Shown: in pieces, positions 1 through 64,000 of the stretch | Layout of the letters: each line of letters starts with the position of its first letter | How positions within the stretch are numbered: the first letter of the stretch is position 1 | Source of the DNA: Myxococcota bacterium | GTDB lineage: Bacteria > Myxococcota_A > UBA9160 > UBA4427 | Assembly: GCA_030748735.1 (NCBI GenBank) | Contig: JASMLK010000043.1 | Coordinates: forward strand, 1-64,000 | Length of the DNA: 64,000 nucleotides | Direction of reading: 5' to 3' | Position numbers and translations under genes: made by a program | Notes under the pieces: model-generated | Seen by the model: the letters and a program-made list of their open reading frames with translations, nothing else | Database searches by the model: none | Told to the model about the DNA's origin: nothing

Positions 1-693
1 TACGACGCCGAGGGCGAGGTCACCCACCACTTCGACGAATGCGACCTCTATGCCCCGGAGAACCCGGTGCTGCGAACCGAGATGAAGTTCCCCGCGCTCC
101 CCATTGCCGATCATCGCGCAAGCAATCCGTCCTATTGGAGCACGTCGTCCAACTTCGAGGCGCCCTCGGACACCATGGCGAACGCGGACGTTCAGTATCT
201 CGCCACCGTCTACTCGCGTCGCTTCGGGGACATCTTCGTGGTGCGCGCGAAATTCCTCACGGCGCCGAACACCCGCGCCGGTGAACCCCACAGCCTCGCA
301 GGCAAGGACGTACGCCTCTACACGCTATGCACCTACAACATCTGGGCGGGCAGCGCGATCCACTGCATGCTCGAGAACGAGATGCGCGTCGATGACGACG
401 GCTACTACACCCTCATCGTGTCGGACGCCGAACATCGCCCGGCCAACCTCGAGGCCGAAGCGGCCACCTGGATCGACGCCGGTCCCTACCTCGACGGTCA
501 GCTGAGTTGGCGCTTGCTCTACCGCGAGAATCCGATCATTCAGGAGCTGGCACGGGGCGTGAAAGGCAGCGAGGTCACCGAAGACGCTCGCCCCTACGTT
601 CCGGTGGCCATTCCTTGTACCCAGGCCACCTTCGAGGTGGGAGGGTGGCAGGCCTGCCGCGCCGCCAACGAGCAGATGCTGAGCGCGAACTAA
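1..693 (+). CDS. 3' part of an uncharacterised protein with a DUF1214-like C-terminus (partial)
   Basis: The reading frame is open from the first base of the window, so the gene begins upstream and only about 230 C-terminal residues are seen. The last 110 residues hold an aromatic-rich beta pattern, a DDDGYYTLIVSD stretch and ATWIDAGPYLDG. This resembles in layout the DUF1214 C-terminal half of the complete gene at 16635-17945 (DGSFKIVIADRDPG, then NWIDTEGRPFG). The relation is by eye and remote. The function is unknown; DUF1214 proteins are often exported, but the N-terminus is outside the window. The stop codon overlaps the stop of the convergent yaiI-like gene by 3 bases. Confidence 0.5.
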   Translation, partial: YDAEGEVTHHFDECDLYAPENPVLRTEMKFPALPIADHRASNPSYWSTSSNFEAPSDTMANADVQYLATVYSRRFGDIFVVRAKFLTAPNTRAGEPHSLAGKDVRLYTLCTYNIWAGSAIHCMLENEMRVDDDGYYTLIVSDAEHRPANLEAEAATWIDAGPYLDGQLSWRLLYRENPIIQELARGVKGSEVTEDARPYVPVAIPCTQATFEVGGWQACRAANEQMLSAN

Positions 694-1136
694 CGCAAGC
701 CCTGCTGCACCAGCTGATCCAGGCGCGACGAGAACCGCGACCGATCCCTCGCCGACATCGGTGGCGCCCCACCCGACACCGCACCGACCTCGCGCAATTC
801 GCTCTTGAGTTCGCGCATCGCGAGCGCGCTACCGATCATGTCTTCGTCGAACGGGTGGCCATTGCTGCCGAGGACCTTCGCGCCCACTTCGAGGCAACGC
901 GCGGCGAGCGGGATGTCCGAGGTGATCGCGATGTCTCCCGCGCGAATGTTGTCGGCGATCCAGTCATCGGCGACGTCGGGGCCACTTTCCACGACGATCA
1001 TTTCGACACTGCCGCCGGGCGGGACGTTCATGCGCGAGTTGGCCACCAACACGACGTGGACTCCATAACGCGCAGCGACCTGATAGATCTCGTCTTTCAC
1101 GGGGCAAGCATCTGCATCCACGAAGATTTCGATCAA
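690..1136 (-). CDS. YaiI/YqxD family protein (UPF0178, DUF188)
   Basis: A 148-residue protein of the UPF0178 family, a PIN/NYN-like fold with no settled function. The family signature is at the N-terminus (IFVDADACPVKDEI), followed by the conserved ITSDIPLAARCLE and the late PPMSARDRSRF segment, in the usual family length of about 150. I chose the TTG start at 1136: AGGAG lies 6 bases upstream and the protein then begins MIEIFVDADACPVK, as the family does. A GTG at 1172 would add 12 residues that do not look family-like. The gene is convergent with the preceding one and monocistronic. The family call is firm; the role is unknown. Confidence 0.88.
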   Translation of the reverse strand: MIEIFVDADACPVKDEIYQVAARYGVHVVLVANSRMNVPPGGSVEMIVVESGPDVADDWIADNIRAGDIAITSDIPLAARCLEVGAKVLGSNGHPFDEDMIGSALAMRELKSELREVGAVSGGAPPMSARDRSRFSSRLDQLVQQGLR

Positions 1137-1215
1137 TGGCAACTCCTGAAGAGAAAGGGCGTCCCGACTCACGGCCAGGACGCCCTTCTGTACCTCTCGT
1201 GCTGTCGTCTGCGCG

Positions 1216-3312
1216 TTACGCGATGGTCGCGATCAGCGGGGCGATCAGCAGGCTCACGACGCTCATGACCTTGATGAGAATCGCGACGCCGGGGCCCGAG
1301 GTGTCCTTGAAGGGATCGCCGACCGTGTCGCCGATGACCGCAGCCTTGTGGGCTTCGGAACCCTTCGGGTGACCTTCGAGGCCGCCTGCTTCGATGTGCT
1401 TCTTGGCGTTGTCCCAGGCACCACCCGCGTTCGCCATGAAGAGCGAAAGCGATGCACCCACAGCCACCGCACCGGCGAGCATGCCGGCGAGCGCTGCCGG
1501 CCCGAGCACGAAGCCGATGGTGACCGGCGCGAGGATCGCGACCGAACCGGGCAGGATCATCTGCGAGAGCGCGGCCTTCGTCGCGATGTCGACGATGACC
1601 GTACTCTCGGGTTCGGCGTTGCCTTCGCGCAGACCGGGGATCTCGTTGAACTGGCGGATGATCTCGTCGATGATCGCCTGCGCCGCCTTGCCGACGGCCA
1701 TCATCGTGCTCGCACCCACCGCGTAGGGCAGACACGCGCCGATCAAGAGACCCACGAGGATGGGTGCGTCGTCGAGCTTGAGCACGAGTGCTCCGATGCC
1801 CTCGAGTTCGCGCACGTGGTTCACCTCGAGGATGAACGCGGAGAAGAGCGAGAGCACCGTGAGCGTCGCCGAACCGATCGCGAAGCCCTTGCCGATCGCC
1901 GCCGTCGTGTTGCCCACGGCGTCGAGTTCGTCGGTGATGTCGCGCACGTCCTTGCCGAGCTCACTCATCTCGCTGATACCGCCGGCGTTGTCCGCGATCG
2001 GACCGTAGGCGTCGACCGTCATCACGATCGCGGTACCGGCGAGCATGCCGACCGCGCCCATCGCAATGCCGTAGAGGCCCATACCCTCGGGCATCACCGC
2101 GTTGGCGATGAAGCCCACCACCGCGACGATGAAGAGCGATACCACCGTGCTCTCCATGCCGACCGCGAGGCCGGAGATGATGCCCGTACCGGCGCCCGTC
2201 TTCGAAGATTCGGCGACCCGTTCGATGGGGCCCCAGGCGGTGTAGTACTCGGTGACGAGGCCGATCAGCGCACCGCCGATCGCACCCGCCGCCAGCGCGT
2301 ACGGGATCGACATGCTCACGCCGAGGGCGGGCATGATCACGATCGCCGCGATCACCATGATGATCGAGGGCACGACGAGTGCCGCTCGCAACACCATCGC
2401 GGGCGCGCTCTGTCGCATGGCGCGGGCAATGAAGATGCAGACGATGCTGATCGCGAGCCCGAGGCCCGCGAGGAAGATCGGGATCGTGACGGCGAGGAAG
2501 CGCGCTTCCGCGCCCGTCTGGCCGGCGGTGAACATTCCGTCGATGTACTGGCTCTTTGCGGTCAACGCGATCGCCATGGCGGCGACCAGGGCGGCCACCA
2601 GCGATTCGTAGATGTCGGCGCCCATACCCGCGACGTCGCCAACGTTGTCACCGACGTTGTCCGCGATGCCACCGGGGTTGCGCGGATCGTCTTCCGGAAT
2701 GCCCTCGACGACCTTGCCCGCGATGTCGGAACCGACGTCAGCGGCCTTGGTGTAGATGCCGCCGCCCACGCGCGAGAAGAGCGCGATCGACGATGCGCCC
2801 ACGGCGAAGCTGTGGAGCACGGTCGCGAGATGCGGGTCTTCGGCGTAGATGTAGTAGAGAACGCCCAGGCCGAGGACAGCCGTCGACGCAACGAAAAGCC
2901 CCATCACCGCGCCACCGTCGAGTGCCGTGAGGAGCGCGTTGGGCTTCGAACCCTCGCGAGCCGCCTGGCTGGTGCGCACGTTGGCGAAGGTCGCGGCCTT
3001 CATGCCGATGAAGCCACTGAACAGGGAGAGGAACGCGCCGAACAGAAAGCAGAGCCCGGCAAGGTGCCCGAGCGCGAAGTAGAGGAAGATGAAGACGCCC
3101 ACGGAGTACACGGCCAACACCTTGTACTCGCGCATCAGGAACGCCATCGCGCCTTCGCGGATGTACTTCCCGATCATGTTCATCGTCTCCGTGCCTTCGG
3201 GCAGACCCTTCACACGGAAGTAGAAGAAGAAGGCGACGGCGATGCCGACCACGCTCGCAATGAGCGGGGCCATCGTCAGTTGTTGGATCAAATCACTCAT
3301 CTGGCTTTCCAT
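1216..3312 (-). CDS. hppA: Membrane-bound ion-pumping pyrophosphatase, K+-dependent type
   Basis: A 698-residue, very hydrophobic protein with about 16 membrane segments. It couples hydrolysis of cytosolic PPi to export of H+ or Na+ across the inner membrane. Seen: [10 protein letters not shown] at about residues 192-201, the acidic substrate loop [20 protein letters not shown] at 218-237, and [16 protein letters not shown] at 467-482. Known of the family: alanine after GNTT marks K+-dependent enzymes, whereas lysine marks K+-independent ones, so this is called K+-dependent. H+ versus Na+ cannot be decided here. Two starts are possible, ATG at 3312 or ATG at 3300 (MSDLIQQ, preceded by GGAAAG). 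About 550 non-coding bases lie upstream. Confidence 0.96.
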
Positions 3313-3862
3313 CCTGTCAGGCTATCGGGAGCCGTACCGGGGGGACGGCTCCACGCTTCTGTGCAGTCGGTGCAATCGGTTTGGTCTTGGAGGGGCTGTG
3401 GGAGGCGGAGGACCGGGCGGCGTGCGATTCGCGCAGATCGATCCGCAACGGTCTGGATCGTGGACTGGGCCGAAGCCCGGTTGCGACGCCGGATCGAAAT
3501 TCGACTGAACCTCGATCGATCCCGCTGGTCTCGCTTGGGTCTGGCATGGGTTTGCGGGGGTGGCTCGCGGGGGACCAGCGTTGCTGTGGGGCCGCCGATC
3601 CCGGGGCAGTGATTAGCGAGTCCCGCAGGGACGAGCAAGCAATTTGCCTTGTTTTTTCGGGCCGTTGCCGTGTCACCGCGGGTCGTGGAAGGCCGCTGTG
3701 CTGGCTCCGTCGGCACCCCTTCACAGGCGCGCCGGTGCGTCGGTAAGTGCCCGAATTCTGGAGGGGATGCCGCGCGCGACGACTCGGTATGCTGGCGGCG
3801 CCGCAGGCCGGCCGACCGGGCCGTGGCGCCCCGACATCCGCCACCAGGGGAGATCGCACGAC
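3313..3862. other. 550-base intergenic region between hppA and the EthD-like gene
   Basis: I find no gene here; frames on either strand give low-complexity arginine- and proline-rich translations typical of GC-rich non-coding DNA. It should hold the promoter of hppA on the minus strand and that of the EthD-like gene on the plus strand, but no convincing -35/-10 pair could be picked. The only structured element is the hairpin and T-run near 3620-3658, listed separately. A good ribosome binding site (AGGGGAGA) precedes the ATG at 3863. Confidence 0.6.
3617..3658 (+). repeat. Small hairpin followed by a T-run; possible interspersed repeat or terminator
   Basis: GTCCC-gca-GGGAC (3620-3632) is followed by an imperfect inverted repeat CAAGCAA/TTGCCTTG and then six T residues (3652-3657). 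No plus-strand gene ends just upstream, so a terminator role is doubtful. It may instead be a dispersed REP-like unit of this genome. Only one copy was noticed in the window. Confidence 0.3.
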
Positions 3863-4555
3863 ATGGAGAAGCTGGTCTATCTGACGTTCCCGGCCGAGGG
3901 CTTCGACCCCGTCGCCTACCGCGACCGGCTGCTCTCGGAGGCCGCGCCCAAGATCCTCGCGGCGGGGGCACGTGGCCTCAACATCTGCGTGAACGACCTC
4001 CAGGAGGAAATCCCCCGCCCGATCATCCTGCTGGGGATCGGGGCGAGTCTCGGTGCCGCGGTTTCGATCTGGATGGATTCCCTCGACGACCGCGCCCCCA
4101 TCGAAGCCGCCCTCACCGAGCAGGGCGAGGGACTCGAGGGCTACCTGGTGACGGAATCGATTCCCCAGGCCTGCACCGATCGCGACTGGTCCGACGGCGA
4201 ACGCAGCCCCGGCCTCACCCACTTCACCTGGTTCGAAAAGGCCAAGGGGGTGAGCGACGAAGACTTCTTCTACAACTGGTTCGAAGTTCACACGCCCTTT
4301 TCGTTCGACCTGCATCCGTTGCGCTGGGAGTACGTGCGCAACGCGGTCGCACGACCGGTCACCCAAGACGCGCCCCCGATCCGCGCAATCGTGGCCGAGC
4401 GGTTTCGGGAGATTCGCGACTACACGGACCCCGAGCGATTGTTCGGTAGCCCCGAGGTGCTGAAGCAGAGCGCCGAAGAGGCCGGCGACTACGGCAACCC
4501 CGAGGCCATGCACTCCCTGCCGATGTCGGAGTACATCCTTCGCTCACTTGCGTGA
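3863..4555 (+). CDS. EthD/dimeric alpha-beta barrel domain protein
   Basis: A 230-residue protein, probably cytosolic, with two ferredoxin-like halves. The second half carries the clearest EthD-like segment (THFTWFEKAKGVSDEDF then FYNWFEVHTPFSFDLHP, residues about 125-160), where a conserved F-x-N-W-x-x-x-H pattern is typical of this superfamily. EthD-type proteins are small accessory or degradative proteins with no common chemistry. The start at 3863 is fixed by an AGGGGAGA ribosome binding site about 11 bases upstream; the frame stays open further 5' but that part is arginine-rich noise. Next to it, on the opposite strand, is a broken creatininase gene. The substrate cannot be named. Confidence 0.6.
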   Translation: MEKLVYLTFPAEGFDPVAYRDRLLSEAAPKILAAGARGLNICVNDLQEEIPRPIILLGIGASLGAAVSIWMDSLDDRAPIEAALTEQGEGLEGYLVTESIPQACTDRDWSDGERSPGLTHFTWFEKAKGVSDEDFFYNWFEVHTPFSFDLHPLRWEYVRNAVARPVTQDAPPIRAIVAERFREIRDYTDPERLFGSPEVLKQSAEEAGDYGNPEAMHSLPMSEYILRSLA

Positions 4556-4564
4556 GTCGGTGCG

Positions 4565-5207
4565 CTAGCCGCGCGTGCCCACGAGTTCGGCCATCAACTC
4601 GAGCGCTTCGTCCTGGTTGGTCGCGATGGTGGGGCCAGTGAACGAGTCGTGGAGCGCCGCCCTGAAGTGGCGCAACAAGGCGGACAGTGCCGTGATGCCT
4701 GCACCGGGAGCTTCGTCACGCTCCTCGCCTTTTTCTGCCAGCCAACGCGCGACATCGCGCCGCGGCGAATCCTTGTAGTCGGGATCGATCAACTCGGGAT
4801 GCAGAGCGAGCAGCTGACTCGTTTCCACGAGCCCGCCGTGGGTGCCGCCCTTGAAGTCTTCCGGCTCGACACCCGGCAGATGCCCCAGCACATGATCGAG
4901 TTCCGACCCCGTCACCTCGAGACGGGTCAGCATCAAGGAGAACAAGCCAGCCAGCTGGATGCCGCAGGCTTTCGACACGGCGTCGCATGCGCTTTCGATC
5001 GCGCTGGCTTTCAGGGAGCCGCGCCACCGCGCGTTCTGCAAGCCCCTCCCCTTCCAGCGCGTCGGCGCAGAGCGGAAGATGCGGGCCATGCACTTCGAGG
5101 GGCGAACACGTGACGAGCACGACGGCCCGCTCGCGGTCGATCTCGTCGAAGCGCTTCTTGGTGATGTGTTGCCAGCGAAGGATTTCGGGGGCCGTTGCGT
5201 TCGTCAT
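4565..5207 (-). pseudogene. Creatininase-family amidohydrolase, broken by an internal deletion and frame change
   Basis: The 5' part reads, in one frame from ATG at 5207, as a good creatininase start ending in the metal motif EVHGPHLPLCAD and then LAERAVARLPES. The 3' part, in another frame from about 5035 to 4565, resumes with AIESACDAVSKACGIQ and continues through LDHVLGHLPGVEPEDF and THGGLVETS to a normal end. In intact family members 50-60 residues separate these blocks, including the HGG motif that supplies a metal-ligand histidine. That middle is missing and the frames no longer match. The product would be non-functional. GAGG precedes the start. The neighbouring fragment at 5270-5509 is also a hydrolase remnant. 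Confidence 0.8.
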
Positions 5208-5269
5208 GGAAGGCCTCGTCGCTCGAACTCGATCGCGGAAACGTCGCAGGGCCGCCCCGAGAAATCGAA

Positions 5270-5509
5270 TCAGTCGGCGGCGCGGATCGCCTGCCCCGGA
5301 GTGGCGCCTTCGACCAGCTGGCCATCGAAGACCACGAACCGTCCACCGACGAGCACGTAGGGAATGCCTTCGGAGTACTGCAACGAGTCTTCGAAGGTGG
5401 CGCGGTCGCGCACGTTTTCGGGATCGAACAAGGTGAGGTCGGCGTCGGCCCAACCGCCGACGAGCACACACAACACAAGGACGAAAAGAGCGAACACGCG
5501 GTGCAACAT
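5270..5509 (-). pseudogene. C-terminal tail of an N-acyl-D-amino-acid deacylase-type amidohydrolase behind a leader-like N-terminus
   Basis: This 79-residue frame is a patchwork. Residues from about 20 on (DADLTLFDPENVRDRATF, then SEGIPYVLVGGRFVVFDGQ and GATPGQAIR) match the closing beta-sandwich of D-aminoacylase-type amidohydrolases, which are normally 500-580 residues long. The first 19 residues (MLHRVFALFVLVLCVLVGG) look like a signal peptide and are not part of that fold. The metal-binding TIM barrel is absent, so it cannot be an enzyme. It lies 3 bases from the asnB stop codon. Whether the in-frame leader-tail fusion is expressed and exported is unknown. Confidence 0.7.
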
Positions 5510-5512
5510 GGT

Positions 5513-7444
5513 TCAGCCCGAAATGCCGAAGCGCTCGTGCATGAGCGTGAAGCTCACGATGCGGTTCAAGAAGGTGTCGCGCATGTTGCTGTCGATCGGC
5601 GTATCGCCGGTGAAGGAATCGAGCATCCCGCGAACCATGGCGGGGTCGAAGATCAGCTGCTCGTCCAGCAGCTTCGACTGGACCACGTCCATGTAGAGTT
5701 CGTCGAGCGCATCGTTCTCCCCCTCCTTCGCGGGTGGCGTCGAGAACGGGTGCTTCTCACGGTTGTAGACCGGGTCGATGATCACGTCCTTCGCGGCTTC
5801 ACGCAGCACGTGCTTTTCCCGCATGCCGTTGATCTTCATGCGGATCGGCGTTCCAGCACAGAACTCGGCCACGACCGTGTCGAGGAACGGCACCCGGCCC
5901 TCGATCGAATGGGCCATCTCCATCCGATCACTCAGGAATGTGAGGATGAAGTTGGGCAGGTGGATGCGCGACCACGTATAGAGGGATTGATTCAGGGGGT
6001 CGCGACCTTCGAGACGCTCTCGAATCGGGAGACGTCCGAGCGTCGAGAGAATCGGGTTGATGCCCGCGACCTGTTCCGCAAATTCCTTGCGGAAGATCGC
6101 GGTGGTCTCGTGACCCATCAACGAAAAGACGTGCATCCACGACGGCACGAAACCGAGCAGGCGCTTCACGGGGTCGAGGATTGGGAGCGATTCCTGCTCG
6201 TCAGGTACGAAGCCGGGGACGGCCTTGTTGCTTTCCTGCATCTCACCGAGGAGCTTCGCGACGATTTCCGGGTCCTGGCCCTCACTGTTGTAGAGCAGGA
6301 CATCCCGGCGAAACGGCGGGTAGCCACCGAGCATCTCATCGGCACCCTCCCCGGTGAAGACCACCTTGATGCCCGAATCGCGCACCTCGCGGCTGAGCAG
6401 ATACTTCGCCACGCCATGCCCATTGATGAAAGGTGTTTCCGAATGCCAGACCGCATCGCTGTAGGCGTCCGCGAGATCGCGGCTCGTCACCGGCACCGGA
6501 TGGAAGGTGGAACCGCAAAACTCGGCCTGTTCTCTGGCCAGCTGTGACTCGTCGAAGAGGTCGTCGTCGAAGCAGAGGGTGTAGGCCCGGATCGGGCGAT
6601 CCATCATCTGCTGCGCCAGTCCCAACACCGAACACGAATCGATGCCACCGCTCAGGTACGACGCCACCTCGACGTCGGCCACCAGGCGCTCGCGCACCGC
6701 ATCGCCCAGGGCCTCGCGAAAACCGTCGACGACTTCCTCGTCGGTGCGATCGTCGCGGGCGAGTTCTTCTGCGGTCGGGAATTCCTGGTCCCAATAGGGA
6801 TAGGTCGACACCTCGCCGCGGTGGGCGACCGCATAGTGCCCGGGCGGCACGGTATAGATGCCGTCGAAGAGCGAACGCGATTGAGGCCGGAACATGTAGG
6901 CCTCTTGCTGCACGGCCTCGTAGTTCCAGCGCGCGGGAACACCCAGCGCGAGCAGCGACTTGATCTCCGACGCGAAGTAGATGCCGCCTTCGTGCACCGT
7001 GTAGAAGAGCGGCTTGATGCCGAAGCGATCGCGGATCGCGAACATCAGGCGGTTCTTGCGGTCAGCGATCACCGCCGCGAACTCACCGCGCAGATGCTTG
7101 CCGAGGTGCATGCCGTCACGGTGGTAGAGGTGAAGGGCGATCTCGCTGTCGGAATCCGTCTGGAAGACGTAGCCCTGCGACTTCAGTTCCTCGCGGATGC
7201 CGCGGTAGCCGTAGAACTCACCGTTCACGACCATCTGCACGTCACCCGACGCGTTCGACATCGGCTGCGCACCGTTGTCGAGGCCGATGATCGAAAGGCG
7301 CGTGTGCCCCAGGAACCAGCGGCCGTCGGGAGCGACCCACTTGCCACGTGAATCCGGACCGCGGTGATGGATCGCCTCGAGTGACGCATCGAGCCTCGCA
7401 TCATCGACCGCGCGCTCGAGCATACCTCCCACGAAACCGCACAT
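5513..7444 (-). CDS. asnB: Asparagine synthase (glutamine-hydrolysing)
   Basis: A 643-residue cytosolic class II amidotransferase that makes asparagine from aspartate, ATP and glutamine. Seen: the N-terminal nucleophile Cys2 (MCGFVGG), the glutaminase domain to about residue 215 (HHRGPDSRG, RLSIIGLDNGAQPM, VNGEFYGY), and the synthetase domain with PP-loop SGGIDS at 265-270 and FTGEGADEMLGGYP further on. Length and order are those of AsnB. Some relatives amidate other carboxylates in biosynthetic clusters, but no such cluster is next to it. The start at 7444 is the only one that leaves Cys2 exposed. A GST gene lies 48 bases upstream on the same strand. Confidence 0.94.
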   Translation of the reverse strand: MCGFVGGMLERAVDDARLDASLEAIHHRGPDSRGKWVAPDGRWFLGHTRLSIIGLDNGAQPMSNASGDVQMVVNGEFYGYRGIREELKSQGYVFQTDSDSEIALHLYHRDGMHLGKHLRGEFAAVIADRKNRLMFAIRDRFGIKPLFYTVHEGGIYFASEIKSLLALGVPARWNYEAVQQEAYMFRPQSRSLFDGIYTVPPGHYAVAHRGEVSTYPYWDQEFPTAEELARDDRTDEEVVDGFREALGDAVRERLVADVEVASYLSGGIDSCSVLGLAQQMMDRPIRAYTLCFDDDLFDESQLAREQAEFCGSTFHPVPVTSRDLADAYSDAVWHSETPFINGHGVAKYLLSREVRDSGIKVVFTGEGADEMLGGYPPFRRDVLLYNSEGQDPEIVAKLLGEMQESNKAVPGFVPDEQESLPILDPVKRLLGFVPSWMHVFSLMGHETTAIFRKEFAEQVAGINPILSTLGRLPIRERLEGRDPLNQSLYTWSRIHLPNFILTFLSDRMEMAHSIEGRVPFLDTVVAEFCAGTPIRMKINGMREKHVLREAAKDVIIDPVYNREKHPFSTPPAKEGENDALDELYMDVVQSKLLDEQLIFDPAMVRGMLDSFTGDTPIDSNMRDTFLNRIVSFTLMHERFGISG

Positions 7445-7492
7445 GGCAATATCTCCCGGGTTGAACGGATGACCTCGCTCGAGCCTATCCCT

Positions 7493-8170
7493 CTATGCAA
7501 GATCCGCCGGCTCTTTGATCACTTTCTTGCAGATGGTGAGGTTCGGTCGATACGACGGCCGCTCCGAAACCCTGTCGACGAGACCGTTGAGCCCTGGCCA
7601 GGCCAGAAAGCTCTTGCGGCCCGCCACGAGTTCGCAGTTGATGAGCTGATTCGCGACCGCGATGTCGGCGATCGAAAAGGTGTTGTCGACCAGGTAATCG
7701 TTCGAACCGAGTTCGACCTCGAAGTAGTCGAGGAAGCGCGGAAGCGTTTCCTTCAAGGTCTTGCGCGCGGTGTCGAGGTCGGGTTCCTGCTTCATGAACA
7801 TCGGAAACGCGATCGGACGGAAAAGGCCCATCCCCATGGTGCCTGCGAAGTCGGTGTCGGCGAACTCCTCATACCAGAGCGCACGGCCGTAGGAAAACGC
7901 GTCCTTGGGATAGAGCGCGGGCTCGGGTACGGCGCGCTCGGCGAACGCACAGATCGCGGACGAATCGGGGATCACCCCCTGCGGGCCTTCCGCGCTCACG
8001 TCGCGGTCGCGCAGTGCCGGCATGCGACCGGCGGGGTTGATTTCCCTGAACCAGTCCGGAATCGGCATCGGGACGTTTTCGATTTCGAAGTCGATTCCCT
8101 TCTCGCGCAAGACGACGTCGGCCTTGCGAACGAAAGGAGAAAGAGGGGCGCCGTAGAGAACGAGATCCAT
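7493..8170 (-). CDS. Glutathione S-transferase family protein
   Basis: 225 residues with the two-domain GST layout. The N-terminal thioredoxin-like domain begins MDLVLYGAPLSPFVRKADVV, with the conserved loop proline seen as INPAGRMPALRD near residue 55 and a PDSSAICAFAE glutathione-binding segment. The C-terminal helical domain carries the N-capping motif FSIADIAVANQL. Such enzymes conjugate or isomerise electrophiles with glutathione; the substrate is unknown. The frame is open 28 codons further upstream, but ATG at 8170 gives the family start. The gene is divergent from a nitroreductase, with 119 bases between the starts. Confidence 0.87.
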   Translation of the reverse strand: MDLVLYGAPLSPFVRKADVVLREKGIDFEIENVPMPIPDWFREINPAGRMPALRDRDVSAEGPQGVIPDSSAICAFAERAVPEPALYPKDAFSYGRALWYEEFADTDFAGTMGMGLFRPIAFPMFMKQEPDLDTARKTLKETLPRFLDYFEVELGSNDYLVDNTFSIADIAVANQLINCELVAGRKSFLAWPGLNGLVDRVSERPSYRPNLTICKKVIKEPADLA

Positions 8171-8289
8171 GGTCCGGGGACTCCAGTACGAGGGTCTGGC
8201 AGGACCCTCTGGGTTTAGCACTCTGTCGATTCGCGCCCACTCGCGTGACGGCACGCGAACAGCGCGCCGACATTGCCCTGGAGCAACCC

Positions 8290-8967
8290 ATGAGCCTGCT
8301 CGATCTCAGCCCCGACGAAGTCCTCACCACCACCCGCGCGGTTCGCAAGCGCCTCGACTACGACCGCAAGGTCGAACGCAAGACGATCGAAGACTGCCTG
8401 CGTATCGCCCTGCAAGCACCCAACGGCGGTAACATGAACAGCTGGCGTTGGATCGTGATCGACGACCCGGCACTGATCGCCAGGGTCGCCGACCTCTATC
8501 GCGGCGGTATGGACGACTACATCTCGACCTTCGACGAAGCGGGCTACCCGGGCGCAGGCGTGGAAGGCGCAGACCGGATCGAAACGTCGACCATGCACCT
8601 GCGCGAGAACTTCCATCGCCTCCCCGCTTTGCTGCTCCCCCTGATCCCCGGACGCACCGACGGCGACGGTGGCCCGGGGCACGTCTTCTATCAGGCGTCG
8701 CAGTGGGGTTCAGTGATCCAGGCCGTCTGGAGTTTCATGCTCGCACTACGCACGCGGGGGCTGGGCAGTGCGTGGACCACTGCCCATCTCTGGCGCGAAC
8801 GCGAGCTCGCCGAGTTGCTCGGCGTCCCGCATGAGATCTACATGCAGGTCGGCCTCTTCCCCATAGCCTACACCCTTGGCACCGACTTCAAGCCTGCCCA
8901 TCGCGAACCGATCGAGCAGGTCGTGGGGTGGAATGGTTTCGCACCCGGAGGCGCGGAAGGCTCGTAA
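8290..8967 (+). CDS. Nitroreductase family (FMN) oxidoreductase
   Basis: A 225-residue protein with the nitroreductase fold. The N-terminal phosphate-binding segment RAVRKRLDYDRKV is followed by ALQAPNGGNMNSWRWIVI, matching the FMN-contacting S/P-N-x-Q-x-W-x-F region of the family, and by GLGSAWTTAHLWRE in the second half. Family members use NAD(P)H and FMN to reduce nitro groups, quinones or enones; the substrate here is not predictable. ATG at 8290 follows GGAG; an earlier ATG at 8245 would add residues unlike the family. Its stop overlaps the start of the SnoaL-like gene, so the two are translationally coupled. Confidence 0.88.
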   Translation: MSLLDLSPDEVLTTTRAVRKRLDYDRKVERKTIEDCLRIALQAPNGGNMNSWRWIVIDDPALIARVADLYRGGMDDYISTFDEAGYPGAGVEGADRIETSTMHLRENFHRLPALLLPLIPGRTDGDGGPGHVFYQASQWGSVIQAVWSFMLALRTRGLGSAWTTAHLWRERELAELLGVPHEIYMQVGLFPIAYTLGTDFKPAHREPIEQVVGWNGFAPGGAEGS

Positions 8968-9383
8968 TGATGAAGAACAAAGAAGCCGTACAGACGCTCT
9001 TCGAAAACCTCTGGACCAACCCCGACCTGGCCCGTTCGGTCTGCACCGAAGACGTCACCTGGGTCACGACTCGCTCGATGCCGATCCCCGGCAACGAAAG
9101 CAGCGTCGAACACGTGGGCTGGGTGGCCGTCAAGAACGTCGCCGACAGCGGCAAGGACAGCGACACGGGCTACGTCCCGGAAACGCTTTCCTACGATCAG
9201 CAGCGCTACCTCGACGCCGAAGACGATCACGTCGTCTATCAATTCACCATGAAGTGCAAGACGAAGACGGGGCGCGACTACATCAACGACTATCTCTTCC
9301 TGGTGAAGCTGCGCGACGGCAAGGTCTGTCACATGCAGGAATACTGGGATTCGAAGCAGGCCTTCGACCTGCTCTTTGGATAA
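8967..9383 (+). CDS. SnoaL/NTF2-like protein
   Basis: A 138-residue alpha+beta cone protein. It has an N-terminal helical start (MMKNKEAVQTLFENLWTNPD), a central beta region and the closing strand KVCHMQEYWDSKQAFDLLF, where W-D-S in the last strand is common in SnoaL-like proteins. No catalytic triad of a characterised subfamily is evident, so cyclase, isomerase or binding roles are all possible. It begins at the stop of the nitroreductase (TAATGATG; the start may be 8967 or 8970) and is followed 6 bases later by a thioesterase gene. The three probably form one transcript. Confidence 0.65.
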   Translation: MMKNKEAVQTLFENLWTNPDLARSVCTEDVTWVTTRSMPIPGNESSVEHVGWVAVKNVADSGKDSDTGYVPETLSYDQQRYLDAEDDHVVYQFTMKCKTKTGRDYINDYLFLVKLRDGKVCHMQEYWDSKQAFDLLFG

Positions 9384-9389
9384 CCGACC

Positions 9390-10229
9390 TTGAGCGACTT
9401 CATCTACGTGCGCGAAGGCGACGTGTTCGCGCCGACCGAGTGGACCGGAAGCCCATGGAGCGCGGGCTTCCAACACGGTGGTCCCATCAACGCCCTGTTC
9501 GCCACCGCAGCCCAGGAAGCGGCGAGTGAAGCGGGGCTTCGACCGGTCCGGCTGACCGTCGACCTGTTTCGCCCCGTACCTCAAGTGCCACTCGAACTTT
9601 CGAGACGATTCGTTCGCAAGAGCAGGCGGATCGCGGTCGTCGATGCAGCGCTCTCCCTACCCGATTCGGGCGAGACGATCAGCACCGCGAGCGCCGTGCT
9701 GCTCGCGCCGAGCGAAGGGGCGCCGCGAAGTTGGACCCACACGCCGGCCCCGCCCCTCGACCTCGCCGGTGCCGAGCCCGAGGAGTTCATGCCGAAGGCG
9801 ATGCGCGACAAGTATCCACCGGGCTTCCACTGGAGTTTCGACGTCCGCATGGGCGCGGACGAACACGGAGCGGCGGCCTGGATCACGACACCGCTCGACT
9901 TCCTCGAAGGTGTACCCATGACGCCACTGCAGCGTTCGGCCGCGGTGGCGGATCTCACCTTCGGCCTTTCGGGCCATTCCCTCCTGCGACAACAGATCGT
10001 CGACGTGGATGCCTGGCGCGTGCCGATGATCAACGTGGACACGACCATCTATTGGGAGCGCCCGCCGGTTGGTGAGTGGTTCGGCTTTCGCCATGCGCTG
10101 CTGACCGACCACGAGGGGATCGGCGTCGCCGAAGTCGACCTCGCCGACGCGGAGGGGCGACTCGGCCGTTCGCTCCAGGCCATGCTCGCCAAGACGGCGC
10201 CCCAGAACGGTGAGGGCAGCTCCTCCTAG
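9390..10229 (+). CDS. Acyl-CoA thioesterase-like protein (TesB-type double hotdog)
   Basis: 279 residues. The opening WSAGFQHGGPINALFATAAQ and VRLTVDLFRPVPQVPLEL match the N-terminal hotdog of the TesB-like family (4HBT_3), and the C-terminal half (INVDTTIYWERPPVGEWFG, then EGIGVAEVDLADAEGRL) matches the second hotdog. Family members hydrolyse acyl-CoA thioesters in the cytosol. The start is TTG, 6 bases after the preceding stop. The gene closes the nitroreductase-SnoaL-thioesterase group and is followed by a hairpin. Confidence 0.75.
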   Translation: MSDFIYVREGDVFAPTEWTGSPWSAGFQHGGPINALFATAAQEAASEAGLRPVRLTVDLFRPVPQVPLELSRRFVRKSRRIAVVDAALSLPDSGETISTASAVLLAPSEGAPRSWTHTPAPPLDLAGAEPEEFMPKAMRDKYPPGFHWSFDVRMGADEHGAAAWITTPLDFLEGVPMTPLQRSAAVADLTFGLSGHSLLRQQIVDVDAWRVPMINVDTTIYWERPPVGEWFGFRHALLTDHEGIGVAEVDLADAEGRLGRSLQAMLAKTAPQNGEGSSS

Positions 10230-10234
10230 AGGTC

Positions 10235-10275
10235 CGCCTGCCCCCTGCTTCGCTGTGGAGCGAGCAGGCAGGGCC
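10235..10275 (+). terminator. Long imperfect stem-loop after the thioesterase gene
   Basis: GCCTGCCCCCTGCTTCGCT and AGCGAGCAGGCAGGGC pair around GTGG with one or two bulges. The stem lies just after the stop at 10229 and before the CoA-transferase gene. No T-run follows, so it is either a weak terminator or an RNA-stabilising hairpin. Confidence 0.4.
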
Positions 10276-10355
10276 CGCCCGATCGACTACGTTGGTGCGC
10301 CTCGTGTCGCGCAGCCGCGGCTGTTTCAATACTGATCGAGAGTTGGAGATCCCCC

Positions 10356-11546
10356 ATGCCCGGTCCCCTCGACGGCTTTCGCGTCATCGACATCAGTGAA
10401 GTCATCTCCGGTCCGCTCACCGCGATGGTGCTCGCCGATCAGGGCGCAGACGTGATCAAGGTCGAACCGCCGGGCCACGGCGAAGAGAGTCGACAGCTCG
10501 CGAACTACCGCGCCGGCATGGCTGCGCTCTTCGCCAACTGCAATCACGGCAAGCGCTCGATCGGCATCGACCTCAAGCACGAACAGGGCCTCGAACTCTT
10601 CTATCAGTTGGTCCGCACGGCTGACGTGGTGGTGCAGAACTGGCGACCCGGTGCAGCCGAAAGGCTCGGGGTCGGCGAGCAGGACCTGCGAGAGATCAAT
10701 CCCGACATCATCTATGCCTCGATCAGCGGCTATGGCGAGTCGGGGCCCTACGCAGACCGGCGAGGCTACGACCCGATCTTTCAATCGCTCACCGGCTATG
10801 TCGCGTCGCAGGTGAACCCCGAGATCCCGATTCCCGATCTCGTACGCAACGCCGTCGTCGACAAGGCCACTTCGTATTCGCTCGCACAGGGCATCACTGC
10901 CGCGTTGCTCGCGCGCGAGCGCGGTGCCGGCGGTCAGCACGTGCGGATCGCGATGCTCGACGCCGGCCTTTCCTTCTTCTGGCCCGACGGCATGTTGCGA
11001 CACTCACTCGTCGGCGACGACGTCGAGAACTTCGTCGTCCCTGGCGAGCGCTACCAGCTGATGGCGACGAAAGACGGGCAGATCATCCTGTGGATGGGCA
11101 CGGCGGACCAGATGCGCGCCGGTCTTCGCGCCGTAGGACGCGACGACATTGCCGACGACCCGAAACAACGCGGTCGCTCGATGCTCGACGAAGCGCAGGA
11201 AAGCGCGCGCGCCGAGGCCATGCAAAGTGGTCTCGCAGAGTTCACCACCGAAGAGGCCTATCGACGACTCGTCGAACACGAGATCCCCGCCGCACCTGTG
11301 CTGGATCACGAACAGGTCTTCGTAGACCCGCAGATCACACACAACGAAGGCATCGTCGAAGGCGAGCACCCGGTGTACGGCCGCTATCGGCGCGCGCGTG
11401 CAGCCGTGCGCTTTTCGGGGACAGCCACCACGACCACCGCGGCACCGCCTCTCTACGGCGAACAGTCCCAAGCGATCTTGAACGAACTCGGCCTATCCCA
11501 GGAAGCGCAGCAAGCCTTGCGCGAAGCAGGCGCGGTGACCGCCTGA
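10356..11546 (+). CDS. CaiB/BaiF (type III) CoA-transferase
   Basis: A 396-residue protein starting PLDGFRVIDISEVISGP and ADQGADVIKVEPPGHGEE, the standard opening of family III CoA-transferases. These move CoA between carboxylic acids through an aspartyl-CoA thioester. The segment NAVVDKATS places an aspartate at residue 169 where the family has its catalytic aspartate. The late TLF-type lid and the RAAVRFSGT-like C-terminus are also present. Full family length. The start ATG follows GGAG by 7 bases. The next gene, an exported amidase, lies 42 bases downstream and may share the transcript. The acid substrate is unknown. Confidence 0.9.
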   Translation: MPGPLDGFRVIDISEVISGPLTAMVLADQGADVIKVEPPGHGEESRQLANYRAGMAALFANCNHGKRSIGIDLKHEQGLELFYQLVRTADVVVQNWRPGAAERLGVGEQDLREINPDIIYASISGYGESGPYADRRGYDPIFQSLTGYVASQVNPEIPIPDLVRNAVVDKATSYSLAQGITAALLARERGAGGQHVRIAMLDAGLSFFWPDGMLRHSLVGDDVENFVVPGERYQLMATKDGQIILWMGTADQMRAGLRAVGRDDIADDPKQRGRSMLDEAQESARAEAMQSGLAEFTTEEAYRRLVEHEIPAAPVLDHEQVFVDPQITHNEGIVEGEHPVYGRYRRARAAVRFSGTATTTTAAPPLYGEQSQAILNELGLSQEAQQALREAGAVTA

Positions 11547-11588
11547 TCCTCGAAGGCCCCCGACCACACGAACCCACAGGAGTAAAAG

Positions 11589-13118
11589 GTGCCGATCCGC
11601 CGAAGGAACTTCGTTCAGTCCAGCCTCGCCCTCGCCGGTGGCACAGCGATTTCGGGCTGTGCGTCGTTTCCCCTTTCGTCACGCGCCGCATCGGAACACG
11701 AGTACACGCGCTTCGACGCGATGGATCTCGCGCGGCTCATCGCGCGCGGTGAAATCTCTGCGAGTGAAGCCCTCGAATGGGCAATCGACCGGGCCGAGAT
11801 GGTCGACCCCAAGCTCAACGCCATCGTGGTACGGGACTTCGATCATGCACGCGCGCGCGCGCAACGCGGCGTGCCAGACGGCCCGCTCGGCGGCGTCCCC
11901 TTCCTCTTGAAGGACCTGTGGATCTCGCTCGAAGGAACCGTCACCACGAACGGCTCGCGCTTGTTCGCCGACGCACGTGCGCAGCAATCGAACACCCTGG
12001 CCGCACGCTATGAAGCGGCTGGGCTCGTGATCTTCGGCAAGACGGCGAGCCCCGAGTTTGGCTCGAGTTCATCGACCGAATCGCTGCTTCACGGCGACAC
12101 CCGAAACCCCTGGTCGCCCGAGCACAGCGCCGGGGGTTCGTCAGGCGGTTCGGCGGTGGCCGTCGCAACCGGCATCGTACCGGTCGCCCATGCAAGCGAC
12201 GGCGGCGGCTCGATCCGCATCCCGGCCTCCTGCAATGGCATCTTCGGTTTGAAACCCTCTCGCGGCAGGGTCCCGACGAGCGACACCGTCTTCGACAAGA
12301 GCGCGGGCGTCGGGATCAACCACGTCGTGTCGCGCAGCGTGCGCGACAGTGCGTTACTCCTCGACCTGACGTCGACGCCGCTACTGGGCGACCCCTATAT
12401 CGCTCCGCCGCCACCGAGGCCCTACCTCGAGGAAGTCGGGCGCGACCCTGGACATCTGCGCATTGGACTCCAACGCGAGGCCGCTCTCCCGGTCGAGACC
12501 CACGCCGACTGCGTTCGGGCCGCCGAAGACGTAGCGAAACGCTGCGAGGCGCTCGGCCACGAGATCGTCGAAATCGCCCCGCCGCCGATACCGGGCGAGA
12601 GCCTCTGGCGTGCGTTCGAGGTCTTGCGGGGCGCGGGGATCGCCATCGCAGTGCACAGGCGTGAAGAGGAACTCGGACGCAAGGCCACCCCCGACGATCT
12701 CGAACCTCAGAATTGGGGCGCCTACCAGCAGTCGAACGAGTACAGCGCGATCGACTTCGAAGTCGAACGCCAGAACCTCTACACCCTCGCTCGCAAGATC
12801 GTCGCCCACCAGCAGCACGTCGACATGGTGCTGTCGCCCACACTGGCTGCGCCGCCGCCGAAGATCGGCGTGCTCAACCCGAACACCTCGAGCGAGAGCT
12901 TCGCCAACGCCGCCACGTCGATGGCGGGCTACACGATCGCCTACAACGTGAGCGGCCAGCCGGCGATGAACGTTCCGCTCGTCTGGAACGACGCAGGAAT
13001 GCCGATCGGCACGATGTTCGTCGGACGCCCTGGCGACGAAGGCACGTTGTTCCGCCTCGCTCGTCAGTTGGAGATCGCGCATCCATGGTCGCAACGGCGA
13101 CCGCCGGGATTCGCGTAG
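11589..13118 (+). CDS. Exported amidase-signature hydrolase (Tat signal, possible lipoprotein)
   Basis: A 509-residue amidase-signature enzyme, hydrolysing an amide or related C-N bond. Catalytic residues visible: Lys108 (PFLLKD), the GGSSGGS loop with the cis-serine (184/185), and the nucleophile Ser208 in DGGGSIRIPA. The N-terminus RRRNFVQSS followed by a hydrophobic stretch and SGC (Cys24) reads as a twin-arginine signal with a possible lipobox, so the enzyme likely acts in the periplasm. The start is GTG with AGGAG 7-10 bases upstream. A second, non-exported amidase is at 31078-32481. Confidence 0.92.
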   Translation: MPIRRRNFVQSSLALAGGTAISGCASFPLSSRAASEHEYTRFDAMDLARLIARGEISASEALEWAIDRAEMVDPKLNAIVVRDFDHARARAQRGVPDGPLGGVPFLLKDLWISLEGTVTTNGSRLFADARAQQSNTLAARYEAAGLVIFGKTASPEFGSSSSTESLLHGDTRNPWSPEHSAGGSSGGSAVAVATGIVPVAHASDGGGSIRIPASCNGIFGLKPSRGRVPTSDTVFDKSAGVGINHVVSRSVRDSALLLDLTSTPLLGDPYIAPPPPRPYLEEVGRDPGHLRIGLQREAALPVETHADCVRAAEDVAKRCEALGHEIVEIAPPPIPGESLWRAFEVLRGAGIAIAVHRREEELGRKATPDDLEPQNWGAYQQSNEYSAIDFEVERQNLYTLARKIVAHQQHVDMVLSPTLAAPPPKIGVLNPNTSSESFANAATSMAGYTIAYNVSGQPAMNVPLVWNDAGMPIGTMFVGRPGDEGTLFRLARQLEIAHPWSQRRPPGFA

Positions 13119-13212
13119 TTCCCCCGTCTCGGGCTCGCCGGAACGCATTGCTCTTCGCTCCGCCACCTGTCATCTTCGTGTCCATCCAAACCAGGGGAAG
13201 GAGCGACCCGCG

Positions 13213-13764
13213 GTGCAAGACGCGTTCATCGACCCGGCGTTGAGCCTCGGCCTTCGCATCTTCCTGCTGGGCCTGTTCGCGCGGTCGGTCTACGGCAAGC
13301 TCCGCGACCCGGTGTCGTTTCGCGCGACGGTTTCGGACTACGAGCTCGTTGCGGCAAGCTGGGTCACCCCGGTTTCGGGGGCGCTGATCGCCGCCGAAAG
13401 CGTCATGTTGGTCACCCTGCTGCCTTCCGCATCCCATGTCTGGGCCGCGCGCGCGTGCGCCGTGTTGTTGTTGCTCTACAGCGGCGCCATTGCGTGGAAC
13501 CTCGCTCGCGGTCGCCGCGAAATCGACTGCGGTTGCGCGGGGCCGCTTGCGCAGAGCGGTCTGCACGAGTGGCTCGTGGTTCGCAACGGCTTCTACTTCG
13601 TCTTTGCCGTGACCGCCTCGCTGCCCGTTGCGGCGCGGCCGCTCGGTCTGCTCGACGGGTTCACCGTGCTGCTCGCAGCGAGCACCCTGCTCACCCTCGC
13701 GGTCGCGATCGACGGCCTCGCAACCGGCGCCGCACGCACGCGGCTGGGTGAGGCCGACCGATGA
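13213..13764 (+). CDS. mauE: MauE-like membrane protein of amine dehydrogenase maturation
   Basis: A 183-residue membrane protein with about four hydrophobic segments and a Cys pair (EIDCGCAGPL) between the second and third, as in MauE of the DoxX/VKOR-like superfamily. MauE works with MauD to form the many disulfides of the TTQ amine dehydrogenase light chain and stabilise it. The start is GTG (gcggtgcaagac). It overlaps mauD by 4 bases (13761-13764) and begins the five-gene operon through 16675. Confidence 0.87.
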   Translation: MQDAFIDPALSLGLRIFLLGLFARSVYGKLRDPVSFRATVSDYELVAASWVTPVSGALIAAESVMLVTLLPSASHVWAARACAVLLLLYSGAIAWNLARGRREIDCGCAGPLAQSGLHEWLVVRNGFYFVFAVTASLPVAARPLGLLDGFTVLLAASTLLTLAVAIDGLATGAARTRLGEADR

Positions 13765-14381
13765 ACGAAGCGCTGCTGATCTCGAACATCGTGCTCTGGG
13801 TCGTGGTTGCCGTGATGGGTTTCGTGATCCTCGCACTGGTTCGACAAGTGGGCGTACTGGTCGAGCGCGTCGCACCCGCCGGTGCGCTGGCCGTGCAGGA
13901 AGGCGCGAAGGTCGGCGAAGCCGCTCCCAGGCTCACCGTCGACACACTCGGAGGCAAGCGGATCGAAATCGCGGCCGCGCGCAGCGACGAACGCGCGACG
14001 CTGCTCTTCTTCCTTTCACCCGATTGCCCGGTCTGCGACTCGATCCTGCCGGCGCTGCAGTCGCTGGCACGACACGAAGCCGAGCGACTGGATGTCGTCC
14101 TCGCCAGCGATGGGGCACGCGGCGACCACGAAGCGTTCGTCCAGCAGAAGGGTCTCGAGGCGCTGCCTTACGTCCTCTCGACTGAACTCGGGATCGCATA
14201 CGGCGTGAGCAAGCTGCCCTTCGCCGCACTGATCGATCACGAAGGCACCCTCCGTGCCCGTGGACTGGTGAACAGCCGCGAACATCTCGAAAGCCTGCTC
14301 GAAGCCATGGCGCTCGGCGTCGGTTCGATCCAGGAGTGGGCGGAGCGCGAAACACGCATCCAACTTCGAACCGACCACTGA
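13761..14381 (+). CDS. mauD: MauD-like thioredoxin-fold disulfide protein
   Basis: 206 residues: one N-terminal membrane anchor (SNIVLWVVVAVMGFVILAL), then a periplasmic thioredoxin domain with the redox motif CPVC in LFFLSPDCPVCDSILPAL (about residues 86-100) and the cis-proline segment SKLPFAALID. MauD is needed to make or isomerise the light-chain disulfides of TTQ amine dehydrogenases. The start ATG overlaps the mauE stop. The heavy-chain gene follows after 34 bases containing a GGGAGG ribosome binding site. Confidence 0.9.
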   Translation: MNEALLISNIVLWVVVAVMGFVILALVRQVGVLVERVAPAGALAVQEGAKVGEAAPRLTVDTLGGKRIEIAAARSDERATLLFFLSPDCPVCDSILPALQSLARHEAERLDVVLASDGARGDHEAFVQQKGLEALPYVLSTELGIAYGVSKLPFAALIDHEGTLRARGLVNSREHLESLLEAMALGVGSIQEWAERETRIQLRTDH

Positions 14382-14415
14382 ATCGCAGGGCGAGTTCCTG
14401 GGAGGGAAGGAAACC

Positions 14416-15690
14416 ATGTCGACAAGACCCGGCCGCACGATGTGCATGAGCCTTGCTCTGGCTGTTGCGTGCACCTCCGCGTTTCCCCTGCTCGCAAGAG
14501 CGGAACTCGCCGCGGAAGAACTCGGCCGCTCCCTTTCGGTGGGGCCGCCCGGCGACCACTGGAGCTACTACCTCGACTTCGAGCTCGGCACCTTCAACGG
14601 GCGCTACGTGTTGATGGACGCCGACACGACGGACTACCTCGCCCACGTGTCCGCGGGGCAGATGCCCACCCTCGACATCGCACCGGACGGCAAGGAGATC
14701 TACGTCACGAGCACTTCATACGAGTACCTCGTCGACGGCGATCGTCACGACTTCGTCACCATCTTCGACACCACCGACTATGCGAGCCAGGGCCGCATCG
14801 AACTTCCTTCGGGCAAGCGCGCACTGATGGCCTCGCTCCGGCGCTCGACCCTGCTGCGCGATTCGCGCTTCCTCGTCGTCTACAACTACACCCCCGCAAC
14901 TTCGCTGTCGGTCGTCGACCTCGAGCGCAGGGAGCACGTGATGGATGTCGACACGCCGGGCTGCCATCTGGTCTACCCCACCGGCGAGCGCGGCGTGTCG
15001 ATGCTCTGTGGCGACGGCAGTCTTCAGACCTATCACTTCGGCGAAGCCGGCAAGCTGCGCGCGCAGGAACGCAGCAAACCGTTCTTCGATCCCCAGGTCG
15101 ATCACCTGAAGACGAACGCGGCCGCGATCGGGGACACCTGGTACTTCGTCAGCTATTCGGGCGACGTCTATCCCGTCGACCTTTCGGGCGAATCACCCCG
15201 CTTCGAATCGCCCTGGGCGCTGGTCGATCACGACAAGAAGCCCGCCAACATCATCCAGGCGCTGTTCACGATGGGAAAGGCGGGGCCGTGGCTGCCCGGC
15301 GGCATGCAGCTCGCCGCGACCCACGAAGCGCGCGGCGAGCTCTACGTGATCATGCACCCGATCTTCTGGAGCGAGAGCAAGGGCGATCACGACTTTCCGG
15401 GACCGGAAGTCTGGGTCTATGACATTCGAAGCAAAGAACGGGTGCGGCGCATCAAGAGTCGCGGCGTCGTGATGTCGATCAACGTCACGCCCGACGACGC
15501 GCCCGTGCTCACAGCCTTCGGGGCCGACATCAAGACCGAAGCCACCCGGCTCGAAGTCTACGACGCGATCAGCGGCAAGTTCCTGCGAGAAATGGTCGAG
15601 TACGGACAAGCCGCGCTCGAATTCGAACCCGTCGCGCAACCGGGTAACGCGCTCAGCCTCGTTGACGCAACCAAGGAGAACGCGCAATGA
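14416..15690 (+). CDS. TTQ amine dehydrogenase heavy chain (aralkylamine/methylamine type)
   Basis: A 424-residue exported protein: a signal peptide (MCMSLALAVACTSAFPLLARA) followed by the seven-bladed propeller typical of the heavy subunit, with repeated strands such as VSAGQMPTLDIAPDGKEIYV and FVTIFDTTDY. The heavy chain has no cofactor. It holds the light chains in an alpha2beta2 periplasmic enzyme that oxidises primary amines to aldehyde plus ammonia. The gene sits between mauD and the light chain and overlaps the latter by 4 bases. Light-chain spacing (next entry) favours the aralkylamine type over methylamine dehydrogenase. Confidence 0.9.
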   Translation: MSTRPGRTMCMSLALAVACTSAFPLLARAELAAEELGRSLSVGPPGDHWSYYLDFELGTFNGRYVLMDADTTDYLAHVSAGQMPTLDIAPDGKEIYVTSTSYEYLVDGDRHDFVTIFDTTDYASQGRIELPSGKRALMASLRRSTLLRDSRFLVVYNYTPATSLSVVDLERREHVMDVDTPGCHLVYPTGERGVSMLCGDGSLQTYHFGEAGKLRAQERSKPFFDPQVDHLKTNAAAIGDTWYFVSYSGDVYPVDLSGESPRFESPWALVDHDKKPANIIQALFTMGKAGPWLPGGMQLAATHEARGELYVIMHPIFWSESKGDHDFPGPEVWVYDIRSKERVRRIKSRGVVMSINVTPDDAPVLTAFGADIKTEATRLEVYDAISGKFLREMVEYGQAALEFEPVAQPGNALSLVDATKENAQ

Positions 15691-16256
15691 ACCCGTTCGA
15701 TCGGATCAGTGACCAGGTCGTTCGCGCGTTCGCCCAGCGCACTTCCCGCCGAGGCATCCTGGCGCGCGCGGGCACGATGTTGGTGGGCGCGGCCAGTGTT
15801 CCGTTGCTTCCCGTTGCCCGTGCGGCAGCGCAGGTCCCCGACGGCAAGGGCGTCCCGCCGACGACCTCCGACAACCCCGAGGAAGACCCCGGCAATCCGC
15901 GCAGCTGCGACTACTGGCGCTACTGCGGCATCGACGGGTTCTTGTGCGCCTGCTGTGGCGGCTCCGCGAACGCCTGCCCGCCCGGCAGCCTGATGTCACC
16001 CGTCACCTGGGTCGGCACCTGCGAGAACCCCGCCGACGGCAAGCACTACGTGATCTCGTACAACGACTGCTGTGGCAAGCAGGGCTGCAAGCGGTGCTTC
16101 TGCAATCGCAACGAACGCGAAGCACCCGAGTACTGGCCGCAAAAGAACAACGAGATCCACTGGTGCCTGGGCACGCCCAACACATCGTATGTGTGCTCGG
16201 TCGCCGTGGTCATCGGAACCGCTCTCGAAGAAGACGCGGTGGTGAGCGACCCCTGA
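15687..16256 (+). CDS. TTQ amine dehydrogenase light chain, aralkylamine-type
   Basis: A 189-residue precursor with a Tat leader (RTSRRGILARAG) and the Cys-rich catalytic subunit. Visible: CDYWRYCGIDGFLCACC, Trp108 (VTWVGTC) and Trp159 (IHWC), the two residues that form tryptophan tryptophylquinone, and the active-site acids Asp83 and Asp127 (YNDCCG). Numbering and spacing run one behind aralkylamine dehydrogenase (84, 109, 128, 160, 172). In methylamine dehydrogenase the last interval is two residues longer. At the position of the active-site threonine there is Ser171. It converts R-CH2-NH2 to aldehyde in the periplasm and passes electrons to a small carrier. Confidence 0.92.
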   Translation: MNPFDRISDQVVRAFAQRTSRRGILARAGTMLVGAASVPLLPVARAAAQVPDGKGVPPTTSDNPEEDPGNPRSCDYWRYCGIDGFLCACCGGSANACPPGSLMSPVTWVGTCENPADGKHYVISYNDCCGKQGCKRCFCNRNEREAPEYWPQKNNEIHWCLGTPNTSYVCSVAVVIGTALEEDAVVSDP

Positions 16257-16675
16257 TGCGCACCGCCCTGCCCTCTCTCTTGTTGCTCAACTTCTTGTTC
16301 GCGACGGTTGCGTACGGCGACGACAGCCAGGGAGACCCGCGCCTCGACTACATGCTGCAGTGCCAGGGATGTCACGGCGCAGACGGCGGTGAGCGCCCGA
16401 GCGCTGGGGTCCCGACCCTCGTCGACCTGGTGCCGCGCTTTCTCGGCAGCGACGAGGGGCGCGAATTCGTGCTGCGCGTCCCCGGGGTCTCCCAGGCGCC
16501 GCTGTCCAACGAAGCCCTGGCCTCGCTGATGAACTGGCTGCTCGAGACCTACCGCAGCAGCGAAGCCGCGCCGCAGTTCACGCGTTACCGCGCGAGCGAA
16601 GTCGCCCGTGCGCGTGAACTCGGCCCGTTCGATGTCACCGCGACGCGAGCCCGCCTGCTCGCGGATGAGCGCTGA
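16256..16675 (+). CDS. Small exported c-type cytochrome of the amine dehydrogenase operon
   Basis: 139 residues with a signal peptide (MRTALPSLLLLNFLFATVAYG) and one haem site CQGCH (Cys36, Cys39, His40). It starts on the stop of the light chain and is the likely electron acceptor of the dehydrogenase, or the next carrier to the oxidase; no amicyanin or azurin gene is present. Odd point: the usual distal methionine after a proline-rich segment is not found where expected (VPGVSQAPLSNEAL). The remaining methionines (33 and one in SLMNWL) are in unusual places. The last 41 bases overlap the convergent DUF1214 gene. Confidence 0.85.
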   Translation: MRTALPSLLLLNFLFATVAYGDDSQGDPRLDYMLQCQGCHGADGGERPSAGVPTLVDLVPRFLGSDEGREFVLRVPGVSQAPLSNEALASLMNWLLETYRSSEAAPQFTRYRASEVARARELGPFDVTATRARLLADER

Positions 16676-17945
16676 ACAGAGCGGCATCCAGGTCCAGCTC
16701 TGCGGCGTCTCCGATCGGCACCACGTTCGTCACGAGGGGCGCGATGTCTTCTTCCGGCAGGAGGAAACGCCAGAACACCATGCCGAAGGGTCGGCCCTCG
16801 GTGTCGATCCAGTTCGGCACACCGGGATCGCGATCGGCGATCACGATCTTGAAACTCCCGTCGCGTTCGAGCCTGGTCTGTTTGCGATTGAGGGACGTTC
16901 GTCGGTTGGCGTAGTCGAGTGTCTGCAGATAGCGGTTCCAGAGAACCACGCTCGCGAAGCGACACTTCGGGAAGCGTCCGCGCACGACCAGGGCTTCACC
17001 CGGCTTGACCACGAAAGGCGCCATCGAATAGACATTGTCGACGGCGGCATAGCCCGTGTCGGTGTTGTCGTGACTCTGGCGACTGGGCTGCGGGAACTGA
17101 TTCGGAACGCGCGACACGTACTTCGGCATCGTGCCGCCACCGAACGGTTGGATCGTCGTTTCGAGAAAGCGCCCCACCCGGCCGAGCGCCGCAGCCAACT
17201 CCGCATCGCCCGCCCGCTTCGGCGGCGGGAGCGCCTTCAGCGGCTCGATCACGAGGGGGATGTGGTGCATCCGGTCGGCCGCAACACCCACTTCGCGTTC
17301 GTAGTAGTGGCGCGTACTGATGCTGCCCGCGTCGGGGGCGAGTTCGAGCCAGTTGCCGGGCTGCTTCTTCGCGCTGACGATGATCTCGAAGTTGCCGTCC
17401 GCGTCCGTTTCGAATTGGGTGTCGTTGAGGGTTGCACCGACGCCCGTGGACATGCCGCCCTCGGCCGTTCCGCGTTCGACCGTGAATGATGTGTAGGTCG
17501 CGTCGGCAAGGTTCCCGCGAATCCGATAGCTGTGTTCGGCGTCGACCCAGGCGTGGTGGTAGATCGCGTCGGGATTGTCGCCGAGAAGCTTCTTTTCGGG
17601 CGTGACGAATCGTTTGAAGTTGGGTCGCGCGCGGTCGCCTTCGAGGAAGATCTCGAGGGCGTGCTGTAACGCGTGCATCACGCTGCGCCGGGCATCGGCG
17701 AGGTCGCCCGGCGTCGAAATCCGCCAGACCGGATCGGCGAAGCCCGCGTCGATTCTTGCCAACACGGCGCGCAGGTCGGCGAGCGCCTGTTCGGACGCCT
17801 CTGTGCCGGCCAGGGAGGACGCGCCGTGTGCGTCGGCTGAGGCCGTCCCCGCAAGCAGGCCGGTCGTGAGCCCCGATGAAACAAGCGCTCCGAGCCCCGC
17901 TCCTGCGAAGCCCGTCTTCATGAAGTCCCGCCGGTCGATCGTCAT
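16635..17945 (-). CDS. Exported DUF1214 (and DUF1254-like) protein
   Basis: 436 residues from ATG at 17945, with a clear Tat signal (TIDRRDFMKTGFAGAGLGAL). The C-terminal half carries the DUF1214 pattern: FASVVLWNRYLQTLDYANR, RLERDGSFKIVIADRDPG, WIDTEGRPFGMVFWRFLLPE. Proteins of this type are periplasmic and mostly of unknown function; some are linked to lipid or envelope metabolism. The frame is open 56 codons upstream, but only the chosen start gives the signal peptide. The gene ends inside the 3' end of the cytochrome gene. The partial gene at the window start seems a remote relative. Confidence 0.82.
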   Translation of the reverse strand: MTIDRRDFMKTGFAGAGLGALVSSGLTTGLLAGTASADAHGASSLAGTEASEQALADLRAVLARIDAGFADPVWRISTPGDLADARRSVMHALQHALEIFLEGDRARPNFKRFVTPEKKLLGDNPDAIYHHAWVDAEHSYRIRGNLADATYTSFTVERGTAEGGMSTGVGATLNDTQFETDADGNFEIIVSAKKQPGNWLELAPDAGSISTRHYYEREVGVAADRMHHIPLVIEPLKALPPPKRAGDAELAAALGRVGRFLETTIQPFGGGTMPKYVSRVPNQFPQPSRQSHDNTDTGYAAVDNVYSMAPFVVKPGEALVVRGRFPKCRFASVVLWNRYLQTLDYANRRTSLNRKQTRLERDGSFKIVIADRDPGVPNWIDTEGRPFGMVFWRFLLPEEDIAPLVTNVVPIGDAAELDLDAALFSAHPRAGGLASR

Positions 17946-18129
17946 CCCCGCACCCCTTCCGCATTGGCGATTCATCGCGTTCGCGAAGGCGCGCGTGTCA
18001 CGCTTCACGATCGAAGAGCGATTGAACCGCATTCGGGGTCGCCGGAACACCCGCCGTTTCGCGAACGCCAGCGCGCAGCGGAGCGCCAGGCGGGGCACGG
18101 AGCGCGCCGACACGCGCGTGACATCACGG

Positions 18130-18725
18130 CGAGAGCGGTGGCGAGTTGAAACGGCTCAGGGTTCCCATCCAGGGTCAGTACGCCGGCCGACCCGCTCGGG
18201 AGCGAATCGATCCGGAACTTTTCGACCGCATCGCCACCATCCGGGTCCGTTCCACCAAGGCTGATCGCCACCGCGCCATCTTCATCGACACTGATCGAGA
18301 GCGGATCCGCGACCGGCGGCTCGTTCAAGCTGCCGCCACTGACAACGGTGATCTCGTCTTCGTCGGGTTCGCGCTCGTAGACGCGGACATCGCGAATGCG
18401 TCCGTCGAAGTTCTGGATGTCTTCGAAGGGTGACGTGATCGCCCCGATATAGACGTGCTGCGGCGTGCCCGTAATGCCCGTGACATCCGCGTAGGTCGCC
18501 TCGAATTCGCCATCGACGTAGATGCGCCAGTTCGCGCCGTCATAGACACCCGCAACGTGGGCCCATTCGCCAACCGCCAGCGTCGAAGGCGTCTCCGCTC
18601 CGTGGAACGAACCGTCGTAGCGGTGGAAGCTCACATTGCCCGGACCCGTGGTGACCTTCATGGTCCACTGGCTTTCGCCACCGTTGTATCCGGCGCTGAT
18701 GATCGACTGATTCGACCCGAGCGCA
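18130..18725 (-). pseudogene. Fragment of a LamG-like plus tandem-repeat surface protein, truncated at both ends
   Basis: The minus strand encodes the second half of a concanavalin/LamG-type domain (ALGSNQSIISAGYNGGESQW, VGEWAHVAGVYDGANWRIYV, FDGRIRDVRVYEREP). A cadherin-like repeat start follows (NEPPVADPLSISVDEDG, LGGTDPDGGD) and stops making sense near 18140. Such modules belong to large secreted proteins of thousands of residues. There is no start codon context at the right end: the homologous sequence begins abruptly at about 18725, exactly where the EAL fragment begins on the other strand. Both 5' ends are missing, as after one deletion between two divergent genes. Confidence 0.75.
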
Positions 18726-19219
18726 TTCAGTTCGCCGAAGCCGACTGGTCGGATGCCGTGCAGCAAGTCATCGAACGAACCGGCATCGACCCGGGCCTGC
18801 TCGATCTCGAGATCACCGAAACCGCACTCCTGCAAGAAGGAGCCACCACCGTCGAAACCTTCCGACGCTTGGCCAACCTGGGTGTTGGGCTGGTGGTCGA
18901 TGATTTCGGTACGGGCTTCTCCTCGATCTCGTACCTGCACCGCTATCCCGTCGACCGCATCAAGATCGACCGCAGCTTCGTCTCGGACATCGGTCGGGGC
19001 GGCCAGGGTGCTGGCATCAGCAATGCGATCATCGCGATGGCGGACAGTCTCGGGCTTGGCGTCGTGGCCGAAGGCGTCGAGACCGAGGACGAGGCTCGAC
19101 AGCTCGTCGAGCGTGGCTGCCGCGAGATCCAGGGGTTCCTGATCAGCCAGGCGGTCACCGCAGAAGAATTCGTTCGCTTCCTCGAAGTCGACGAAAAAGC
19201 CGACGAAGAAGTCAGCTAG
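18726..19219 (+). pseudogene. C-terminal part of an EAL (cyclic-di-GMP phosphodiesterase) domain protein
   Basis: The plus strand from about 18726 gives the last 160 residues of an EAL domain: GLLDLEITETALL, VDDFGTGFSSISYLHRYPVD, KIDRSFVSDIG and VVAEGVETEDEARQL, with a normal C-terminal end. The first third of the domain, including the EAL/EVL motif and the first metal ligands, and any upstream sensor or GGDEF domains are missing. The open frame runs further 5' but is only antisense to the LamG fragment. It is not expected to be an active phosphodiesterase. Confidence 0.82.
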
Positions 19220-19240
19220 CCGCGCGAAGCCGGCTGACTT
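19209..19240 (+). terminator. Inverted repeat overlapping the end of the EAL fragment
   Basis: AAGTCAGC (19209-19216) pairs perfectly with GCTGACTT (19233-19240), with a GC-rich loop, followed by TTCTGG. It is a plausible rho-independent terminator left from the original EAL gene, though the T-run is short. Confidence 0.4.
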
Positions 19241-19385
19241 TCTGGCCCCTCGCCCCGCATGATTCCGAGCGGCGCACCGGCTCGAATTCGTCTACCCATT
19301 CCGCTCCGGCCCACCCCGCGTCCACCTGCTCGTCGGCAGGGGATGCGTTCGGGACGACGAGCCCGAGAGAAAAGGATGCGAGCAA

Positions 19386-20234
19386 GTGACCGACGATATT
19401 CGCAACTGGATCGAAACCTCACCGTACAGCCGCTTTCTCGGCGTGAAGGTCGAAGCACTCGACCCCGCCGGCGCACGCCTCGTCATGCCCTACCAGGACG
19501 AGAATTCGAATCCCGGCCAGGTGCTCCACGGCGGTTGCGCGGCTTCACTCGGCGCCATCGCGGGCCAGGCGATCGCGCGCGCCAACCTCGGCGACGAGGG
19601 CGCTCCCTATCACAACGCCCAACTCCAGGTGAACTACCTGGCCGCCGCGAAGGCCGAAGAAGTCGTCATCGATGCGAAGTTGCTCCGCAAAGGGCGCGAA
19701 CTCTGCTTCGTAGAAGTCGACATCGCGACCCGCGAAGGCAAGGCGATCGCCAAGGTGACGAGCACCGTACGCGGCCGGATGGGAAAGCCCGAGCACGCCA
19801 GCTACACGAGCGCGGGTGACGACGGGCAGTCGGACCCCGGCAGCATGGGCCCTCACATCGGGCAGATCCCCTTCATCGGCAATCGCGGGATTTCCGTGGA
19901 ACACATGACGGGTGGAACGTCACGCCTCACCATGCCACCGATCGAAGGCAACCTCGACGAAGCGGGGCACATGCACGAAGGCGCGGTGCTCGCATTGCTA
20001 GACACCGCCGGGGCCATGGCGTCGTGGGCGAAGAGCGGCGTGGGCCCCTTCAAGGCGTCCACCGCGTCGATGCAGATCCAGAACCTCGCCCCGGCTCCGG
20101 CAACGGACCTCGTGGCGTACGGCCGCAACATCGACAACGATGACGAGATCTACTGGACCGACGTCGAGGTGGCGAGCGCGAGCGACGGCCGCGTCTACGC
20201 CCGCGGTTGTGTGCTGTACCGGATCGTGAAATAG
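19386..20234 (+). CDS. PaaI-like thioesterase with two hotdog domains
   Basis: 282 residues made of two successive 4HBT hotdog domains. The first has NSNPGQVLHGGCAASLGAIA (residues 38-57) with HGG as in PaaI-type enzymes, and the second has AGHMHEGAVLALLDTAGAMA (residues about 195-214). The family hydrolyses CoA thioesters of aromatic or fatty acids in the cytosol. The start is GTG. Forty bases downstream lies a MaoC-type hydratase, so the pair probably acts on the same acyl-CoA pathway. Whether both domains are catalytic cannot be judged; the second lacks the exact HGG. Confidence 0.82.
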   Translation: MTDDIRNWIETSPYSRFLGVKVEALDPAGARLVMPYQDENSNPGQVLHGGCAASLGAIAGQAIARANLGDEGAPYHNAQLQVNYLAAAKAEEVVIDAKLLRKGRELCFVEVDIATREGKAIAKVTSTVRGRMGKPEHASYTSAGDDGQSDPGSMGPHIGQIPFIGNRGISVEHMTGGTSRLTMPPIEGNLDEAGHMHEGAVLALLDTAGAMASWAKSGVGPFKASTASMQIQNLAPAPATDLVAYGRNIDNDDEIYWTDVEVASASDGRVYARGCVLYRIVK

Positions 20235-20274
20235 TCGATCCCCATTCATTTCCACCCATACAAGAGGAGCCCCC

Positions 20275-21111
20275 ATGCCCATCAACCCCGATGCAGTCGG
20301 AATGCGCGGTGAACCCCAGCGGAAGAGCTGGACGTCGAAGGATGCGTTGCTCTATGCGATCGGTGTCGGCGCGGGCTGCGACGAATTGGCCTTCACGACC
20401 GAGAACACGGCCGACACGCCGCAGCGCGTACTCCCGACGATGGCCGTGGTGCTCGGCGGCGGCGGCGTTCCCTTCGACAAGGTCGGCAGTTTCAATCCCG
20501 CTTTGATGTTGCACGGCGCACAGAAGATCGAGTTGTTCGACGAGATCCCGCCCGACGGCGAAATCGAGAGCAGCGGCGAAGTCGGCGGGATCTGGGACAA
20601 GGGCTCGGGCGCGTCGGTGGACCTCGTGTCCGAAGCCGTGAACCTCGCGACGGGCAAGCCGCTGTTCAAGGTGACGATGACGGCATTCCTGCGCGGCGAA
20701 GGCGGCTTTGGTGGAAGTCGTGGGCCGGCCAGCGACTTCAAGCTGCCCGGTCGCGACCCCGACCACGTCGTCCGCTACCAGACCCGCATCGACCAGGCGC
20801 TCACCTACCGCCTGTCGGGCGATCGCAACCCGCTCCATTCGGACCCGTCGTTCGCCAAGATGGGCGGCTTCGACCGGCCGATCCTTCACGGGCTCTGCAC
20901 CTACGGCTTCACCGGTCGCGCGCTACTCCACACCTTGTGCGGCTCGGACCCTGCGCGCTTCAAGTCGATGGGCGGCCGCTTTTCGAAGCCGGTGATGCCG
21001 GGTGACGAACTCGCGATCTCGATGTGGGCAGAAGGCGATCGCGTCCTGTTCCAGACGAAGAACCAGGACGACGTCGTCGTGTTCGATCAGGGCATCTTCA
21101 CCCACAGCTGA
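20275..21111 (+). CDS. MaoC-family (R)-specific enoyl-CoA hydratase 2-like protein
   Basis: 278 residues: an N-terminal hotdog half without catalytic motif (AIGVGAGCDELAFTTEN, VLPTMAVVLGGGGVPFD) and a C-terminal hydratase half with YRLSGDRNPLHSDPSFA, the hydratase-2 motif holding the catalytic Asp and His. This is the eukaryotic hydratase-2/HTD-like layout, which hydrates trans-2-enoyl-CoA to (R)-3-hydroxyacyl-CoA. The ATG follows AGAGGAG. It lies between a thioesterase and a DUF3604 gene on the same strand. Confidence 0.9.
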   Translation: MPINPDAVGMRGEPQRKSWTSKDALLYAIGVGAGCDELAFTTENTADTPQRVLPTMAVVLGGGGVPFDKVGSFNPALMLHGAQKIELFDEIPPDGEIESSGEVGGIWDKGSGASVDLVSEAVNLATGKPLFKVTMTAFLRGEGGFGGSRGPASDFKLPGRDPDHVVRYQTRIDQALTYRLSGDRNPLHSDPSFAKMGGFDRPILHGLCTYGFTGRALLHTLCGSDPARFKSMGGRFSKPVMPGDELAISMWAEGDRVLFQTKNQDDVVVFDQGIFTHS

Positions 21112-21152
21112 TTGCAGCGTCCTGCACACGCCGGACGGATCGGAGGTTCACC

Positions 21153-23048
21153 ATGGCATCCCCTCGTCGCACCCGGCCCCCCTCGGCGGCCGGTGCAGCG
21201 TTGTTGTTGGCAGCATTGTTGGCAGCGCTGTTCGCTGCGTCCCAGGTACAAGCGGCCGAGAAGCAGCTGTTCTGGGGCGACACCCATCTCCACACGAACA
21301 ACTCGTTCGACGCCTACTTGAACCGCAACATGACGGCTTCGCCCGACGTCGCGTATCGCTATGCCAAGGGCTACCCGGTCATTCACCCCTTCCATCGCGC
21401 GCGCGTGCAGATCGACACACCGCTCGACTTTCTCGTGATCGCCGATCACGCCGAGTATCTGGGCGTGATTCGCACGATCAACGAAACGGGGATTCCCAAA
21501 GAGGACCTCGGCATCTTCGACTGGTTGAAGGCGCACTACATCGACTACTGGATCAGCGATGTGATGGACAGCGACAAGGGCCGCGAGGCCTTTGCCTCGC
21601 TGCTGCCAAAGCAGGCTTCGGTGGAAGAAGCGGCGGCCACTCAGCTCGAACCCGCAATCCCCGCTTCGTTCGAGATCTCGAAACGCGTCTGGGCGGAAGC
21701 GATCGAAACGGCCGACCGCCACAACGACCCCGGCCGCTTCACGACGCTGATCGGTTGGGAATGGAGTTCGATCCCCGGCGGCGCGAACCTGCACCGCGTG
21801 GTGTTCACGAGCGCAGGGGCGGACGTGGCGTCGACGTTCTTCCCGCACAGTTCGGCGGACAGTCAGTACCCGGAAGACCTGTGGGCCTGGCTCGACGAGA
21901 CCACGGACGAAACGGGCGCCCAGTTCGTCGCGATCCCGCACAACTCGAACATCTCCAAGGGGTACATGTTCCAGGACAAGACCCTGCGCGGAGAACCCTT
22001 CACGAAAGAAAAGGCCGAACAGCGGCTGCGCTGGGAACCGGTGGTCGAGGTCACGCAGATCAAGGGCGATTCGGAAACCCATCCGAGCGTTTCACCGGAC
22101 GATCCGTTCGCCGACTTCGAAACCTATCCCCACTACATCCAGAACGACCCGCCGCCCTACGACCCGCAGCCCGGTGACTACATCCGCTCGGCGTTGCGGC
22201 TCGGTCTGGCGATCGAAGAACGCATCGGCTTCAACCCCTATCGCTTCGGCTTGATCGGTTCGACCGATGCGCACACCGGTGTGCCTTCTGCCGAAGAGCC
22301 CAACTTCTGGGGCAAACTCGCGCGTGACTCGGTCCCCGAGAACAAGCAGATCGCGGGCATCAACAAGCGAGGGGCCAACGGTTGGTCGATGTCGGCGTCC
22401 GGGCTGGCGGCCGTGTGGGCCGAAGAGAATACGCGCGAAGAGATCCTCGAAGCGTTTCGTCGGCGTGAGGTCTACGCGACGACGGGGCCGCGGATCGCGG
22501 TTCGGGTCTTTGGAGGATGGAAGCTCGCGGCGGATGGCGACCAGGCCGCACCCTCCTCCGCCGACAACGGCGGTGTCGTCCCGATGGGCGGCGAACTCAG
22601 CGCCGCACCCCAGGGAGCAAACCCGCAGTTCATGGTCGAGGTCGCCAAGGACCCCAAGGGCGCAAACCTCGATCGCGTGCAGGTGGTCAAGGGCTGGATC
22701 GACGATCAGGGCGTGACACACGAACGCGTCTACGATGTCGCGGCCGCCGAGGGGCGTGAGCGAGATGCGAACGGTTCGTTCGTCGCGGTCGGCAACACCG
22801 TCGACCCCGAAACAGGCGACTACACGAACACGATCGGCAGCACCCAGCTCAGCACTCTGTTCCGCGACCCGGAATTCGACCCGGCGCAAGCCGCCTTCTA
22901 TTACGTGCGTGTGCTCGAGATCCCGACGCCGCGGCATTCGGTCTTCGATGCGCTTGCGCTCATGCAGGACGCGACCAGGATCCAGGGCCCGTGGTGGATC
23001 CAGGAACGCGCCTACACCTCGCCGATCTGGTACCGGCCGGACCTCTAG
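21153..23048 (+). CDS. Exported DUF3604 protein
   Basis: 631 residues with a signal peptide (SAAGAALLLAALLAALFAAS, then cleavage near QVQA-AEK). DUF3604 features: FWGDTHLHTNNSFDAY, DFLVIADHAEYLGV, IPHNSNISKGYMF, GLIGSTDAHTG, and the closing QERAYTSPIWY. The H-x-H and D-H motifs resemble PHP-type metal sites, so a secreted metal-dependent hydrolase is a fair guess, but the family is uncharacterised. The start at 21153 is preceded by GGAGG. A paralogue with the same order of motifs is at 32501-34453. The stop overlaps that of a minus-strand gene remnant. Confidence 0.88.
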   Translation: MASPRRTRPPSAAGAALLLAALLAALFAASQVQAAEKQLFWGDTHLHTNNSFDAYLNRNMTASPDVAYRYAKGYPVIHPFHRARVQIDTPLDFLVIADHAEYLGVIRTINETGIPKEDLGIFDWLKAHYIDYWISDVMDSDKGREAFASLLPKQASVEEAAATQLEPAIPASFEISKRVWAEAIETADRHNDPGRFTTLIGWEWSSIPGGANLHRVVFTSAGADVASTFFPHSSADSQYPEDLWAWLDETTDETGAQFVAIPHNSNISKGYMFQDKTLRGEPFTKEKAEQRLRWEPVVEVTQIKGDSETHPSVSPDDPFADFETYPHYIQNDPPPYDPQPGDYIRSALRLGLAIEERIGFNPYRFGLIGSTDAHTGVPSAEEPNFWGKLARDSVPENKQIAGINKRGANGWSMSASGLAAVWAEENTREEILEAFRRREVYATTGPRIAVRVFGGWKLAADGDQAAPSSADNGGVVPMGGELSAAPQGANPQFMVEVAKDPKGANLDRVQVVKGWIDDQGVTHERVYDVAAAEGRERDANGSFVAVGNTVDPETGDYTNTIGSTQLSTLFRDPEFDPAQAAFYYVRVLEIPTPRHSVFDALALMQDATRIQGPWWIQERAYTSPIWYRPDL

Positions 23049-23215
23049 ATCGGCTGACTCGCAAGTCGCTTCAACGCCCCGGCCGCCGCGCGGTCGGGGG
23101 TGAGGCGGTGGACCCAATCATCGGTTCGGGCCAGGTCCGACCCCCGCCAGTTGGAGGGCACGTCGAGTTCTTCGCGCAGGACTTCGGGGCTCATCAGGGG
23201 GGCGTCTCCGTTCAC
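23045..23215 (-). pseudogene. N-terminal remnant resembling a TauD/TfdA-type dioxygenase
   Basis: About 56 codons from GTG 23215 (or 49 from ATG 23194). They contain LREELDVPSNWRGSDLARTD and DWVHRLTPDRA, which resemble the first 40-50 residues of certain TauD/TfdA-family oxygenases, and then run into a stop that overlaps the DUF3604 stop codon. No metal-binding HxD or distal His is left. The remnant directly follows arsI on the same strand. The family match is by eye and could be wrong. Confidence 0.45.
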
Positions 23216-23230
23216 GGGGCGAGCAGTGCG

Positions 23231-23680
23231 CTAGGCGCAGCAGGCGCCCTCTTTGGCCTCGGGTTCGGAGTCGGCGCAGCAGGCGTCGGTCTCGAACTGG
23301 GGTTCGGCACCGAAGGTCTCGGAGTCGGCGAGCACCTTGTACCACTCCCACCGCATGCCGTCGGGTTCGTGCACCCAGACCTTGTTCGCCTTCGCGTAGC
23401 AGCAGGTGGTTTCGTCTTCGATGAGGGTGTCCATCTCGGCGGCGCGGAGACGCTCGATCGCCGTGCCGACCTGCTCGTCTTCGAAGACCTCGACGCCGAG
23501 ATGGTTCAGCCGTTCTTCGGCTTCTGGCACTTCGAACAAGACGAGCTTGAGCGGCGGCTCTTCGATGGCGAAGTTCGCGTAGCCCGGCTTTCGCTTGTTG
23601 ACTTCGGCGCCGAACATCTTCGAATAGAATTCGACGGCGCGGTCGAGGTTCTTCACATTGAGGGCGAGTTGCAGTCTCAT
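23231..23680 (-). CDS. arsI: ArsI/CadI-type VOC protein, probable organoarsenical C-As lyase
   Basis: A 149-residue vicinal-oxygen-chelate protein. Possible metal ligands Gln4, His60 (NHLGVEVFE) and Glu112 (RWEWYKV) have nearly the spacing known for ArsI (8, 65, 117), and the Cys pair at 93-94 (ETTCCYAK) matches its arsenic-binding cysteines. ArsI cleaves the C-As bond of trivalent methyl and aromatic arsenicals with Fe(II) and O2. The tail carries two more Cys pairs (DACCAD, GACCA), possibly metal-loading. It follows arsR by 27 bases and must be co-transcribed. A cadmium-binding CadI role is the alternative. Confidence 0.88.
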   Translation of the reverse strand: MRLQLALNVKNLDRAVEFYSKMFGAEVNKRKPGYANFAIEEPPLKLVLFEVPEAEERLNHLGVEVFEDEQVGTAIERLRAAEMDTLIEDETTCCYAKANKVWVHEPDGMRWEWYKVLADSETFGAEPQFETDACCADSEPEAKEGACCA

Positions 23681-23707
23681 GGGGTTCTCCTTGGGATCTG
23701 GGGTCGA

Positions 23708-24025
23708 CTAGCTGGAACAGACATCCGTCGCGCAGTCCCCCTGCCCGGCGCAGCAGTTTTCGGTGAGAAAGGCGAGCAGTCCGGTCATCGTTTCGAAGTG
23801 GGGCGCGTAGATCAGGGTCCGGCCCTCGCGCTCACAGTCGATGGCGCCGCAGGCCTTGAGTTCCTTCAGGTGGAAGGAAAGCGTCGCGGCCGGCACGCCG
23901 AGGGCATCCGCGATGGCCCCAGCGCTCATCCCTCCCTCCCCCGCCTGGACGAGCAGGCGAAAGACGTCGAGACGGGTTTCCTGGGCGAGTGCAGCGAGAA
24001 CGGAGATGGCTGTTTGCTTTTCCAT
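23708..24025 (-). CDS. arsR: ArsR-family metalloregulator
   Basis: A 105-residue winged-helix repressor: AALAQETRLDVFRLLVQAG, recognition helix ALGVPAATLSFHLKELKACG, wing CEREGRTLIYAP. The arsenite site is C-terminal, Cys91-Cys92 and Cys98 (ENCCAGQGDC), the same C-C-x5-C spacing as in ArsR of Acidithiobacillus ferrooxidans (95, 96, 102), rather than the helix-3 CVC type. It should repress its own arsR-arsI operon and release DNA on binding As(III) or organoarsenicals. An inverted repeat covers its start codon. Confidence 0.92.
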   Translation of the reverse strand: MEKQTAISVLAALAQETRLDVFRLLVQAGEGGMSAGAIADALGVPAATLSFHLKELKACGAIDCEREGRTLIYAPHFETMTGLLAFLTENCCAGQGDCATDVCSS

Positions 24026-24047
24026 ATTTCCATTATCGTCGAAATAT
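24024..24047. promoter_or_regulatory. Candidate ArsR operator across the arsR start
   Basis: ATATTTC (24024-24030) and GAAATAT (24041-24047) form a 7-base inverted repeat with a 10-base spacer; the left arm overlaps the arsR start codon. The stretch is AT-rich in a GC-rich neighbourhood and lies in the 140-base gap between arsR and the serine hydrolase, so ArsR could also touch the divergent promoter. Confidence 0.5.
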
Positions 24048-24165
24048 CGAATGAATCAACCCCTTTTTTCGAACCCGGACGTTTTTCTTGGCTCCCGGCG
24101 CTCTCTCCGGGCGCTGAGGCGGCGTTAGCATCCGCAGCCACCCACTTCTCCCGACCGGAGTTCCC

Positions 24166-25296
24166 ATGACCGAGATCCACGGAACCTGCGCTCCCGGCTT
24201 CGAGCCGGTGCGCGACGCGTTCGCGAAGAACTTCGCCGAAGAACTCGAAGCCGGAGCCAGCGTCGCGATCACGAAGGACGGCGAAACCGTCGTCGACCTG
24301 TGGGCCGGCCAGGCGGATCCGAACGGACGCCCCTGGGCAGAGGACACGATCGTCAACGTCTACTCGACGACGAAGACCATGGCCGCCATGAGCGTGTTGC
24401 TGCTCGCCGATCGCGGCGAAGTCGACCTGCACGCACCGGTTTCGAAGTACTGGCCCGAGTTCGCGCAGAACGGCAAAGCCGACATCCGTGTTTCCCACGT
24501 GATGAGTCACAGCGCCGGGCTTTCCGGCTTCGACGAACCGACGCCGGCGGATCTCTACGACTGGGACGACCTCGTCGACCGGCTGGCGCGACAGGCGCCG
24601 TGGTGGGAACCGGGAACCCGGTCGGGTTACCACGCAGTGACCCAGGGCTTCTTGCAGGGCGAGATCGTGCGCCGTGTTGCGGGCAAGAGCATCGGCACCT
24701 TCTTCCGCGAAGAGATCGCCGAACCGCTCGACGCCGACTTCCACATCGGTCTCGACCCGAAGCACGACGATCGTGTGGCCGAACTCGTGCCGCCAACCGC
24801 TCAACTCGGTGACGGCGCACTCGACCAGAGATCCGTGCTCGCCAGGACGTTTCGGGGGCCGAAGATCGACGGCACCGAACCGCGCACGCGCGCGTGGCGC
24901 GCCGCAGAGATTCCCGCGGCCGGGGGCATCGGCAATGCGCGTGCAGTCGCGCGCATCCACTCCGCGATGGCCTGCGGTGGAGAGGTCGACGGCGTGCGCT
25001 TGATGAGCGAAGCCGGTGTGCTGCGCGCCATCGAAGAGCAGATCCGGGGCAAGGATCTCGTGATGGGGATCGACTTCGTCTACGGCATGGGGTTCGGGAT
25101 CAGCGATCCCTCCTACCCCATCAGCCCGAGCAAGCGAGCCTGCTTCTGGGGCGGTTGGGGAGGCTCGCTCGCGGTGATCGACTTCGACCAGCGGGTTTCG
25201 ATCGCCTACGCGATGAACCGCATGGAAGCGGACTTGATGGGCGACCCGCGCGGCGTGCGGATCGTTCGCGCGGCGTATGAGTCACTCGCGCAGTAA
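24166..25296 (+). CDS. Serine hydrolase of the class C beta-lactamase/esterase family
   Basis: 376 residues. The catalytic S-x-x-K is STTK in NVYSTTKTMAAMSVLLLADR (about residue 67) and the tyrosine motif is YHAVT (about residue 148) in the SGYHAVTQGFLQGEIVRR segment. The later FWGGWGGSLAVIDF takes the place of the KTG-like box, as in EstB-type esterases. There is no signal peptide, so it is a cytosolic esterase or amidase rather than a beta-lactamase. The start has a GGAG-like site upstream. Substrate unknown. Confidence 0.88.
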   Translation: MTEIHGTCAPGFEPVRDAFAKNFAEELEAGASVAITKDGETVVDLWAGQADPNGRPWAEDTIVNVYSTTKTMAAMSVLLLADRGEVDLHAPVSKYWPEFAQNGKADIRVSHVMSHSAGLSGFDEPTPADLYDWDDLVDRLARQAPWWEPGTRSGYHAVTQGFLQGEIVRRVAGKSIGTFFREEIAEPLDADFHIGLDPKHDDRVAELVPPTAQLGDGALDQRSVLARTFRGPKIDGTEPRTRAWRAAEIPAAGGIGNARAVARIHSAMACGGEVDGVRLMSEAGVLRAIEEQIRGKDLVMGIDFVYGMGFGISDPSYPISPSKRACFWGGWGGSLAVIDFDQRVSIAYAMNRMEADLMGDPRGVRIVRAAYESLAQ

Positions 25297-25316
25297 CGCG
25301 CGTCCCGTCACCACCG

Positions 25317-25781
25317 CTACCGGCGCAGTGCTGCCGCGACCAGGGGTAGCCTGTCGTTGCCGAAGTACATGTCGTCGCCGTCGACGAACATCGTTGGCGA
25401 ACCGAAGCCACCACGCTCGATGAGTTCTTCGGTGTTGGCGCGCAGCCAATCCTTGGTGGTCTGCTGCGAGATGTGTTCGAACCATGCGCCGGCGTCGAGC
25501 CCCACGCTCTCGACGACGTTTCGCATCACGTCGTCCTGCGAGATGTCGAGCAACCGCCCCCAGTACGCCTCGAAGACGGCGCGTGCATACGCGGGCAGCT
25601 TCCCCTGCTCTTCGGCGAACGAACAACCGCGCATCGCCTTCACGCTATTCACGGGAAACACGGGCGGGCTCCCGATTTCGATGCCGCAGTAGCGCGCCCA
25701 GTCCGCCAGGTCCTTGGCGTAGTGGCGCAGCTTGCGCGGGTCGACCGCTTCGGCTCCCTCGCGCTCGGCAGCGGCGGTCAC
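25317..25781 (-). pseudogene. DsbA-family/2-hydroxychromene-2-carboxylate isomerase-like protein lacking its N-terminus
   Basis: The last 140 residues of a DsbA-like, GST-kappa-type protein: LRHYAKDLADWARYCGIEI, PVFPVNSVKAMRGCSF, a helical insert, and the thioredoxin end ELIERGGFGSPTMFVDGDDM. The first 45-50 residues of the family, with the first beta strand and the catalytic S-P-Y/W site, are absent. Homology starts at about 25770, and the DNA to the right belongs to a metallophosphoesterase remnant on the other strand. A GTG at 25781 could still start translation, but an active isomerase is unlikely. Confidence 0.72.
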
Positions 25782-25790
25782 GAGTACGCC

Positions 25791-26235
25791 GCAACCCGAG
25801 CTTCCGCGGCTTCGACTACTTCTACGTGCAGGGCAAAGCCTGACGCGCTTCGTTCACCGCTTTCACGAGCAAGCGGACGCCCGCTGGATCATCGAGGCCC
25901 TGCATCACCCTCCCTACTCGGCCGGTGCCCACGATTCCCACATGCGCACGCGCGATGCCTTCGTCGGCCTGTTCGAACAGCACTGCGTCGACCTGGTTCT
26001 CGCGGGCCACGACCACGACCATCAACGACCCAGAGTGATCAACGGGATCGTCTACGTCGTTTCCGGCGGAGGCGGCACCTCGCTTCGAGCGACCGGCGAA
26101 GAAGACTTCACCGAGTTCTCGCAGAGCGTGTTTCATTATCTCGAACTCGAAGTCGACGAGTAGAAGCTGGTCGGGCGCACAGTCGCAGCCGAAGGCGAGA
26201 TCGACGACTTTTCGATCTGCCACCTCGCCCCCTGA
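25791..26235 (+). pseudogene. C-terminal part of a metallophosphoesterase with an in-frame stop
   Basis: From about 25845 the frame reads RFHEQADARWIIEALHHPPY, FEQHCVDLVLAGHDHDHQR and INGIVYVVSGGGG, the second half of a purple-acid-type metallophosphoesterase with the GHDHDH metal motif. The N-terminal half with the first D-x-H/N metal sites is lost. A short frame-shifted piece (NPSFRGFDYFYVQGKA) precedes it. TAG at 26161-26163 interrupts the C-terminus, and the same frame then continues for 23 homologous-looking codons (KLVGRTVAAEGEIDDFSI) to TGA at 26235. Decayed gene. Confidence 0.75.
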
Positions 26236-26287
26236 AGCAACACACCGCGCCTGAGTTGCTCTAGCATCACCCGAACAGGAGCATTCG

Positions 26288-27385
26288 ATGGCGGCTGGAT
26301 TCACCGTATATGGCGTCAAGGTGTCGTACTTCTGCGGCAAGTTGGAGACGTATCTCCACCAGAAGGGGCTTGCCTACGAACACCTCCCCCTGCACCCGAA
26401 CATCCGGAAGGTCGTCGCAGAGGTGGGGACCTCGCAGGTGCCGGCACTCGTATTTCCGGACGGGCGTTGGGCGACCGACACGACACCGATCATCGAAACC
26501 ATCGAGTCCATCCATCCGCAGCCGACGATCCTTCCGAGCGATCCCGCGGTGGCGTTTGTCGCCTGGCTCATCGAGGACTACGCCGACGAATACCTCTGGC
26601 GCTCGGCGATGCACTACCGCTGGAGCTACGAGCACGACCGCGCGCTGCTCTCACGAAAGATCGTCGACGAGATCGCCACGCATGTTCGGGCACCGCGTTT
26701 CCTGAAGCTCCACCGCGTGAAGAAGCGACAGTTCGGCGGGTTCGTGAAGAACGATGGGGTAACGAACGAAACGCGCGAGCACGTCGAGCAGGGTTACTTC
26801 CGCGCCCTCGACGCGATGGTCGGCGTGCTTCGCAAACGCCCCTACCTCCTGGGCGATTTTTCGAGCATCGCGGACATCGGAATGATGGGCCCGATGTTCC
26901 GCCACTTCGGCCAGGACCCGACGCCTGAAGAGATCATGCGCGAGCGTGCGCCGGAGGTGTACGAGTGGGTGGCGCGCATGTGGAACACACGCGATGCGGA
27001 TCGCGAGCCGGTCTTTCCCACCAGCTTCCCCGCAGACCTCGAGCCGTTGATGCGGGAAGTGTGCGAAACCCATCTCGTGCAACTGCGGGAGAATGCGGCC
27101 GCGTACACCCGTGACGTCGAGCACTTCGACGCGGAGATCCAGGGGTGCCCGTATCGGGCACTGCCGGTTTCGCGATACCGCGTCTGGTGTCTCGAACGAC
27201 TGCGTGAACGATTCGCCGCCCTCAGCACGGACGACGCAGCGCGCGTCCGAAAGGAGCTGCCCTACGAAGGCGCGACGCTGCTCTGGGACGACACCGCGTT
27301 CTCGCCCTCTCAGTACGACACCGAACGCAAGGCACCCTTCAACCGCGCAATCAATGTCTATGGCAAAGGCGTTCCCGGAAGCTAA
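26288..27385 (+). CDS. Large glutathione S-transferase-like protein with C-terminal extension
   Basis: 365 residues, well over the usual 200-230. The N-terminal thioredoxin-like domain starts GFTVYGVKVSYFCGKLETYL, with VGTSQVPALVFPDGRWATDT carrying the cis-proline and the glutathione-binding ATDT segment. The helical domain has YLLGDFSSIADIGMMGPMF. The last 120 residues form an extra part (YRVWCLERLRERFAALSTDD) found in some uncharacterised homologues. Substrate unknown. AGGAG precedes the ATG. It ends 86 bases before the convergent acyl-CoA ligase. Confidence 0.8.
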   Translation: MAAGFTVYGVKVSYFCGKLETYLHQKGLAYEHLPLHPNIRKVVAEVGTSQVPALVFPDGRWATDTTPIIETIESIHPQPTILPSDPAVAFVAWLIEDYADEYLWRSAMHYRWSYEHDRALLSRKIVDEIATHVRAPRFLKLHRVKKRQFGGFVKNDGVTNETREHVEQGYFRALDAMVGVLRKRPYLLGDFSSIADIGMMGPMFRHFGQDPTPEEIMRERAPEVYEWVARMWNTRDADREPVFPTSFPADLEPLMREVCETHLVQLRENAAAYTRDVEHFDAEIQGCPYRALPVSRYRVWCLERLRERFAALSTDDAARVRKELPYEGATLLWDDTAFSPSQYDTERKAPFNRAINVYGKGVPGS

Positions 27386-27470
27386 CTCACGATGCAGGAC
27401 TCGGCCGCGATCTTGCCCTCGAGCTTCCACACGCCGGTTTGTTGGGCGCATCGACCACGAGGCCCCGCAC

Positions 27471-29114
27471 TCACCCCCGTAGATCGGGCAGTTGATAACC
27501 CTCACCATCGAGGTGCGCGCGGATCGTCTTCTTGTCGATCTTGCCCGTCGAGGTCAGCGGGATCTCGTCGCGGAAGAGGATCTCGTCGGGAAGCTGCCAC
27601 TTCGCAAAGCGCGACTCGCAGTGCTTCAGGATTTCATCGGGCGTCGGATCCTGCCCCGCGGCCTTGATCACCAACGCGATCGGCCGCTCATCCCACTTCG
27701 GATGAGGCGCAGCCACCACCGCCGCCTGTGCGATGCCATCGAGTGCACAGATGTGGTTTTCGAGATCGATCGAGCTGATCCACTCGCCACCGCTCTTGAT
27801 CAGGTCCTTCGAACGGTCGGTGAGGATCAAGTACTCCTCGGGATCGATCATCCCGACATCGCCCGTGATCAGCCATTCGTCGTGGAACTTGTCGGGCTGC
27901 GGGTCGTTGTAGTACTCCGAACAGATCCACGGCCCGCGAATGCACACCTCGCCGACGCTCTTGCCGTCGTGGGGCAGTGCGTTCCATTCCTCGTCGAAGA
28001 TCTCGATGTCGAGCCCCGGAATCGCGAGCCCGGCTTTGCATTGGTTGGCCGCGCGTTCTTCGTCGAGGGCGGTGAGGTGGGAACGCTTGGCGACACGGCG
28101 CGAAACCGTCGCCAGCGGGTTCGTTTCCGTCATGCCCCAGCCCTGGATCATTTCGCAGTCGAGGTTGTCCCAGAACCATTGGATGAGCGACGGCGGGGGC
28201 GCCGAGCCACCGCAGGTCACGCGATTGAGCTTGGAAAGATCCCAACGCTTCGGTTCGGCGGTGATCGCGCCGACCGCGCCCTGCCAGATCGTCGGCACAC
28301 CGGCCGAGATCGTGACGCCCTCTTCCGCCATCGCATCGAGCAACGCTTCGGGGGTCATGTACTTGTGGGGCAGAACCTGCTTGGCACCCACCATCAGTGA
28401 AGTGAAAGGCATGCCCCAGCTCATCGCGTGGAACATGGGAACCACTTCCTGCGCACAGTCCGCCGCCGAAAGCGCCAGTGCATCGGTCATCGCCTGCGCA
28501 ATCGTATGCAGATAGGTGCTGCGGTGCGTGTACATCACACCCTTCGGCTTGCCCGTCGTACCGCTCGTGTAACACAGGCCCATGGGCGCGTTTTCGTCGA
28601 GTTCGGGCCATTCGTAGTCGGTGGGATGCCCCGAGATGAACTCGTCGTAGTCGACGGCGCCTGGCAGTGATGTCGACCAGTCCCCCGCACCCGGTTCACG
28701 ACAGACCACGACGCGCTTCACCGTCGGGATCTTCCCGACGAGGGGTTCGAGCAGCGGCAGCACGTCCTGGTCCGCGATGATGATCGCGTCCTCGGCGTGG
28801 TTCACGATGTACTCGAGCTCGCCCGGCGAGAGCCGAAGGTTGAGCGTGTGGAGCACCGCACCCATCGAAGGAACGCCCTGATACATCTCGAGGTGGTAGT
28901 GGTTGTTCCAGGCGAAGCTCGCGACGCGATCACCCGGGTTCACGCCTTCGGCCGCGAGCGCGTGGGCGAGTTGGCAGGCCCGCGCGCGGGTCTGCGCGAG
29001 GCTCTGCTTGTGCGAACCGTCGGCGCCGGTCGTCACGACTTCGACGTCTGGGGAAACCCTGGCACCGCGGTCGGTCAGACGGTGAAGCAGAAGGGGGGTA
29101 CGTTGCATGGTCAT
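27471..29114 (-). CDS. Medium/long-chain acyl-CoA synthetase, AlkK-like
   Basis: 547 residues of the adenylate-forming superfamily. The P-loop is CYTSGTTGKPKGVMYTHRS (about 185-203), followed by GWGMTETNPLAT, DEWLITGDVGMIDPEEYLIL, DRSKDLIKSGGEWISSIDLE and the C-terminal lysine motif TSTGKIDKKTIR. The PMFHAMSWGMPF segment is typical of AlkK-type medium-chain ligases. It activates a fatty acid to acyl-CoA with ATP. It is divergent from a CYP153 gene (251 bases between starts), which fits activation of acids made after terminal hydroxylation. Chain length is not predictable. Confidence 0.9.
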   Translation of the reverse strand: MTMQRTPLLLHRLTDRGARVSPDVEVVTTGADGSHKQSLAQTRARACQLAHALAAEGVNPGDRVASFAWNNHYHLEMYQGVPSMGAVLHTLNLRLSPGELEYIVNHAEDAIIIADQDVLPLLEPLVGKIPTVKRVVVCREPGAGDWSTSLPGAVDYDEFISGHPTDYEWPELDENAPMGLCYTSGTTGKPKGVMYTHRSTYLHTIAQAMTDALALSAADCAQEVVPMFHAMSWGMPFTSLMVGAKQVLPHKYMTPEALLDAMAEEGVTISAGVPTIWQGAVGAITAEPKRWDLSKLNRVTCGGSAPPPSLIQWFWDNLDCEMIQGWGMTETNPLATVSRRVAKRSHLTALDEERAANQCKAGLAIPGLDIEIFDEEWNALPHDGKSVGEVCIRGPWICSEYYNDPQPDKFHDEWLITGDVGMIDPEEYLILTDRSKDLIKSGGEWISSIDLENHICALDGIAQAAVVAAPHPKWDERPIALVIKAAGQDPTPDEILKHCESRFAKWQLPDEILFRDEIPLTSTGKIDKKTIRAHLDGEGYQLPDLRG

Positions 29115-29365
29115 GATTCGGAGCCCTCTTGAGCTGGTACGATTGATGACGATCAGTTCTGTTTCGTTGCGTCGCGGTCTTGCTCATCCGCTGCGGGCCT
29201 CGCGACCTCGGCGGAGCGGATCCTGGCGGTGAGCGGCCCTCGATTCTAACCAACCGGACGCGAGTCGCGCGCCTTCCCGAACCACCGTCGAGCTGGCAAA
29301 TTCGCGTCGACGCGGCGCGTCGGCCGGCGTAGATTTCGCCTTCCGCGCCAATCGAAAGGAACCCC

Positions 29366-30643
29366 ATGAGCGAATCTGCCCAGGCCAACCCCGCTGCCTC
29401 CCTGAACCAGTCCACTGCGGATCCCGCGTCGATCCCCCTCGATAGGATCGACGTGACGGACAGCGAGCTCTGGGTGACCGACACCCACTGGCCGTATTTC
29501 GAGCGGCTTCGCAACGAAGACCCCGTGCACTACTGCGCCGAGAGTGAGTTCGGACCGTATTGGTCGGTCACGAAGTACGACGACATCGTCTACGTGGAGA
29601 AGAACCCCGAGATCTTCTCGTCCATGCCCGCCATCACGGTCGCCGACCCGAACCCCGAATCGGAGGTCCAGAATGCGGGCTTCATCTCGATGGACGGCCC
29701 CCGCCACACGGCGCACCGCAAAGTCGTTCAACCCGTTTCGTCCCCGCGCAACCTGAAGTTCCTCGAGCCGATCGTGCGCGAACGCGTGATCGAGATCCTC
29801 GACGGTCTCCCGGTCGGTGAGACGTTCAACTGGGTCGACCGTGTATCGATCGAACTCACGACCGGCATGCTCGCCACCATGTTCGACTTCCCCTGGGACG
29901 AACGGCGCAAGCTGACGTACTGGTCCGACATGGCGACCGCCGGCGACGAACAACTCGCCGAAATGGGAAAGACCATCGAGGATCGAAACGCGGCCATGCG
30001 CGAATGCCTCGACACGTTCACCAGGCTCTGGAACGAACGACGCGGCAATCGCACCGAGAGCCTCGACTTCATCACGGCCCTGTCCAACAGCGACGCCACC
30101 CAGGACCTCGACCCGACCACCTATCTCGGCACGTTGATCCTGCTGATCGTCGGCGGCAACGACACGACGCGCAATTCGATTACGGGCGGTGTTCTGGCCC
30201 TGAACGAAAACCCGGATCAGTACGACAAGCTGCGAGCCGACCCGAGCATCATCCCCAACATGGTGAGTGAGATCATCCGTTGGCAGACGCCGTTGGCCCA
30301 CATGCGCAGGACCGCCACCCAGGACACCGAGCTGCGCGGCAAGACGATCAAGAAGGGAGACAAGGTGGTGATGTGGTACGTCTCCGCCAATCGCGACGAA
30401 GACGCGATCCCGCGCGCCAACGAATTCCTGATCGACCGCGAAAACGCGAGCCAGCACCTATCGTTTGGCTGGGGCGTTCACTTCTGCATGGGCAGCCGCA
30501 TCGCCGAGATGCAGGTGCGCGTGCTCTGGGAAGAGATCATGAAGCGCTTCAGCAAGGTCGAGGTCGTCGGCCCGCCGGTACGCGTGCGCTCGGGCTTCGT
30601 GAAGGGCTACCACGAGCTGCCCGTTCGCGTTCACCCCTTGTAG
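29366..30643 (+). CDS. Cytochrome P450 of the CYP153 type (terminal hydroxylase)
   Basis: A 425-residue soluble P450. Motifs: I-helix GGNDTTRNS (263-271), EIIRW with the E-x-x-R pair, haem loop HLSFGWGVHFCMG with Cys374, and the ending FVKGYHELPVRV. The stretches NENPDQYDKLR and MRRTATQDTELRGKTIKKGD are close to what I know of CYP153 alkane hydroxylases, although these usually have HRCVG. CYP153 enzymes oxidise the omega carbon of alkanes, alcohols or fatty acids in the cytosol. The ferredoxin and ferredoxin reductase genes usual beside CYP153 are absent. It is paired divergently with an AlkK-like ligase. Confidence 0.9.
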   Translation: MSESAQANPAASLNQSTADPASIPLDRIDVTDSELWVTDTHWPYFERLRNEDPVHYCAESEFGPYWSVTKYDDIVYVEKNPEIFSSMPAITVADPNPESEVQNAGFISMDGPRHTAHRKVVQPVSSPRNLKFLEPIVRERVIEILDGLPVGETFNWVDRVSIELTTGMLATMFDFPWDERRKLTYWSDMATAGDEQLAEMGKTIEDRNAAMRECLDTFTRLWNERRGNRTESLDFITALSNSDATQDLDPTTYLGTLILLIVGGNDTTRNSITGGVLALNENPDQYDKLRADPSIIPNMVSEIIRWQTPLAHMRRTATQDTELRGKTIKKGDKVVMWYVSANRDEDAIPRANEFLIDRENASQHLSFGWGVHFCMGSRIAEMQVRVLWEEIMKRFSKVEVVGPPVRVRSGFVKGYHELPVRVHPL

Positions 30644-30668
30644 GCGCGCATGTAGGGGCGCACACGAC

Positions 30669-30960
30669 TCAGAGGGGTCGGCGCTCGTTCAGCTCCATCA
30701 CGTTTTCACGCATGATCTTGCGGACTTCGTCCGCCGAGAACTTCTCGAGGTCGGCGAGGTAGTCGAGGGGTTCGGGCATACCCTCGATGTGGGGCCAGTC
30801 CGAACCGAAGATCACGCGGTCCACGCCCAGTCGAGCCGATCCCCCGCGCTCGAAGTGCGAGCAGCTCGCCGTCTGAAACCTGATAGACGCGCGCTTCGTA
30901 GTTTCGGGCGTGAATGAGGTCGAGGTCAGCGTCGTCAGGCAGCAGAGATGCGTTTTCCAT
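30669..30960 (-). pseudogene. Chimeric remnant: unknown N-terminus joined to an amidohydrolase C-terminus
   Basis: The 3' part (about 30840 to 30669) encodes the last 55 residues of a TIM-barrel amidohydrolase (amidohydrolase 2 family): LGVDRVIFGSDWPHIEGMPE, then FSADEVRKIMRENVMELN. Upstream, in another frame from ATG 30960, lie about 40 coherent residues (MENASLLPDDADLDLIHARN, then EARVYQVSDGELLALRARGI) that I cannot assign and that do not look like the start of that family. The two parts seem to be the ends of two genes joined by a deletion. Confidence 0.65.
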
Positions 30961-31077
30961 TGCGGAGGGGTAGCACGGGCCCCGACCCCGCTTCGAGGGG
31001 CCGTGGGTTGACTTATCATCTGCTGTGTTCCGCTCGCATGTGCTCCGCGCGGCCGGAACGAACGAGGGGCCCATTCG

Positions 31078-32481
31078 ATGAAACTCGACGATTACCTCGA
31101 CCGCGACGCGGTTGCGCTGGCACACGCCATCGCCTCGGGTGACGTCTCCGCAGACGTCGTCGTGGATCACGCGATCCAGGCGACCGAAACAGTGAACCCG
31201 CGCCTCAACGCTGTGGTGACCGACAACTTCGAAGCGGCCCGCGCCCATGCGCGAGGTCCGTTGGAAGGCCCCTTCGCGGGCGTTCCCATGTTCGTGAAGG
31301 ACACCGATCACGTCGCAGGCCTGCCCACGCGCATGGGTTCACACGCAATGCCGAAGGCCCCCGCAGCGAAGTCATCCCCCTTCGTCGAGCGGATCCTGCG
31401 CCCGATGGGCTTCGTGCTCCTCGGCAAGACCACGATGCCCGAGTTCGGTCTTACGGGAACGACGGAACCACTGCTCACCGGCCCGACGCGCAACCCGTGG
31501 AACGAAGCCCACCCGCCGGGCGGATCGTCCGGTGGCGCGGGCGCGCTGGTCGCTTCGGGTGCGTTGCCCATTTCGCACGGCAACGATGGCGGCGGCTCGA
31601 TCCGCATCCCCGCCGCGTACTGCGGGCTCGTCGGCCTCAAGTCCTCGCGCGGGCGGCTGCCCGGGCTCGAAGGCGGCGAACTCGTTCCCGTCGACATCAT
31701 TTCGCAGGGCGTACTCACGCGCAGCGTGCGCGACACTGCCGCGTTCTATGAAGCAGCAGAGAAGTTGCACCCCACATCCCTTCCCGCGATCGGCCGCGTC
31801 GAAGGGCCATCGCGCGAAAGACTTCGCATCGGCTTCTTCACCCGCGGGCCCGAGGGCGAGGTCTGCGAACCGGACGTCGTTCAAGCCGTCGTCGACGCCG
31901 CAAACACACTCGCCTCCCAGGGACACAAGGTCGAGGAGATCGACAACCCCTTCCCCGCCCCGTTGATCCACGACTTCTTCCTGTTCTGGGGATACACGCC
32001 CTTCGCACTTCGCCTCGTGGGCCGCCTGGTCATGGGGCGCGGCTTTCGTTTCAAGGAAGTCGACGACTGGACGCGAGGCATGGCGCGCTTCTTCGGTCGC
32101 AACCTGCTGCGGGCACCGGGCGCCATCATGCGCTTGCGCCGCTCTACTGCGCTCGCCGAAGCCGTGTTCGCGAACCACGACCTCCTGCTCTCACCCGTGC
32201 TCACCCGGCCACCACTCCCACTCGGCACCCTGAACCCTACGGACGTATTCGACGAGGTCTTCGAAACCCTGCGCCCGATCGCGAGCTTCACGCCCTATCA
32301 GAACGCCATGGGGACCCCCGCCATGTCACTCCCGGTCGGGGTGAGCGCGGACGGCCTTCCGCGCGCGGTCCACGTCGCTGCGCCCTTCGGGATGGAACGA
32401 CGGCTACTCGAAATCGCCTACGAGTTCGAGCAGGCGAGCCCGTGGGCGGAGCACTACCCGCGCCTCGTCACCGATCGCTGA
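31078..32481 (+). CDS. Cytosolic amidase-signature hydrolase
   Basis: A 467-residue amidase-signature enzyme with Lys74 (PMFVKDTD), the serine loop PPGGSSGGAGALVASGALP (Ser150/151) and nucleophile Ser174 (DGGGSIRIPAAYCGLVGLK). There is no signal peptide, unlike the exported paralogue at 11589. It likely hydrolyses amides or carbamoyl bonds of an unidentified substrate. It starts 117 bases from the amidohydrolase remnant, and its 3' end lies 19 bases from the convergent DUF3604 gene. Confidence 0.92.
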   Translation: MKLDDYLDRDAVALAHAIASGDVSADVVVDHAIQATETVNPRLNAVVTDNFEAARAHARGPLEGPFAGVPMFVKDTDHVAGLPTRMGSHAMPKAPAAKSSPFVERILRPMGFVLLGKTTMPEFGLTGTTEPLLTGPTRNPWNEAHPPGGSSGGAGALVASGALPISHGNDGGGSIRIPAAYCGLVGLKSSRGRLPGLEGGELVPVDIISQGVLTRSVRDTAAFYEAAEKLHPTSLPAIGRVEGPSRERLRIGFFTRGPEGEVCEPDVVQAVVDAANTLASQGHKVEEIDNPFPAPLIHDFFLFWGYTPFALRLVGRLVMGRGFRFKEVDDWTRGMARFFGRNLLRAPGAIMRLRRSTALAEAVFANHDLLLSPVLTRPPLPLGTLNPTDVFDEVFETLRPIASFTPYQNAMGTPAMSLPVGVSADGLPRAVHVAAPFGMERRLLEIAYEFEQASPWAEHYPRLVTDR

Positions 32482-32500
32482 GCTGCTGTCCCATACCGCG

Positions 32501-34453
32501 CTACGGGGTGTACCAGATCGGTGAGGTCCAGGCGCGTTCCTGGATCTCTCCCTTGTGGCTTTCGCTGCAGCAGGCCGCCAGGCCCTCGGGCACGGTCGAC
32601 GGGTCGCTGCAGTCGACGCCCGCTGCGTTGCAGGTGTACTGACTCCAGCGGCACGACGGGTTTTCGAAGACCCGGGCGTAGTACCAGGCGTGCTGGTTGG
32701 CGTCGAAGTCGGGGTCACGCCAGACGCTGCAGAGCTGGTCGGCCCCCTGCCCCTGCGGCTCGCAGGTCGCGAGGTCGACACTCGCGCCGTTGTCGCCACC
32801 CGCGATGTCGTAGATCGCTTCGCGGTGTTCGTCGCCTTCGAGCCAGCCCTTCACGATCTGCACGCGCTGGAGTGGCATGCCAACCACGGTCTTCGAGCCC
32901 GCATCGCGAACTGCCGAAACGACGAAGTTCGGTGCTGCCGCACTCTCGGGTCTTGCAGGGAGGTCGCCACCCATCGGGACACCAGACGCGTAGCCGGTGG
33001 CGACGAGGTCACTGCGACCGCAGAGACCTTCCGGATAGTCCCAGCCGCCGAAGAAACGCACGATGGGGCGGGTGCCACTCGTGCCGTAGGTCTCACGCCG
33101 AAGCATGGCTTCGAAGATGGCGTCACGACTGTTCTCTTCGGCCCACACCACGGCGAGACCACCGGGGCCGAACTCGATGTCATCGGCGAAATCTTCGGGC
33201 GTCGAAGCCCCCCCACCCTTTCCGTAGCCACCGTGGCCGGGGTGCTTCGCATCTTCGGCCGTGAGCCCGGGGGCCGCGATGTGAGTATCGGTCGAGGCGA
33301 TGATCCCGTACTTCAGCCCGTTCGCGCCCAACCCCTTCTGCTGACGAAGCCCTTCGCTCAAGGCCCAGCGAACGAAGTTGTTTGCATCGGGTAGCCGGGC
33401 CTCGCCCATGAGCAGGTTGGGACGCCCACCCCCGAAGCTGTCGTAGGCGAGGGTTTCGAAATCGCACGTCTCGTCGTTCGTGAAGCCGGCAACCACATCA
33501 CATTCCGAAGAACCCTTGTGCTGCATGATTTCGATGATGGGTTCCATGCGGGCACGCCGTCGCGCTTCGGCGGCGTCGACCTCGGGATGCGGTTCGGCCG
33601 ATTCTTCGATCTTCGCAGAGCGAAACATCAGACCACCGCTGATGTTCGAGTTGTGGGGAATCGTGAGCACGTCGCATCCGTTGTCGGCTTCGAGGCAATC
33701 CCGGTCGAGGTGATCCCAGAGATCCCAGGCCGATGGCGTTTCGATCCAACTCGTCGGGAGCCGGGGCACGTTCTTGTTGCGGAACACCACGTTGCGGTGG
33801 AGGTTCTTGCCTTCGTCCAGGCTCGCGGTCCATTCGTAACCGACGAAACTCGTGAAGCTGCACGCGTTCGTTCGGTCGTACGCGTCTTCGGCCGCGCGCG
33901 CGATCTCCTGCCACACACTGCTCGCGCGATCGAGACAGTACTCGGCGTCTTCACCGCAAAACCCCCAACGGGTGCGGAAGCCCAGGGCCCTGCCTCCGAA
34001 CAGCAGCACCGACGCCGTCCGGCTGTTGCGGTGGGCGATACAGACGGGGTGCCAATAGGTCCAGGTGCCTCGCGTAGTGCAGAGGTCGACTTCACCGAGC
34101 AGCGCCGCGTGATCCGAAAGCGCAACGAAGTCGAGTGGCCGGTCGAGTTGAATGAAGCGCTCGGGGTTGCCGTCGTCGTCGTAGGGCTGGATGCCCATCC
34201 GCTCGCCCTTGGCAAAGCGGTACGCATCGTCGGGCTCGTTGCGCGTGTTCTGGGAGTTGGCGTCGAACGAATAGGCGGTATGGATGTGCGTGTCCCCGAA
34301 GAACGGTTGCTTCAGCGGATCGTGGTCGGCACACGCCTCACGCTCTTCAGTCACGGCAAACGGGCGTTCGGCCGCGGTCGACGTGTGCGGCGCAGATGAA
34401 ACGATGAGCGCGGCTGTGAACGCGAGCACAACACCGGCGGTTCTACTGGGCAT
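32501..34453 (-). CDS. Exported DUF3604 protein (second copy)
   Basis: 650 residues with a signal peptide (SRTAGVVLAFTAALIVSSAP). DUF3604 landmarks: FFGDTHIHTAYSFDAN, DFVALSDHAALLGEV, TIPHNSNISGGLMFRS, IIASTDTHIAAPG, the middle AVVWAEENSRDAIFEAMLRR, and the end QERAWTSPIWYTP. It is clearly a distant paralogue of 21153-23048; it has more cysteines (likely disulfides) and a GKGGGAS loop not in the other. Possibly a periplasmic metal-dependent hydrolase, but the activity is unknown. Confidence 0.88.
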   Translation of the reverse strand: MPSRTAGVVLAFTAALIVSSAPHTSTAAERPFAVTEEREACADHDPLKQPFFGDTHIHTAYSFDANSQNTRNEPDDAYRFAKGERMGIQPYDDDGNPERFIQLDRPLDFVALSDHAALLGEVDLCTTRGTWTYWHPVCIAHRNSRTASVLLFGGRALGFRTRWGFCGEDAEYCLDRASSVWQEIARAAEDAYDRTNACSFTSFVGYEWTASLDEGKNLHRNVVFRNKNVPRLPTSWIETPSAWDLWDHLDRDCLEADNGCDVLTIPHNSNISGGLMFRSAKIEESAEPHPEVDAAEARRRARMEPIIEIMQHKGSSECDVVAGFTNDETCDFETLAYDSFGGGRPNLLMGEARLPDANNFVRWALSEGLRQQKGLGANGLKYGIIASTDTHIAAPGLTAEDAKHPGHGGYGKGGGASTPEDFADDIEFGPGGLAVVWAEENSRDAIFEAMLRRETYGTSGTRPIVRFFGGWDYPEGLCGRSDLVATGYASGVPMGGDLPARPESAAAPNFVVSAVRDAGSKTVVGMPLQRVQIVKGWLEGDEHREAIYDIAGGDNGASVDLATCEPQGQGADQLCSVWRDPDFDANQHAWYYARVFENPSCRWSQYTCNAAGVDCSDPSTVPEGLAACCSESHKGEIQERAWTSPIWYTP

Positions 34454-34551
34454 CGAGACCCCTCCGATCGAATGCGAAGCGCAAGAGCGTAACGCGCCCG
34501 GGCCAGCTTGCTTTCAACGCGAGTTCCGCGCCGGGTGATAGACTCGACGAC

Positions 34552-35721
34552 ATGGCCGGCATCGCAACCGACATCACCGTCGCCCTCGGCCTCGTTGGCC
34601 GGACCCTGCGTCGCCGCCTGCACGGCGAAGTCGAACCGGCTCCGGACCTCGACGCCTTTCGGGCCCGCTTCGACGAGGCACTCGCTGGCGTGGAACGCGA
34701 ACACGTCGCGCGCTGCGAATGGATCACACTGCCCGCAACCGAGCCCCCCTGGCGCGATACGGGCATCGACCTGCAAGCCGGCCACGAGGTCACGATCTTC
34801 TGCGCAGGACGCGTCTACGCGTCGAAGGCTCTCGACATCTGGGTCACACCGAAGAACCAGATCTGGACGCGGGTCGGCGCTACGGGAAGCGTGCGCTCAT
34901 CGTCCCGTGCGAGCCAGAGCTTCGAAGCTGAGGAAACGGGCCGGCTCTTCCTGGGCAACTGCTTCCCGAACGACTGGTCGACACGCGAGGGCGAACGTCT
35001 GCAAGACGACCGCGTCTATCGCGGGGTGTCGGGTGAAACGCGGATCGCCATCGTCGAATGGAACGGCTCGGCTCGCGATGGGCTCGAAGCGCTGGTCGCA
35101 GCAGGGGACCCCGATGCCCTCGCGTCTGGCGAGCTCGAACGCCTTTCGGGCGCGGGACGCCCGCCGGAAGGCTGGCACTACCTATGGCATCTCGGCGAAG
35201 GCGAGATGTATCGCGCCCACGGCGCAGGCGCGATCGACTGTGAAGTCGAAGGCGATGTCGGCATCCTGCAGAAACCGGTCGACTTCCCGTTCGCACCGGG
35301 CTGCAGGCTCGAATGGGATTGGCAGGTCGACGCGCTCCCGGGGACCGCACGTGAAGACACGCTCCCCAGCCACGACTACCTGAGCATCGCCGTCGAATTC
35401 GATCACGGCTGGGACATCACCTACTACTGGAGCACCGCGCTCGAGCCCGAAACCGGCTACGTGTGCCCGCTACCCAACTGGAAGCACCGCGAATACCACG
35501 TCGTGGTACGCAAGGGCGAAGCGGGACTCGGCGCGCTGCAGAGCGAAGGGCGCGACCTCTACGTCGATCACGCCGAACACCTCGCGGCCCATGCGCCCGA
35601 AGCGAAACGCATCGTGGGCATCTGGCTGATCGCCAACAGCGTATTCGCCCGTCAGCGCGGCGCCTGCCGCTTCGAGAACATCCGTCTGGTCAGCGGCGAC
35701 CGCGAACTGAAAGTCCTCTGA
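34552..35721 (+). CDS. Two-domain protein: galactose-binding-like N-terminus and DUF3047-like C-terminus
   Basis: 389 residues without a signal peptide. Residues about 60-180 resemble a lectin-like beta sandwich (WRDTGIDLQAGHEVTIFCAG, then GRLFLGNCFPNDWS), as in PA-IL-type and glycan-binding modules. Residues about 225-385 have the DUF3047 pattern (CRLEWDWQVDALPGTA, HDYLSIAVEFDHGWDI, VVVRKGEAGLG, RIVGIWLIANS). Both assignments are by eye. It stands alone between divergent and convergent neighbours. Function unknown; a carbohydrate-related role is only a guess. Confidence 0.5.
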   Translation: MAGIATDITVALGLVGRTLRRRLHGEVEPAPDLDAFRARFDEALAGVEREHVARCEWITLPATEPPWRDTGIDLQAGHEVTIFCAGRVYASKALDIWVTPKNQIWTRVGATGSVRSSSRASQSFEAEETGRLFLGNCFPNDWSTREGERLQDDRVYRGVSGETRIAIVEWNGSARDGLEALVAAGDPDALASGELERLSGAGRPPEGWHYLWHLGEGEMYRAHGAGAIDCEVEGDVGILQKPVDFPFAPGCRLEWDWQVDALPGTAREDTLPSHDYLSIAVEFDHGWDITYYWSTALEPETGYVCPLPNWKHREYHVVVRKGEAGLGALQSEGRDLYVDHAEHLAAHAPEAKRIVGIWLIANSVFARQRGACRFENIRLVSGDRELKVL

Positions 35722-35742
35722 CCGCAGGGGCACCCGCTTCGT

Positions 35743-38700
35743 TCACCAGGTATCGATACAGGGGCGCTTCTTGCCCGTGCGCGGGGCCGGCGGCGGCGCG
35801 CTGTCGAGTCCGGCGAGGATCCAGTCGCGGCTCTCGGCGGGATCGATCACGTCGTCGATTTCGAAGAACGGCGCGTAGTTCACCGCCTTCCCGACATCGT
35901 ACATGCGAGCGACCATCTTTTCGTAGAGTTCCTGGCGCTTGCCGGGATCGGTTTCGGCCTCGAGCTCCTTGCGGAACCCGAGCTTGACCGCGCCCTCGAG
36001 CCCCATACCCCCGAACTCCCCAGTGGGCCACGAAACCGAGAACATCGGATTCTGGAAGCTCCCCCCCGCCATGGCCTGCGCACCGAGGCCGTAGCCCTTG
36101 CGCATGACGATCATGAAGAAAGGCACGGTGAGGCTGGTCGCGTTCACGAACATGCGCGCGGCGTGACGCACTGTGGCTTCCTTCTCGGCCTCCGGGCCGA
36201 CCATGATGCCGGGCGTGTCACACAGGAAGAGCAGCGGGATGTCGAACGCGTCGCACAGCTGCATGAAACGCGACGCCTTGTCGGCCCCGTCGCGATCGAC
36301 CGCACCGGCGAGGTGATGGGGATTGTTGGCCACGATGCCGATCGATCGTCCCTCGATGCGAGCGAGCGAGGTCACGATGCCGTGCCCGAAGTGACGACGG
36401 ATTTCGAGCACCGAGCCTTCGTCCACCAGGGTGTCGATCACCTTGCGCACGTCGTAGATGCGCAGCCGGTTCTCGGGGATGACCGAACGCAGCAGGCGTT
36501 GATCGGGCACGGCCCCCGGTTCGATGTCTCCCTGGAAGTAGGCGAGGTACTGCTTGGCCACCGCTGTCGCTTCGGCTTCGTCTTCGACCGCGATGTCGAC
36601 CACGCCGTTGGGCACCTGCACGTCCATCGGACCGACTTGCGACGGATGGAACACACCCAGGCCACCACCTTCGATCATGGCCGGCCCGCCGACACCGATG
36701 TTCGAGCCGCGGGTCGCGATCACGACGTCACAGGTCCCGAGCAGGACCGCGTTTCCCGCGAAGCAATAGCCATTGGTGATGCCGACCAGCGGCACCAGGC
36801 CGCTCAACTCGGCCATGTACTGAAAGGCGAGACAGTTGAGGCCGCTGCCGCCGGGAGCGTCGGTGTCGCCTGGGCGGCCCCCACCCCCTTCGCCGTAGAG
36901 CACGACCGGCAGGCGCTGCTCCTTGGCGATCTCGAGCATGCGGTCCTTCTTCAGGTGGTTGTACATCCCCTGGGTTCCCGCGAGCACGCTGTAGTCGTAC
37001 GCGAGCACGACGGCGCGAGAAGCATGGCCGCTGAAACGATCGCCGTTGATGCTCGCGATCCCGGCCACCATGCCGTCGCCCGGGGTGTTCTGCTTGAGGT
37101 CCTCCACCTCGCGGCGTCGGCGCTGCGCCGCAAGCGTGAGCGCTCCGTATTCGCGCAGGCTGCCTTCGTCGATCAGGTCGGCGACGTTCTCGCGCGCGGT
37201 TCGGTGCCCCTTCGCGTGACGCTTTGCTGCAGCTTCGGAACGGTTCTCGTCGAGCCCGTAAGCGTGGGCGTCGACCACTTCCTGCAAGTCTCCGCGAAGT
37301 TCGTCGAGGTCGATGTCTTCGGCTTCGACGGCGTGCGCGACATCGACATCGCCGGGCTCGACGACGAGCAGCGGCGCGCCTTCGTACACGGCGTCGCCGA
37401 CACGCACCCTCACTTCGCGCACCGTACCCGCGACATCGGCGCGGATCACGTGCTCCATCTTCATGGCTTCCATCACGACGACCGGTGCCCCGGCCGCCAC
37501 TGCGGTGCCGACTTCGACGTCGATGCTTACGATCGTGCCCTGGATCGGAGCGGGGATCGCACCCTCGATCTGGTCGGCGGCGGCGTCGGGCCTGGCGCCT
37601 GCGAGGTCGTCCGCGCCGTGCTTCAACACGGCAAGCGGGTCCGCGGCATCGACCTTGACGCCTGCGATCGCGGCGGCCTCACCGGAAGCGTTGCTTTCGG
37701 CTTGCGCGCGGACGGCCGCGTTCAGCCGCGCTGCGTTCGCCCCGATGTAGCCGGTGCTCACATCATTGGCTTCGACGGCTTCGTCCCCGAGCAACGCTTC
37801 GAGGAAGGGGGCGTTCGTCGCGACACCCGGTGTTTCGAGTTCGCGCAGCGCGGCGCGGGCCTTGCGTACGGCAGCGCGATGGTCGCCCGGCGTGTGGACG
37901 ATGAGCTTCGCGAGCAATGAATCGTAGAAGGGGCTGGTGGCGAAGCCCGCGTAGCCGTGGGAGTCGAGCCGGACACCGGGCCCCGTCGGGGCCACGAAAC
38001 CCTCGAGCGTGCCGCCCGCTGGTAGCGCCGTGCCCTTGTCGGTCATCTTTTCCGTGTTGATGCGCAGTTGGATCGCGTGGCCGCGCGGGGCGGGCGCCGT
38101 CGCGAGGCCGAGAGCTTCGAGGCTTTCCCCCGAAGCGAGGCGCAGCTGGGCTTGAACGAGATCGACGCCCGTCACCATTTCGGTCACGGTGTGCTCGACC
38201 TGCAGGCGCGGGTTCGCCTCCATGAAGGTCGTCTGCCCGTGCGCGCGGTCGTGAAGGAACTCGAACGTGCCGAGACTCTGATACGAAACGTGCTCCGCCA
38301 TCTTGCGGGCGGCGGCGATGACGGCTTCGCGAACGAACGGGTCGAGACCGAACGAAGGTGCCTGTTCGACGACCTTCTGGTTCTGTCGTTGTAGAGAGCA
38401 TTCGCGCTCACCGAGATCGACGATCCCGCCCTTCCCGTCGCCGAAGATCTGCACTTCGAGGTGCCGCGCGTCGTCGACGAAACGTTCGAGGTAGAGGTCG
38501 GGCGAACCGAAGAAGGCCTCGGCCTCCTTCGCGCAACGCTCGAAGGCGGCATCGACGGCCGAAGCGGAATCGACGACCCGCATGCCGCGGCCACCGCCGC
38601 CGGCCACGGCCTTGATGACGACGCGAAGCTCCCCTCCATACTCGTCGAACATCGCCTTGGCCTGTTCGGGAGTCGCGGCTTCGGTCGTGCCGGGGAGGAT

Positions 38701-39081
38701 CTCGACGCCGCACTCCTTGGCCAGGGCACGCGCAGCCAACTTGTCACCGAGCAGCGACAGCTGGTCGGGTGTCGGCCCGACGAAAACGACGCCCGCTTCA
38801 CCGCAGCGCGACGCGAAGGTGGCGTTTTCGGAAAGAAAGCCATAGCCGGGATGAACAGCGTCACAGCCCTCGCGCACGGCCAGCGCAACGATCTGCTCGA
38901 CATCGAGGTACGCCGCTGCCCCCTGCCCTTCGAGTCGCTGCCAGGCATCGGCGCGGCGGGCATGCAGACACGACGCGTCGTCGTCGGGTGCAATCGCAAC
39001 GGTTTCGATCCCGAGTTCGGCGGCCGCGCGACAGATGCGAATGGCGATCTCACCGCGGTTGGCAACGAGCAACTTGCGCAT
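35743..39081 (-). CDS. Single-chain biotin-dependent acyl-CoA carboxylase (BC-BCCP-CT fusion)
   Basis: A 1112-residue fusion. Biotin carboxylase, about 1-450: KLLVANRGEIAIRI, ATP-grasp loop GGGGRGM (161-167), FMEANPRLQVEHTVTEMVTG. BCCP, about 505-577: EAMKMEH with biotinyl Lys541. Carboxyltransferase, about 610-1112: GDGMVAGIASINGDRFSG, LCDTPGIMVGPEAEKEATV, MRKGYGLGAQAMAGGS. The order BC-BCCP-CT in one chain is that of the long-chain acyl-CoA carboxylase of mycobacteria, which forms a homohexamer and carboxylates acetyl- to long-chain acyl-CoA at the alpha carbon. The start at 39081 gives the canonical MRKLLVANRG. The gene is monocistronic. Confidence 0.93.
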   Translation of the reverse strand: MRKLLVANRGEIAIRICRAAAELGIETVAIAPDDDASCLHARRADAWQRLEGQGAAAYLDVEQIVALAVREGCDAVHPGYGFLSENATFASRCGEAGVVFVGPTPDQLSLLGDKLAARALAKECGVEILPGTTEAATPEQAKAMFDEYGGELRVVIKAVAGGGGRGMRVVDSASAVDAAFERCAKEAEAFFGSPDLYLERFVDDARHLEVQIFGDGKGGIVDLGERECSLQRQNQKVVEQAPSFGLDPFVREAVIAAARKMAEHVSYQSLGTFEFLHDRAHGQTTFMEANPRLQVEHTVTEMVTGVDLVQAQLRLASGESLEALGLATAPAPRGHAIQLRINTEKMTDKGTALPAGGTLEGFVAPTGPGVRLDSHGYAGFATSPFYDSLLAKLIVHTPGDHRAAVRKARAALRELETPGVATNAPFLEALLGDEAVEANDVSTGYIGANAARLNAAVRAQAESNASGEAAAIAGVKVDAADPLAVLKHGADDLAGARPDAAADQIEGAIPAPIQGTIVSIDVEVGTAVAAGAPVVVMEAMKMEHVIRADVAGTVREVRVRVGDAVYEGAPLLVVEPGDVDVAHAVEAEDIDLDELRGDLQEVVDAHAYGLDENRSEAAAKRHAKGHRTARENVADLIDEGSLREYGALTLAAQRRRREVEDLKQNTPGDGMVAGIASINGDRFSGHASRAVVLAYDYSVLAGTQGMYNHLKKDRMLEIAKEQRLPVVLYGEGGGGRPGDTDAPGGSGLNCLAFQYMAELSGLVPLVGITNGYCFAGNAVLLGTCDVVIATRGSNIGVGGPAMIEGGGLGVFHPSQVGPMDVQVPNGVVDIAVEDEAEATAVAKQYLAYFQGDIEPGAVPDQRLLRSVIPENRLRIYDVRKVIDTLVDEGSVLEIRRHFGHGIVTSLARIEGRSIGIVANNPHHLAGAVDRDGADKASRFMQLCDAFDIPLLFLCDTPGIMVGPEAEKEATVRHAARMFVNATSLTVPFFMIVMRKGYGLGAQAMAGGSFQNPMFSVSWPTGEFGGMGLEGAVKLGFRKELEAETDPGKRQELYEKMVARMYDVGKAVNYAPFFEIDDVIDPAESRDWILAGLDSAPPPAPRTGKKRPCIDTW

Positions 39082-39215
39082 GGGGACTCCAGAGTGGGGT
39101 CGGAGAAGCGGGGTTTTCAGCAATCGAGAGCAAGGGTCTATTAGCTGAAGTGGGGCGAATCGCTAACGTCCGCTGCTGCCCGCGCCACGGCAGCCACCTG
39201 CCCCCTGGAGCCCCC

Positions 39216-40199
39216 ATGACGAGACTCGGTTACCAGATCCCCAACTTCACCTATCCCGGCACCGCGCCTCACGAAATCTACGACAAGGTCGTCGCGCAAG
39301 CGAAGGCCGCCGAGGCGGCGGGCTACGACCGCGTGATGGTGATGGATCACTTCTATCAACTACCGGGCATCGGCGCGTACGACGAACCCATGTTCGAGTG
39401 TTACACGATGCTCGCGGCGCTCGCGCAACACACGCAGAACGTGCGCCTGTCGGCCCTCGTCACGGGCAACACCTACCGGAACCCGGCGCTGCTCGCGAAG
39501 ACGATCACGACCCTCGACCACGTTTCGGCCGGTCGCGCGACGTTGGGGATCGGCTGTGGTTGGTTCGAAAAGGAACACGTCGACCTGGGCTTTCCCTTCG
39601 GAACCTTTGGCGACCGTTTCGAGCGACTCGAAGAGGCCCTCCAGATCATCTGCCCGATGCTGCGAAACGAACGTCCCACATTCGAGGGCAAGTACTACGA
39701 CGCCACCGCCGCAGCGAACTCACCGCCGCCGGTTTCGAAGATCCCGATCATGATCGGCGGGCAAGGCGAAAAGAAGACGCTTCGCATGGTCGCCCAGTAC
39801 GCCGACGAATCGAATCTCACCGGGACGATCGAAGACATCCCACGCAAGCTCGAAGCCCTCGCCGCCCATTGCGAACGCCTGGGACGCGACCGCTCGGAGA
39901 TCCAGGTCACCAAGCTCGTCATGGTGGCGGTCGCACCGACGATGGAAGAGCTCGAAGCCGACCTCGCAACCATCGCCACGACCAAGGGCTGGAACGACGC
40001 GGTGACAGACATGGTTCGAAAGACGCTGATCTATGGCGACCCCGACACGGTCGGAGAAAAGCTCGAGCAGGCACGCACGTACGGAATCGACGGCGTCACG
40101 GTCGACCTCCCCATCAACGGACACTTGACCGAACGCATCGAACTCCTGGGCGACATCGCGCTGCGTGCGCTCGGCCAGGAGCCTGACCAGGGTCATTGA
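39216..40199 (+). CDS. LLM-class F420-dependent oxidoreductase
   Basis: A 327-residue TIM-barrel protein of the luciferase-like superfamily: LGYQIPNFTYPG, DRVMVMDHFYQLPGIG, TTLDHVSAGRATLGIGCGWF and KIPIMIGGQGEKKTLRMVAQ. The pattern fits deazaflavin (F420) dependent dehydrogenases or reductases rather than bacterial luciferase LuxA/B. The substrate is unknown. GGAG lies 6 bases upstream of ATG 39216. An FAD oxidoreductase gene follows after 10 bases, then a di-haem peroxidase; the three look like one operon. Confidence 0.87.
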   Translation: MTRLGYQIPNFTYPGTAPHEIYDKVVAQAKAAEAAGYDRVMVMDHFYQLPGIGAYDEPMFECYTMLAALAQHTQNVRLSALVTGNTYRNPALLAKTITTLDHVSAGRATLGIGCGWFEKEHVDLGFPFGTFGDRFERLEEALQIICPMLRNERPTFEGKYYDATAAANSPPPVSKIPIMIGGQGEKKTLRMVAQYADESNLTGTIEDIPRKLEALAAHCERLGRDRSEIQVTKLVMVAVAPTMEELEADLATIATTKGWNDAVTDMVRKTLIYGDPDTVGEKLEQARTYGIDGVTVDLPINGHLTERIELLGDIALRALGQEPDQGH

Positions 40200-40209
40200 G
40201 CGAGGGCTG

Positions 40210-41328
40210 ATGGGACGTCGTCTCGTACTCGTGGGCGGAGGGCATGCCCACGTCGAATTCATTCGGCGTTGGGCAGATGCGTCGGTCGACGACGTGGAAC
40301 TCGTGGTCTGCGATGCCAACCCCCGACCGGTCTATTCAGGCATGGTGCCGGGCGTGGTCGCCGGGCAGTACCGCAAGCAGGAAGTCGAAATCGACCTCGC
40401 GGCCGTCTGCTCGCGGGCCGGTGCGAGGTTCGTCCGCGAGGCCGTGGTTGATGCCGACGCCGAAGCGCGTGTCATCACGAGCGAAGGCGGCGAACGCATC
40501 GACTTCGATCTCGCCTCGATCGACGTCGGCTCGACGGTGGTCGGACTCGACGCACCGGGCGTACGCGACTTCGCCCTGGCCTCACGGCCGATCGGTCGAC
40601 TGATCGCCGAGATCGACGACTGGATCGCACGCGCAGCCGCGCAGGGGGCAGGCGTCCCACTCCACGTGGTCGGCGGTGGAGCGGCGGGTGTGGAGCTCGC
40701 CTTCTGCATCGATGCACGCCTCGCCGGCAGCGCGAAACGCGACGCCTCGGCATCCCCTGCGGTCGAAATCGTTTCGTCGGACGAACACGTCCTCACCAGT
40801 GCACACCCGCGCGTGCGTGACCGCGTGACCCGCGCTCTCGCACGCCGTGGCATCGGGCTGCGAACGGGCACCCGCGTGGTCGCGGTGCGCGAGGACGCGG
40901 TCGAACTCGACGCAGGCGAAACGTTACCGAGCCAGGGTGTCGTCTGGGTGACCGGGCCGGCGGCACACCCTCTGCCCGCTGCGTCGAAGCTTCCCTGCGA
41001 CGATCGCGGCTTCGTTCGCATCCGGCCGACCCTCGAAGTCGAAGGGCACGACCACGTCTTCGCCGTGGGGGATTGCGCCAGCCTACCCGGGCTCGCGAAG
41101 GCCGGGGTCTACGCCGTGCGCGCGACCCCGATCCTCGACGACAACCTGCGCGCTCGATTGCGCGGACACGAGCTGCGCGACTACATTCCGCAGCGCGATT
41201 TTCTATCGCTTCTCAATCTCGGCAATGGCACGGCGATCGGTACCAAGTGGGGCGTCGTCTACGAAGGACGCGCCGCCATGTGGCTGAAGGATCGAATCGA
41301 CCGTGGCTTCATGGAAAGGTACCGATGA
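40210..41328 (+). CDS. Pyridine nucleotide-disulfide-type FAD oxidoreductase (SelD-fusion-like domain)
   Basis: 372 residues with two Rossmann motifs, RRLVLVGGGHAHVEFIRRW at the start and LHVVGGGAAGVELAF near 160, and the FAD-binding FAVGDCASLPG near 285. The GGGHAHV opening and the PVYSGMVPGVVAGQY segment are typical of the NDH-2-like domain that is often fused to SelD or stands beside it. No redox-active CxxxxC pair is seen, so it is quinone- or acceptor-reducing rather than disulfide-reducing. The frame opens earlier but ATG 40210 begins the first Rossmann strand. It overlaps the next gene by 4 bases (ATGA). Confidence 0.85.
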   Translation: MGRRLVLVGGGHAHVEFIRRWADASVDDVELVVCDANPRPVYSGMVPGVVAGQYRKQEVEIDLAAVCSRAGARFVREAVVDADAEARVITSEGGERIDFDLASIDVGSTVVGLDAPGVRDFALASRPIGRLIAEIDDWIARAAAQGAGVPLHVVGGGAAGVELAFCIDARLAGSAKRDASASPAVEIVSSDEHVLTSAHPRVRDRVTRALARRGIGLRTGTRVVAVREDAVELDAGETLPSQGVVWVTGPAAHPLPAASKLPCDDRGFVRIRPTLEVEGHDHVFAVGDCASLPGLAKAGVYAVRATPILDDNLRARLRGHELRDYIPQRDFLSLLNLGNGTAIGTKWGVVYEGRAAMWLKDRIDRGFMERYR

Positions 41329-42443
41329 ACACCAAGGCTTCTGCACGCGAAACCCTCGCACTCCGCGTTCTCTCGATCGTGCTTCTCACCGGGCTCGCTC
41401 TCGGTCTCGTCAGCGCGTGCGCCAATGACGGGATGGGGCTCTCGAGCCTGACGGCGAAGGCACGCAGCGCTGCTGACGTCGACGCCCTGCGCCATCAGGC
41501 CGCGGCGATCTTCGGGGCCCTGCCCAGCCAGATCAGCAACCCGGCCAACGGCCTGACGGACGCCAAGATCGACCTCGGCCGACAGCTCTACTACGACGAG
41601 CGCCTTTCCAAGAACCACGACATCGCGTGCAACAGCTGCCACCTGCTCGACAACTTCGGCCAGGACAGCGAGCCCACCTCGCCCGGTCACCGCGGCCAGC
41701 GCGGGGGACGCAATTCGCCGACGGTCTACAACGCAGCCGGCCATGTCGCGCAGTTCTGGGATGGTCGCGCTCCCGACGTCGAAGCCCAGGCCCAGGGCCC
41801 CGTGCTCAACCCGATCGAAATGGCGATGCCGAGCGAAGCCGCCGTGCTGACGGTCTTGAAGTCGATCCCCGGCTACGTCGAACAGTTTCCACAGGCCTTT
41901 CCCGGCGAGGAGCCAGCGCTTACGTACGCCAACATGGCACGCGCCATCGGCGCGTTCGAACGACGCCTGATGACACCGGGCCGCTTCGATGCCTTCGTCG
42001 AAGGGGACCCCAACGCACTCTCGTCTGCCGAGCTCGACGGCCTCGAGCTCTTCATCCAGACCGGCTGCCCGACATGCCACATGGGTTCGACCTTCGGCGG
42101 CACGCTCTATCAGAAGCTCGGTGCGATGAAGCCCTACCCCACGAACGACCAGGGACGCTTCGACGTGACGGGAAATGAATCCGACCGCTTCGTGTTCAAG
42201 GTGCCGTCCCTGCGCAACATCGCGGAGACCGGGCCCTACTTCCATGACGGGTCGGTGGGAAGCCTCGAACAAGCCGTTTCGATCATGGCCGAGCACCAGC
42301 TCGCCAAGACGCTCACACCCGAGCAGAACGCTTCGATCCGCACCTTCCTCGAAGCGCTCACGGGTGAAGTCGACGAGGCCTACATCGCGATGCCGGTCCT
42401 CCCGGCCAGCGGCCCGACGACGCCGGCGCCGAATCCGAACTGA
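41325..42443 (+). CDS. Di-haem cytochrome c peroxidase family lipoprotein
   Basis: 372 residues. A hydrophobic leader ends in VSAC (Cys32), a lipobox. There are two c-haem sites: CNSCH (Cys102, Cys105, His106) and CPTCH (Cys248, Cys251, His252). Family residues Trp145 (AQFWDGRAP) and Glu165 (NPIEMAMP) are present, as is the late FKVPSLRNIAETGPYFHDGS. Members reduce H2O2 (CcpA) or modify proteins (MauG). Here the acceptor partner may be the oxidoreductase encoded just upstream, whose stop overlaps this start. It sits in the periplasm, anchored by lipid. It could serve as a MauG, but nothing but family membership supports that. Confidence 0.9.
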   Translation: MNTKASARETLALRVLSIVLLTGLALGLVSACANDGMGLSSLTAKARSAADVDALRHQAAAIFGALPSQISNPANGLTDAKIDLGRQLYYDERLSKNHDIACNSCHLLDNFGQDSEPTSPGHRGQRGGRNSPTVYNAAGHVAQFWDGRAPDVEAQAQGPVLNPIEMAMPSEAAVLTVLKSIPGYVEQFPQAFPGEEPALTYANMARAIGAFERRLMTPGRFDAFVEGDPNALSSAELDGLELFIQTGCPTCHMGSTFGGTLYQKLGAMKPYPTNDQGRFDVTGNESDRFVFKVPSLRNIAETGPYFHDGSVGSLEQAVSIMAEHQLAKTLTPEQNASIRTFLEALTGEVDEAYIAMPVLPASGPTTPAPNPN

Positions 42444-42452
42444 TCGTGAGCA

Positions 42453-42472
42453 CCGGTTGTGAGAACAACCGG
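42453..42472 (+). terminator. Perfect 8-bp hairpin just after the peroxidase gene
   Basis: CCGGTTGT-GAGA-ACAACCGG lies 9 bases after the stop at 42443. There is no T-run, so it may be a 3'-end stabilising hairpin or a factor-dependent terminator rather than a full intrinsic one. Confidence 0.45.
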
Positions 42473-42516
42473 CGCAACCCGCTGACAAGACCGACGACTC
42501 GAGCTTCGCACTGAGC

Positions 42517-42822
42517 ATGACGATGAACGCGGGCGGCACGGCGGCGACGATCTACCAGGTCGATGACGAGGCTCTCGAAGACGCAACCCCGGGCTCCGGC
42601 GTGGGGACGATCTCCGTCACGAACGTGAACATGGTCGGCTCGACCTCGGCCAACGGCTGGTTCACGGGAACGCTCACCGTGAGCCCCGACCCGGCACGAC
42701 CGCTCTACTGCATGACGGCGACCGACGTGGGTGATTCGGGCAAGAACATGCTGCTCTGCATCGGCCAGAGCCCCGGCGACGCCGACGCGTTCTACAACCT
42801 CGTCATGGTCAGCGAAGACTGA
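42517..42822 (+). CDS. Small hypothetical protein, probably 5'-truncated
   Basis: 101 residues from ATG 42517. The same frame has coherent sequence some 15 codons earlier (ADKTDDSSFALS) but no start codon or signal peptide there. The composition (Thr, Ser, Gly, Val rich; GVGTISVTNVNMVGSTSANG, two Cys in YCMTATDVGDSGKNMLLCIG) suggests an exported beta-sandwich protein whose leader has been lost. No ribosome binding site precedes the ATG. I recognise no family. It is followed by a strong terminator, so it was once, or still is, the end of a transcript. Confidence 0.4.
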   Translation: MTMNAGGTAATIYQVDDEALEDATPGSGVGTISVTNVNMVGSTSANGWFTGTLTVSPDPARPLYCMTATDVGDSGKNMLLCIGQSPGDADAFYNLVMVSED

Positions 42823-42869
42823 TCACGGCGTGGCCCTGCGAGCTGAGCTTTGCAGTGGCCAGAGACGAA

Positions 42870-42927
42870 CCCGACCTACGAGGTCGGGACCGGGCCTCCG
42901 CGCAATGCGCGGGGGCCCTTTTCGTTT
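42870..42927 (+). terminator. Tandem hairpins with T-run: strong intrinsic terminator
   Basis: CCCGACCT-acg-AGGTCGGG (42870-42888) is followed at 42892-42918 by GGGCCTCCGCGC-aat-GCGCGGGGGCCC and then TTTTCGTTTT. The second stem is 12 bp with one G-T pair and ends directly in the T-run, the best intrinsic terminator in the window. It closes the plus-strand transcript; the convergent minus-strand gene ends 22 bases beyond. Confidence 0.85.
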
Positions 42928-42949
42928 TCGACCCACCGCTCGCGTGCGT

Positions 42950-43381
42950 TCAGCGGGGAAGATTCAACGTCACCGTCCCCGTGGCATGGTCGCCGAGATC
43001 GTTGGCGGCGCGGATTGCGACGTCGAAGACGAATTCGTCGCCGTCTTCGCGACGGTCGGTGACCTCACCGCTGAAGCGAAGGGGTTGGCCGGGGATCGCG
43101 GGGCCTCCGAGGCGAATGGCGATCTTGCGCACCATGGCTTCGGGTCCCGCCCAGTCGGTGATGAAGCGCGAGACATAGCCATTGGTGCTCAAGATGTTGA
43201 GGAAGATGTCGGGTGCGCCCTGCGCGGTCGCATAGTCGCGACTGTGATGCACCGGCATGAAGTCGCGCGATGCGATGGCCCCCGCAACGACGACGGTTGG
43301 GGTCACGTTGAGTTCCCAATCGGGAAGTGCCGCGCCGACCGCGATGTCGGCACCGCGCGGTGAGGTCTGTGCTGCACTCAT
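42950..43381 (-). CDS. MaoC-like hotdog protein (enoyl-CoA hydratase subunit)
   Basis: A 143-residue single hotdog. ASRDFMPVHHSRDYA carries the hydratase-type D-x-x-P-x-H motif with the catalytic Asp and His, and the rest (NGYVSRFITDWAGPEAMVRK, PGQPLRFSGEVTDRRED) is the usual MaoC fold. It overlaps the next upstream hotdog gene by 4 bases. In two-gene arrangements of this type (for example the ChsH1/ChsH2-like pairs of sterol side-chain breakdown) both subunits form one enoyl-CoA hydratase, and this one supplies the catalytic residues. Confidence 0.82.
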   Translation of the reverse strand: MSAAQTSPRGADIAVGAALPDWELNVTPTVVVAGAIASRDFMPVHHSRDYATAQGAPDIFLNILSTNGYVSRFITDWAGPEAMVRKIAIRLGGPAIPGQPLRFSGEVTDRREDGDEFVFDVAIRAANDLGDHATGTVTLNLPR

Positions 43382-43968
43382 TTCGTATCACCTCCCAGGC
43401 CCGGGATGGTCGACGGGTCGAACTTCAAGACGCGGAACAGCTGCCGTCCGACGACTTCGCCGTCTTGATCGGTGTAGGTCGTCACCCAGGTCACGAAGTA
43501 GCCCTTGCCGAGACCGGTCATCTTCTGGTCTGAAATCGATTCGATGACGTTGATCGAACGAAGGTGGTCACCCGGTTTCAGGTAGCGCTCGAACTCGAGT
43601 TCGGAGTTGGTCGCCAGCGCGCCGACGTAGCCGGCTTCGTCGAGTGCGCTCACCGGGTTATCGAAAGTCATGTCGTCGGGGGCGCCGCCGCGCGCTTCGA
43701 TGCCCTGGATCTTGGGGCGCGGCATGGTCCAGGTCTGCAGCATTGCGGGCGGCGCTACGACGCCACCGAAGCGTCCCTCCGAGGCGGTGGTTTCGTTCTC
43801 GTACACCGGGTTGCGGTCGTCGAAGGCGTCGACCCAGTGGCGGATCATCGGTCCGTTCACGGCTTCGGGCGCGAGGCGCGGTTCGCCCCCCTCTTCGGGC
43901 GGCCCCAGGGGCTTTCCCACGAAGCGCTCGAGAGATGCGCGTACGGGGTCGTCTACATCGGCACTCAT
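43378..43968 (-). CDS. FAS1-like dehydratase/MaoC N-terminal-type hotdog protein
   Basis: 196 residues from ATG 43968; ATG 44016 is possible but adds 16 unlike residues. It matches the non-catalytic partner hotdog: EAVNGPMIRHWVDAFDDRNP, FGGVVAPPAMLQTWTM, LEFERYLKPGDHLRSINVIE and GYFVTWVTTYTDQDGEVV. Together with the downstream gene it should make a heteromeric enoyl-CoA hydratase acting on bulky acyl-CoAs. Steroid-type substrates are an inference only. The start region faces the molybdopterin gene across 270 bases that contain an amidohydrolase tail. Confidence 0.82.
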   Translation of the reverse strand: MSADVDDPVRASLERFVGKPLGPPEEGGEPRLAPEAVNGPMIRHWVDAFDDRNPVYENETTASEGRFGGVVAPPAMLQTWTMPRPKIQGIEARGGAPDDMTFDNPVSALDEAGYVGALATNSELEFERYLKPGDHLRSINVIESISDQKMTGLGKGYFVTWVTTYTDQDGEVVGRQLFRVLKFDPSTIPGLGGDTK

Positions 43969-44059
43969 GAATCGATCGTTCTCCAGGCTGGCTCGGGTTC
44001 CGTTGAGAGCGGCCAAGACTAACGCGCAGGCCCCCGCTTCGACGATGGCGCACAGGCTC

Positions 44060-44162
44060 GCGTTCCGGCCCCCATGTCGCAGCGCTGATGAACGGTGAGG
44101 TCACCATGCAAGACGGCAAGCCCACCGGCGCGCTGCCCGGACACGTGCTCCGCGGCTGCTGA
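44060..44162 (+). pseudogene. C-terminal tail of an N-acyl-D-amino-acid deacylase-type amidohydrolase
   Basis: About 34 codons on the plus strand ending at TGA 44160-44162 read GPHVAALMNGEVTMQDGKPT and GALPGHVLRGC. The N-G-E-V-x-x-Q-D-G-K-P-T-G-A-x-P-G pattern is the last beta-strand region of D-aminoacylase/amidohydrolase-3 proteins. Everything upstream is missing, and the sequence to the left is the start region of the opposite-strand hotdog gene. A similar tail occurs at 47447-47640 and another at 5270-5509. Confidence 0.6.
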
Positions 44163-44242
44163 GAACAGTGGTACGCTCCGGCTTCGCTTCGGCCTTTCCC
44201 GCGAGCGCCACGCCGCGCCGCGAAGTCCCCCAGGATCCCGCC

Positions 44243-46486
44243 ATGCCCGGCTCTCCCGACACACAGACCCGCGACACCTTCTGCCGCATCTGCGAATCGC
44301 TCTGCGGACTCGAGGTCGAAGTCGAACGCACGGACTCCGGTGAACGCATCCGCGACATTCGCCCGAACGAGCAGCACGTCGCCACGGGCGGTTTCGCTTG
44401 TTTGAAGGGGCTCCATCAGCACAAGCTCTACGACTCGCCCGATCGGCTCGAGTACCCGGAAAAGCGGGTGGGCGATCGCTGGGAACGCATCTCGTGGGCG
44501 CAGGCGCTCGGTGAGATCGGAGCCAAGGTCGCGAAGCTTCGCGGTGACCACGGTGCGGATTCGATCGGCATGTACGTCGGCACGGCGGCCGGCTTCAGCA
44601 TGCTGCACCCGCTCTTCGCCCAGGGTTTCATGCAGGGACTCGGTTCGAAGAGCATGTATGCGCCGGCGACGCAGGACTGCGCAAACAAGTTTGCGGTCGC
44701 GCACCAGGTCTACGGCTTTCCCTTTTCGCAGCCCTACCCCGACGTCGATCGCACCGAATGCCTGATCATCGTCGGTGCCAACCCCGTGGTTTCGAAGTGG
44801 AGCTTTCTCCAGGTCCCGAACCCGGTGAAGCGGCTGCGCGAAATCCAGGGTCGCGGTGGGCGCGTGATCGTGGTGGACCCGCGGCGAACGGAAACCGCGA
44901 AGATCGCGGGCGAACACGTCTTCATCAAACCCGACACCGACGTTTTCTTCTATCTCTCCTTCTTGAACGTCGTGATCGAACGCGGCGGGGTCGATCGCGC
45001 CCGCGTGGCGCAGCACATGAAGGGCTTCGAAGCCGTCGAAGCGTTGGTGCGTGAGTGGACACCCGAGCGTACCGAGCGCGTGACGCGGATCCCCGCCGAA
45101 ACCCTGCGCGAGATGGTCGACGCCTATCTCGCTGCCAACGGCGCAGCACTCTACAGCTCGACCGGCGTCAACATGGGTACGCGCGGCTCTCTGTGCTTCT
45201 GGTTGCAGGAAGTGATCAATGCGGTGACGGGCAATCTCGATCGGCCCGGTGGCACGTTGATGGGCGAAGGCATCGTCGACTTCGCGCGCTTCGGCGTTCG
45301 CTCGGGCATGTTCATGGACGACAAGACGAGCCGCATCGGTGGCTTCCGTGCCGTGAACGACGCCTTCCCCGGCGGCGTGATGGCCGACGAGATCTTGACC
45401 CCGGGCGATCGCCAGTTGCGCGCGCTCTTCGTGACCGGCGGCAACCCGCTCATCACGATGGCCAACAGCGGCCGACTCGCCAAAGCCTTCGGCGAACTCG
45501 AACTGCTCGTGACCCTCGATATCTACCGCAACGAAACCGGCTCACTCGCACACTACATCCTGCCCTGCACGACGCCCTTCGAGCGCCCCGACATCCTGTT
45601 CGCCTTTCCGCTCTTGATGGGCATGCAGTCGCGTCCCTATTTGCAGGCCACCGAAGCCGTACATGCACCGCGGGGCGAACAGCGAGACGAACCAAGCATC
45701 TACGTCGAACTCGCCAAGGCGTGTGGCAGCCCGATCTTCGGCTCATCGATCGTCCAGAAGCTCTTCGAAGGCACGCGGCGTTTCGATACCCGCAAGCGGA
45801 GCGGCAAGGGAGGCTTGCCCGGCATTCCACAGGAATGGATCTTGAGCCTCCTGCTTCGACTCGGCCGGGTGGGGAGCTACAAGAAGCTCCTCGAATCGCC
45901 GAACGGGGTCGCGCGACCACCCGTGCGCGGCGGCAACTACCTCGGTGAGCGGATCGTGACCGAAGACAAGAAGGTCGACCTGTCACCCGACATCTTGATG
46001 GAAGCCGCCGGCGAACTCGAAACGGCCTTCGAGCGGGAACTCTCCGACAACCGCTTGCGCCTGATCACCAAGCGCACCCACGAAACCCACAATTCGTGGA
46101 CCCATAACATCGAAGAGTTCGTGAGCGGCGAACGCAACACCAATCACCTCTACATGCACCCCGAAGATGCGCGCAAGGCAGGCCTCGAAAACGGTGGCCT
46201 CGCGGACGTGCGGTCGGCGACCGCGACCGTGCGCATTCCCGTGCGCACTCTCTCCGACTTGATGCCCGGCACCGTGGCCATGCCTCACGGTTGGGGACAC
46301 CAGCACGCCGGCGATCTTTCGGTGGCCAGCAAGACCGCCGGCGTGAACGTCAACCTGCTCGCCGCCGATGGACCCGATGCCATCGAGCGGATTGCGGGCA
46401 TGGCGCATCTCACCGGCATTCCGGTGGACGTGTTCCCGGCCGCGGGGCCACGCGCGAAGGACAGCTGGTCGGGGATCGCGGAGTAG
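44243..46486 (+). CDS. Molybdopterin-dependent oxidoreductase with one [4Fe-4S] cluster
   Basis: 747 residues of the DMSO-reductase superfamily. The cluster ligands are Cys14, Cys17, Cys21 and Cys53 (FCRICESLCG, then GGFACLKG). Cys146 in ATQDCANKF is the likely Mo/W ligand by position. Further features: LIIVGANPVVSKWSFLQVPN, VIVVDPRRTETAKIAGEH, LFVTGGNPLITMAN, and the C-terminal cofactor cap (HETHNSWTHN, AMPHGWGHQHAG). There is no Tat signal and no partner subunit gene, so it is a stand-alone cytosolic enzyme. The reaction is not predictable; it is nearest in architecture to Nap/FdhF-like proteins. CAGGA precedes the ATG. Confidence 0.88.
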   Translation: MPGSPDTQTRDTFCRICESLCGLEVEVERTDSGERIRDIRPNEQHVATGGFACLKGLHQHKLYDSPDRLEYPEKRVGDRWERISWAQALGEIGAKVAKLRGDHGADSIGMYVGTAAGFSMLHPLFAQGFMQGLGSKSMYAPATQDCANKFAVAHQVYGFPFSQPYPDVDRTECLIIVGANPVVSKWSFLQVPNPVKRLREIQGRGGRVIVVDPRRTETAKIAGEHVFIKPDTDVFFYLSFLNVVIERGGVDRARVAQHMKGFEAVEALVREWTPERTERVTRIPAETLREMVDAYLAANGAALYSSTGVNMGTRGSLCFWLQEVINAVTGNLDRPGGTLMGEGIVDFARFGVRSGMFMDDKTSRIGGFRAVNDAFPGGVMADEILTPGDRQLRALFVTGGNPLITMANSGRLAKAFGELELLVTLDIYRNETGSLAHYILPCTTPFERPDILFAFPLLMGMQSRPYLQATEAVHAPRGEQRDEPSIYVELAKACGSPIFGSSIVQKLFEGTRRFDTRKRSGKGGLPGIPQEWILSLLLRLGRVGSYKKLLESPNGVARPPVRGGNYLGERIVTEDKKVDLSPDILMEAAGELETAFERELSDNRLRLITKRTHETHNSWTHNIEEFVSGERNTNHLYMHPEDARKAGLENGGLADVRSATATVRIPVRTLSDLMPGTVAMPHGWGHQHAGDLSVASKTAGVNVNLLAADGPDAIERIAGMAHLTGIPVDVFPAAGPRAKDSWSGIAE

Positions 46487-46533
46487 CGGCATCGCGAAGC
46501 GGCAATGGCACAACGCCAGCCCGCGCTCGCCCC

Positions 46534-47400
46534 TCAATTCATCTTCGCGATCACGTCCTCGCTGAAGCGCTGCAGCCCATCGATCTTCTTTTCGAGATCG
46601 TCCGTCATGCCGTGATAGAACGCCCAGGGCATGGTGAGGATGTGGCTCACTCCGCCGTCGCGAAGACGTTCGTAGCCTTCGATGCCTGCGGCGTCACTCG
46701 CGCTGGCCATCACGTCGAAGTGACCTTCGCGACCGAGTTCGCCGCGAAAGCGGTGCACCTTGGCGATGCACTCCAGGATCTCGTCCGTGGTCTGTAGATC
46801 CGACAGCCAGCCGTCGTTTTTCGCAGCGCGTTTGAGCGCGAGATCCGAAATGCCCCCCACCCAGATCGGAACCGGCTTGCTGGGGAACGGTGGGGTGAGC
46901 TTCAAGCGGTCGAAGCGATAGAACTCACCCTCGTGGTCCACCATTTCGCCACTCCAGAGCTTCTTCATCACCTCGATCATCTCGTCGGCGCGAGCACCAC
47001 GGCGGCGGAACTCCTGGCCCATGAGTTCGAACTCGACGTTCGACCAGCCCACGCCAACGGTCATCGTGACGCGGTCGTTCGACATCGCGGCCGCGGTCGC
47101 CACCGTCTTGGCCGCCGCAAAGGGGTTGCGCATCGGCAGCACGAAGACGTTGGTGGTGAAACGCAGGCGCGTCGTCACGGACGAGAGTGCACCCGCGACC
47201 ACCCAGGCGTCGGGGAAGTCGGTGTTCTCGTCGTAGCGCCGTGAACCGTCCTCGGTATAGGGGTATGGCGTGTCGAGGGTCTCCGGATAGACGACGTGAT
47301 CGGAGAACGAGATCGCTTCGTAGCCCGCCTCGTCCGCCGCCTTGGCGAGGGGAACGAGATCCTGGGGTGGCTGAAACATGGCAGAGATCACGAATTTCAT
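46534..47400 (-). CDS. LLM-class F420-dependent oxidoreductase (TIGR03619-like)
   Basis: A 288-residue luciferase-like TIM barrel: AADEAGYEAISFSDHVVYPE, LRFTTNVFVLPMRNPFAAAK, VTMTVGVGWSNVEFELMG and VPIWVGGISDLALKRAAKND. These are typical of mycobacterial-type F420 oxidoreductases; the substrate is unknown. It is convergent with the molybdopterin gene (47 bases between stops). Upstream lies decayed DNA (47447-47941). It is a distant homologue of the LLM at 39216-40199, not its duplicate. Confidence 0.86.
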   Translation of the reverse strand: MKFVISAMFQPPQDLVPLAKAADEAGYEAISFSDHVVYPETLDTPYPYTEDGSRRYDENTDFPDAWVVAGALSSVTTRLRFTTNVFVLPMRNPFAAAKTVATAAAMSNDRVTMTVGVGWSNVEFELMGQEFRRRGARADEMIEVMKKLWSGEMVDHEGEFYRFDRLKLTPPFPSKPVPIWVGGISDLALKRAAKNDGWLSDLQTTDEILECIAKVHRFRGELGREGHFDVMASASDAAGIEGYERLRDGGVSHILTMPWAFYHGMTDDLEKKIDGLQRFSEDVIAKMN

Positions 47401-47446
47401 GGGATCGGGGCCCTCGGAGTGATTGCGGATCGGTTTCTTGCGAGCG

Positions 47447-47640
47447 TCAGGCGCCGTCGCGCGGCGTCACGATTGCGCCGGGGCGGGCACCGGTCGACTT
47501 GCCGCCCTCAAAGGTCGCCACCCCGTTGACCAGGGTGATGCGCACCGAGGCCGGGTCGCGCGTCCAGCGCCAGGTGGTTCCACCCCTACCGTCCGGCACG
47601 TCCCAGGTCTTGTACTTGTCGCGCCGTTCGATTTCGTCGA
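47447..47640 (-). pseudogene. C-terminal tail of an amidohydrolase (D-aminoacylase type)
   Basis: About 60 minus-strand codons ending at TGA 47449-47447: RDKYKTWDVPDGRGGTTWRW, then ASVRITLVNGVATFEGGKST, GARPGAIVTPRDG. The pattern V-N-G-x-x-T-F-x-x-G-K-S-T-G-A-x-P-G is the closing strand of amidohydrolase-3 enzymes. Homology fades near 47640, and no TIM barrel or metal ligands remain. The remnant separates the LLM gene from a short fatty-acid transporter remnant. Confidence 0.65.
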
Positions 47641-47812
47641 GGTCGAATCTGCATGGGCTTCTCCTGGATCTGCGGTTCAGGATGGATTGCCGCGCGGCAG
47701 TCTAACCAACGGAGCAGAACGCTCGCGTGTCGCTACATCATTCGGAGTCAAACGCGAGTCTTCGGGGCGCCGCGAGAGAGGCGCTGCGCTTGCCGCCTCT
47801 AGTCCGGATTCT

Positions 47813-47941
47813 TCATGAAGCCCTGCTGCGAAGCCTGAAAGTGACGAAGGTGAGCCCGATCGCGAATACGAATGCGTCGGGGTCGAAGCGCTCGACGAAC
47901 ACCACGAACGGCTGGGCGAGGCGGTCGAGGATCGGGCGCAT
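47813..47941 (-). pseudogene. N-terminal remnant of an AtoE-like short-chain fatty acid transporter
   Basis: 42 codons from ATG 47941: MRPILDRLAQPFVVFVERFD and PDAFVFAIGLTFVTF, then a non-homologous tail. The R-F-V-x-x-V-E-R-x-x-P-D-A/P-F-V-F-A-I-x-L-T pattern is how AtoE/TIGR00366 transporters (about 440 residues) begin. All later membrane segments are gone. It starts 8 bases after the LEH-like gene ends and was probably co-transcribed with it before the deletion. Confidence 0.55.
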
Positions 47942-47949
47942 GCGACGAA

Positions 47950-48315
47950 TCAGCCGCCGGCGAATTGTGCGGCGTCGAAGTAGTCGCGCCAGCCGCTGAT
48001 CTTGCCGTCGTCGGTGAGTTCGAAGACACCGCAGACGGGGAGCTCGACGGTCTTTTCGTTCATGTGGAGGACGTCGATTCGCTCGTTCATCACGATGTTG
48101 CCGCTCACGACCTGCGTCTTGATCTCGAAGTCGATGCTCTTGCACATCCCGGCAAACATCCCGGAGATGAACTTCCGGATGTCTTCCTTCCCCTTGCACG
48201 CCGGCATCGGGATATTGTGGTAGACGGCGTCTTCGGTGAAGGCGTCCATGATGGCTTCGACGTCGGCTCGGCTCCAGGCCGCACAGAAATCGCGAACGAT
48301 CTGATCTGCATTCAT
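47950..48315 (-). CDS. Limonene-1,2-epoxide hydrolase-like/SnoaL protein
   Basis: 121 residues from ATG 48315, an NTF2-like cone. MNERIDVLHMNEKTVELPVC and DGKISGWRDYFD place Arg79, Asp81 and Asp111 where limonene epoxide hydrolases have their Asp-Arg-Asp water-activating triad; the pattern is close to that family. It probably opens epoxides of small lipophilic compounds in the cytosol. GGGAGG lies 4-9 bases upstream. The gene is divergent from an acyl-CoA synthetase. The triad assignment is by spacing and could be off by one residue for the last Asp. Confidence 0.75.
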   Translation of the reverse strand: MNADQIVRDFCAAWSRADVEAIMDAFTEDAVYHNIPMPACKGKEDIRKFISGMFAGMCKSIDFEIKTQVVSGNIVMNERIDVLHMNEKTVELPVCGVFELTDDGKISGWRDYFDAAQFAGG

Positions 48316-48467
48316 GCTGGGAGGTCCTCGGGGTGAATCGTGAAAAATGACGCGATGGGCCAGCTGGGTTTGCCCTCCGTCGCGGATTGAACGAGGATAG
48401 CCCGCCCGCACGGCGCGTCTCGGACGCCCCGAACCCGTCAGGCCCAACGTCATCGCAAGGAGCCCTC

Positions 48468-50030
48468 ATGAGCGAAGCCAACGACAACTACCCCGGTACG
48501 TTCGCCGCAACGAACCCCGACAAGCCCGCCGTCATCATGGCGGAATCCGGCCAGGTCGTGACCTATGGCGAACTCGACGAAATTGCGAACCGCTTGTCTC
48601 AGTTGTTTCGTGCGGCCGGCCTCGAGCCCGGCGATCACATGGCCTTCTGCATGGAAAACCGCCCAGAATTCCTGCCCATCATGTGGGGCGCCCACTATGC
48701 GGGGCTCTACTACACCGCGGTCAGTTCGCGCCTCACGACCGAAGAAATCGCGTACATCATCGAAGACAGTGGGAGCAAGGCGTTCATCACGAGCCCCTAC
48801 ATGGCCGAGAGTGTTGCCGGTCTCGGAGACGCACTGAACGGGCTGGACGTGAAGCTCAGCGTCGGCGGTGCGCTCGATGGTTTCGATTCATTCGAAGACG
48901 CGATCGCCAGGCACCCCGACGAAGCGCTTCCCAACCGCAGAGAAGCTGTGCCGATGCTCTATTCGTCGGGCACCACGGGCCGTCCCAAGGGCGTGAAGCC
49001 TGGCCTGCCGGACGCCCCGCTCGGAGAGGGTGAACCTCTCATGATGATGGTGAAGTTCCTCTTCGGCGCGAGTGACGAGAGCACGTATCTCTCCCCGGCC
49101 CCGCTCTACCACTCGGCCCCTCTGCGCTACTGCGCCTCGTTCCACCGCATTGGGGCAACGGTCGTGGTGATGGAACGCTTCGACGCGGAAGGCGCACTTG
49201 CAGCCATCGAAAAATACCGCGCGACCCACAGCCAATGGGTACCGACGATGTTCGTCCGCATGCTGAAGCTGCCGGAAGAAACGCGCGCGCGGTACGACGT
49301 TTCGAGTCTCACGTTCGCGGTACATGCCGCAGCCCCCTGCCCCGTCGGCATCAAACGACAGATGTTCGATTGGTGGGGCGAAGTCATTCACGAGTACTAC
49401 GCCGGAACCGAGGGCAATGGCTTCGTCTACTGCAACCCGGCCGACTGGCTGGCGCACCCCGGCAGCGTGGGCAAGCCGATCAACTGCACGGTGCACATCG
49501 TGAACGACGATGGCGAAGAGGTCTCCACCGGAGAAGAAGGCACCGTCTACTTCGAAGGTACGTCGCTTCAGACGTTCGAATACCACAACGACCCGGAGAA
49601 GACGAAGGGCGCGATGCTCGGCAGTTGGAGCACGCTGGGTGACATCGGCAAGCTCGACGAAGACGGTTTCCTCTACTTGACCGACCGCAAAGCCAACATG
49701 ATCATCAGCGGCGGGGTCAACATCTACCCGCAGGAAACCGAGAACGTCCTCACCGTACATCCCAAGGTGCACGACGTTGCAGTCTTCGGTGTCCCGAACA
49801 CCGACTTCGGCGAAGAAGTGAAGGCCGTGGTTCAGCCTGTCGACATGGCCGAAGCCGGTGACACCCTCGAGCGCGAGCTCATCGAATACTGCCGGGAGCA
49901 TCTGGCCGACGTGAAGTGCCCGCGCAGCGTCGACTTCCGCGAAGAGCTTCCGCGGCATCCGACGGGCAAGTTGTACAAGCGCTTGCTCAAGGACGAGTAC
50001 TGGAAGGGGCACGACACGCGGTTGCTGTAG
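48468..50030 (+). CDS. Acyl-CoA synthetase (AMP-binding enzyme)
   Basis: A 520-residue adenylate-forming enzyme: YSSGTTGRPKGVKPGLPDAP (P-loop), EYYAGTEGNGFVYCNPADWL, LGDIGKLDEDGFLYLTDRKA, NMIISGGVNIYPQE, and the catalytic lysine LPRHPTGKLYKRLL near residue 505. The insert LGEGEPLMMM after the P-loop is seen in FadD-like ligases of degradation clusters. It activates a carboxylic acid to its CoA ester. The start at 48468 has AAGGAG 5 bases upstream; the earlier ATG at 48387 has none. A GST gene follows after 82 bases. Confidence 0.92.
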   Translation: MSEANDNYPGTFAATNPDKPAVIMAESGQVVTYGELDEIANRLSQLFRAAGLEPGDHMAFCMENRPEFLPIMWGAHYAGLYYTAVSSRLTTEEIAYIIEDSGSKAFITSPYMAESVAGLGDALNGLDVKLSVGGALDGFDSFEDAIARHPDEALPNRREAVPMLYSSGTTGRPKGVKPGLPDAPLGEGEPLMMMVKFLFGASDESTYLSPAPLYHSAPLRYCASFHRIGATVVVMERFDAEGALAAIEKYRATHSQWVPTMFVRMLKLPEETRARYDVSSLTFAVHAAAPCPVGIKRQMFDWWGEVIHEYYAGTEGNGFVYCNPADWLAHPGSVGKPINCTVHIVNDDGEEVSTGEEGTVYFEGTSLQTFEYHNDPEKTKGAMLGSWSTLGDIGKLDEDGFLYLTDRKANMIISGGVNIYPQETENVLTVHPKVHDVAVFGVPNTDFGEEVKAVVQPVDMAEAGDTLERELIEYCREHLADVKCPRSVDFREELPRHPTGKLYKRLLKDEYWKGHDTRLL

Positions 50031-50112
50031 CGACGTCGCAATTGCGAATCGCCTCGCCGTACGATGGCGACCCAGCTGAGACGCATTCCCCATCCAACCC
50101 GAGGTTCCCGTC

Positions 50113-51027
50113 ATGAGCGAACTGATCCTGCACCACTACGACATGTCGCCCTACGCGGAAAAGATTCGCCTCGCCCTCGGGTTGAAAGGGCTGCCATGGC
50201 GATCGGTGCAGACCCCGATCGTGCTTCCGAAGCCCGACCACTTCGAGCTGACTGGGGGCTATCGGCGCGTTCCCGTGCTGCAGATCGGGGCCGACATCTA
50301 CTGCGACACGCACCTGATCACCCGGGTGCTCGACCAGCTACAACCCGACCCGCCGCTCTCACCGCCCGGTCGTGAAACCGAAGAGATCGCCTTTTCGCGC
50401 TGGGCCGAAACATCGTTCATGATGCTGATCCTCAGCTGCATCGGAATCGGCGGCATCTTCCCGGAAGACTTCATCGAAGATCGCCAACAGAACATGGCGC
50501 CACCTGGCACCGACTTCGCGCAGACGAAGCTCATCGTGCCGACGAAACTCGCGCAGCTTCGCTCCAACCTGACGAGACTCGAAGACCAGTTTGGAGACGG
50601 GCGTGACTTCGTGTTCGGCAGCGAGGTTTGCGGCGCCGATCTGTCCGCCTTCCACACCATCAACATGATGGGGATCCATCCGCGAACGGCTGCACTGCTC
50701 GAAGACACGCCGTGCGTGCGCGCCTGGCTCGAACGCGTGCGCGCGATCGGTCACGGCAAGAGCACACCGATGGAGGCCACGGACGCGATCGCGGTCGCAC
50801 GCGACGCCGAACCGGCTGCTTTCGAAGGCGAACCCGTTCTGCCGGACGGCATGTCGCTGGGCACGCCGGTCATCGTGATCGACGACGAGTACGGCTCGGG
50901 CAACGTGACCGGGCAACTCGCCGCATCGGGCGTACACGACATTGCGATTCGCCGCGAGGGAGAGCGCGCCGGGGAAGTCGTGGTCCACTTCCCGCGCGAG
51001 GCATTTACCGTGATTGCGACGGGTTAG
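50113..51027 (+). CDS. Glutathione S-transferase-like protein with C-terminal extension
   Basis: 304 residues. The thioredoxin-like domain (LILHHYDMSPYAEKIRLALG, then TGGYRRVPVLQIGADIYCDT) is followed by the helical domain (EVCGADLSAFHTINMMGIHP). About 80 extra residues follow (GTPVIVIDDEYGSGNVTGQL, IAIRREGERAGEVVVHFP), a small beta module found in some GST-like proteins of unknown role. No catalytic residue can be assigned with confidence. It is convergent with an SDR gene 22 bases away. Confidence 0.78.
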   Translation: MSELILHHYDMSPYAEKIRLALGLKGLPWRSVQTPIVLPKPDHFELTGGYRRVPVLQIGADIYCDTHLITRVLDQLQPDPPLSPPGRETEEIAFSRWAETSFMMLILSCIGIGGIFPEDFIEDRQQNMAPPGTDFAQTKLIVPTKLAQLRSNLTRLEDQFGDGRDFVFGSEVCGADLSAFHTINMMGIHPRTAALLEDTPCVRAWLERVRAIGHGKSTPMEATDAIAVARDAEPAAFEGEPVLPDGMSLGTPVIVIDDEYGSGNVTGQLAASGVHDIAIRREGERAGEVVVHFPREAFTVIATG

Positions 51028-51049
51028 CAGTCCGCCCCGAGCGGGCCCG

Positions 51050-51886
51050 CTACATCTTGTAGCTGTCGCCCGATGCGCGCACGGTGACGTCGCTGATCGA
51101 AACGCCCCACGGCTGGTTGATCGCGTACACGATCTGGTCCGCGAGCAGCTCCGGGGAAAGCGAGAAGTAGCGGATGTCTTCCTCATCACCGAGGCCGGGC
51201 GGCGGGCTCTCGCTGAGCATCTTTTCGAAGGTCGCCATGAACTCGGCCTCCCCCGCGCCGAGGATCCCGCCCACGGCCGCGGGGTTCAGCACCCCTGCGC
51301 CGAGGCCCGTCATGGGAACCCCCGTAGGTCGAATCGTCGTCACCTTGATTCGCCCGTGGCTTTCCTGGCGCAGAGATTCGGACAGGAAATTCACCGCAGC
51401 CTTCGTCGCACCGTAGACCGCTGCCCCGGACACCGGATAGTTGCCATAAATCGACGAGAGATTGACGATGTGTCCACGGCCCTGCTCGATCATCTGGTCG
51501 TGCACCGCCATGATCCCGTTGAGCACGCCCTTGAAGTTGATGTCGATGCAGCGTTCCCACGCGTCGGCGGCGATCTCGTGGTCGGCGTAGAAGGCGAGCG
51601 GCATCGTGCCGGCGTTGTTCACCATGACGTCGATCGCACCGAAGCTCTCGACCGCAGCAGCGGCCAGTTGCTTCATCTGCGCGCGATCCGTCACATCCGT
51701 GACGACCGAGATGGCCTGTCCACCCGCTCCGGTGATGGACTTCAGCGTGACATCGAGTTCGGCTTCGTTGACATCGGCGGCAACCACCATTGCTCCGAGA
51801 GCTGCGGCCTTCTGCGAAACGAGGCGCCCGAAGCCCCCAGCCGCACCGGTGACGACGACGACCTTGCCTGATACGTGATTCGACAT
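51050..51886 (-). CDS. Short-chain dehydrogenase/reductase
   Basis: 278 residues, classical SDR: cofactor loop VVVTGAAGGFGRLVSQKAAA, Asp40 after the second strand (VVAADVNEA) favouring NAD(H), VMVNNAGTMP, and the active site with Ser in NLSSIYG and YGATKAAVNF (Tyr-x-x-x-Lys). It belongs to the minus-strand run tetR-luxE-luxC-NPD-SDR-SDR and is its last gene, 30 bases after the other SDR. It oxidises an alcohol or reduces a carbonyl; aldehyde from the LuxC/LuxE pair is one candidate substrate (inference). Confidence 0.9.
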   Translation of the reverse strand: MSNHVSGKVVVVTGAAGGFGRLVSQKAAALGAMVVAADVNEAELDVTLKSITGAGGQAISVVTDVTDRAQMKQLAAAAVESFGAIDVMVNNAGTMPLAFYADHEIAADAWERCIDINFKGVLNGIMAVHDQMIEQGRGHIVNLSSIYGNYPVSGAAVYGATKAAVNFLSESLRQESHGRIKVTTIRPTGVPMTGLGAGVLNPAAVGGILGAGEAEFMATFEKMLSESPPPGLGDEEDIRYFSLSPELLADQIVYAINQPWGVSISDVTVRASGDSYKM

Positions 51887-51916
51887 GTTCTTCCCTTCCG
51901 CTGAATTCCGCGATCG

Positions 51917-52711
51917 CTATTCGAACACTGCCGGCATGTCGATATTGAGCTGGGTCAGCCCGCCGTTCACGCCGTAGATCTCACCGGTCACGTAGCTCGC
52001 GGCCGGCGAGGCGAGATAGAGCGCGCACGCGGCGATGTCTTCCACCTTGCCCAATCGCTTCATCGGCGTCTTCGCGAGCATCTGGGCCTCGAACTCGTCG
52101 GTCATGAACCCCTCGAGCGCTTCGGTCAGAACCGATCCCACCGCGATGCCGTTCACGCGAACCTTCGGCGCGAAGTCCTGGGCGAGATTCTTGGTCAGGA
52201 AGGAGAGCGCCGACTTCGCGACGCCATAGGCCGCAAAGCCCCGCGAGTTGAAGCGCCCCGCCACCGAGGAGATGTTGACGATCGCTCCCTGCCCCACGGT
52301 TTCGACCATCTTGGGCACACACAGGCGCGTCATCGCGAGTGCGGTGGTCACGTTGAAGCGAAAGCAGGCGTCGAACTCCGACTCCGTGGTGTCGAGGGTG
52401 GCCTTGGGAGGCCAGCCGCCGGCGTTGTTCACCAGGATGTCGACGCGACCGAACTCGTCGAGCGTCTTGGCCACGAGGTTCTCGCGTTGTTCGGCATCGA
52501 GGACATCGCAAGGAACGACGAGCGCACGCCTTCCCTTTGCGCGGATCTTCTCGGCGGTCGCTTCGAGCTGACTCAGAGTGCGTGCCGACACCACGACGTC
52601 AGCACCCGCATCGGCATATGCGAGTGCGGTACCGGCGCCAATACCGCGCCCCGAACCGGTGACGATCGCCACCTGCCCATCGAGGCGAAAGGAATCGAGA
52701 ATGTTGCTCAT
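51917..52711 (-). CDS. Short-chain dehydrogenase/reductase (FabG/HSDH-like)
   Basis: A 264-residue classical SDR: VAIVTGSGRGIGAGTALAYA, VVSARTLSQLE (Arg after the second strand suggests NADP(H)), ILVNNAGGWPP, Ser in NISSVAG, YGVAKSALSF and the ending SPAASYVTGEIYGVNGG. ATG 52711 is preceded by GGAG; the earlier ATG adds a non-family extension. It is followed by the second SDR, and the upstream NPD gene is 158 bases away. It could be an acyl, steroid or alcohol dehydrogenase. Confidence 0.9.
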   Translation of the reverse strand: MSNILDSFRLDGQVAIVTGSGRGIGAGTALAYADAGADVVVSARTLSQLEATAEKIRAKGRRALVVPCDVLDAEQRENLVAKTLDEFGRVDILVNNAGGWPPKATLDTTESEFDACFRFNVTTALAMTRLCVPKMVETVGQGAIVNISSVAGRFNSRGFAAYGVAKSALSFLTKNLAQDFAPKVRVNGIAVGSVLTEALEGFMTDEFEAQMLAKTPMKRLGKVEDIAACALYLASPAASYVTGEIYGVNGGLTQLNIDMPAVFE

Positions 52712-52869
52712 GAAGGAGGCTCCAGGAGTTGCGGGGTTCGAGATCTTACGGGGCGTCGAGCATGACACAGCGCACCCACCCTTGGAACGATCGCGAGCAC
52801 CCAGAACGAAAACGCGAACCCGCGGTAGCCGCTCTAGTCATGGGTTGCCGCGCGTGCCGCCCTGCCCGC

Positions 52870-54006
52870 TCAGCCGGGCTGAGCTGCCGACTCTTGAAGC
52901 CGTTCAACGGCTTCGTGGAAATCGTCGATGAGATCTGACATCACTGCGCGCACCGACTGCACCTGATTGAGCATTCCGATCACCTGGCCCGCCGGGTTGA
53001 AGGCGACGGCCTGAGCCTGGTCGGGATAGCGCATCGTTCGTCGCATCATGTCGATGGAGACCAGACCCTGTAGCGGCATCGGGAGGGGATCGGGGGCGTC
53101 AGGGCGATCCCATGCTTCGGTCCAGTCGTTGCGCAGGATTCGGGCAGGCTTGCCAGAAATGGATCGCGTGCGGACGGTGTCTCGACTGGTTGCCGCTAGA
53201 TAGGACTCCTTCTGCGCCAGAGCACCGGCCGCTTCCTTGACCGTAAGCCATCGCGTACCGCTCCAGGTTCCCGCCGCGCCGAGCGCCATTGCGGCTGCGA
53301 TCTGGCGCCCCGAGCCAACACCCCCGGCGGCAAGCACCGGTGTCGGCGCAACCGCGTCGACGACTTCCGGCCACAGCACCATGCTCGCGATCTCGCCCGT
53401 ATGCCCGCCACCTTCGTGCCCCTGGGCAATGATGATGTCGACGCCTGCCTCCTTGTGGCGGAGAGCGTGATGGGCGTTTCCGCACAGCGCCGCAACCTTG
53501 CGCCCACACGCGTGAACACTCTGGATGACATCGGGGGGCGGCGTGCCGAGCGCATTGGCGATGAGTTGCACTTTTTCATGCGCCAGGGCGATCTCCACCT
53601 GCGGCAATGCTGTGGCGTGGGTCCAGCCGAGTAGCTCGCGACCCTTCTCTTCTTCAGGAAACTCCGGCACGCCATGTTCTGCTAGTACCCGGTCCGAGAA
53701 GTCGTAGTGGGCTTGCGGGACCGCGGCGCGCAGGGCGGTTTCGAGCTTCGCCGCGTCGGTCTCCCCCTCACCTTCGTACTTATTGGGAATGATGGTGTCG
53801 ACGCCGTAGGGCCGATCGCCGATTCGCTCATCGATCCACTGCAACTCGATCTCGAGTTGCCGCGGCGTAAAACCCACCGCACCGAGCACACCAAAGCCAC
53901 CCGCCTTGCTCACCTCGACGACGACATCGCGACAGTGTGTGAAGGCGAAGATCGGAACATCGATCCCGAACAGATCACATAGTTCGCTGCGCATCGTGAC
54001 TGTCAC
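52870..54006 (-). CDS. NPD/nitronate monooxygenase-like FMN protein
   Basis: A 378-residue FMN TIM barrel related to 2-nitropropane dioxygenase and FabK: FGIDVPIFAFTHCRDVVVEV, GGFGVLGAVGFTPRQLE, IIIAQGHEGGGHTGEIASMV (with the catalytic-type His), and PVLAAGGVGSGRQIAAAMAL. Family members oxidise nitronates or reduce enoyl thioesters; which applies here is open. It lies 122 bases downstream of luxC on the same strand, so it may share its transcript and act on the same acyl substrates. The ATG is preceded by GGAGG. Confidence 0.86.
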   Translation of the reverse strand: MTVTMRSELCDLFGIDVPIFAFTHCRDVVVEVSKAGGFGVLGAVGFTPRQLEIELQWIDERIGDRPYGVDTIIPNKYEGEGETDAAKLETALRAAVPQAHYDFSDRVLAEHGVPEFPEEEKGRELLGWTHATALPQVEIALAHEKVQLIANALGTPPPDVIQSVHACGRKVAALCGNAHHALRHKEAGVDIIIAQGHEGGGHTGEIASMVLWPEVVDAVAPTPVLAAGGVGSGRQIAAAMALGAAGTWSGTRWLTVKEAAGALAQKESYLAATSRDTVRTRSISGKPARILRNDWTEAWDRPDAPDPLPMPLQGLVSIDMMRRTMRYPDQAQAVAFNPAGQVIGMLNQVQSVRAVMSDLIDDFHEAVERLQESAAQPG

Positions 54007-54128
54007 CTCCTTCGCAGAGAAGGTGCGAGTCTAGCCCGGGTCGAGCAGCCGACGCGCGCAGGTCGCGCACCCGCCTCACGACGTACACCTCGACTTCGAA
54101 ACACGAGGCAGAGTGACACGATTACAGG

Positions 54129-55586
54129 CTAGAGCGCCGGTGCCCTCCAAAGCGGAAAGACCTTCTCCGGGTCGCACTCCTCGTCAACGATCCACTTGCA
54201 CATACGACGCAGTGGCTCGATGCCGTCCTGCGGCATGCTGCTCGTGACGTGGCACGCGTAGCCGAGGGAGGTCAGCCGCTGCGCCCCGAAGAGCGGCAGT
54301 TGGTTGCGCAGCTCGCGCTTCAGGCTTTCCGGATAGATCCCCACCGTCTGGGTGTAGGCGTTGACCGCGTCCGTCACCTTCTTGATGTTGTCTACGGGCA
54401 CGATGTTGGCCACCCGACCCGATAGCGCGGGGGCGTAGTCGACCGCTTCGTCGAACTGCGAAACGATGATCGCGCCCTCGTCGTCCTCGCCGCCGATCAC
54501 CCGATACCAGTCTTCGGTCATGCGAGAGCCCTCGATGTGGTCGCGAAGATCGCGATCGAAGGTCTTGGGCTTGGTCGACATGTGAGACGGGAGCGTGACG
54601 AGCTTTTCGTAGACTCGTTCGCCGAGCCGATTGGCACGCTCGATACCCGATGCGTCCGTGCCACAGAGCACATAGATCACGCGGGCACTCGCACACGCCT
54701 CCTGGTTTGCGATTCCGATATCGACCGCTGCCCGCAAGGCCACTTCGTCGAGCACCTCGTCGCTCTCGAACGCTTCGGGGCCAATGATCGTGGCGCTGCG
54801 TTTGGGGTCGAGTGCGATCATCTCGAGGCCCGGCTGGATGTACTGCGTCACGTGCTTCACCGAAGCGAAGCCGCCCCAGGCCACGATCTTCTCTACGTAC
54901 TCGGGCCGATAGAGGCGATCCTCGACCGTGCTGTCCCCACCCTTCCAGTACGCCACCGCAAGGTGTTTCGTCAGCGGATGATTCGGCGCGACTTCGGCGA
55001 GCGTTCGCGCGATCGCAACCGCGGTCATGGGATCGTTCGACGGTGCCTTCACGATGGCGTCGCTGCGCGTGATTGCGTTGCGGATGATCGTGATCGCCGA
55101 AACGAGCCCGCCGTTGCCAGCGGGCACGTGAAGCGTGCGGGCACCGAATGCGCGCACTCGCACCTCGCGGCCATCGCGCAAGGTGCGCGGAACCCACCCC
55201 TCGAGATGATCGATACCGATCCGCGCTTCGGCGAGTTCGCGAAGGCTTTCCCGATCGAAGGCGTAGGGCAGCGTCGTGTAGCTGTTCTTCAGCATCGACG
55301 CGGGATAGTTCGCCGCGACGAGGCCCGCTTCGTACGCCTGCTGGATGTGGGGGTTCTTCTCGAAGTCCAGCGCCTGGCCCAGGGCTTCGAGCACGTCGAG
55401 GATCTCGTCGAGGGAAATCTCGTAGAGATCCGCGAGCGCCATCGGACTTTCGAGGGGCAGCCGGTCGACATACTTCGCTGGATCGGGGGCCTCGAAACCC
55501 TCCTTTCCCTGCCGGGCTCCGAAGGTGACCCAATCGTCCTCGATCACCTCACCGCGCAAGACCATGGGTACGCGAAAGGCGCTCAT
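54129..55586 (-). CDS. luxC: LuxC-like acyl (fatty acid) reductase
   Basis: A 485-residue LuxC-family reductase of the aldehyde dehydrogenase superfamily. It takes an acyl group from the LuxE partner (or acyl-CoA) onto Cys298 (IANQEACASARVIYVLC) and reduces it with NADPH to the aldehyde. FGARTLHVPAGNGGLVSAIT and VAYWKGGDSTVEDRLYRPEY are family blocks. Its start overlaps the luxE stop by 4 bases, so the two are translationally coupled. No luxA, luxB or luxD gene is in the window, so the aldehyde is presumably for lipid metabolism, not light. Confidence 0.9.
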   Translation of the reverse strand: MSAFRVPMVLRGEVIEDDWVTFGARQGKEGFEAPDPAKYVDRLPLESPMALADLYEISLDEILDVLEALGQALDFEKNPHIQQAYEAGLVAANYPASMLKNSYTTLPYAFDRESLRELAEARIGIDHLEGWVPRTLRDGREVRVRAFGARTLHVPAGNGGLVSAITIIRNAITRSDAIVKAPSNDPMTAVAIARTLAEVAPNHPLTKHLAVAYWKGGDSTVEDRLYRPEYVEKIVAWGGFASVKHVTQYIQPGLEMIALDPKRSATIIGPEAFESDEVLDEVALRAAVDIGIANQEACASARVIYVLCGTDASGIERANRLGERVYEKLVTLPSHMSTKPKTFDRDLRDHIEGSRMTEDWYRVIGGEDDEGAIIVSQFDEAVDYAPALSGRVANIVPVDNIKKVTDAVNAYTQTVGIYPESLKRELRNQLPLFGAQRLTSLGYACHVTSSMPQDGIEPLRRMCKWIVDEECDPEKVFPLWRAPAL

Positions 55587-57007
55587 CCCTCGTACTCCTT
55601 CATGAAGTTGACCGCTTCCTGCTGCACTTGCTGGGTCGCATTGCAGGTGATGCGATCGTCTTCGACACCCTCCTTCTCGCTGTAGCGCATGATGTCGTGT
55701 TCGATGGCAACGCTGGGCAGACCACAGGTGCAGGGGGTGTCCCAGTCGATCGTGATCTCGTCGCCCGAGATGATCCCGCCCCAGTGGCTCGTGTTGAACA
55801 GGTCATAGAAGGCGGCGCGGCCCGTCTGCCGTCCGCTTCGCGGCAGGGGCTCGCTCGTTTCGGGGTCGAGCAGGATCGGAATCACCCAGGGCTGCACGTG
55901 GTAGCGGCCATCGTCGCAGGCCCAGTGCATCGCACTGATCTCGCTCATGCCGTAGCCCTCCTGGATGCGATCGACACCCAGGAAGTCCTCGATGACATCC
56001 ATGTAGTTGTCGGGCAACACGTGGCCCTTCAATCCACCGCCAACCAGGATCGCCGAGTCCGGCGCAAAGACGTGCTTCAAGCCTTGTTCCAGGCCCGCAA
56101 CGGCAAGTTCGTAGATGAGCGCGTAGGTGCCCGTCATGAAGATGCGCTTACCCGCGAGTTCGCTCGTCATGCGCGCAAAGAAGGCCTTCATCTCTTCGGG
56201 GCGTCGCGCTTCCATGGCCTCGAACTCCTCCTTTCGCGCGAGGAGCTTCGGGTCGATCTTCACCCGGTCGAGCTCGCCCCGAGTTGCGGCTGCACGCAGC
56301 TTGCTCGCGAGGAACATGAGATCCGTCGAGATCGCATCGGAATAGAGCGCGTGAAAGCGGTTCTCGTCGCCGCCAGTGAACTCGCGCTTCAGCAGGTCGA
56401 CCATCCGCAGGTGCCCCAGCTTGCCCCGGGCGTAGTTGGGCCAAATGACATCGACCACCGGGTTGACGTCTTCCGGGCGGGGCTCCACGCCGAAACGCTG
56501 GAACAAGAAGAGCCGCCACACCTTCATCGTGTAATAGCCACCGTCCTTGTCCTTCGGGATGATCGAGATCGTGCCCGTCGTCCCCGACGACGTAATCGGA
56601 CGCAGCTCCGAATGCTCGTCGAGCAGATCGATCCACTCTTCGATGCTGTCGCAGCCCGTGCAGTCCACCTTCGACAGGTCATGGGGCGTCTGCTTCTGCA
56701 GCCACTGGGTCATCAAGTCGAAGCGCTTGTTGTCGAGGAGCGCAGCGGGGTACGACTTGAACGCCGTGTGGGCGAACAGCAGGGGTGCGATGTCGTCGAA
56801 CTCGCGCACTTTCTTGATGTCGAGGCGATCGGCGAGGTTCTTCACCATCTGGATGGTTTCGCGGTGGTAGGCGAAACGCTTGCGCATCCCCTCGCGCTGG
56901 AGCGCCTCCAATTCTTCGCGAGGGATCGTGTGCATCTTCGTGATCGAAGCATCGAAGTACTCGATCGGATCGTTCATGAAACAGTCGAGGTTCTTTTCAC
57001 GCGCCAT
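55583..57007 (-). CDS. luxE: LuxE-like acyl-protein synthetase (adenylate-forming)
   Basis: 474 residues, longer than Vibrio LuxE (about 370), of the LuxE/PaaK-type adenylating family. The P-loop is PITSSGTTGTISIIPKDKDG (about 148-167), with the later AILVGGGLKGHVLPDNYM and DRIQEGYGMSEISAMHWAC, and a Cys-containing TPCTCGLPSVA. It should activate a fatty or other carboxylic acid as acyl-AMP and hand it to LuxC. It follows tetR by 41 bases and overlaps luxC. Because the N-terminal 90 residues are unlike classical LuxE, the acid may not be a simple fatty acid. Confidence 0.88.
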   Translation of the reverse strand: MAREKNLDCFMNDPIEYFDASITKMHTIPREELEALQREGMRKRFAYHRETIQMVKNLADRLDIKKVREFDDIAPLLFAHTAFKSYPAALLDNKRFDLMTQWLQKQTPHDLSKVDCTGCDSIEEWIDLLDEHSELRPITSSGTTGTISIIPKDKDGGYYTMKVWRLFLFQRFGVEPRPEDVNPVVDVIWPNYARGKLGHLRMVDLLKREFTGGDENRFHALYSDAISTDLMFLASKLRAAATRGELDRVKIDPKLLARKEEFEAMEARRPEEMKAFFARMTSELAGKRIFMTGTYALIYELAVAGLEQGLKHVFAPDSAILVGGGLKGHVLPDNYMDVIEDFLGVDRIQEGYGMSEISAMHWACDDGRYHVQPWVIPILLDPETSEPLPRSGRQTGRAAFYDLFNTSHWGGIISGDEITIDWDTPCTCGLPSVAIEHDIMRYSEKEGVEDDRITCNATQQVQQEAVNFMKEYEG

Positions 57008-57048
57008 GGTGGGGGCTCCTTGATGAGGCGTTCGTACGAACGGACCGC

Positions 57049-57717
57049 CTACTGTGCTCCGTCGTCACCGCTCGAATGTGAAGTCGTGCCTGGCGTCGCA
57101 ACGCCAGCTGAAAGCAAGTCGCACAACGCGCGAGCCGACGGCTCGAGGTTGCGTGCGAGTGAGTAGTCTTCGCTCGCGCTCCAGTTGGAAAGTGCTGCAT
57201 TCAGCGCACCAACCAGAATCTCGGCCAACACTTCGGGTGCGTGCCGGTCGCCGATCTCGCCGCGGGTCACACCGTTTTCGATGAAGTGCCTGGCCGCCTG
57301 CCCGATGGCGCGCGTGCGCGTGATCTCGCTGCCACCCTCGACACCGAGGCGCAGCATGACACCAACGAGTTCGCGATAGCGCGGACGCTCGTCGAGGTAC
57401 TGGCCGATCGCCGCGAACAACGCGGGAAGTCGTTGGTCGAGTGGCGCGGGGTCTTCACACGCGCCGTCGAGGAGCGCCGCGAGCTGAACGGCCCGCTGCC
57501 GGGCGATTGCTTCGTAGAGGTGCTCGCGCGTCTCGAAATGATTGAAGAACGTGCGCGGCGCAACGTCGGCCCGGGCGCAGATGTCCTCGACCTTCGTGTC
57601 ACGTACCCCCTGCCCCTGGAACAACTCGATGGCGGCATCGAGCAGGGCTGCGCGGTTCTGCTGGCGGCGCCGTTCGAAGCGGTTGGGGGTCTCGCCGGGG
57701 GGTCCGGAGGTCGGCAT
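57049..57717 (-). CDS. TetR-family transcriptional regulator of the luxE-luxC unit
   Basis: 222 residues from ATG 57717: NRAALLDAAIELFQGQGVRD and the helix-turn-helix VEDICARADVAPRTFFNHFE (about 45-64), followed by a variable ligand domain. A longer frame exists, but it would run through the palindrome at 57737-57752, so the shorter start is preferred. The regulator heads the same-strand run luxE-luxC and, with the palindrome just upstream, should be autoregulated and control those genes in response to an acyl-type ligand (inference). Confidence 0.88.
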   Translation of the reverse strand: MPTSGPPGETPNRFERRRQQNRAALLDAAIELFQGQGVRDTKVEDICARADVAPRTFFNHFETREHLYEAIARQRAVQLAALLDGACEDPAPLDQRLPALFAAIGQYLDERPRYRELVGVMLRLGVEGGSEITRTRAIGQAARHFIENGVTRGEIGDRHAPEVLAEILVGALNAALSNWSASEDYSLARNLEPSARALCDLLSAGVATPGTTSHSSGDDGAQ

Positions 57718-57736
57718 GGGAACCACTGTATCGATT

Positions 57737-57752
57737 TTGCAGACGACTGCAA
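57737..57752. promoter_or_regulatory. Palindromic operator upstream of tetR-luxE-luxC
   Basis: TTGCAGACGACTGCAA is an inverted repeat TTGCAG/CTGCAA with a 4-base spacer, 20 bases before the tetR ATG. It is the only strong palindrome in the 230-base gap to the divergent TauD gene. It is very likely the binding site of the TetR encoded next to it, placed to cover the minus-strand promoter. Confidence 0.7.
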
Positions 57753-57947
57753 TAATGCGCCCACACGCAATCAGCAGGTCCTCGAGACGAGCCCTCGACG
57801 GCCAAGAATCGTACAACCTGCCGTTTTCAATCGTTTTCTCCCCTGCCCCGCCCGCCGGAAGGCCGGAGCCCCGCGAACAAGAACCACCCGCAGTCGTCTC
57901 GGCTTGCCGGTACGATGCCCCGCGAAACCAACGCGAGGACCCCCGCC

Positions 57948-58820
57948 ATGCCGCCCACGATCCGCCCCTGCGACGCGAGCTTCGGCGCCGTCGTCACTGA
58001 CGTCGACCTGCGCAACCTCGACGCTGCGTCGTGGCAGGCGATCGAAGACGCCTTTCACGAATACGCGATGCTCGTCTTCCCCGCGCAGAAGCTCGACCCC
58101 GACGAACAGGCGGCCTTCGGCGAACGCTTCGGCGAAATCTTGTACCTCGACCCGAAGCAGTCGATGAAGAGCGTCCCCCTCAGCAACCAGCGCGGCGACG
58201 GAACACTGCTCGACGAAGACGAAACCTACACGCGCGTACTCCGCGGCAACGAGGGCTGGCACACCGACAGTTCCTATGTGGCACTGGCCGCCAAGGCCTC
58301 CGTGCTATCGGCGCACGTCGTGCCGAGCGAAGGAGGCGGAACGGAATGGGCGGACATGCGCGCGGCCTACGAAGCCCTCGACGACGCCACGCGCGAGCGC
58401 ATCGCCGACCTGTCCGCCTACCACTCGCTCTATCACTCCCAGGCAAAGATCGGACACGATGCCCAGGAAGGTTCGCTCTACGGTTTTCATGGAGACGGTG
58501 CCCCGCTACGGCCGCTGGTAAAGGTGCACCCCGTGACTGGGCGCAAGTCGCTCTTCATCGGGCGACACGCGTATGGGATCCCGGGCCTCAGCAAAGAGGA
58601 AAGCGAAACGCTGCTCGAAGAACTCCTCGAAAACGCATGCCAAGCGCCGCGCGTGCTCACCCACGACTGGGACGTCGGCGATCTCGTCGTCTGGGACAAC
58701 CGCTGCTTGCTGCATCGCGCACGCCCCTACAAGCGAGACGAACCGCGCGTCGTCGTCCACACGCGCATCGCGGGTGATCCCGCAACCGAGTACGCCGAGC
58801 CGAACCCCGAGATGCGCTAG
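57948..58820 (+). CDS. TauD/TfdA-family Fe(II)/2-oxoglutarate dioxygenase
   Basis: 290 residues from ATG 57948; ATG 57915 lacks a good ribosome binding site. Iron ligands: NEGWHTDSSYVALAAKASVL gives His-x-Asp, and VWDNRCLLHRARPYKRDEPR gives the distal His and the 2-oxoglutarate-binding Arg. It opens IRPCDASFGAVVTDVDLRNL, the usual TauD start. It hydroxylates a substrate next to a leaving group (sulfonate, aryloxy acid or similar) using O2 and 2-oxoglutarate. It is divergent from the tetR-lux genes, and its stop overlaps the convergent monooxygenase stop by 3 bases. Confidence 0.92.
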   Translation: MPPTIRPCDASFGAVVTDVDLRNLDAASWQAIEDAFHEYAMLVFPAQKLDPDEQAAFGERFGEILYLDPKQSMKSVPLSNQRGDGTLLDEDETYTRVLRGNEGWHTDSSYVALAAKASVLSAHVVPSEGGGTEWADMRAAYEALDDATRERIADLSAYHSLYHSQAKIGHDAQEGSLYGFHGDGAPLRPLVKVHPVTGRKSLFIGRHAYGIPGLSKEESETLLEELLENACQAPRVLTHDWDVGDLVVWDNRCLLHRARPYKRDEPRVVVHTRIAGDPATEYAEPNPEMR

Positions 58821-60358
58821 CTAGCGAGGTGCACCTTGCGCGCGAGCGACAGGACCAGGTCGTCGAGGCTGTGCTCCGCGTCCACCACACCGAAGACCTG
58901 ACGATCGGGGCGCAACAACACCGCGGGATGTTCCTCGAAGAGTCGGTCGACCTTGTCGTCGAGGATCTTGCAGGTATCGAGGGACACGGTGCGACCCGAG
59001 AGCCGCCCGAAGGCCGCCCTGGCGGCGTCACCCATGCTGCAGTCCACCGGGGTGCGGCCCACGACGGCAAAGCCGCCTCCCAACAACTCGTCGAAGCGCT
59101 GCGGCTCGCCGCTGTCGACGGACACGCGGGGCTGGAACATGTGGAGCCCCACCGACGCATAGCGACCGACCTGCTCGTCGAGCAGCACACCGGCGCGAAG
59201 CGGCGGGATGAGCTGACCATCGGTCGGTGATGCACGCACCTCGGCCGCGGTGTACGGGTCGGGAAGCCCCGCCTCCCGGGCGGCAAGCGTCTCCATCAAC
59301 TGACCGACCCCCACGGCGCGATCTACGAGGTCCGAAGAATGCGGGGAGCGTTCTTCCTGATAGCGGTCGAGCAACGCCGCATCACACAGCCCCGAATGCA
59401 CCAGCGGCAGCTTCCACCCCAACGACACGGCGTCACGGAAGCCACTGTTGAGTCCCTGCCCCAGGAAAGGCGGCGTCTGATGCGCGGCGTCGCCCGCGAG
59501 GAGCACCCGGCCGCTGCGCCATTGCGACGCCACCGCAGCGTGGAACTGGTAGACCGCCGCGCGACGCAGGCTGTAGTGATCACGGGGCAGCCAGTCGTCG
59601 AGCAGCGAAGCGATCGTCTCCGGCTGCTGGAAGTGTTCGCGCGACTCGCCGGGGTTGAGTTGGAATTCCCAACGACGGTACGGGTCGCGACAGCAGACGT
59701 AGGTGGTGAGTCGCTTCGGATCACACACCTGCATGACCGCTTCGGGAAGTTGCGCCTCGGTCCTCATCTCGATGTCGACCACGAGCCAGTCCCGGTCGTA
59801 GCCGAGGCTCTTCCATTCGCTGCCGATCGCACGGCGAACGAAGCTCGACGCACCGTCGCAGCCGATCACCCAGGCAGCCTCCAGCGACGCGCGCTCCCCC
59901 TCGTGCTCGCCGCTCACACCGACGCCGTCGTCGCGAAGATCGAGCCCCGTCACCTCGAAGCCGTTGAAGACATCGATCCCCGAGTGCTCGTCGACCCGTG
60001 TACGCAACACGGCTTCGAGCTGGGGTTGATCGAAGAACGCCAGATCGCGCCAACCCAATGCACCGGTGGCACCGATGTCCTGGCCGAAGAGCACGTTGCG
60101 CTTCGAATCGGCGAAGCACACCTCGTCTCGTGCACGAGGGGGCTGCAGAATCGGTTCGACGGCGTCGGCAAAGCCGAGGCGCTGCATGCCGCGCATCGCC
60201 TCGCCATCCAGCCCCACCGCACGGGGAATCTGCATGATCTCACTGGTGCGATCGACGATGGCGACGCGAAGCCCCGCATGGCCGAATTGCAGCGCACAGT
60301 ACGCACCGACGGGCCCGTAGCCCACGATCACCGCTTCGTAGTCACCCAATGTCTTCAT
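58817..60358 (-). CDS. FAD-dependent aromatic-ring hydroxylase (MhpA/PheA-type)
   Basis: A 513-residue class A flavoprotein monooxygenase: AVIVGYGPVGAYCALQFGHA (FAD Rossmann), AAWVIGCDGASSFVRRAIGS (DG motif), and LLAGDAAHQTPPFLGQGLNS (GD motif). The C-terminal thioredoxin-like domain has LRPDRQVFGVVDAEHSLDDL. The family uses NAD(P)H and O2 to hydroxylate phenols such as 3-(3-hydroxyphenyl)propionate; no ring-cleavage dioxygenase is nearby, so the substrate is open. It follows a TetR gene with a 4-base overlap and is surely regulated by it. Confidence 0.9.
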   Translation of the reverse strand: MKTLGDYEAVIVGYGPVGAYCALQFGHAGLRVAIVDRTSEIMQIPRAVGLDGEAMRGMQRLGFADAVEPILQPPRARDEVCFADSKRNVLFGQDIGATGALGWRDLAFFDQPQLEAVLRTRVDEHSGIDVFNGFEVTGLDLRDDGVGVSGEHEGERASLEAAWVIGCDGASSFVRRAIGSEWKSLGYDRDWLVVDIEMRTEAQLPEAVMQVCDPKRLTTYVCCRDPYRRWEFQLNPGESREHFQQPETIASLLDDWLPRDHYSLRRAAVYQFHAAVASQWRSGRVLLAGDAAHQTPPFLGQGLNSGFRDAVSLGWKLPLVHSGLCDAALLDRYQEERSPHSSDLVDRAVGVGQLMETLAAREAGLPDPYTAAEVRASPTDGQLIPPLRAGVLLDEQVGRYASVGLHMFQPRVSVDSGEPQRFDELLGGGFAVVGRTPVDCSMGDAARAAFGRLSGRTVSLDTCKILDDKVDRLFEEHPAVLLRPDRQVFGVVDAEHSLDDLVLSLARKVHLAS

Positions 60359-60993
60359 GTGGATCCGTCCTCGTGGGGTTTGGGGCCGAGGAGCAGCTGT
60401 TCGACGGCAGCCGCGTGGGCTTCGACGACGTCTTCCGAAAACGGATCGACGCCCGTCACCCGCTTGCACTCCTCGGCCTGGTGAAAGAAGAGGCCGGACG
60501 CTCCGGCGAGGATGTAGAAGAAGTGGATTGGCTCGATGTCGAGCACCCCACCCCCGCCTGCCCGCGCGCCCTCGAGCAGGCGCGTCACCGCGTGGTAGAG
60601 GGGCTTCACGTGCCGATCGACCAACCAGCGCATACGCGGGCCGCGCCGCTTGCCTTCTTCGTTCATCAGGTGAACGAATTCGGGACGGCGCGCAATGAAG
60701 CGCACGTAGGCGCGAATCATGCGGGCCGCACGCTCGCGCTTCCCGAGGCCCTCTTCGCCAGTCACCGCCTCGATGTTGGCTTCGAGTTCCTCGAAGGCAA
60801 GATTGACCGCGGCCTGCCAGAGCTTTTCCTTGCTGCCGAAGTAGTAGGGAATGAGCCCATGATTCACTCCGGCCCGCCCCGCGATGGCGCGGGTGGAAGC
60901 ACCTTCGAAGCCCTTTTCGCTGAAGGCGCCGAGCGCGGCCACGACGATCTCGTCTCGTGTGGCTCCAGCAGGCTGACTTCGGGCTCGCGGCAT
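60355..60993 (-). CDS. TetR-family regulator of the aromatic hydroxylase
   Basis: 212 residues from ATG 60993: GATRDEIVVAALGAFSEKGF and EGASTRAIAGRAGVNHGLIP then YYFGSKEKLWQAAVNLAF, a typical TetR DNA-binding domain, followed by a ligand domain with a FFYILAGASGLFFH helix. It overlaps the hydroxylase gene by 4 bases and faces the SDR gene at 61089. Two related AT-rich repeats between them (61014-61053) are its probable operators, giving control of both directions. Confidence 0.9.
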   Translation of the reverse strand: MPRARSQPAGATRDEIVVAALGAFSEKGFEGASTRAIAGRAGVNHGLIPYYFGSKEKLWQAAVNLAFEELEANIEAVTGEEGLGKRERAARMIRAYVRFIARRPEFVHLMNEEGKRRGPRMRWLVDRHVKPLYHAVTRLLEGARAGGGGVLDIEPIHFFYILAGASGLFFHQAEECKRVTGVDPFSEDVVEAHAAAVEQLLLGPKPHEDGST

Positions 60994-61013
60994 CCGATCC
61001 TCCGATCGCCCGA

Positions 61014-61053
61014 GATTATACGAGTGGACAACCGGATTATGCAAGTGCATAAT
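61014..61053. promoter_or_regulatory. Two tandem TetR-type operator sites between tetR and the SDR gene
   Basis: ATTATGCA-AG-TGCATAAT (61036-61053) is a perfect 8-base inverted repeat. A related GATTATACGAGTG (from 61014) repeats GATTATGCAAGTG (from 61035) with a 21-base period, two helical turns. Both lie in the 95 bases between the divergent starts, in GC-rich surroundings, so they are likely sites for the TetR at 60355-60993. Confidence 0.72.
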
Positions 61054-61088
61054 TTGCCATGCGACAGGACGACGAAGGAGAGTGGGAC

Positions 61089-61907
61089 ATGGTGATACTG
61101 ATTCCAGGGGCCACGGGCGGCTTCGGGCGAGTACTCGGCGAGCATCTCGCTGCGGCGGGCATGACGGTCTACGGCACTTCCCGATCCCCCGACGCGCATC
61201 GGGCGGACCTCTCCTTCCCCCTGCTGCGACTCGATGTCACCGAAGCAGAGAGCCCCACGGCATGCGTAGGCGAACTCCTCGAGCGCGAAGGTCGCATCGA
61301 CGTGCTCATCAATTGCACGAATGAAATGATGATCGGCGCAGTCGAAGAGCAGACCGTCGACGAAGTCCGCGCGCTCTACGACACGAACGTCTTCGGCGCC
61401 CTCGCCCTCTACCAGGCCGTGCTGCCCGCAATGCGCGAACGAGGGGCCGGCGCGATCATCACCATGAGTTCACTCGGGGGTCTGCTCGCAGTGCCCTACA
61501 TGAGCGCCTACACGTCGGCGAAGTTCGCCCTCGAAGCGCTGACCGAAGCGCTCTACCACGAGTTGCGCGGCAGCGGGATCGACGTGGTCATCATGCAGCC
61601 AGTCGCCATGGCGATGGACCGTCCCGCAACCGGCGCGCACCTCCACACGGTCGAGAACACGGCCCCCGACTCGCCCAGCCATCGCATGGTGGAACGCATG
61701 GCAAAGGATACGGCGGCCAGCAAGCTCACCCCCGAACGCGTCGCGAAAGAAGTCGAGCGCGTGATCCACATGGATCGCAAGCCCCTGCGCGTCCCCCTCG
61801 ATCGCGCGAAGCCCCTGAGCGTAATCAAGCGGCTGGCACCGCAAGCCTTGATCGACCGCCTCGTCGGTGGCCTGCTCGACGACACTGCACCGGCGAAAGG
61901 CGGCTGA
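61089..61907 (+). CDS. Short-chain dehydrogenase/reductase
   Basis: A 272-residue classical SDR: ILIPGATGGFGRVLGEHLAA, YGTSRSPDAHR (Arg favours NADP(H)), VLINCTNEMMIGAVEEQTVD in the place of the usual NNAG motif (here INCTN), Ser in TMSSLGG and YTSAKFALEALTEAL. The INCTN variant of N-N-A-G is unusual. ATG 61089 has AAGGAG 8 bases upstream, which decides against ATG 61059. It is divergent from the tetR-hydroxylase operon and probably controlled by the same regulator. Confidence 0.9.
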   Translation: MVILIPGATGGFGRVLGEHLAAAGMTVYGTSRSPDAHRADLSFPLLRLDVTEAESPTACVGELLEREGRIDVLINCTNEMMIGAVEEQTVDEVRALYDTNVFGALALYQAVLPAMRERGAGAIITMSSLGGLLAVPYMSAYTSAKFALEALTEALYHELRGSGIDVVIMQPVAMAMDRPATGAHLHTVENTAPDSPSHRMVERMAKDTAASKLTPERVAKEVERVIHMDRKPLRVPLDRAKPLSVIKRLAPQALIDRLVGGLLDDTAPAKGG

Positions 61908-61913
61908 GCCGCC

Positions 61914-62663
61914 TCAGTCGATTTCGCCGAGGCACCAGCGCAGCCCGCGGCGCAGCAGCTCGTGGTACTCGGGAAGCTCCCACGAGCAGCGCTCGATCTG
62001 CGGGTAGTAATCCATCACGGGCTTCATGTCGTAGTGGCCGCGACAGTGCCCGAGGGTGTTGTAGAGGACCGCTCCCTTTCCCAGGGGCCGCAGGTACATC
62101 ACGAGGTGGCGGTCGGCGTCAGTCCAGTCGACTTCCTTGAACCCTTCGGCCCGACCGGCGTAGTGGGTGTCTAGCAGGGGAATGAGTTTCTCGCGCTCGT
62201 GGTACGCGCACAGATAGAGTTCGTCGTCCGTTTCGAATGCTTCGACACCGCTCACCAGCGGATGGTCGGGGGCGGCGGACTCGACGGTGTAGGGCTGAAT
62301 CGGAGGATGGGCGATGAATTGACTGCCGAGAGTGAAGGCCAGCTTGTCGATCGAACGCGGGGCCTCGACGCCATCGCGCGTGAAGTCGAGCACCGAATTC
62401 GTGCCGTGGAGCGCGAGCCAGCGCCCACCCCCTGCGACGAAATCGTGCAACGCCTGCTGCTGAGCGGGGTCAGGACGCAGGTCGCAGGTGTAGGTCACGA
62501 GGAACCGGCAGTCGGCCAGCGCGTCGCAATCGCCGTAGTCCGCGGACACGCGCGTTCGCACCTGTGGATGCTCGGCCAGCAGCTTCAACAATTCGATGCG
62601 CGCGTAGTCGATGTCGTGGTAACGGCCGCCCGCAACCAACATGGCTTCGACGCGTTCAGGCAT
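61914..62663 (-). CDS. ThuA-like (class I amidotransferase-fold) protein
   Basis: 249 residues from ATG 62663. The ThuA-like pattern includes MLVAGGRYHDIDYARIELLK, the strand FLVTYTCDLRP, ALHDFVAGGGRWLALHGTNS, HPLVSGVEAFETDDELYLCA and MYLRPLGKGAVLYNTLGHCR. The GHC/HGT segments resemble the GATase-like core, but the nucleophile elbow of true amidotransferases is not present. ThuA proteins are linked to sugar (trehalose) use; the role here is unknown. It is convergent with the SDR gene, 6 bases apart. Confidence 0.85.
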   Translation of the reverse strand: MPERVEAMLVAGGRYHDIDYARIELLKLLAEHPQVRTRVSADYGDCDALADCRFLVTYTCDLRPDPAQQQALHDFVAGGGRWLALHGTNSVLDFTRDGVEAPRSIDKLAFTLGSQFIAHPPIQPYTVESAAPDHPLVSGVEAFETDDELYLCAYHEREKLIPLLDTHYAGRAEGFKEVDWTDADRHLVMYLRPLGKGAVLYNTLGHCRGHYDMKPVMDYYPQIERCSWELPEYHELLRRGLRWCLGEID

Positions 62664-62724
62664 GAATCCCCCTCCCCGCCCGGTACCACACGACCGGCCG
62701 CCTTCATGGGCGACAGATCGCGCC

Positions 62725-63492
62725 CTATGAACGGTGCTCGAACTGCTGGATCTCCGTAACCATGTCGGCGAACTCGGCAGGGTCGTGCGGATCGTCGAGT
62801 ACCGCGCGCAGACGTCCCTGCGGATCCACGAGATAGAGCTTCGACGAATGGGCAACCAGATAGCCGGGCGCCGATCCTTCGGTCTCCAGGGCCTCGATGC
62901 CCTCCGCGGGTTCCACCTTCGAATAGAATACGCCGACGCTGCGCGTGAACGTTTCGAGTTGCTCCACGGTTCCCGTTGCGCCCACGAAGGAGTCATCGAA
63001 GTGCGCGATGTATTCACCAATGCGCGCTGGTGAATCCCGGTCCGGATCGACCGAAACGAAGACGACCTGCGGTGGCGCGGGGGCCTCTTCCGCTGCCGAA
63101 GCAGCAAGCGCAGACGCCGTCTCCCAGTGCGCGTTCACCGTCTTCAGCGCCTGCAACGTCGTGGGGCAGATGTCGGGACAGTAGGTGTAGCCGAAAAAGA
63201 AGAGGCTCCAGGTTCCGAGCAGTCGGTCGCGGTCGAAGCGCTCGTCGCGATGGTCGGTCAACTCGAACGGTTCGACCGGGCGCGGAGTGGGGAGCAGCGT
63301 CGCCGCCTTCCCGAAGTCGGGAAGCGCTGGCGGCGCGAGGTTGGAGATATAGAAGGCAAAGCCGACGAGGCTGCTGAACAGAAAGAGCCCGATCGAAAAG
63401 GCCGTCCAACCCGAGAACGACGCGCCGCCGGCCTCTTGCGACGAGCCTGCCCCCTGCAGCTCACGTTCCTGGTTGTCGTCGCCTTGTACCAA
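62725..63492 (-). CDS. SCO1/SenC/PrrC-family copper chaperone
   Basis: 255 residues: one N-terminal membrane anchor (FSIGLFLFSSLVGFAFYISN, about 30-50), then a periplasmic thioredoxin fold with FFGYTYCPDICPTTLQALK (Cu-binding CPDIC) and, later, the conserved His in YLVAHSSKLYLVDPQGRL. SCO1 proteins load the CuA site of cytochrome oxidase or act as thiol reductants. It starts 3 bases after the end of the upstream partial gene, so the two are co-transcribed. The N-terminal 28 residues (QGDDNQERELQGAGSSQEAG) are a disordered cytosolic tail. Confidence 0.9.
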   Translation of the reverse strand: MVQGDDNQERELQGAGSSQEAGGASFSGWTAFSIGLFLFSSLVGFAFYISNLAPPALPDFGKAATLLPTPRPVEPFELTDHRDERFDRDRLLGTWSLFFFGYTYCPDICPTTLQALKTVNAHWETASALAASAAEEAPAPPQVVFVSVDPDRDSPARIGEYIAHFDDSFVGATGTVEQLETFTRSVGVFYSKVEPAEGIEALETEGSAPGYLVAHSSKLYLVDPQGRLRAVLDDPHDPAEFADMVTEIQQFEHRS

Positions 63493-63495
63493 TGT

Positions 63496-64000
63496 TCAGC
63501 CGACCTTGCGCAGGGTGTTCTTGTCCGTGTGGTGGACCGTACCGCCGGTCGCCGCCATCTGGAGCACGGTGTCTTCTTCGTAGCTCCAGACGCCGTCTTC
63601 GATCGTGCACGAGAGGTTGTACTCCGTGCAGACGGCCTTCTCGAGCAGGTAGGGGTTCGACAGTACGCCGAAAGCGTTGTCACCCTGCCTGGCCGACATC
63701 TGGAAGCTCGTGGCATCGGCGGCGCAGTTACCGCCGGCGAGGATCGTCGAGCCGCGGGGCACCATGAAGCACCGCATCACCTCGCCGCGCGCCGCGTCCC
63801 AGAGCCAGTAGCCCAACTCGGTGTGGAAGACTTCGTCTTCGCCGATCGGGATTGCAGAAGTCGTGTAGTCGATCACCCAGAGCGTCTGGTCGCCGTTGGT
63901 GACGTCGCCAATGATGTTGAACGTCGCGGTTTCGCGGTACGGCGTCTCGATGACAGCCTTCTTCTCGTAGGAATACGAAACATCCAGTCCCTGGTCGCCT
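63496..64000 (-). CDS. Haem-binding-like beta-barrel protein (THAP4/nitrobindin type), 5' end outside the window
   Basis: The frame is open to the last base of the window, giving about 168 C-terminal residues. PYRETATFNIIGDVTNGDQT, VFHTELGYWLWDAARGEVM, RCFMVPRGSTILAGG and VHHTDKNTLRKVG match a FABP/nitrobindin-like barrel family annotated as haem-binding-like in bacteria. The fold assignment is by eye, and the ligand is not proven. The stop is 3 bases before the SCO1 start, so the pair form one transcript. Confidence 0.6.
   Translation of the reverse strand, partial: GDQGLDVSYSYEKKAVIETPYRETATFNIIGDVTNGDQTLWVIDYTTSAIPIGEDEVFHTELGYWLWDAARGEVMRCFMVPRGSTILAGGNCAADATSFQMSARQGDNAFGVLSNPYLLEKAVCTEYNLSCTIEDGVWSYEEDTVLQMAATGGTVHHTDKNTLRKVG

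Follow-up and report, generated by a model that had tools for sequence, protein, structure and literature searches.

A probable tryptophan tryptophylquinone-dependent amine dehydrogenase operon belonging to a third heavy-chain branch in an uncultured myxobacterial relative

Organization of the operon

Five genes are located at positions 13213–16675, all on the forward strand, of the window, i.e. the whole 64,000-nucleotide stretch analysed: 1) mauE (13213–13764), which starts with GTG and encodes a MauE/DoxX-type membrane protein (Pfam MauE, 5.3e-24), 2) mauD (13761–14381), encoding a thioredoxin-like accessory protein with a CPVC motif in its translation (NCBIfam TIGR02661, 192.4 bits, above the cut-off of 188.6), 3) the gene for the heavy chain, a beta-propeller amine dehydrogenase subunit (14416–15690; Pfam Me-amine-dh_H, PF06433, 2.7e-41), 4) the gene for the light chain (15687–16256; Pfam Me-amine-dh_L, PF02975, 4.1e-48), which is predicted to carry tryptophan tryptophylquinone (TTQ) made of Trp108 and Trp159, and 5) a gene for a small c-type cytochrome (16256–16675), recognized by its single CXXCH motif (CQGCH) and giving no match in the Pfam search. 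The overlaps are 4 bases between mauE and mauD, 4 bases between the heavy- and light-chain genes and 1 base between the light-chain and cytochrome genes; mauD and the heavy-chain gene are separated by 34 bases. The coordinates, order and overlaps reported in the first-pass annotation were thereby confirmed. MauE is presumably involved in disulfide formation in the light chain.

Cofactor residues of the light chain

Two kinds of TTQ dehydrogenase have been solved, methylamine dehydrogenase (MADH) and aromatic (aralkylamine) amine dehydrogenase (AADH). Light-chain alignments identified the codons for Asp83 (15933–15935), Trp108, the first TTQ tryptophan (16008–16010), Asp127 at the catalytic base position (16065–16067), Trp159, the second TTQ tryptophan (16161–16163, bases read directly), and Ser171 (TCG, 16197–16199), all on the forward strand, and these five residues aligned with AADH without a gap. 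We take their AADH counterparts to be residues 84, 109, 128, 160 and 172, with the catalytic roles usually assigned to them. The general features of a TTQ dehydrogenase are present, namely a PF06433 heavy chain and a PF02975 light chain in one operon, the two TTQ tryptophans and the catalytic Asp127 of the latter being aligned; these family matches and aligned cofactor residues support the earlier identification of a TTQ-type dehydrogenase operon. The conserved part of the light chain contains 14 cysteines, Cys90 and Cys134 among them, and the light-chain structure model had a pLDDT of 48.6. The Asp-Trp-Asp-Trp-Ser pattern is retained in the window and in two related loci, L002 and L003.

The intervals between these residues (25-19-32-12) had been read as equal to those of AADH and different from those of MADH. 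The equality is real, and MADH 3c75 has two additional residues between the second Trp and the Thr which are absent from the window light chain, but the spacing does not separate the two types and was discarded as an AADH mark, because it is common to 115 of 136 light-chain rows and the last interval of an MADH-type cluster of Indioceanicola is likewise 12. Similarly, the Cys90/Cys134 pair is present in the window and AADH and missing in MADH of Paracoccus denitrificans, yet is no mark of AADH since 123 of 130 rows have it.

Alignment of Cys170-Ser171 with Cys-Thr of AADH, together with the codon, confirmed that Ser occupies the position filled by Thr in AADH and MADH; Thr at this site, which would have spoken against the first-pass annotation and is the AADH hydroxyl residue, was not what the alignment gave. 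The substitution is no special trait of the window, for the 136 light-chain rows consist of 80 with Ser, 54 with Thr and 2 with a gap. Part of this set, 59 loci retrieved by patterns derived from the light chain of the window itself, leans towards the window; the 55 rows of the window's class, which were retrieved with the Pfam profile instead, had Ser in 27 and Thr in 28. At least 10 Ser/Thr exchanges were counted on the light-chain tree, so that this position hardly defines the AADH family. A literature search, with most subscription journals outside its reach, found no report on Ser/Thr in AADH.

Phylogenetic position and heavy-chain insertion

Heavy chains of the window, L002, L003 and L172 formed one clade (support 100/99), in agreement with the earlier suggestion of a possible new branch. 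In the heavy-chain tree, a large clade of further, unnamed TTQ dehydrogenases was the sister group of this branch (96/86); in the best tree the branch lay outside the AADH clade (99/99). Comparison of loop lengths revealed a 13-residue insertion (15250–15288, forward strand) in front of a PWLPGG motif, which was found in 4 of 121 heavy-chain rows (one of the 121 being a repeat of L187), namely those of the same four loci. L172 belongs to the branch by its heavy chain and falls outside it by its light chain, which has Asn at the Asp83 position and Thr at the Ser171 position. Among the loci examined, only L002 and L003 have the gene order of the window; L002 retains the operon, L003 retains it between other flanks, and in L172 it is rearranged.

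The sister clade comprises heavy chains of TTQ dehydrogenases from uncultured Alpha- and Gammaproteobacteria (L004, L007, L013 and others), whose light chains are 43–63% identical to that of the window (L002 and L003 aside) and in many cases also have Ser at the Ser171 position. They differ from the window in that their genes are mostly arranged as heavy-E-D-light or in tandem and that a loop length of 28 was not seen. The best reading of these trees and alignments is that the window operon represents a third TTQ dehydrogenase branch, apparently outside the MADH clade and not placed inside the AADH clade.

Comparison with AADH and MADH

AADH of Alcaligenes faecalis (2agl, 2h3x) resembles the window in both subunits, in the Asp-Trp-Asp-Trp pattern with its spacing and in Cys90/Cys134. 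The window enzyme might be an AADH both functionally and by descent, with phenylethylamine, tyramine or tryptamine as its substrate. The best PDB match of the heavy chain was AADH, both by sequence (4.7e-47, versus 2.1e-30 for MADH) and by fold (model pLDDT 84; best Foldseek match AADH heavy chains, 8.9e-30, followed by MADH). For the light chain, AADH ranked directly behind the full-length MADH 3c75 record, whose match covers the leader too, and over the 108 conserved columns 58 residues were identical to AADH as compared with 49–50 for three MADHs. A joint clade with AADH was not rejected and not favoured (p 0.104 for the heavy chain and 0.155 for the light chain, the light-chain group including L058, which is nested there by the tree; p 2.85e-05 without L058). 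Against this stand the best heavy-chain tree, which places the window with the other large clade, a heavy-chain identity of 103 in 320 residues, the 13-residue insertion, and the gene order, which is E-D-heavy-light in the window and heavy-E-D-light in the aau cluster annotated on a Pseudomonas plasmid; the shared disulfide pair, as mentioned, is common to nearly all rows. We therefore regard an AADH as unlikely, and the label "aralkylamine-type" given to the operon at first finds no support in the undiagnostic spacing or the heavy-chain tree.

MADH of P. denitrificans shares with the window both subunits, MauE, MauD and the cofactor residues, and the nearest NCBIfam models of both chains are those of MADH, although both scores stayed under the curated cut-offs (TIGR02658/TIGR02659; heavy chain 142.8 of 454.45 bits, light chain 167 of 196.85 bits). 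The light chain alone is compatible with a joint MADH clade (p 0.109), whereas the heavy chain rejects it (p-AU 0.0144), so that the phylogenetic check of the earlier proposal went against MADH on the heavy-chain side. In addition, no mauF, amicyanin, mauJ or mauG was found among the genes beside the window operon, unlike in the P. denitrificans cluster, and the window enzyme has Gly at the Phe55 column, which sits in a loosely aligned loop. An MADH by function, serving C1 or nitrogen supply, is thus very improbable.

Candidate genes for TTQ maturation

No dedicated MauG was found beside the window operon, and none of the 90 genomes of the class, that of the window included, had a canonical MauG above the TTQ_mauG cut-off; the two best scorers, G134 and G059, are without a light chain. 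MauG-like proteins and light chains showed no association in the class: PF03150 was absent from 6 of the 57 light-chain genomes and from 4 of the 33 that have no light chain. Of 50 genomes containing a TTQ light-chain locus, 18 gave no CCP_MauG match; such a match was lacking in all three tested members of each of two tight groups, L043/L052/L059 and L045/L046/L048, and its presence was mixed in other groups.

Within the window, the CCP at 41325–42443 is unlikely to be a MauG, having Met at the column where MauG has Tyr, which we assume to be a ligand. Elsewhere in the same genome, on C138, a tandem di-haem protein adjoining arsenite oxidase has Tyr at this column in both halves; this MauG-like protein is an unproven candidate for the maturation enzyme. 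An ORF pair related to it is found directly downstream of the L056 AADH-type cluster, and the genomes of L055 and L053 also contain such a pair; the L002 and L003 genomes gave at best partial matches (34% and 36%).

The lack of a MauG by the operon or above the cut-off would fit a complex that is made with its TTQ left uncompleted in this organism, and hence inactive or of other function, but retention of the cofactor residues and cysteines in the window, L002 and L003, as well as the tandem di-haem protein, renders this highly unlikely. A more specific form of the third-branch reading, to which we give limited credence, is that it forms a third functional branch with a substrate of its own, and that in this family TTQ completion often does not depend on a dedicated MauG, being achieved either by a shared MauG-like protein encoded in trans or by a route outside the MauG family; support comes from the 18 genomes with a light-chain locus and no CCP_MauG match.

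Gene neighbourhood and distribution

Amidase and CoA-transferase genes upstream of the operon are colinear only in L002, of the same genus as the window; in L003 the only match is to the CoA-transferase, at 35% identity and at the far end of the locus, and L172 has neither gene, so they are unsupported as pathway partners. Genes for a TonB receptor, an aldehyde dehydrogenase and a CoA ligase occur near several proteobacterial relatives; none of these, and no other neighbour telling of the substrate, was found in the window region scanned (9390–18113). By tblastn, matches to the cytochrome lie close to the majority of related light chains but are missing from some, and none was found beside that of L003.

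The first-pass annotation regarded these enzymes as known from few groups. This was contradicted by the distribution found, since TTQ light chains turned up in 57 of the 90 genomes from the window's class, and most of the 59 pattern-found loci bear the label Alphaproteobacteria, Gammaproteobacteria or Proteobacteria. A search for literature on Myxococcota and methylamine dehydrogenase, again with most subscription journals out of reach, yielded only a paper on Binatota.

Proposed function

Judging from homology and conserved residues, we consider it probable that the product of the five genes is a TTQ-dependent dehydrogenase of primary amines that resides in the periplasm, belongs to a third branch and passes electrons to its own cytochrome c. 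The heavy chain would form a beta-propeller, the disulfides of the light chain would be made with the help of MauE and MauD, and TTQ would be built from the light chain's own Trp108 and Trp159. An amine would then form a Schiff base with TTQ, Asp127 would take up the proton and Ser171 would provide the hydroxyl group that Thr supplies in the known structures; release of aldehyde and ammonia would follow, and the likely acceptor of the electrons is the small cytochrome c whose gene comes next in the operon. The substrate is probably larger than methylamine.

Found in an uncultured relative of the myxobacteria, the operon represents a rare side branch, and the present data place a third heavy-chain branch beside the two solved kinds. 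TTQ dehydrogenases occur widely within a single uncultured myxobacterial class, the supposedly key Thr has been swapped with Ser repeatedly in nature, and the many TTQ light-chain genomes without a MauG-family protein make the rule that TTQ needs MauG directly testable.

Gene content and organization of the operon

A compact unit of five genes on the forward strand (13213–16675) encodes, in order, MauE, MauD, the amine dehydrogenase heavy and light chains and a small cytochrome of the c type, and Ser171 of the light chain occupies the position of the active-site Thr, as the first-pass annotation had correctly described. The first four genes gave firm family matches (Pfam and curated profiles), with both chains scoring below the curated cut-offs for methylamine dehydrogenase (MADH). 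The cytochrome had no Pfam match and was called from one CXXCH motif and from homologues close to most related light chains. The next gene after the operon, on the opposite strand, encodes a DUF1214 protein. The heavy-chain model (pLDDT 84) had aromatic amine dehydrogenase (AADH) as its best structural match, followed by MADH.

The mauE-mauD-heavy-light order was found in the window and in loci L002 (labelled Myxococcota) and L003 (Myxococcales), that of L172 was heavy-light-cytochrome-mauE-mauD, and heavy-mauE-mauD-light was the usual order in class and proteobacterial loci where the whole set was present. Of the genes around the window operon, those for a thioesterase, a CoA-transferase, an amidase and the DUF1214 protein were colinear in L002; in the L003 flanks only the CoA-transferase was matched (35%), at the far end of the locus, and none of the four was found in L172. 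Seven gammaproteobacterial loci (L009, L010, L011, L014, L017, L028 and L031) carried two tandem tryptophan tryptophylquinone (TTQ) dehydrogenases arranged heavy-light-heavy-mauE-mauD-light. In L007, L023, L005 and similar loci, genes for a TonB receptor, an aldehyde dehydrogenase and an AMP-dependent CoA ligase, named by Pfam from the L007 copies only, were close to the TTQ genes, as was a TetR-type regulator in L007 and L023; such loci resemble a module for taking up and breaking down amines.

Descent of the two chains

In the heavy-chain tree (71 of 121 rows), the window, L002, L003 and L172 formed one clade (support 100/99). Its sister was a large clade made up mainly of proteobacterial TTQ dehydrogenases (joint support 96/86), and the AADH clade was separate (99/99). 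The earlier interpretation stood in part, but its aralkylamine-type assignment was not supported: constraining the window clade with MADH was rejected (p 0.0144), which places the heavy chain outside MADH, and constraining it with AADH was not (p 0.104), but the best heavy-chain tree sets the AADH clade apart. Neither constraint was rejected for the light chain (p 0.155 with AADH and 0.109 with MADH), and the L172 light chain was not beside that of the window. The same four heavy chains shared a PW-PGG spacing of 28, 13 more than in AADH, which was found in none of the other 117 heavy-chain rows; longer spacings were noted in L004, L016 and L020, and a group of five had 23. Among 377 phylum-sampled genomes, a heavy chain of at least 51% identity occurred only in the window genome, in G096 of the same genus, and in G081 and G114. 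The window enzyme belongs to a known kind, of which it represents a genuine but rare branch.

Active-site residues of the light chain

The light chain aligned without gaps to AADH at Asp83, Trp108, Asp127, Trp159 and Ser171. Light chains from 59 species-genome loci, 57 stretches from 56 other class genomes and nine named plasmid records were pooled and, after removal of four duplicate loci and addition of the window and an AADH segment, gave 136 rows. Position 171 was Ser in 80, Thr in 54 and a gap in two, counts biased towards the window type by the 59 loci, which were retrieved with window light-chain patterns; the 55 profile-retrieved class rows had Ser in 27 versus Thr in 28. On a tree of 102 of the 134 rows, with the position-171 column masked, at least ten Ser/Thr exchanges were counted. 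Ser at position 171 is therefore ordinary in this set. The 25-19-32-12 intervals, on which the aralkylamine-type assignment had been based, do not serve as a mark of that type: they were present in 115 of the 136 rows, and the last interval is also 12 in an Indioceanicola MADH-type cluster (with mauF and mauJ), although 14 in the Paracoccus and Methylobacterium MADHs. The pattern therefore denotes a TTQ dehydrogenase, not an aralkylamine type.

At the Asp83 position, which is important in MADH biogenesis, Gly was found in L030, L032, L035, L045, L046, L048, L058 and L060, and Asn in L172, with at least four changes on the 102-row tree. The Thermomicrobium roseum plasmid (L193) had light-chain profile matches in five very divergent ORFs, four of them with both Trp positions, and no heavy-chain profile match in that stretch.

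The conserved part of the window light chain contains 14 Cys. Cys87 and Cys170 behave as a pair: in 130 rows (T. roseum rows and L060 excluded), both were kept in 104 and both missing in 25, the one exception being L028, with an unread letter at that site. Cys90 and Cys134 were both kept in 123 and both missing in six, with one exception; AADH has this pair, like the window, whereas P. denitrificans MADH does not. Of all 136 rows, 27 lacked the Cys87/Cys170 pair and had a residue rather than a gap at position 171, which was Thr in 26 and Ser in one. At the MADH Phe55 column, which we located by assuming a 31-residue MADH leader, the residue is Gly in the window and Met in AADH, within a loosely aligned loop, weakly suggesting room for amines larger than methylamine.

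By analogy with the solved MADH and AADH enzymes, the window enzyme probably works as follows: the amine would form a Schiff base with TTQ, Asp127 would take the proton with Ser171 in support, the roles of the corresponding Asp and Thr in those enzymes, the aldehyde and then ammonia would leave, and the electrons would pass to the operon cytochrome. The part of PMC4949571 consulted, whose subject is AADH isotope effects, does not name Asp128 or Thr172.

Cofactor maturation and host range

The window genome had three PF03150 (CCP_MauG) matches in two proteins. One, matched at window positions 41562–42008, has Met at the column of the MauG Tyr (FYN). The other, a fused tandem MauG-like di-haem protein of 733 residues on contig C138 (L069:9091–11292), has Tyr in both halves at this column of P. 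denitrificans MauG and adjoins arsenite oxidase genes (large subunit). None of the 90 class genomes passed the curated TTQ_mauG cut-off, and PF03150 was missing in 6 of 57 class genomes with a light chain versus 4 of 33 without, no telling difference. From these placements and counts, the window genome has a MauG-like protein, none being tied to the operon.

Among 50 TTQ-locus genomes (from the 59 loci; genome completeness not stated), PF03150 was missing at E≤0.001 in 18, a count including non-independent cases from two tight groups (L043/L052/L059 and L045/L046/L048), each lacking it in all three tested members. Other groups were mixed: L037, L041 and L044 lacked PF03150 and their neighbour L050 had it; L015 and L019 lacked it and L024 had it. 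L019 (Erythrobacteraceae) has an in-frame stop (L019:6064–6066) separating two heavy-chain pieces. As a positive control, each of the three MADH-type plasmid records gave a PF03150 match in the same search; the plasmid sequences of T. roseum and of the five remaining TTQ records gave none. It is possible that TTQ maturation in genomes lacking PF03150 is MauG-independent.

The light-chain family PF02975 was detected in 57 of the 90 class genomes and in 64 of the 377 phylum-sampled genomes, the seven outside the class all belonging to one genus; most class rows fell in light-chain clades different from that of the window. PMC8262859, in the part consulted, reports mauA and mauB in the phylum Binatota; among the papers accessible, searches on Myxococcota listed no further one on this subject. 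The more interesting features are how widely TTQ dehydrogenases occur in the class and the missing MauG.
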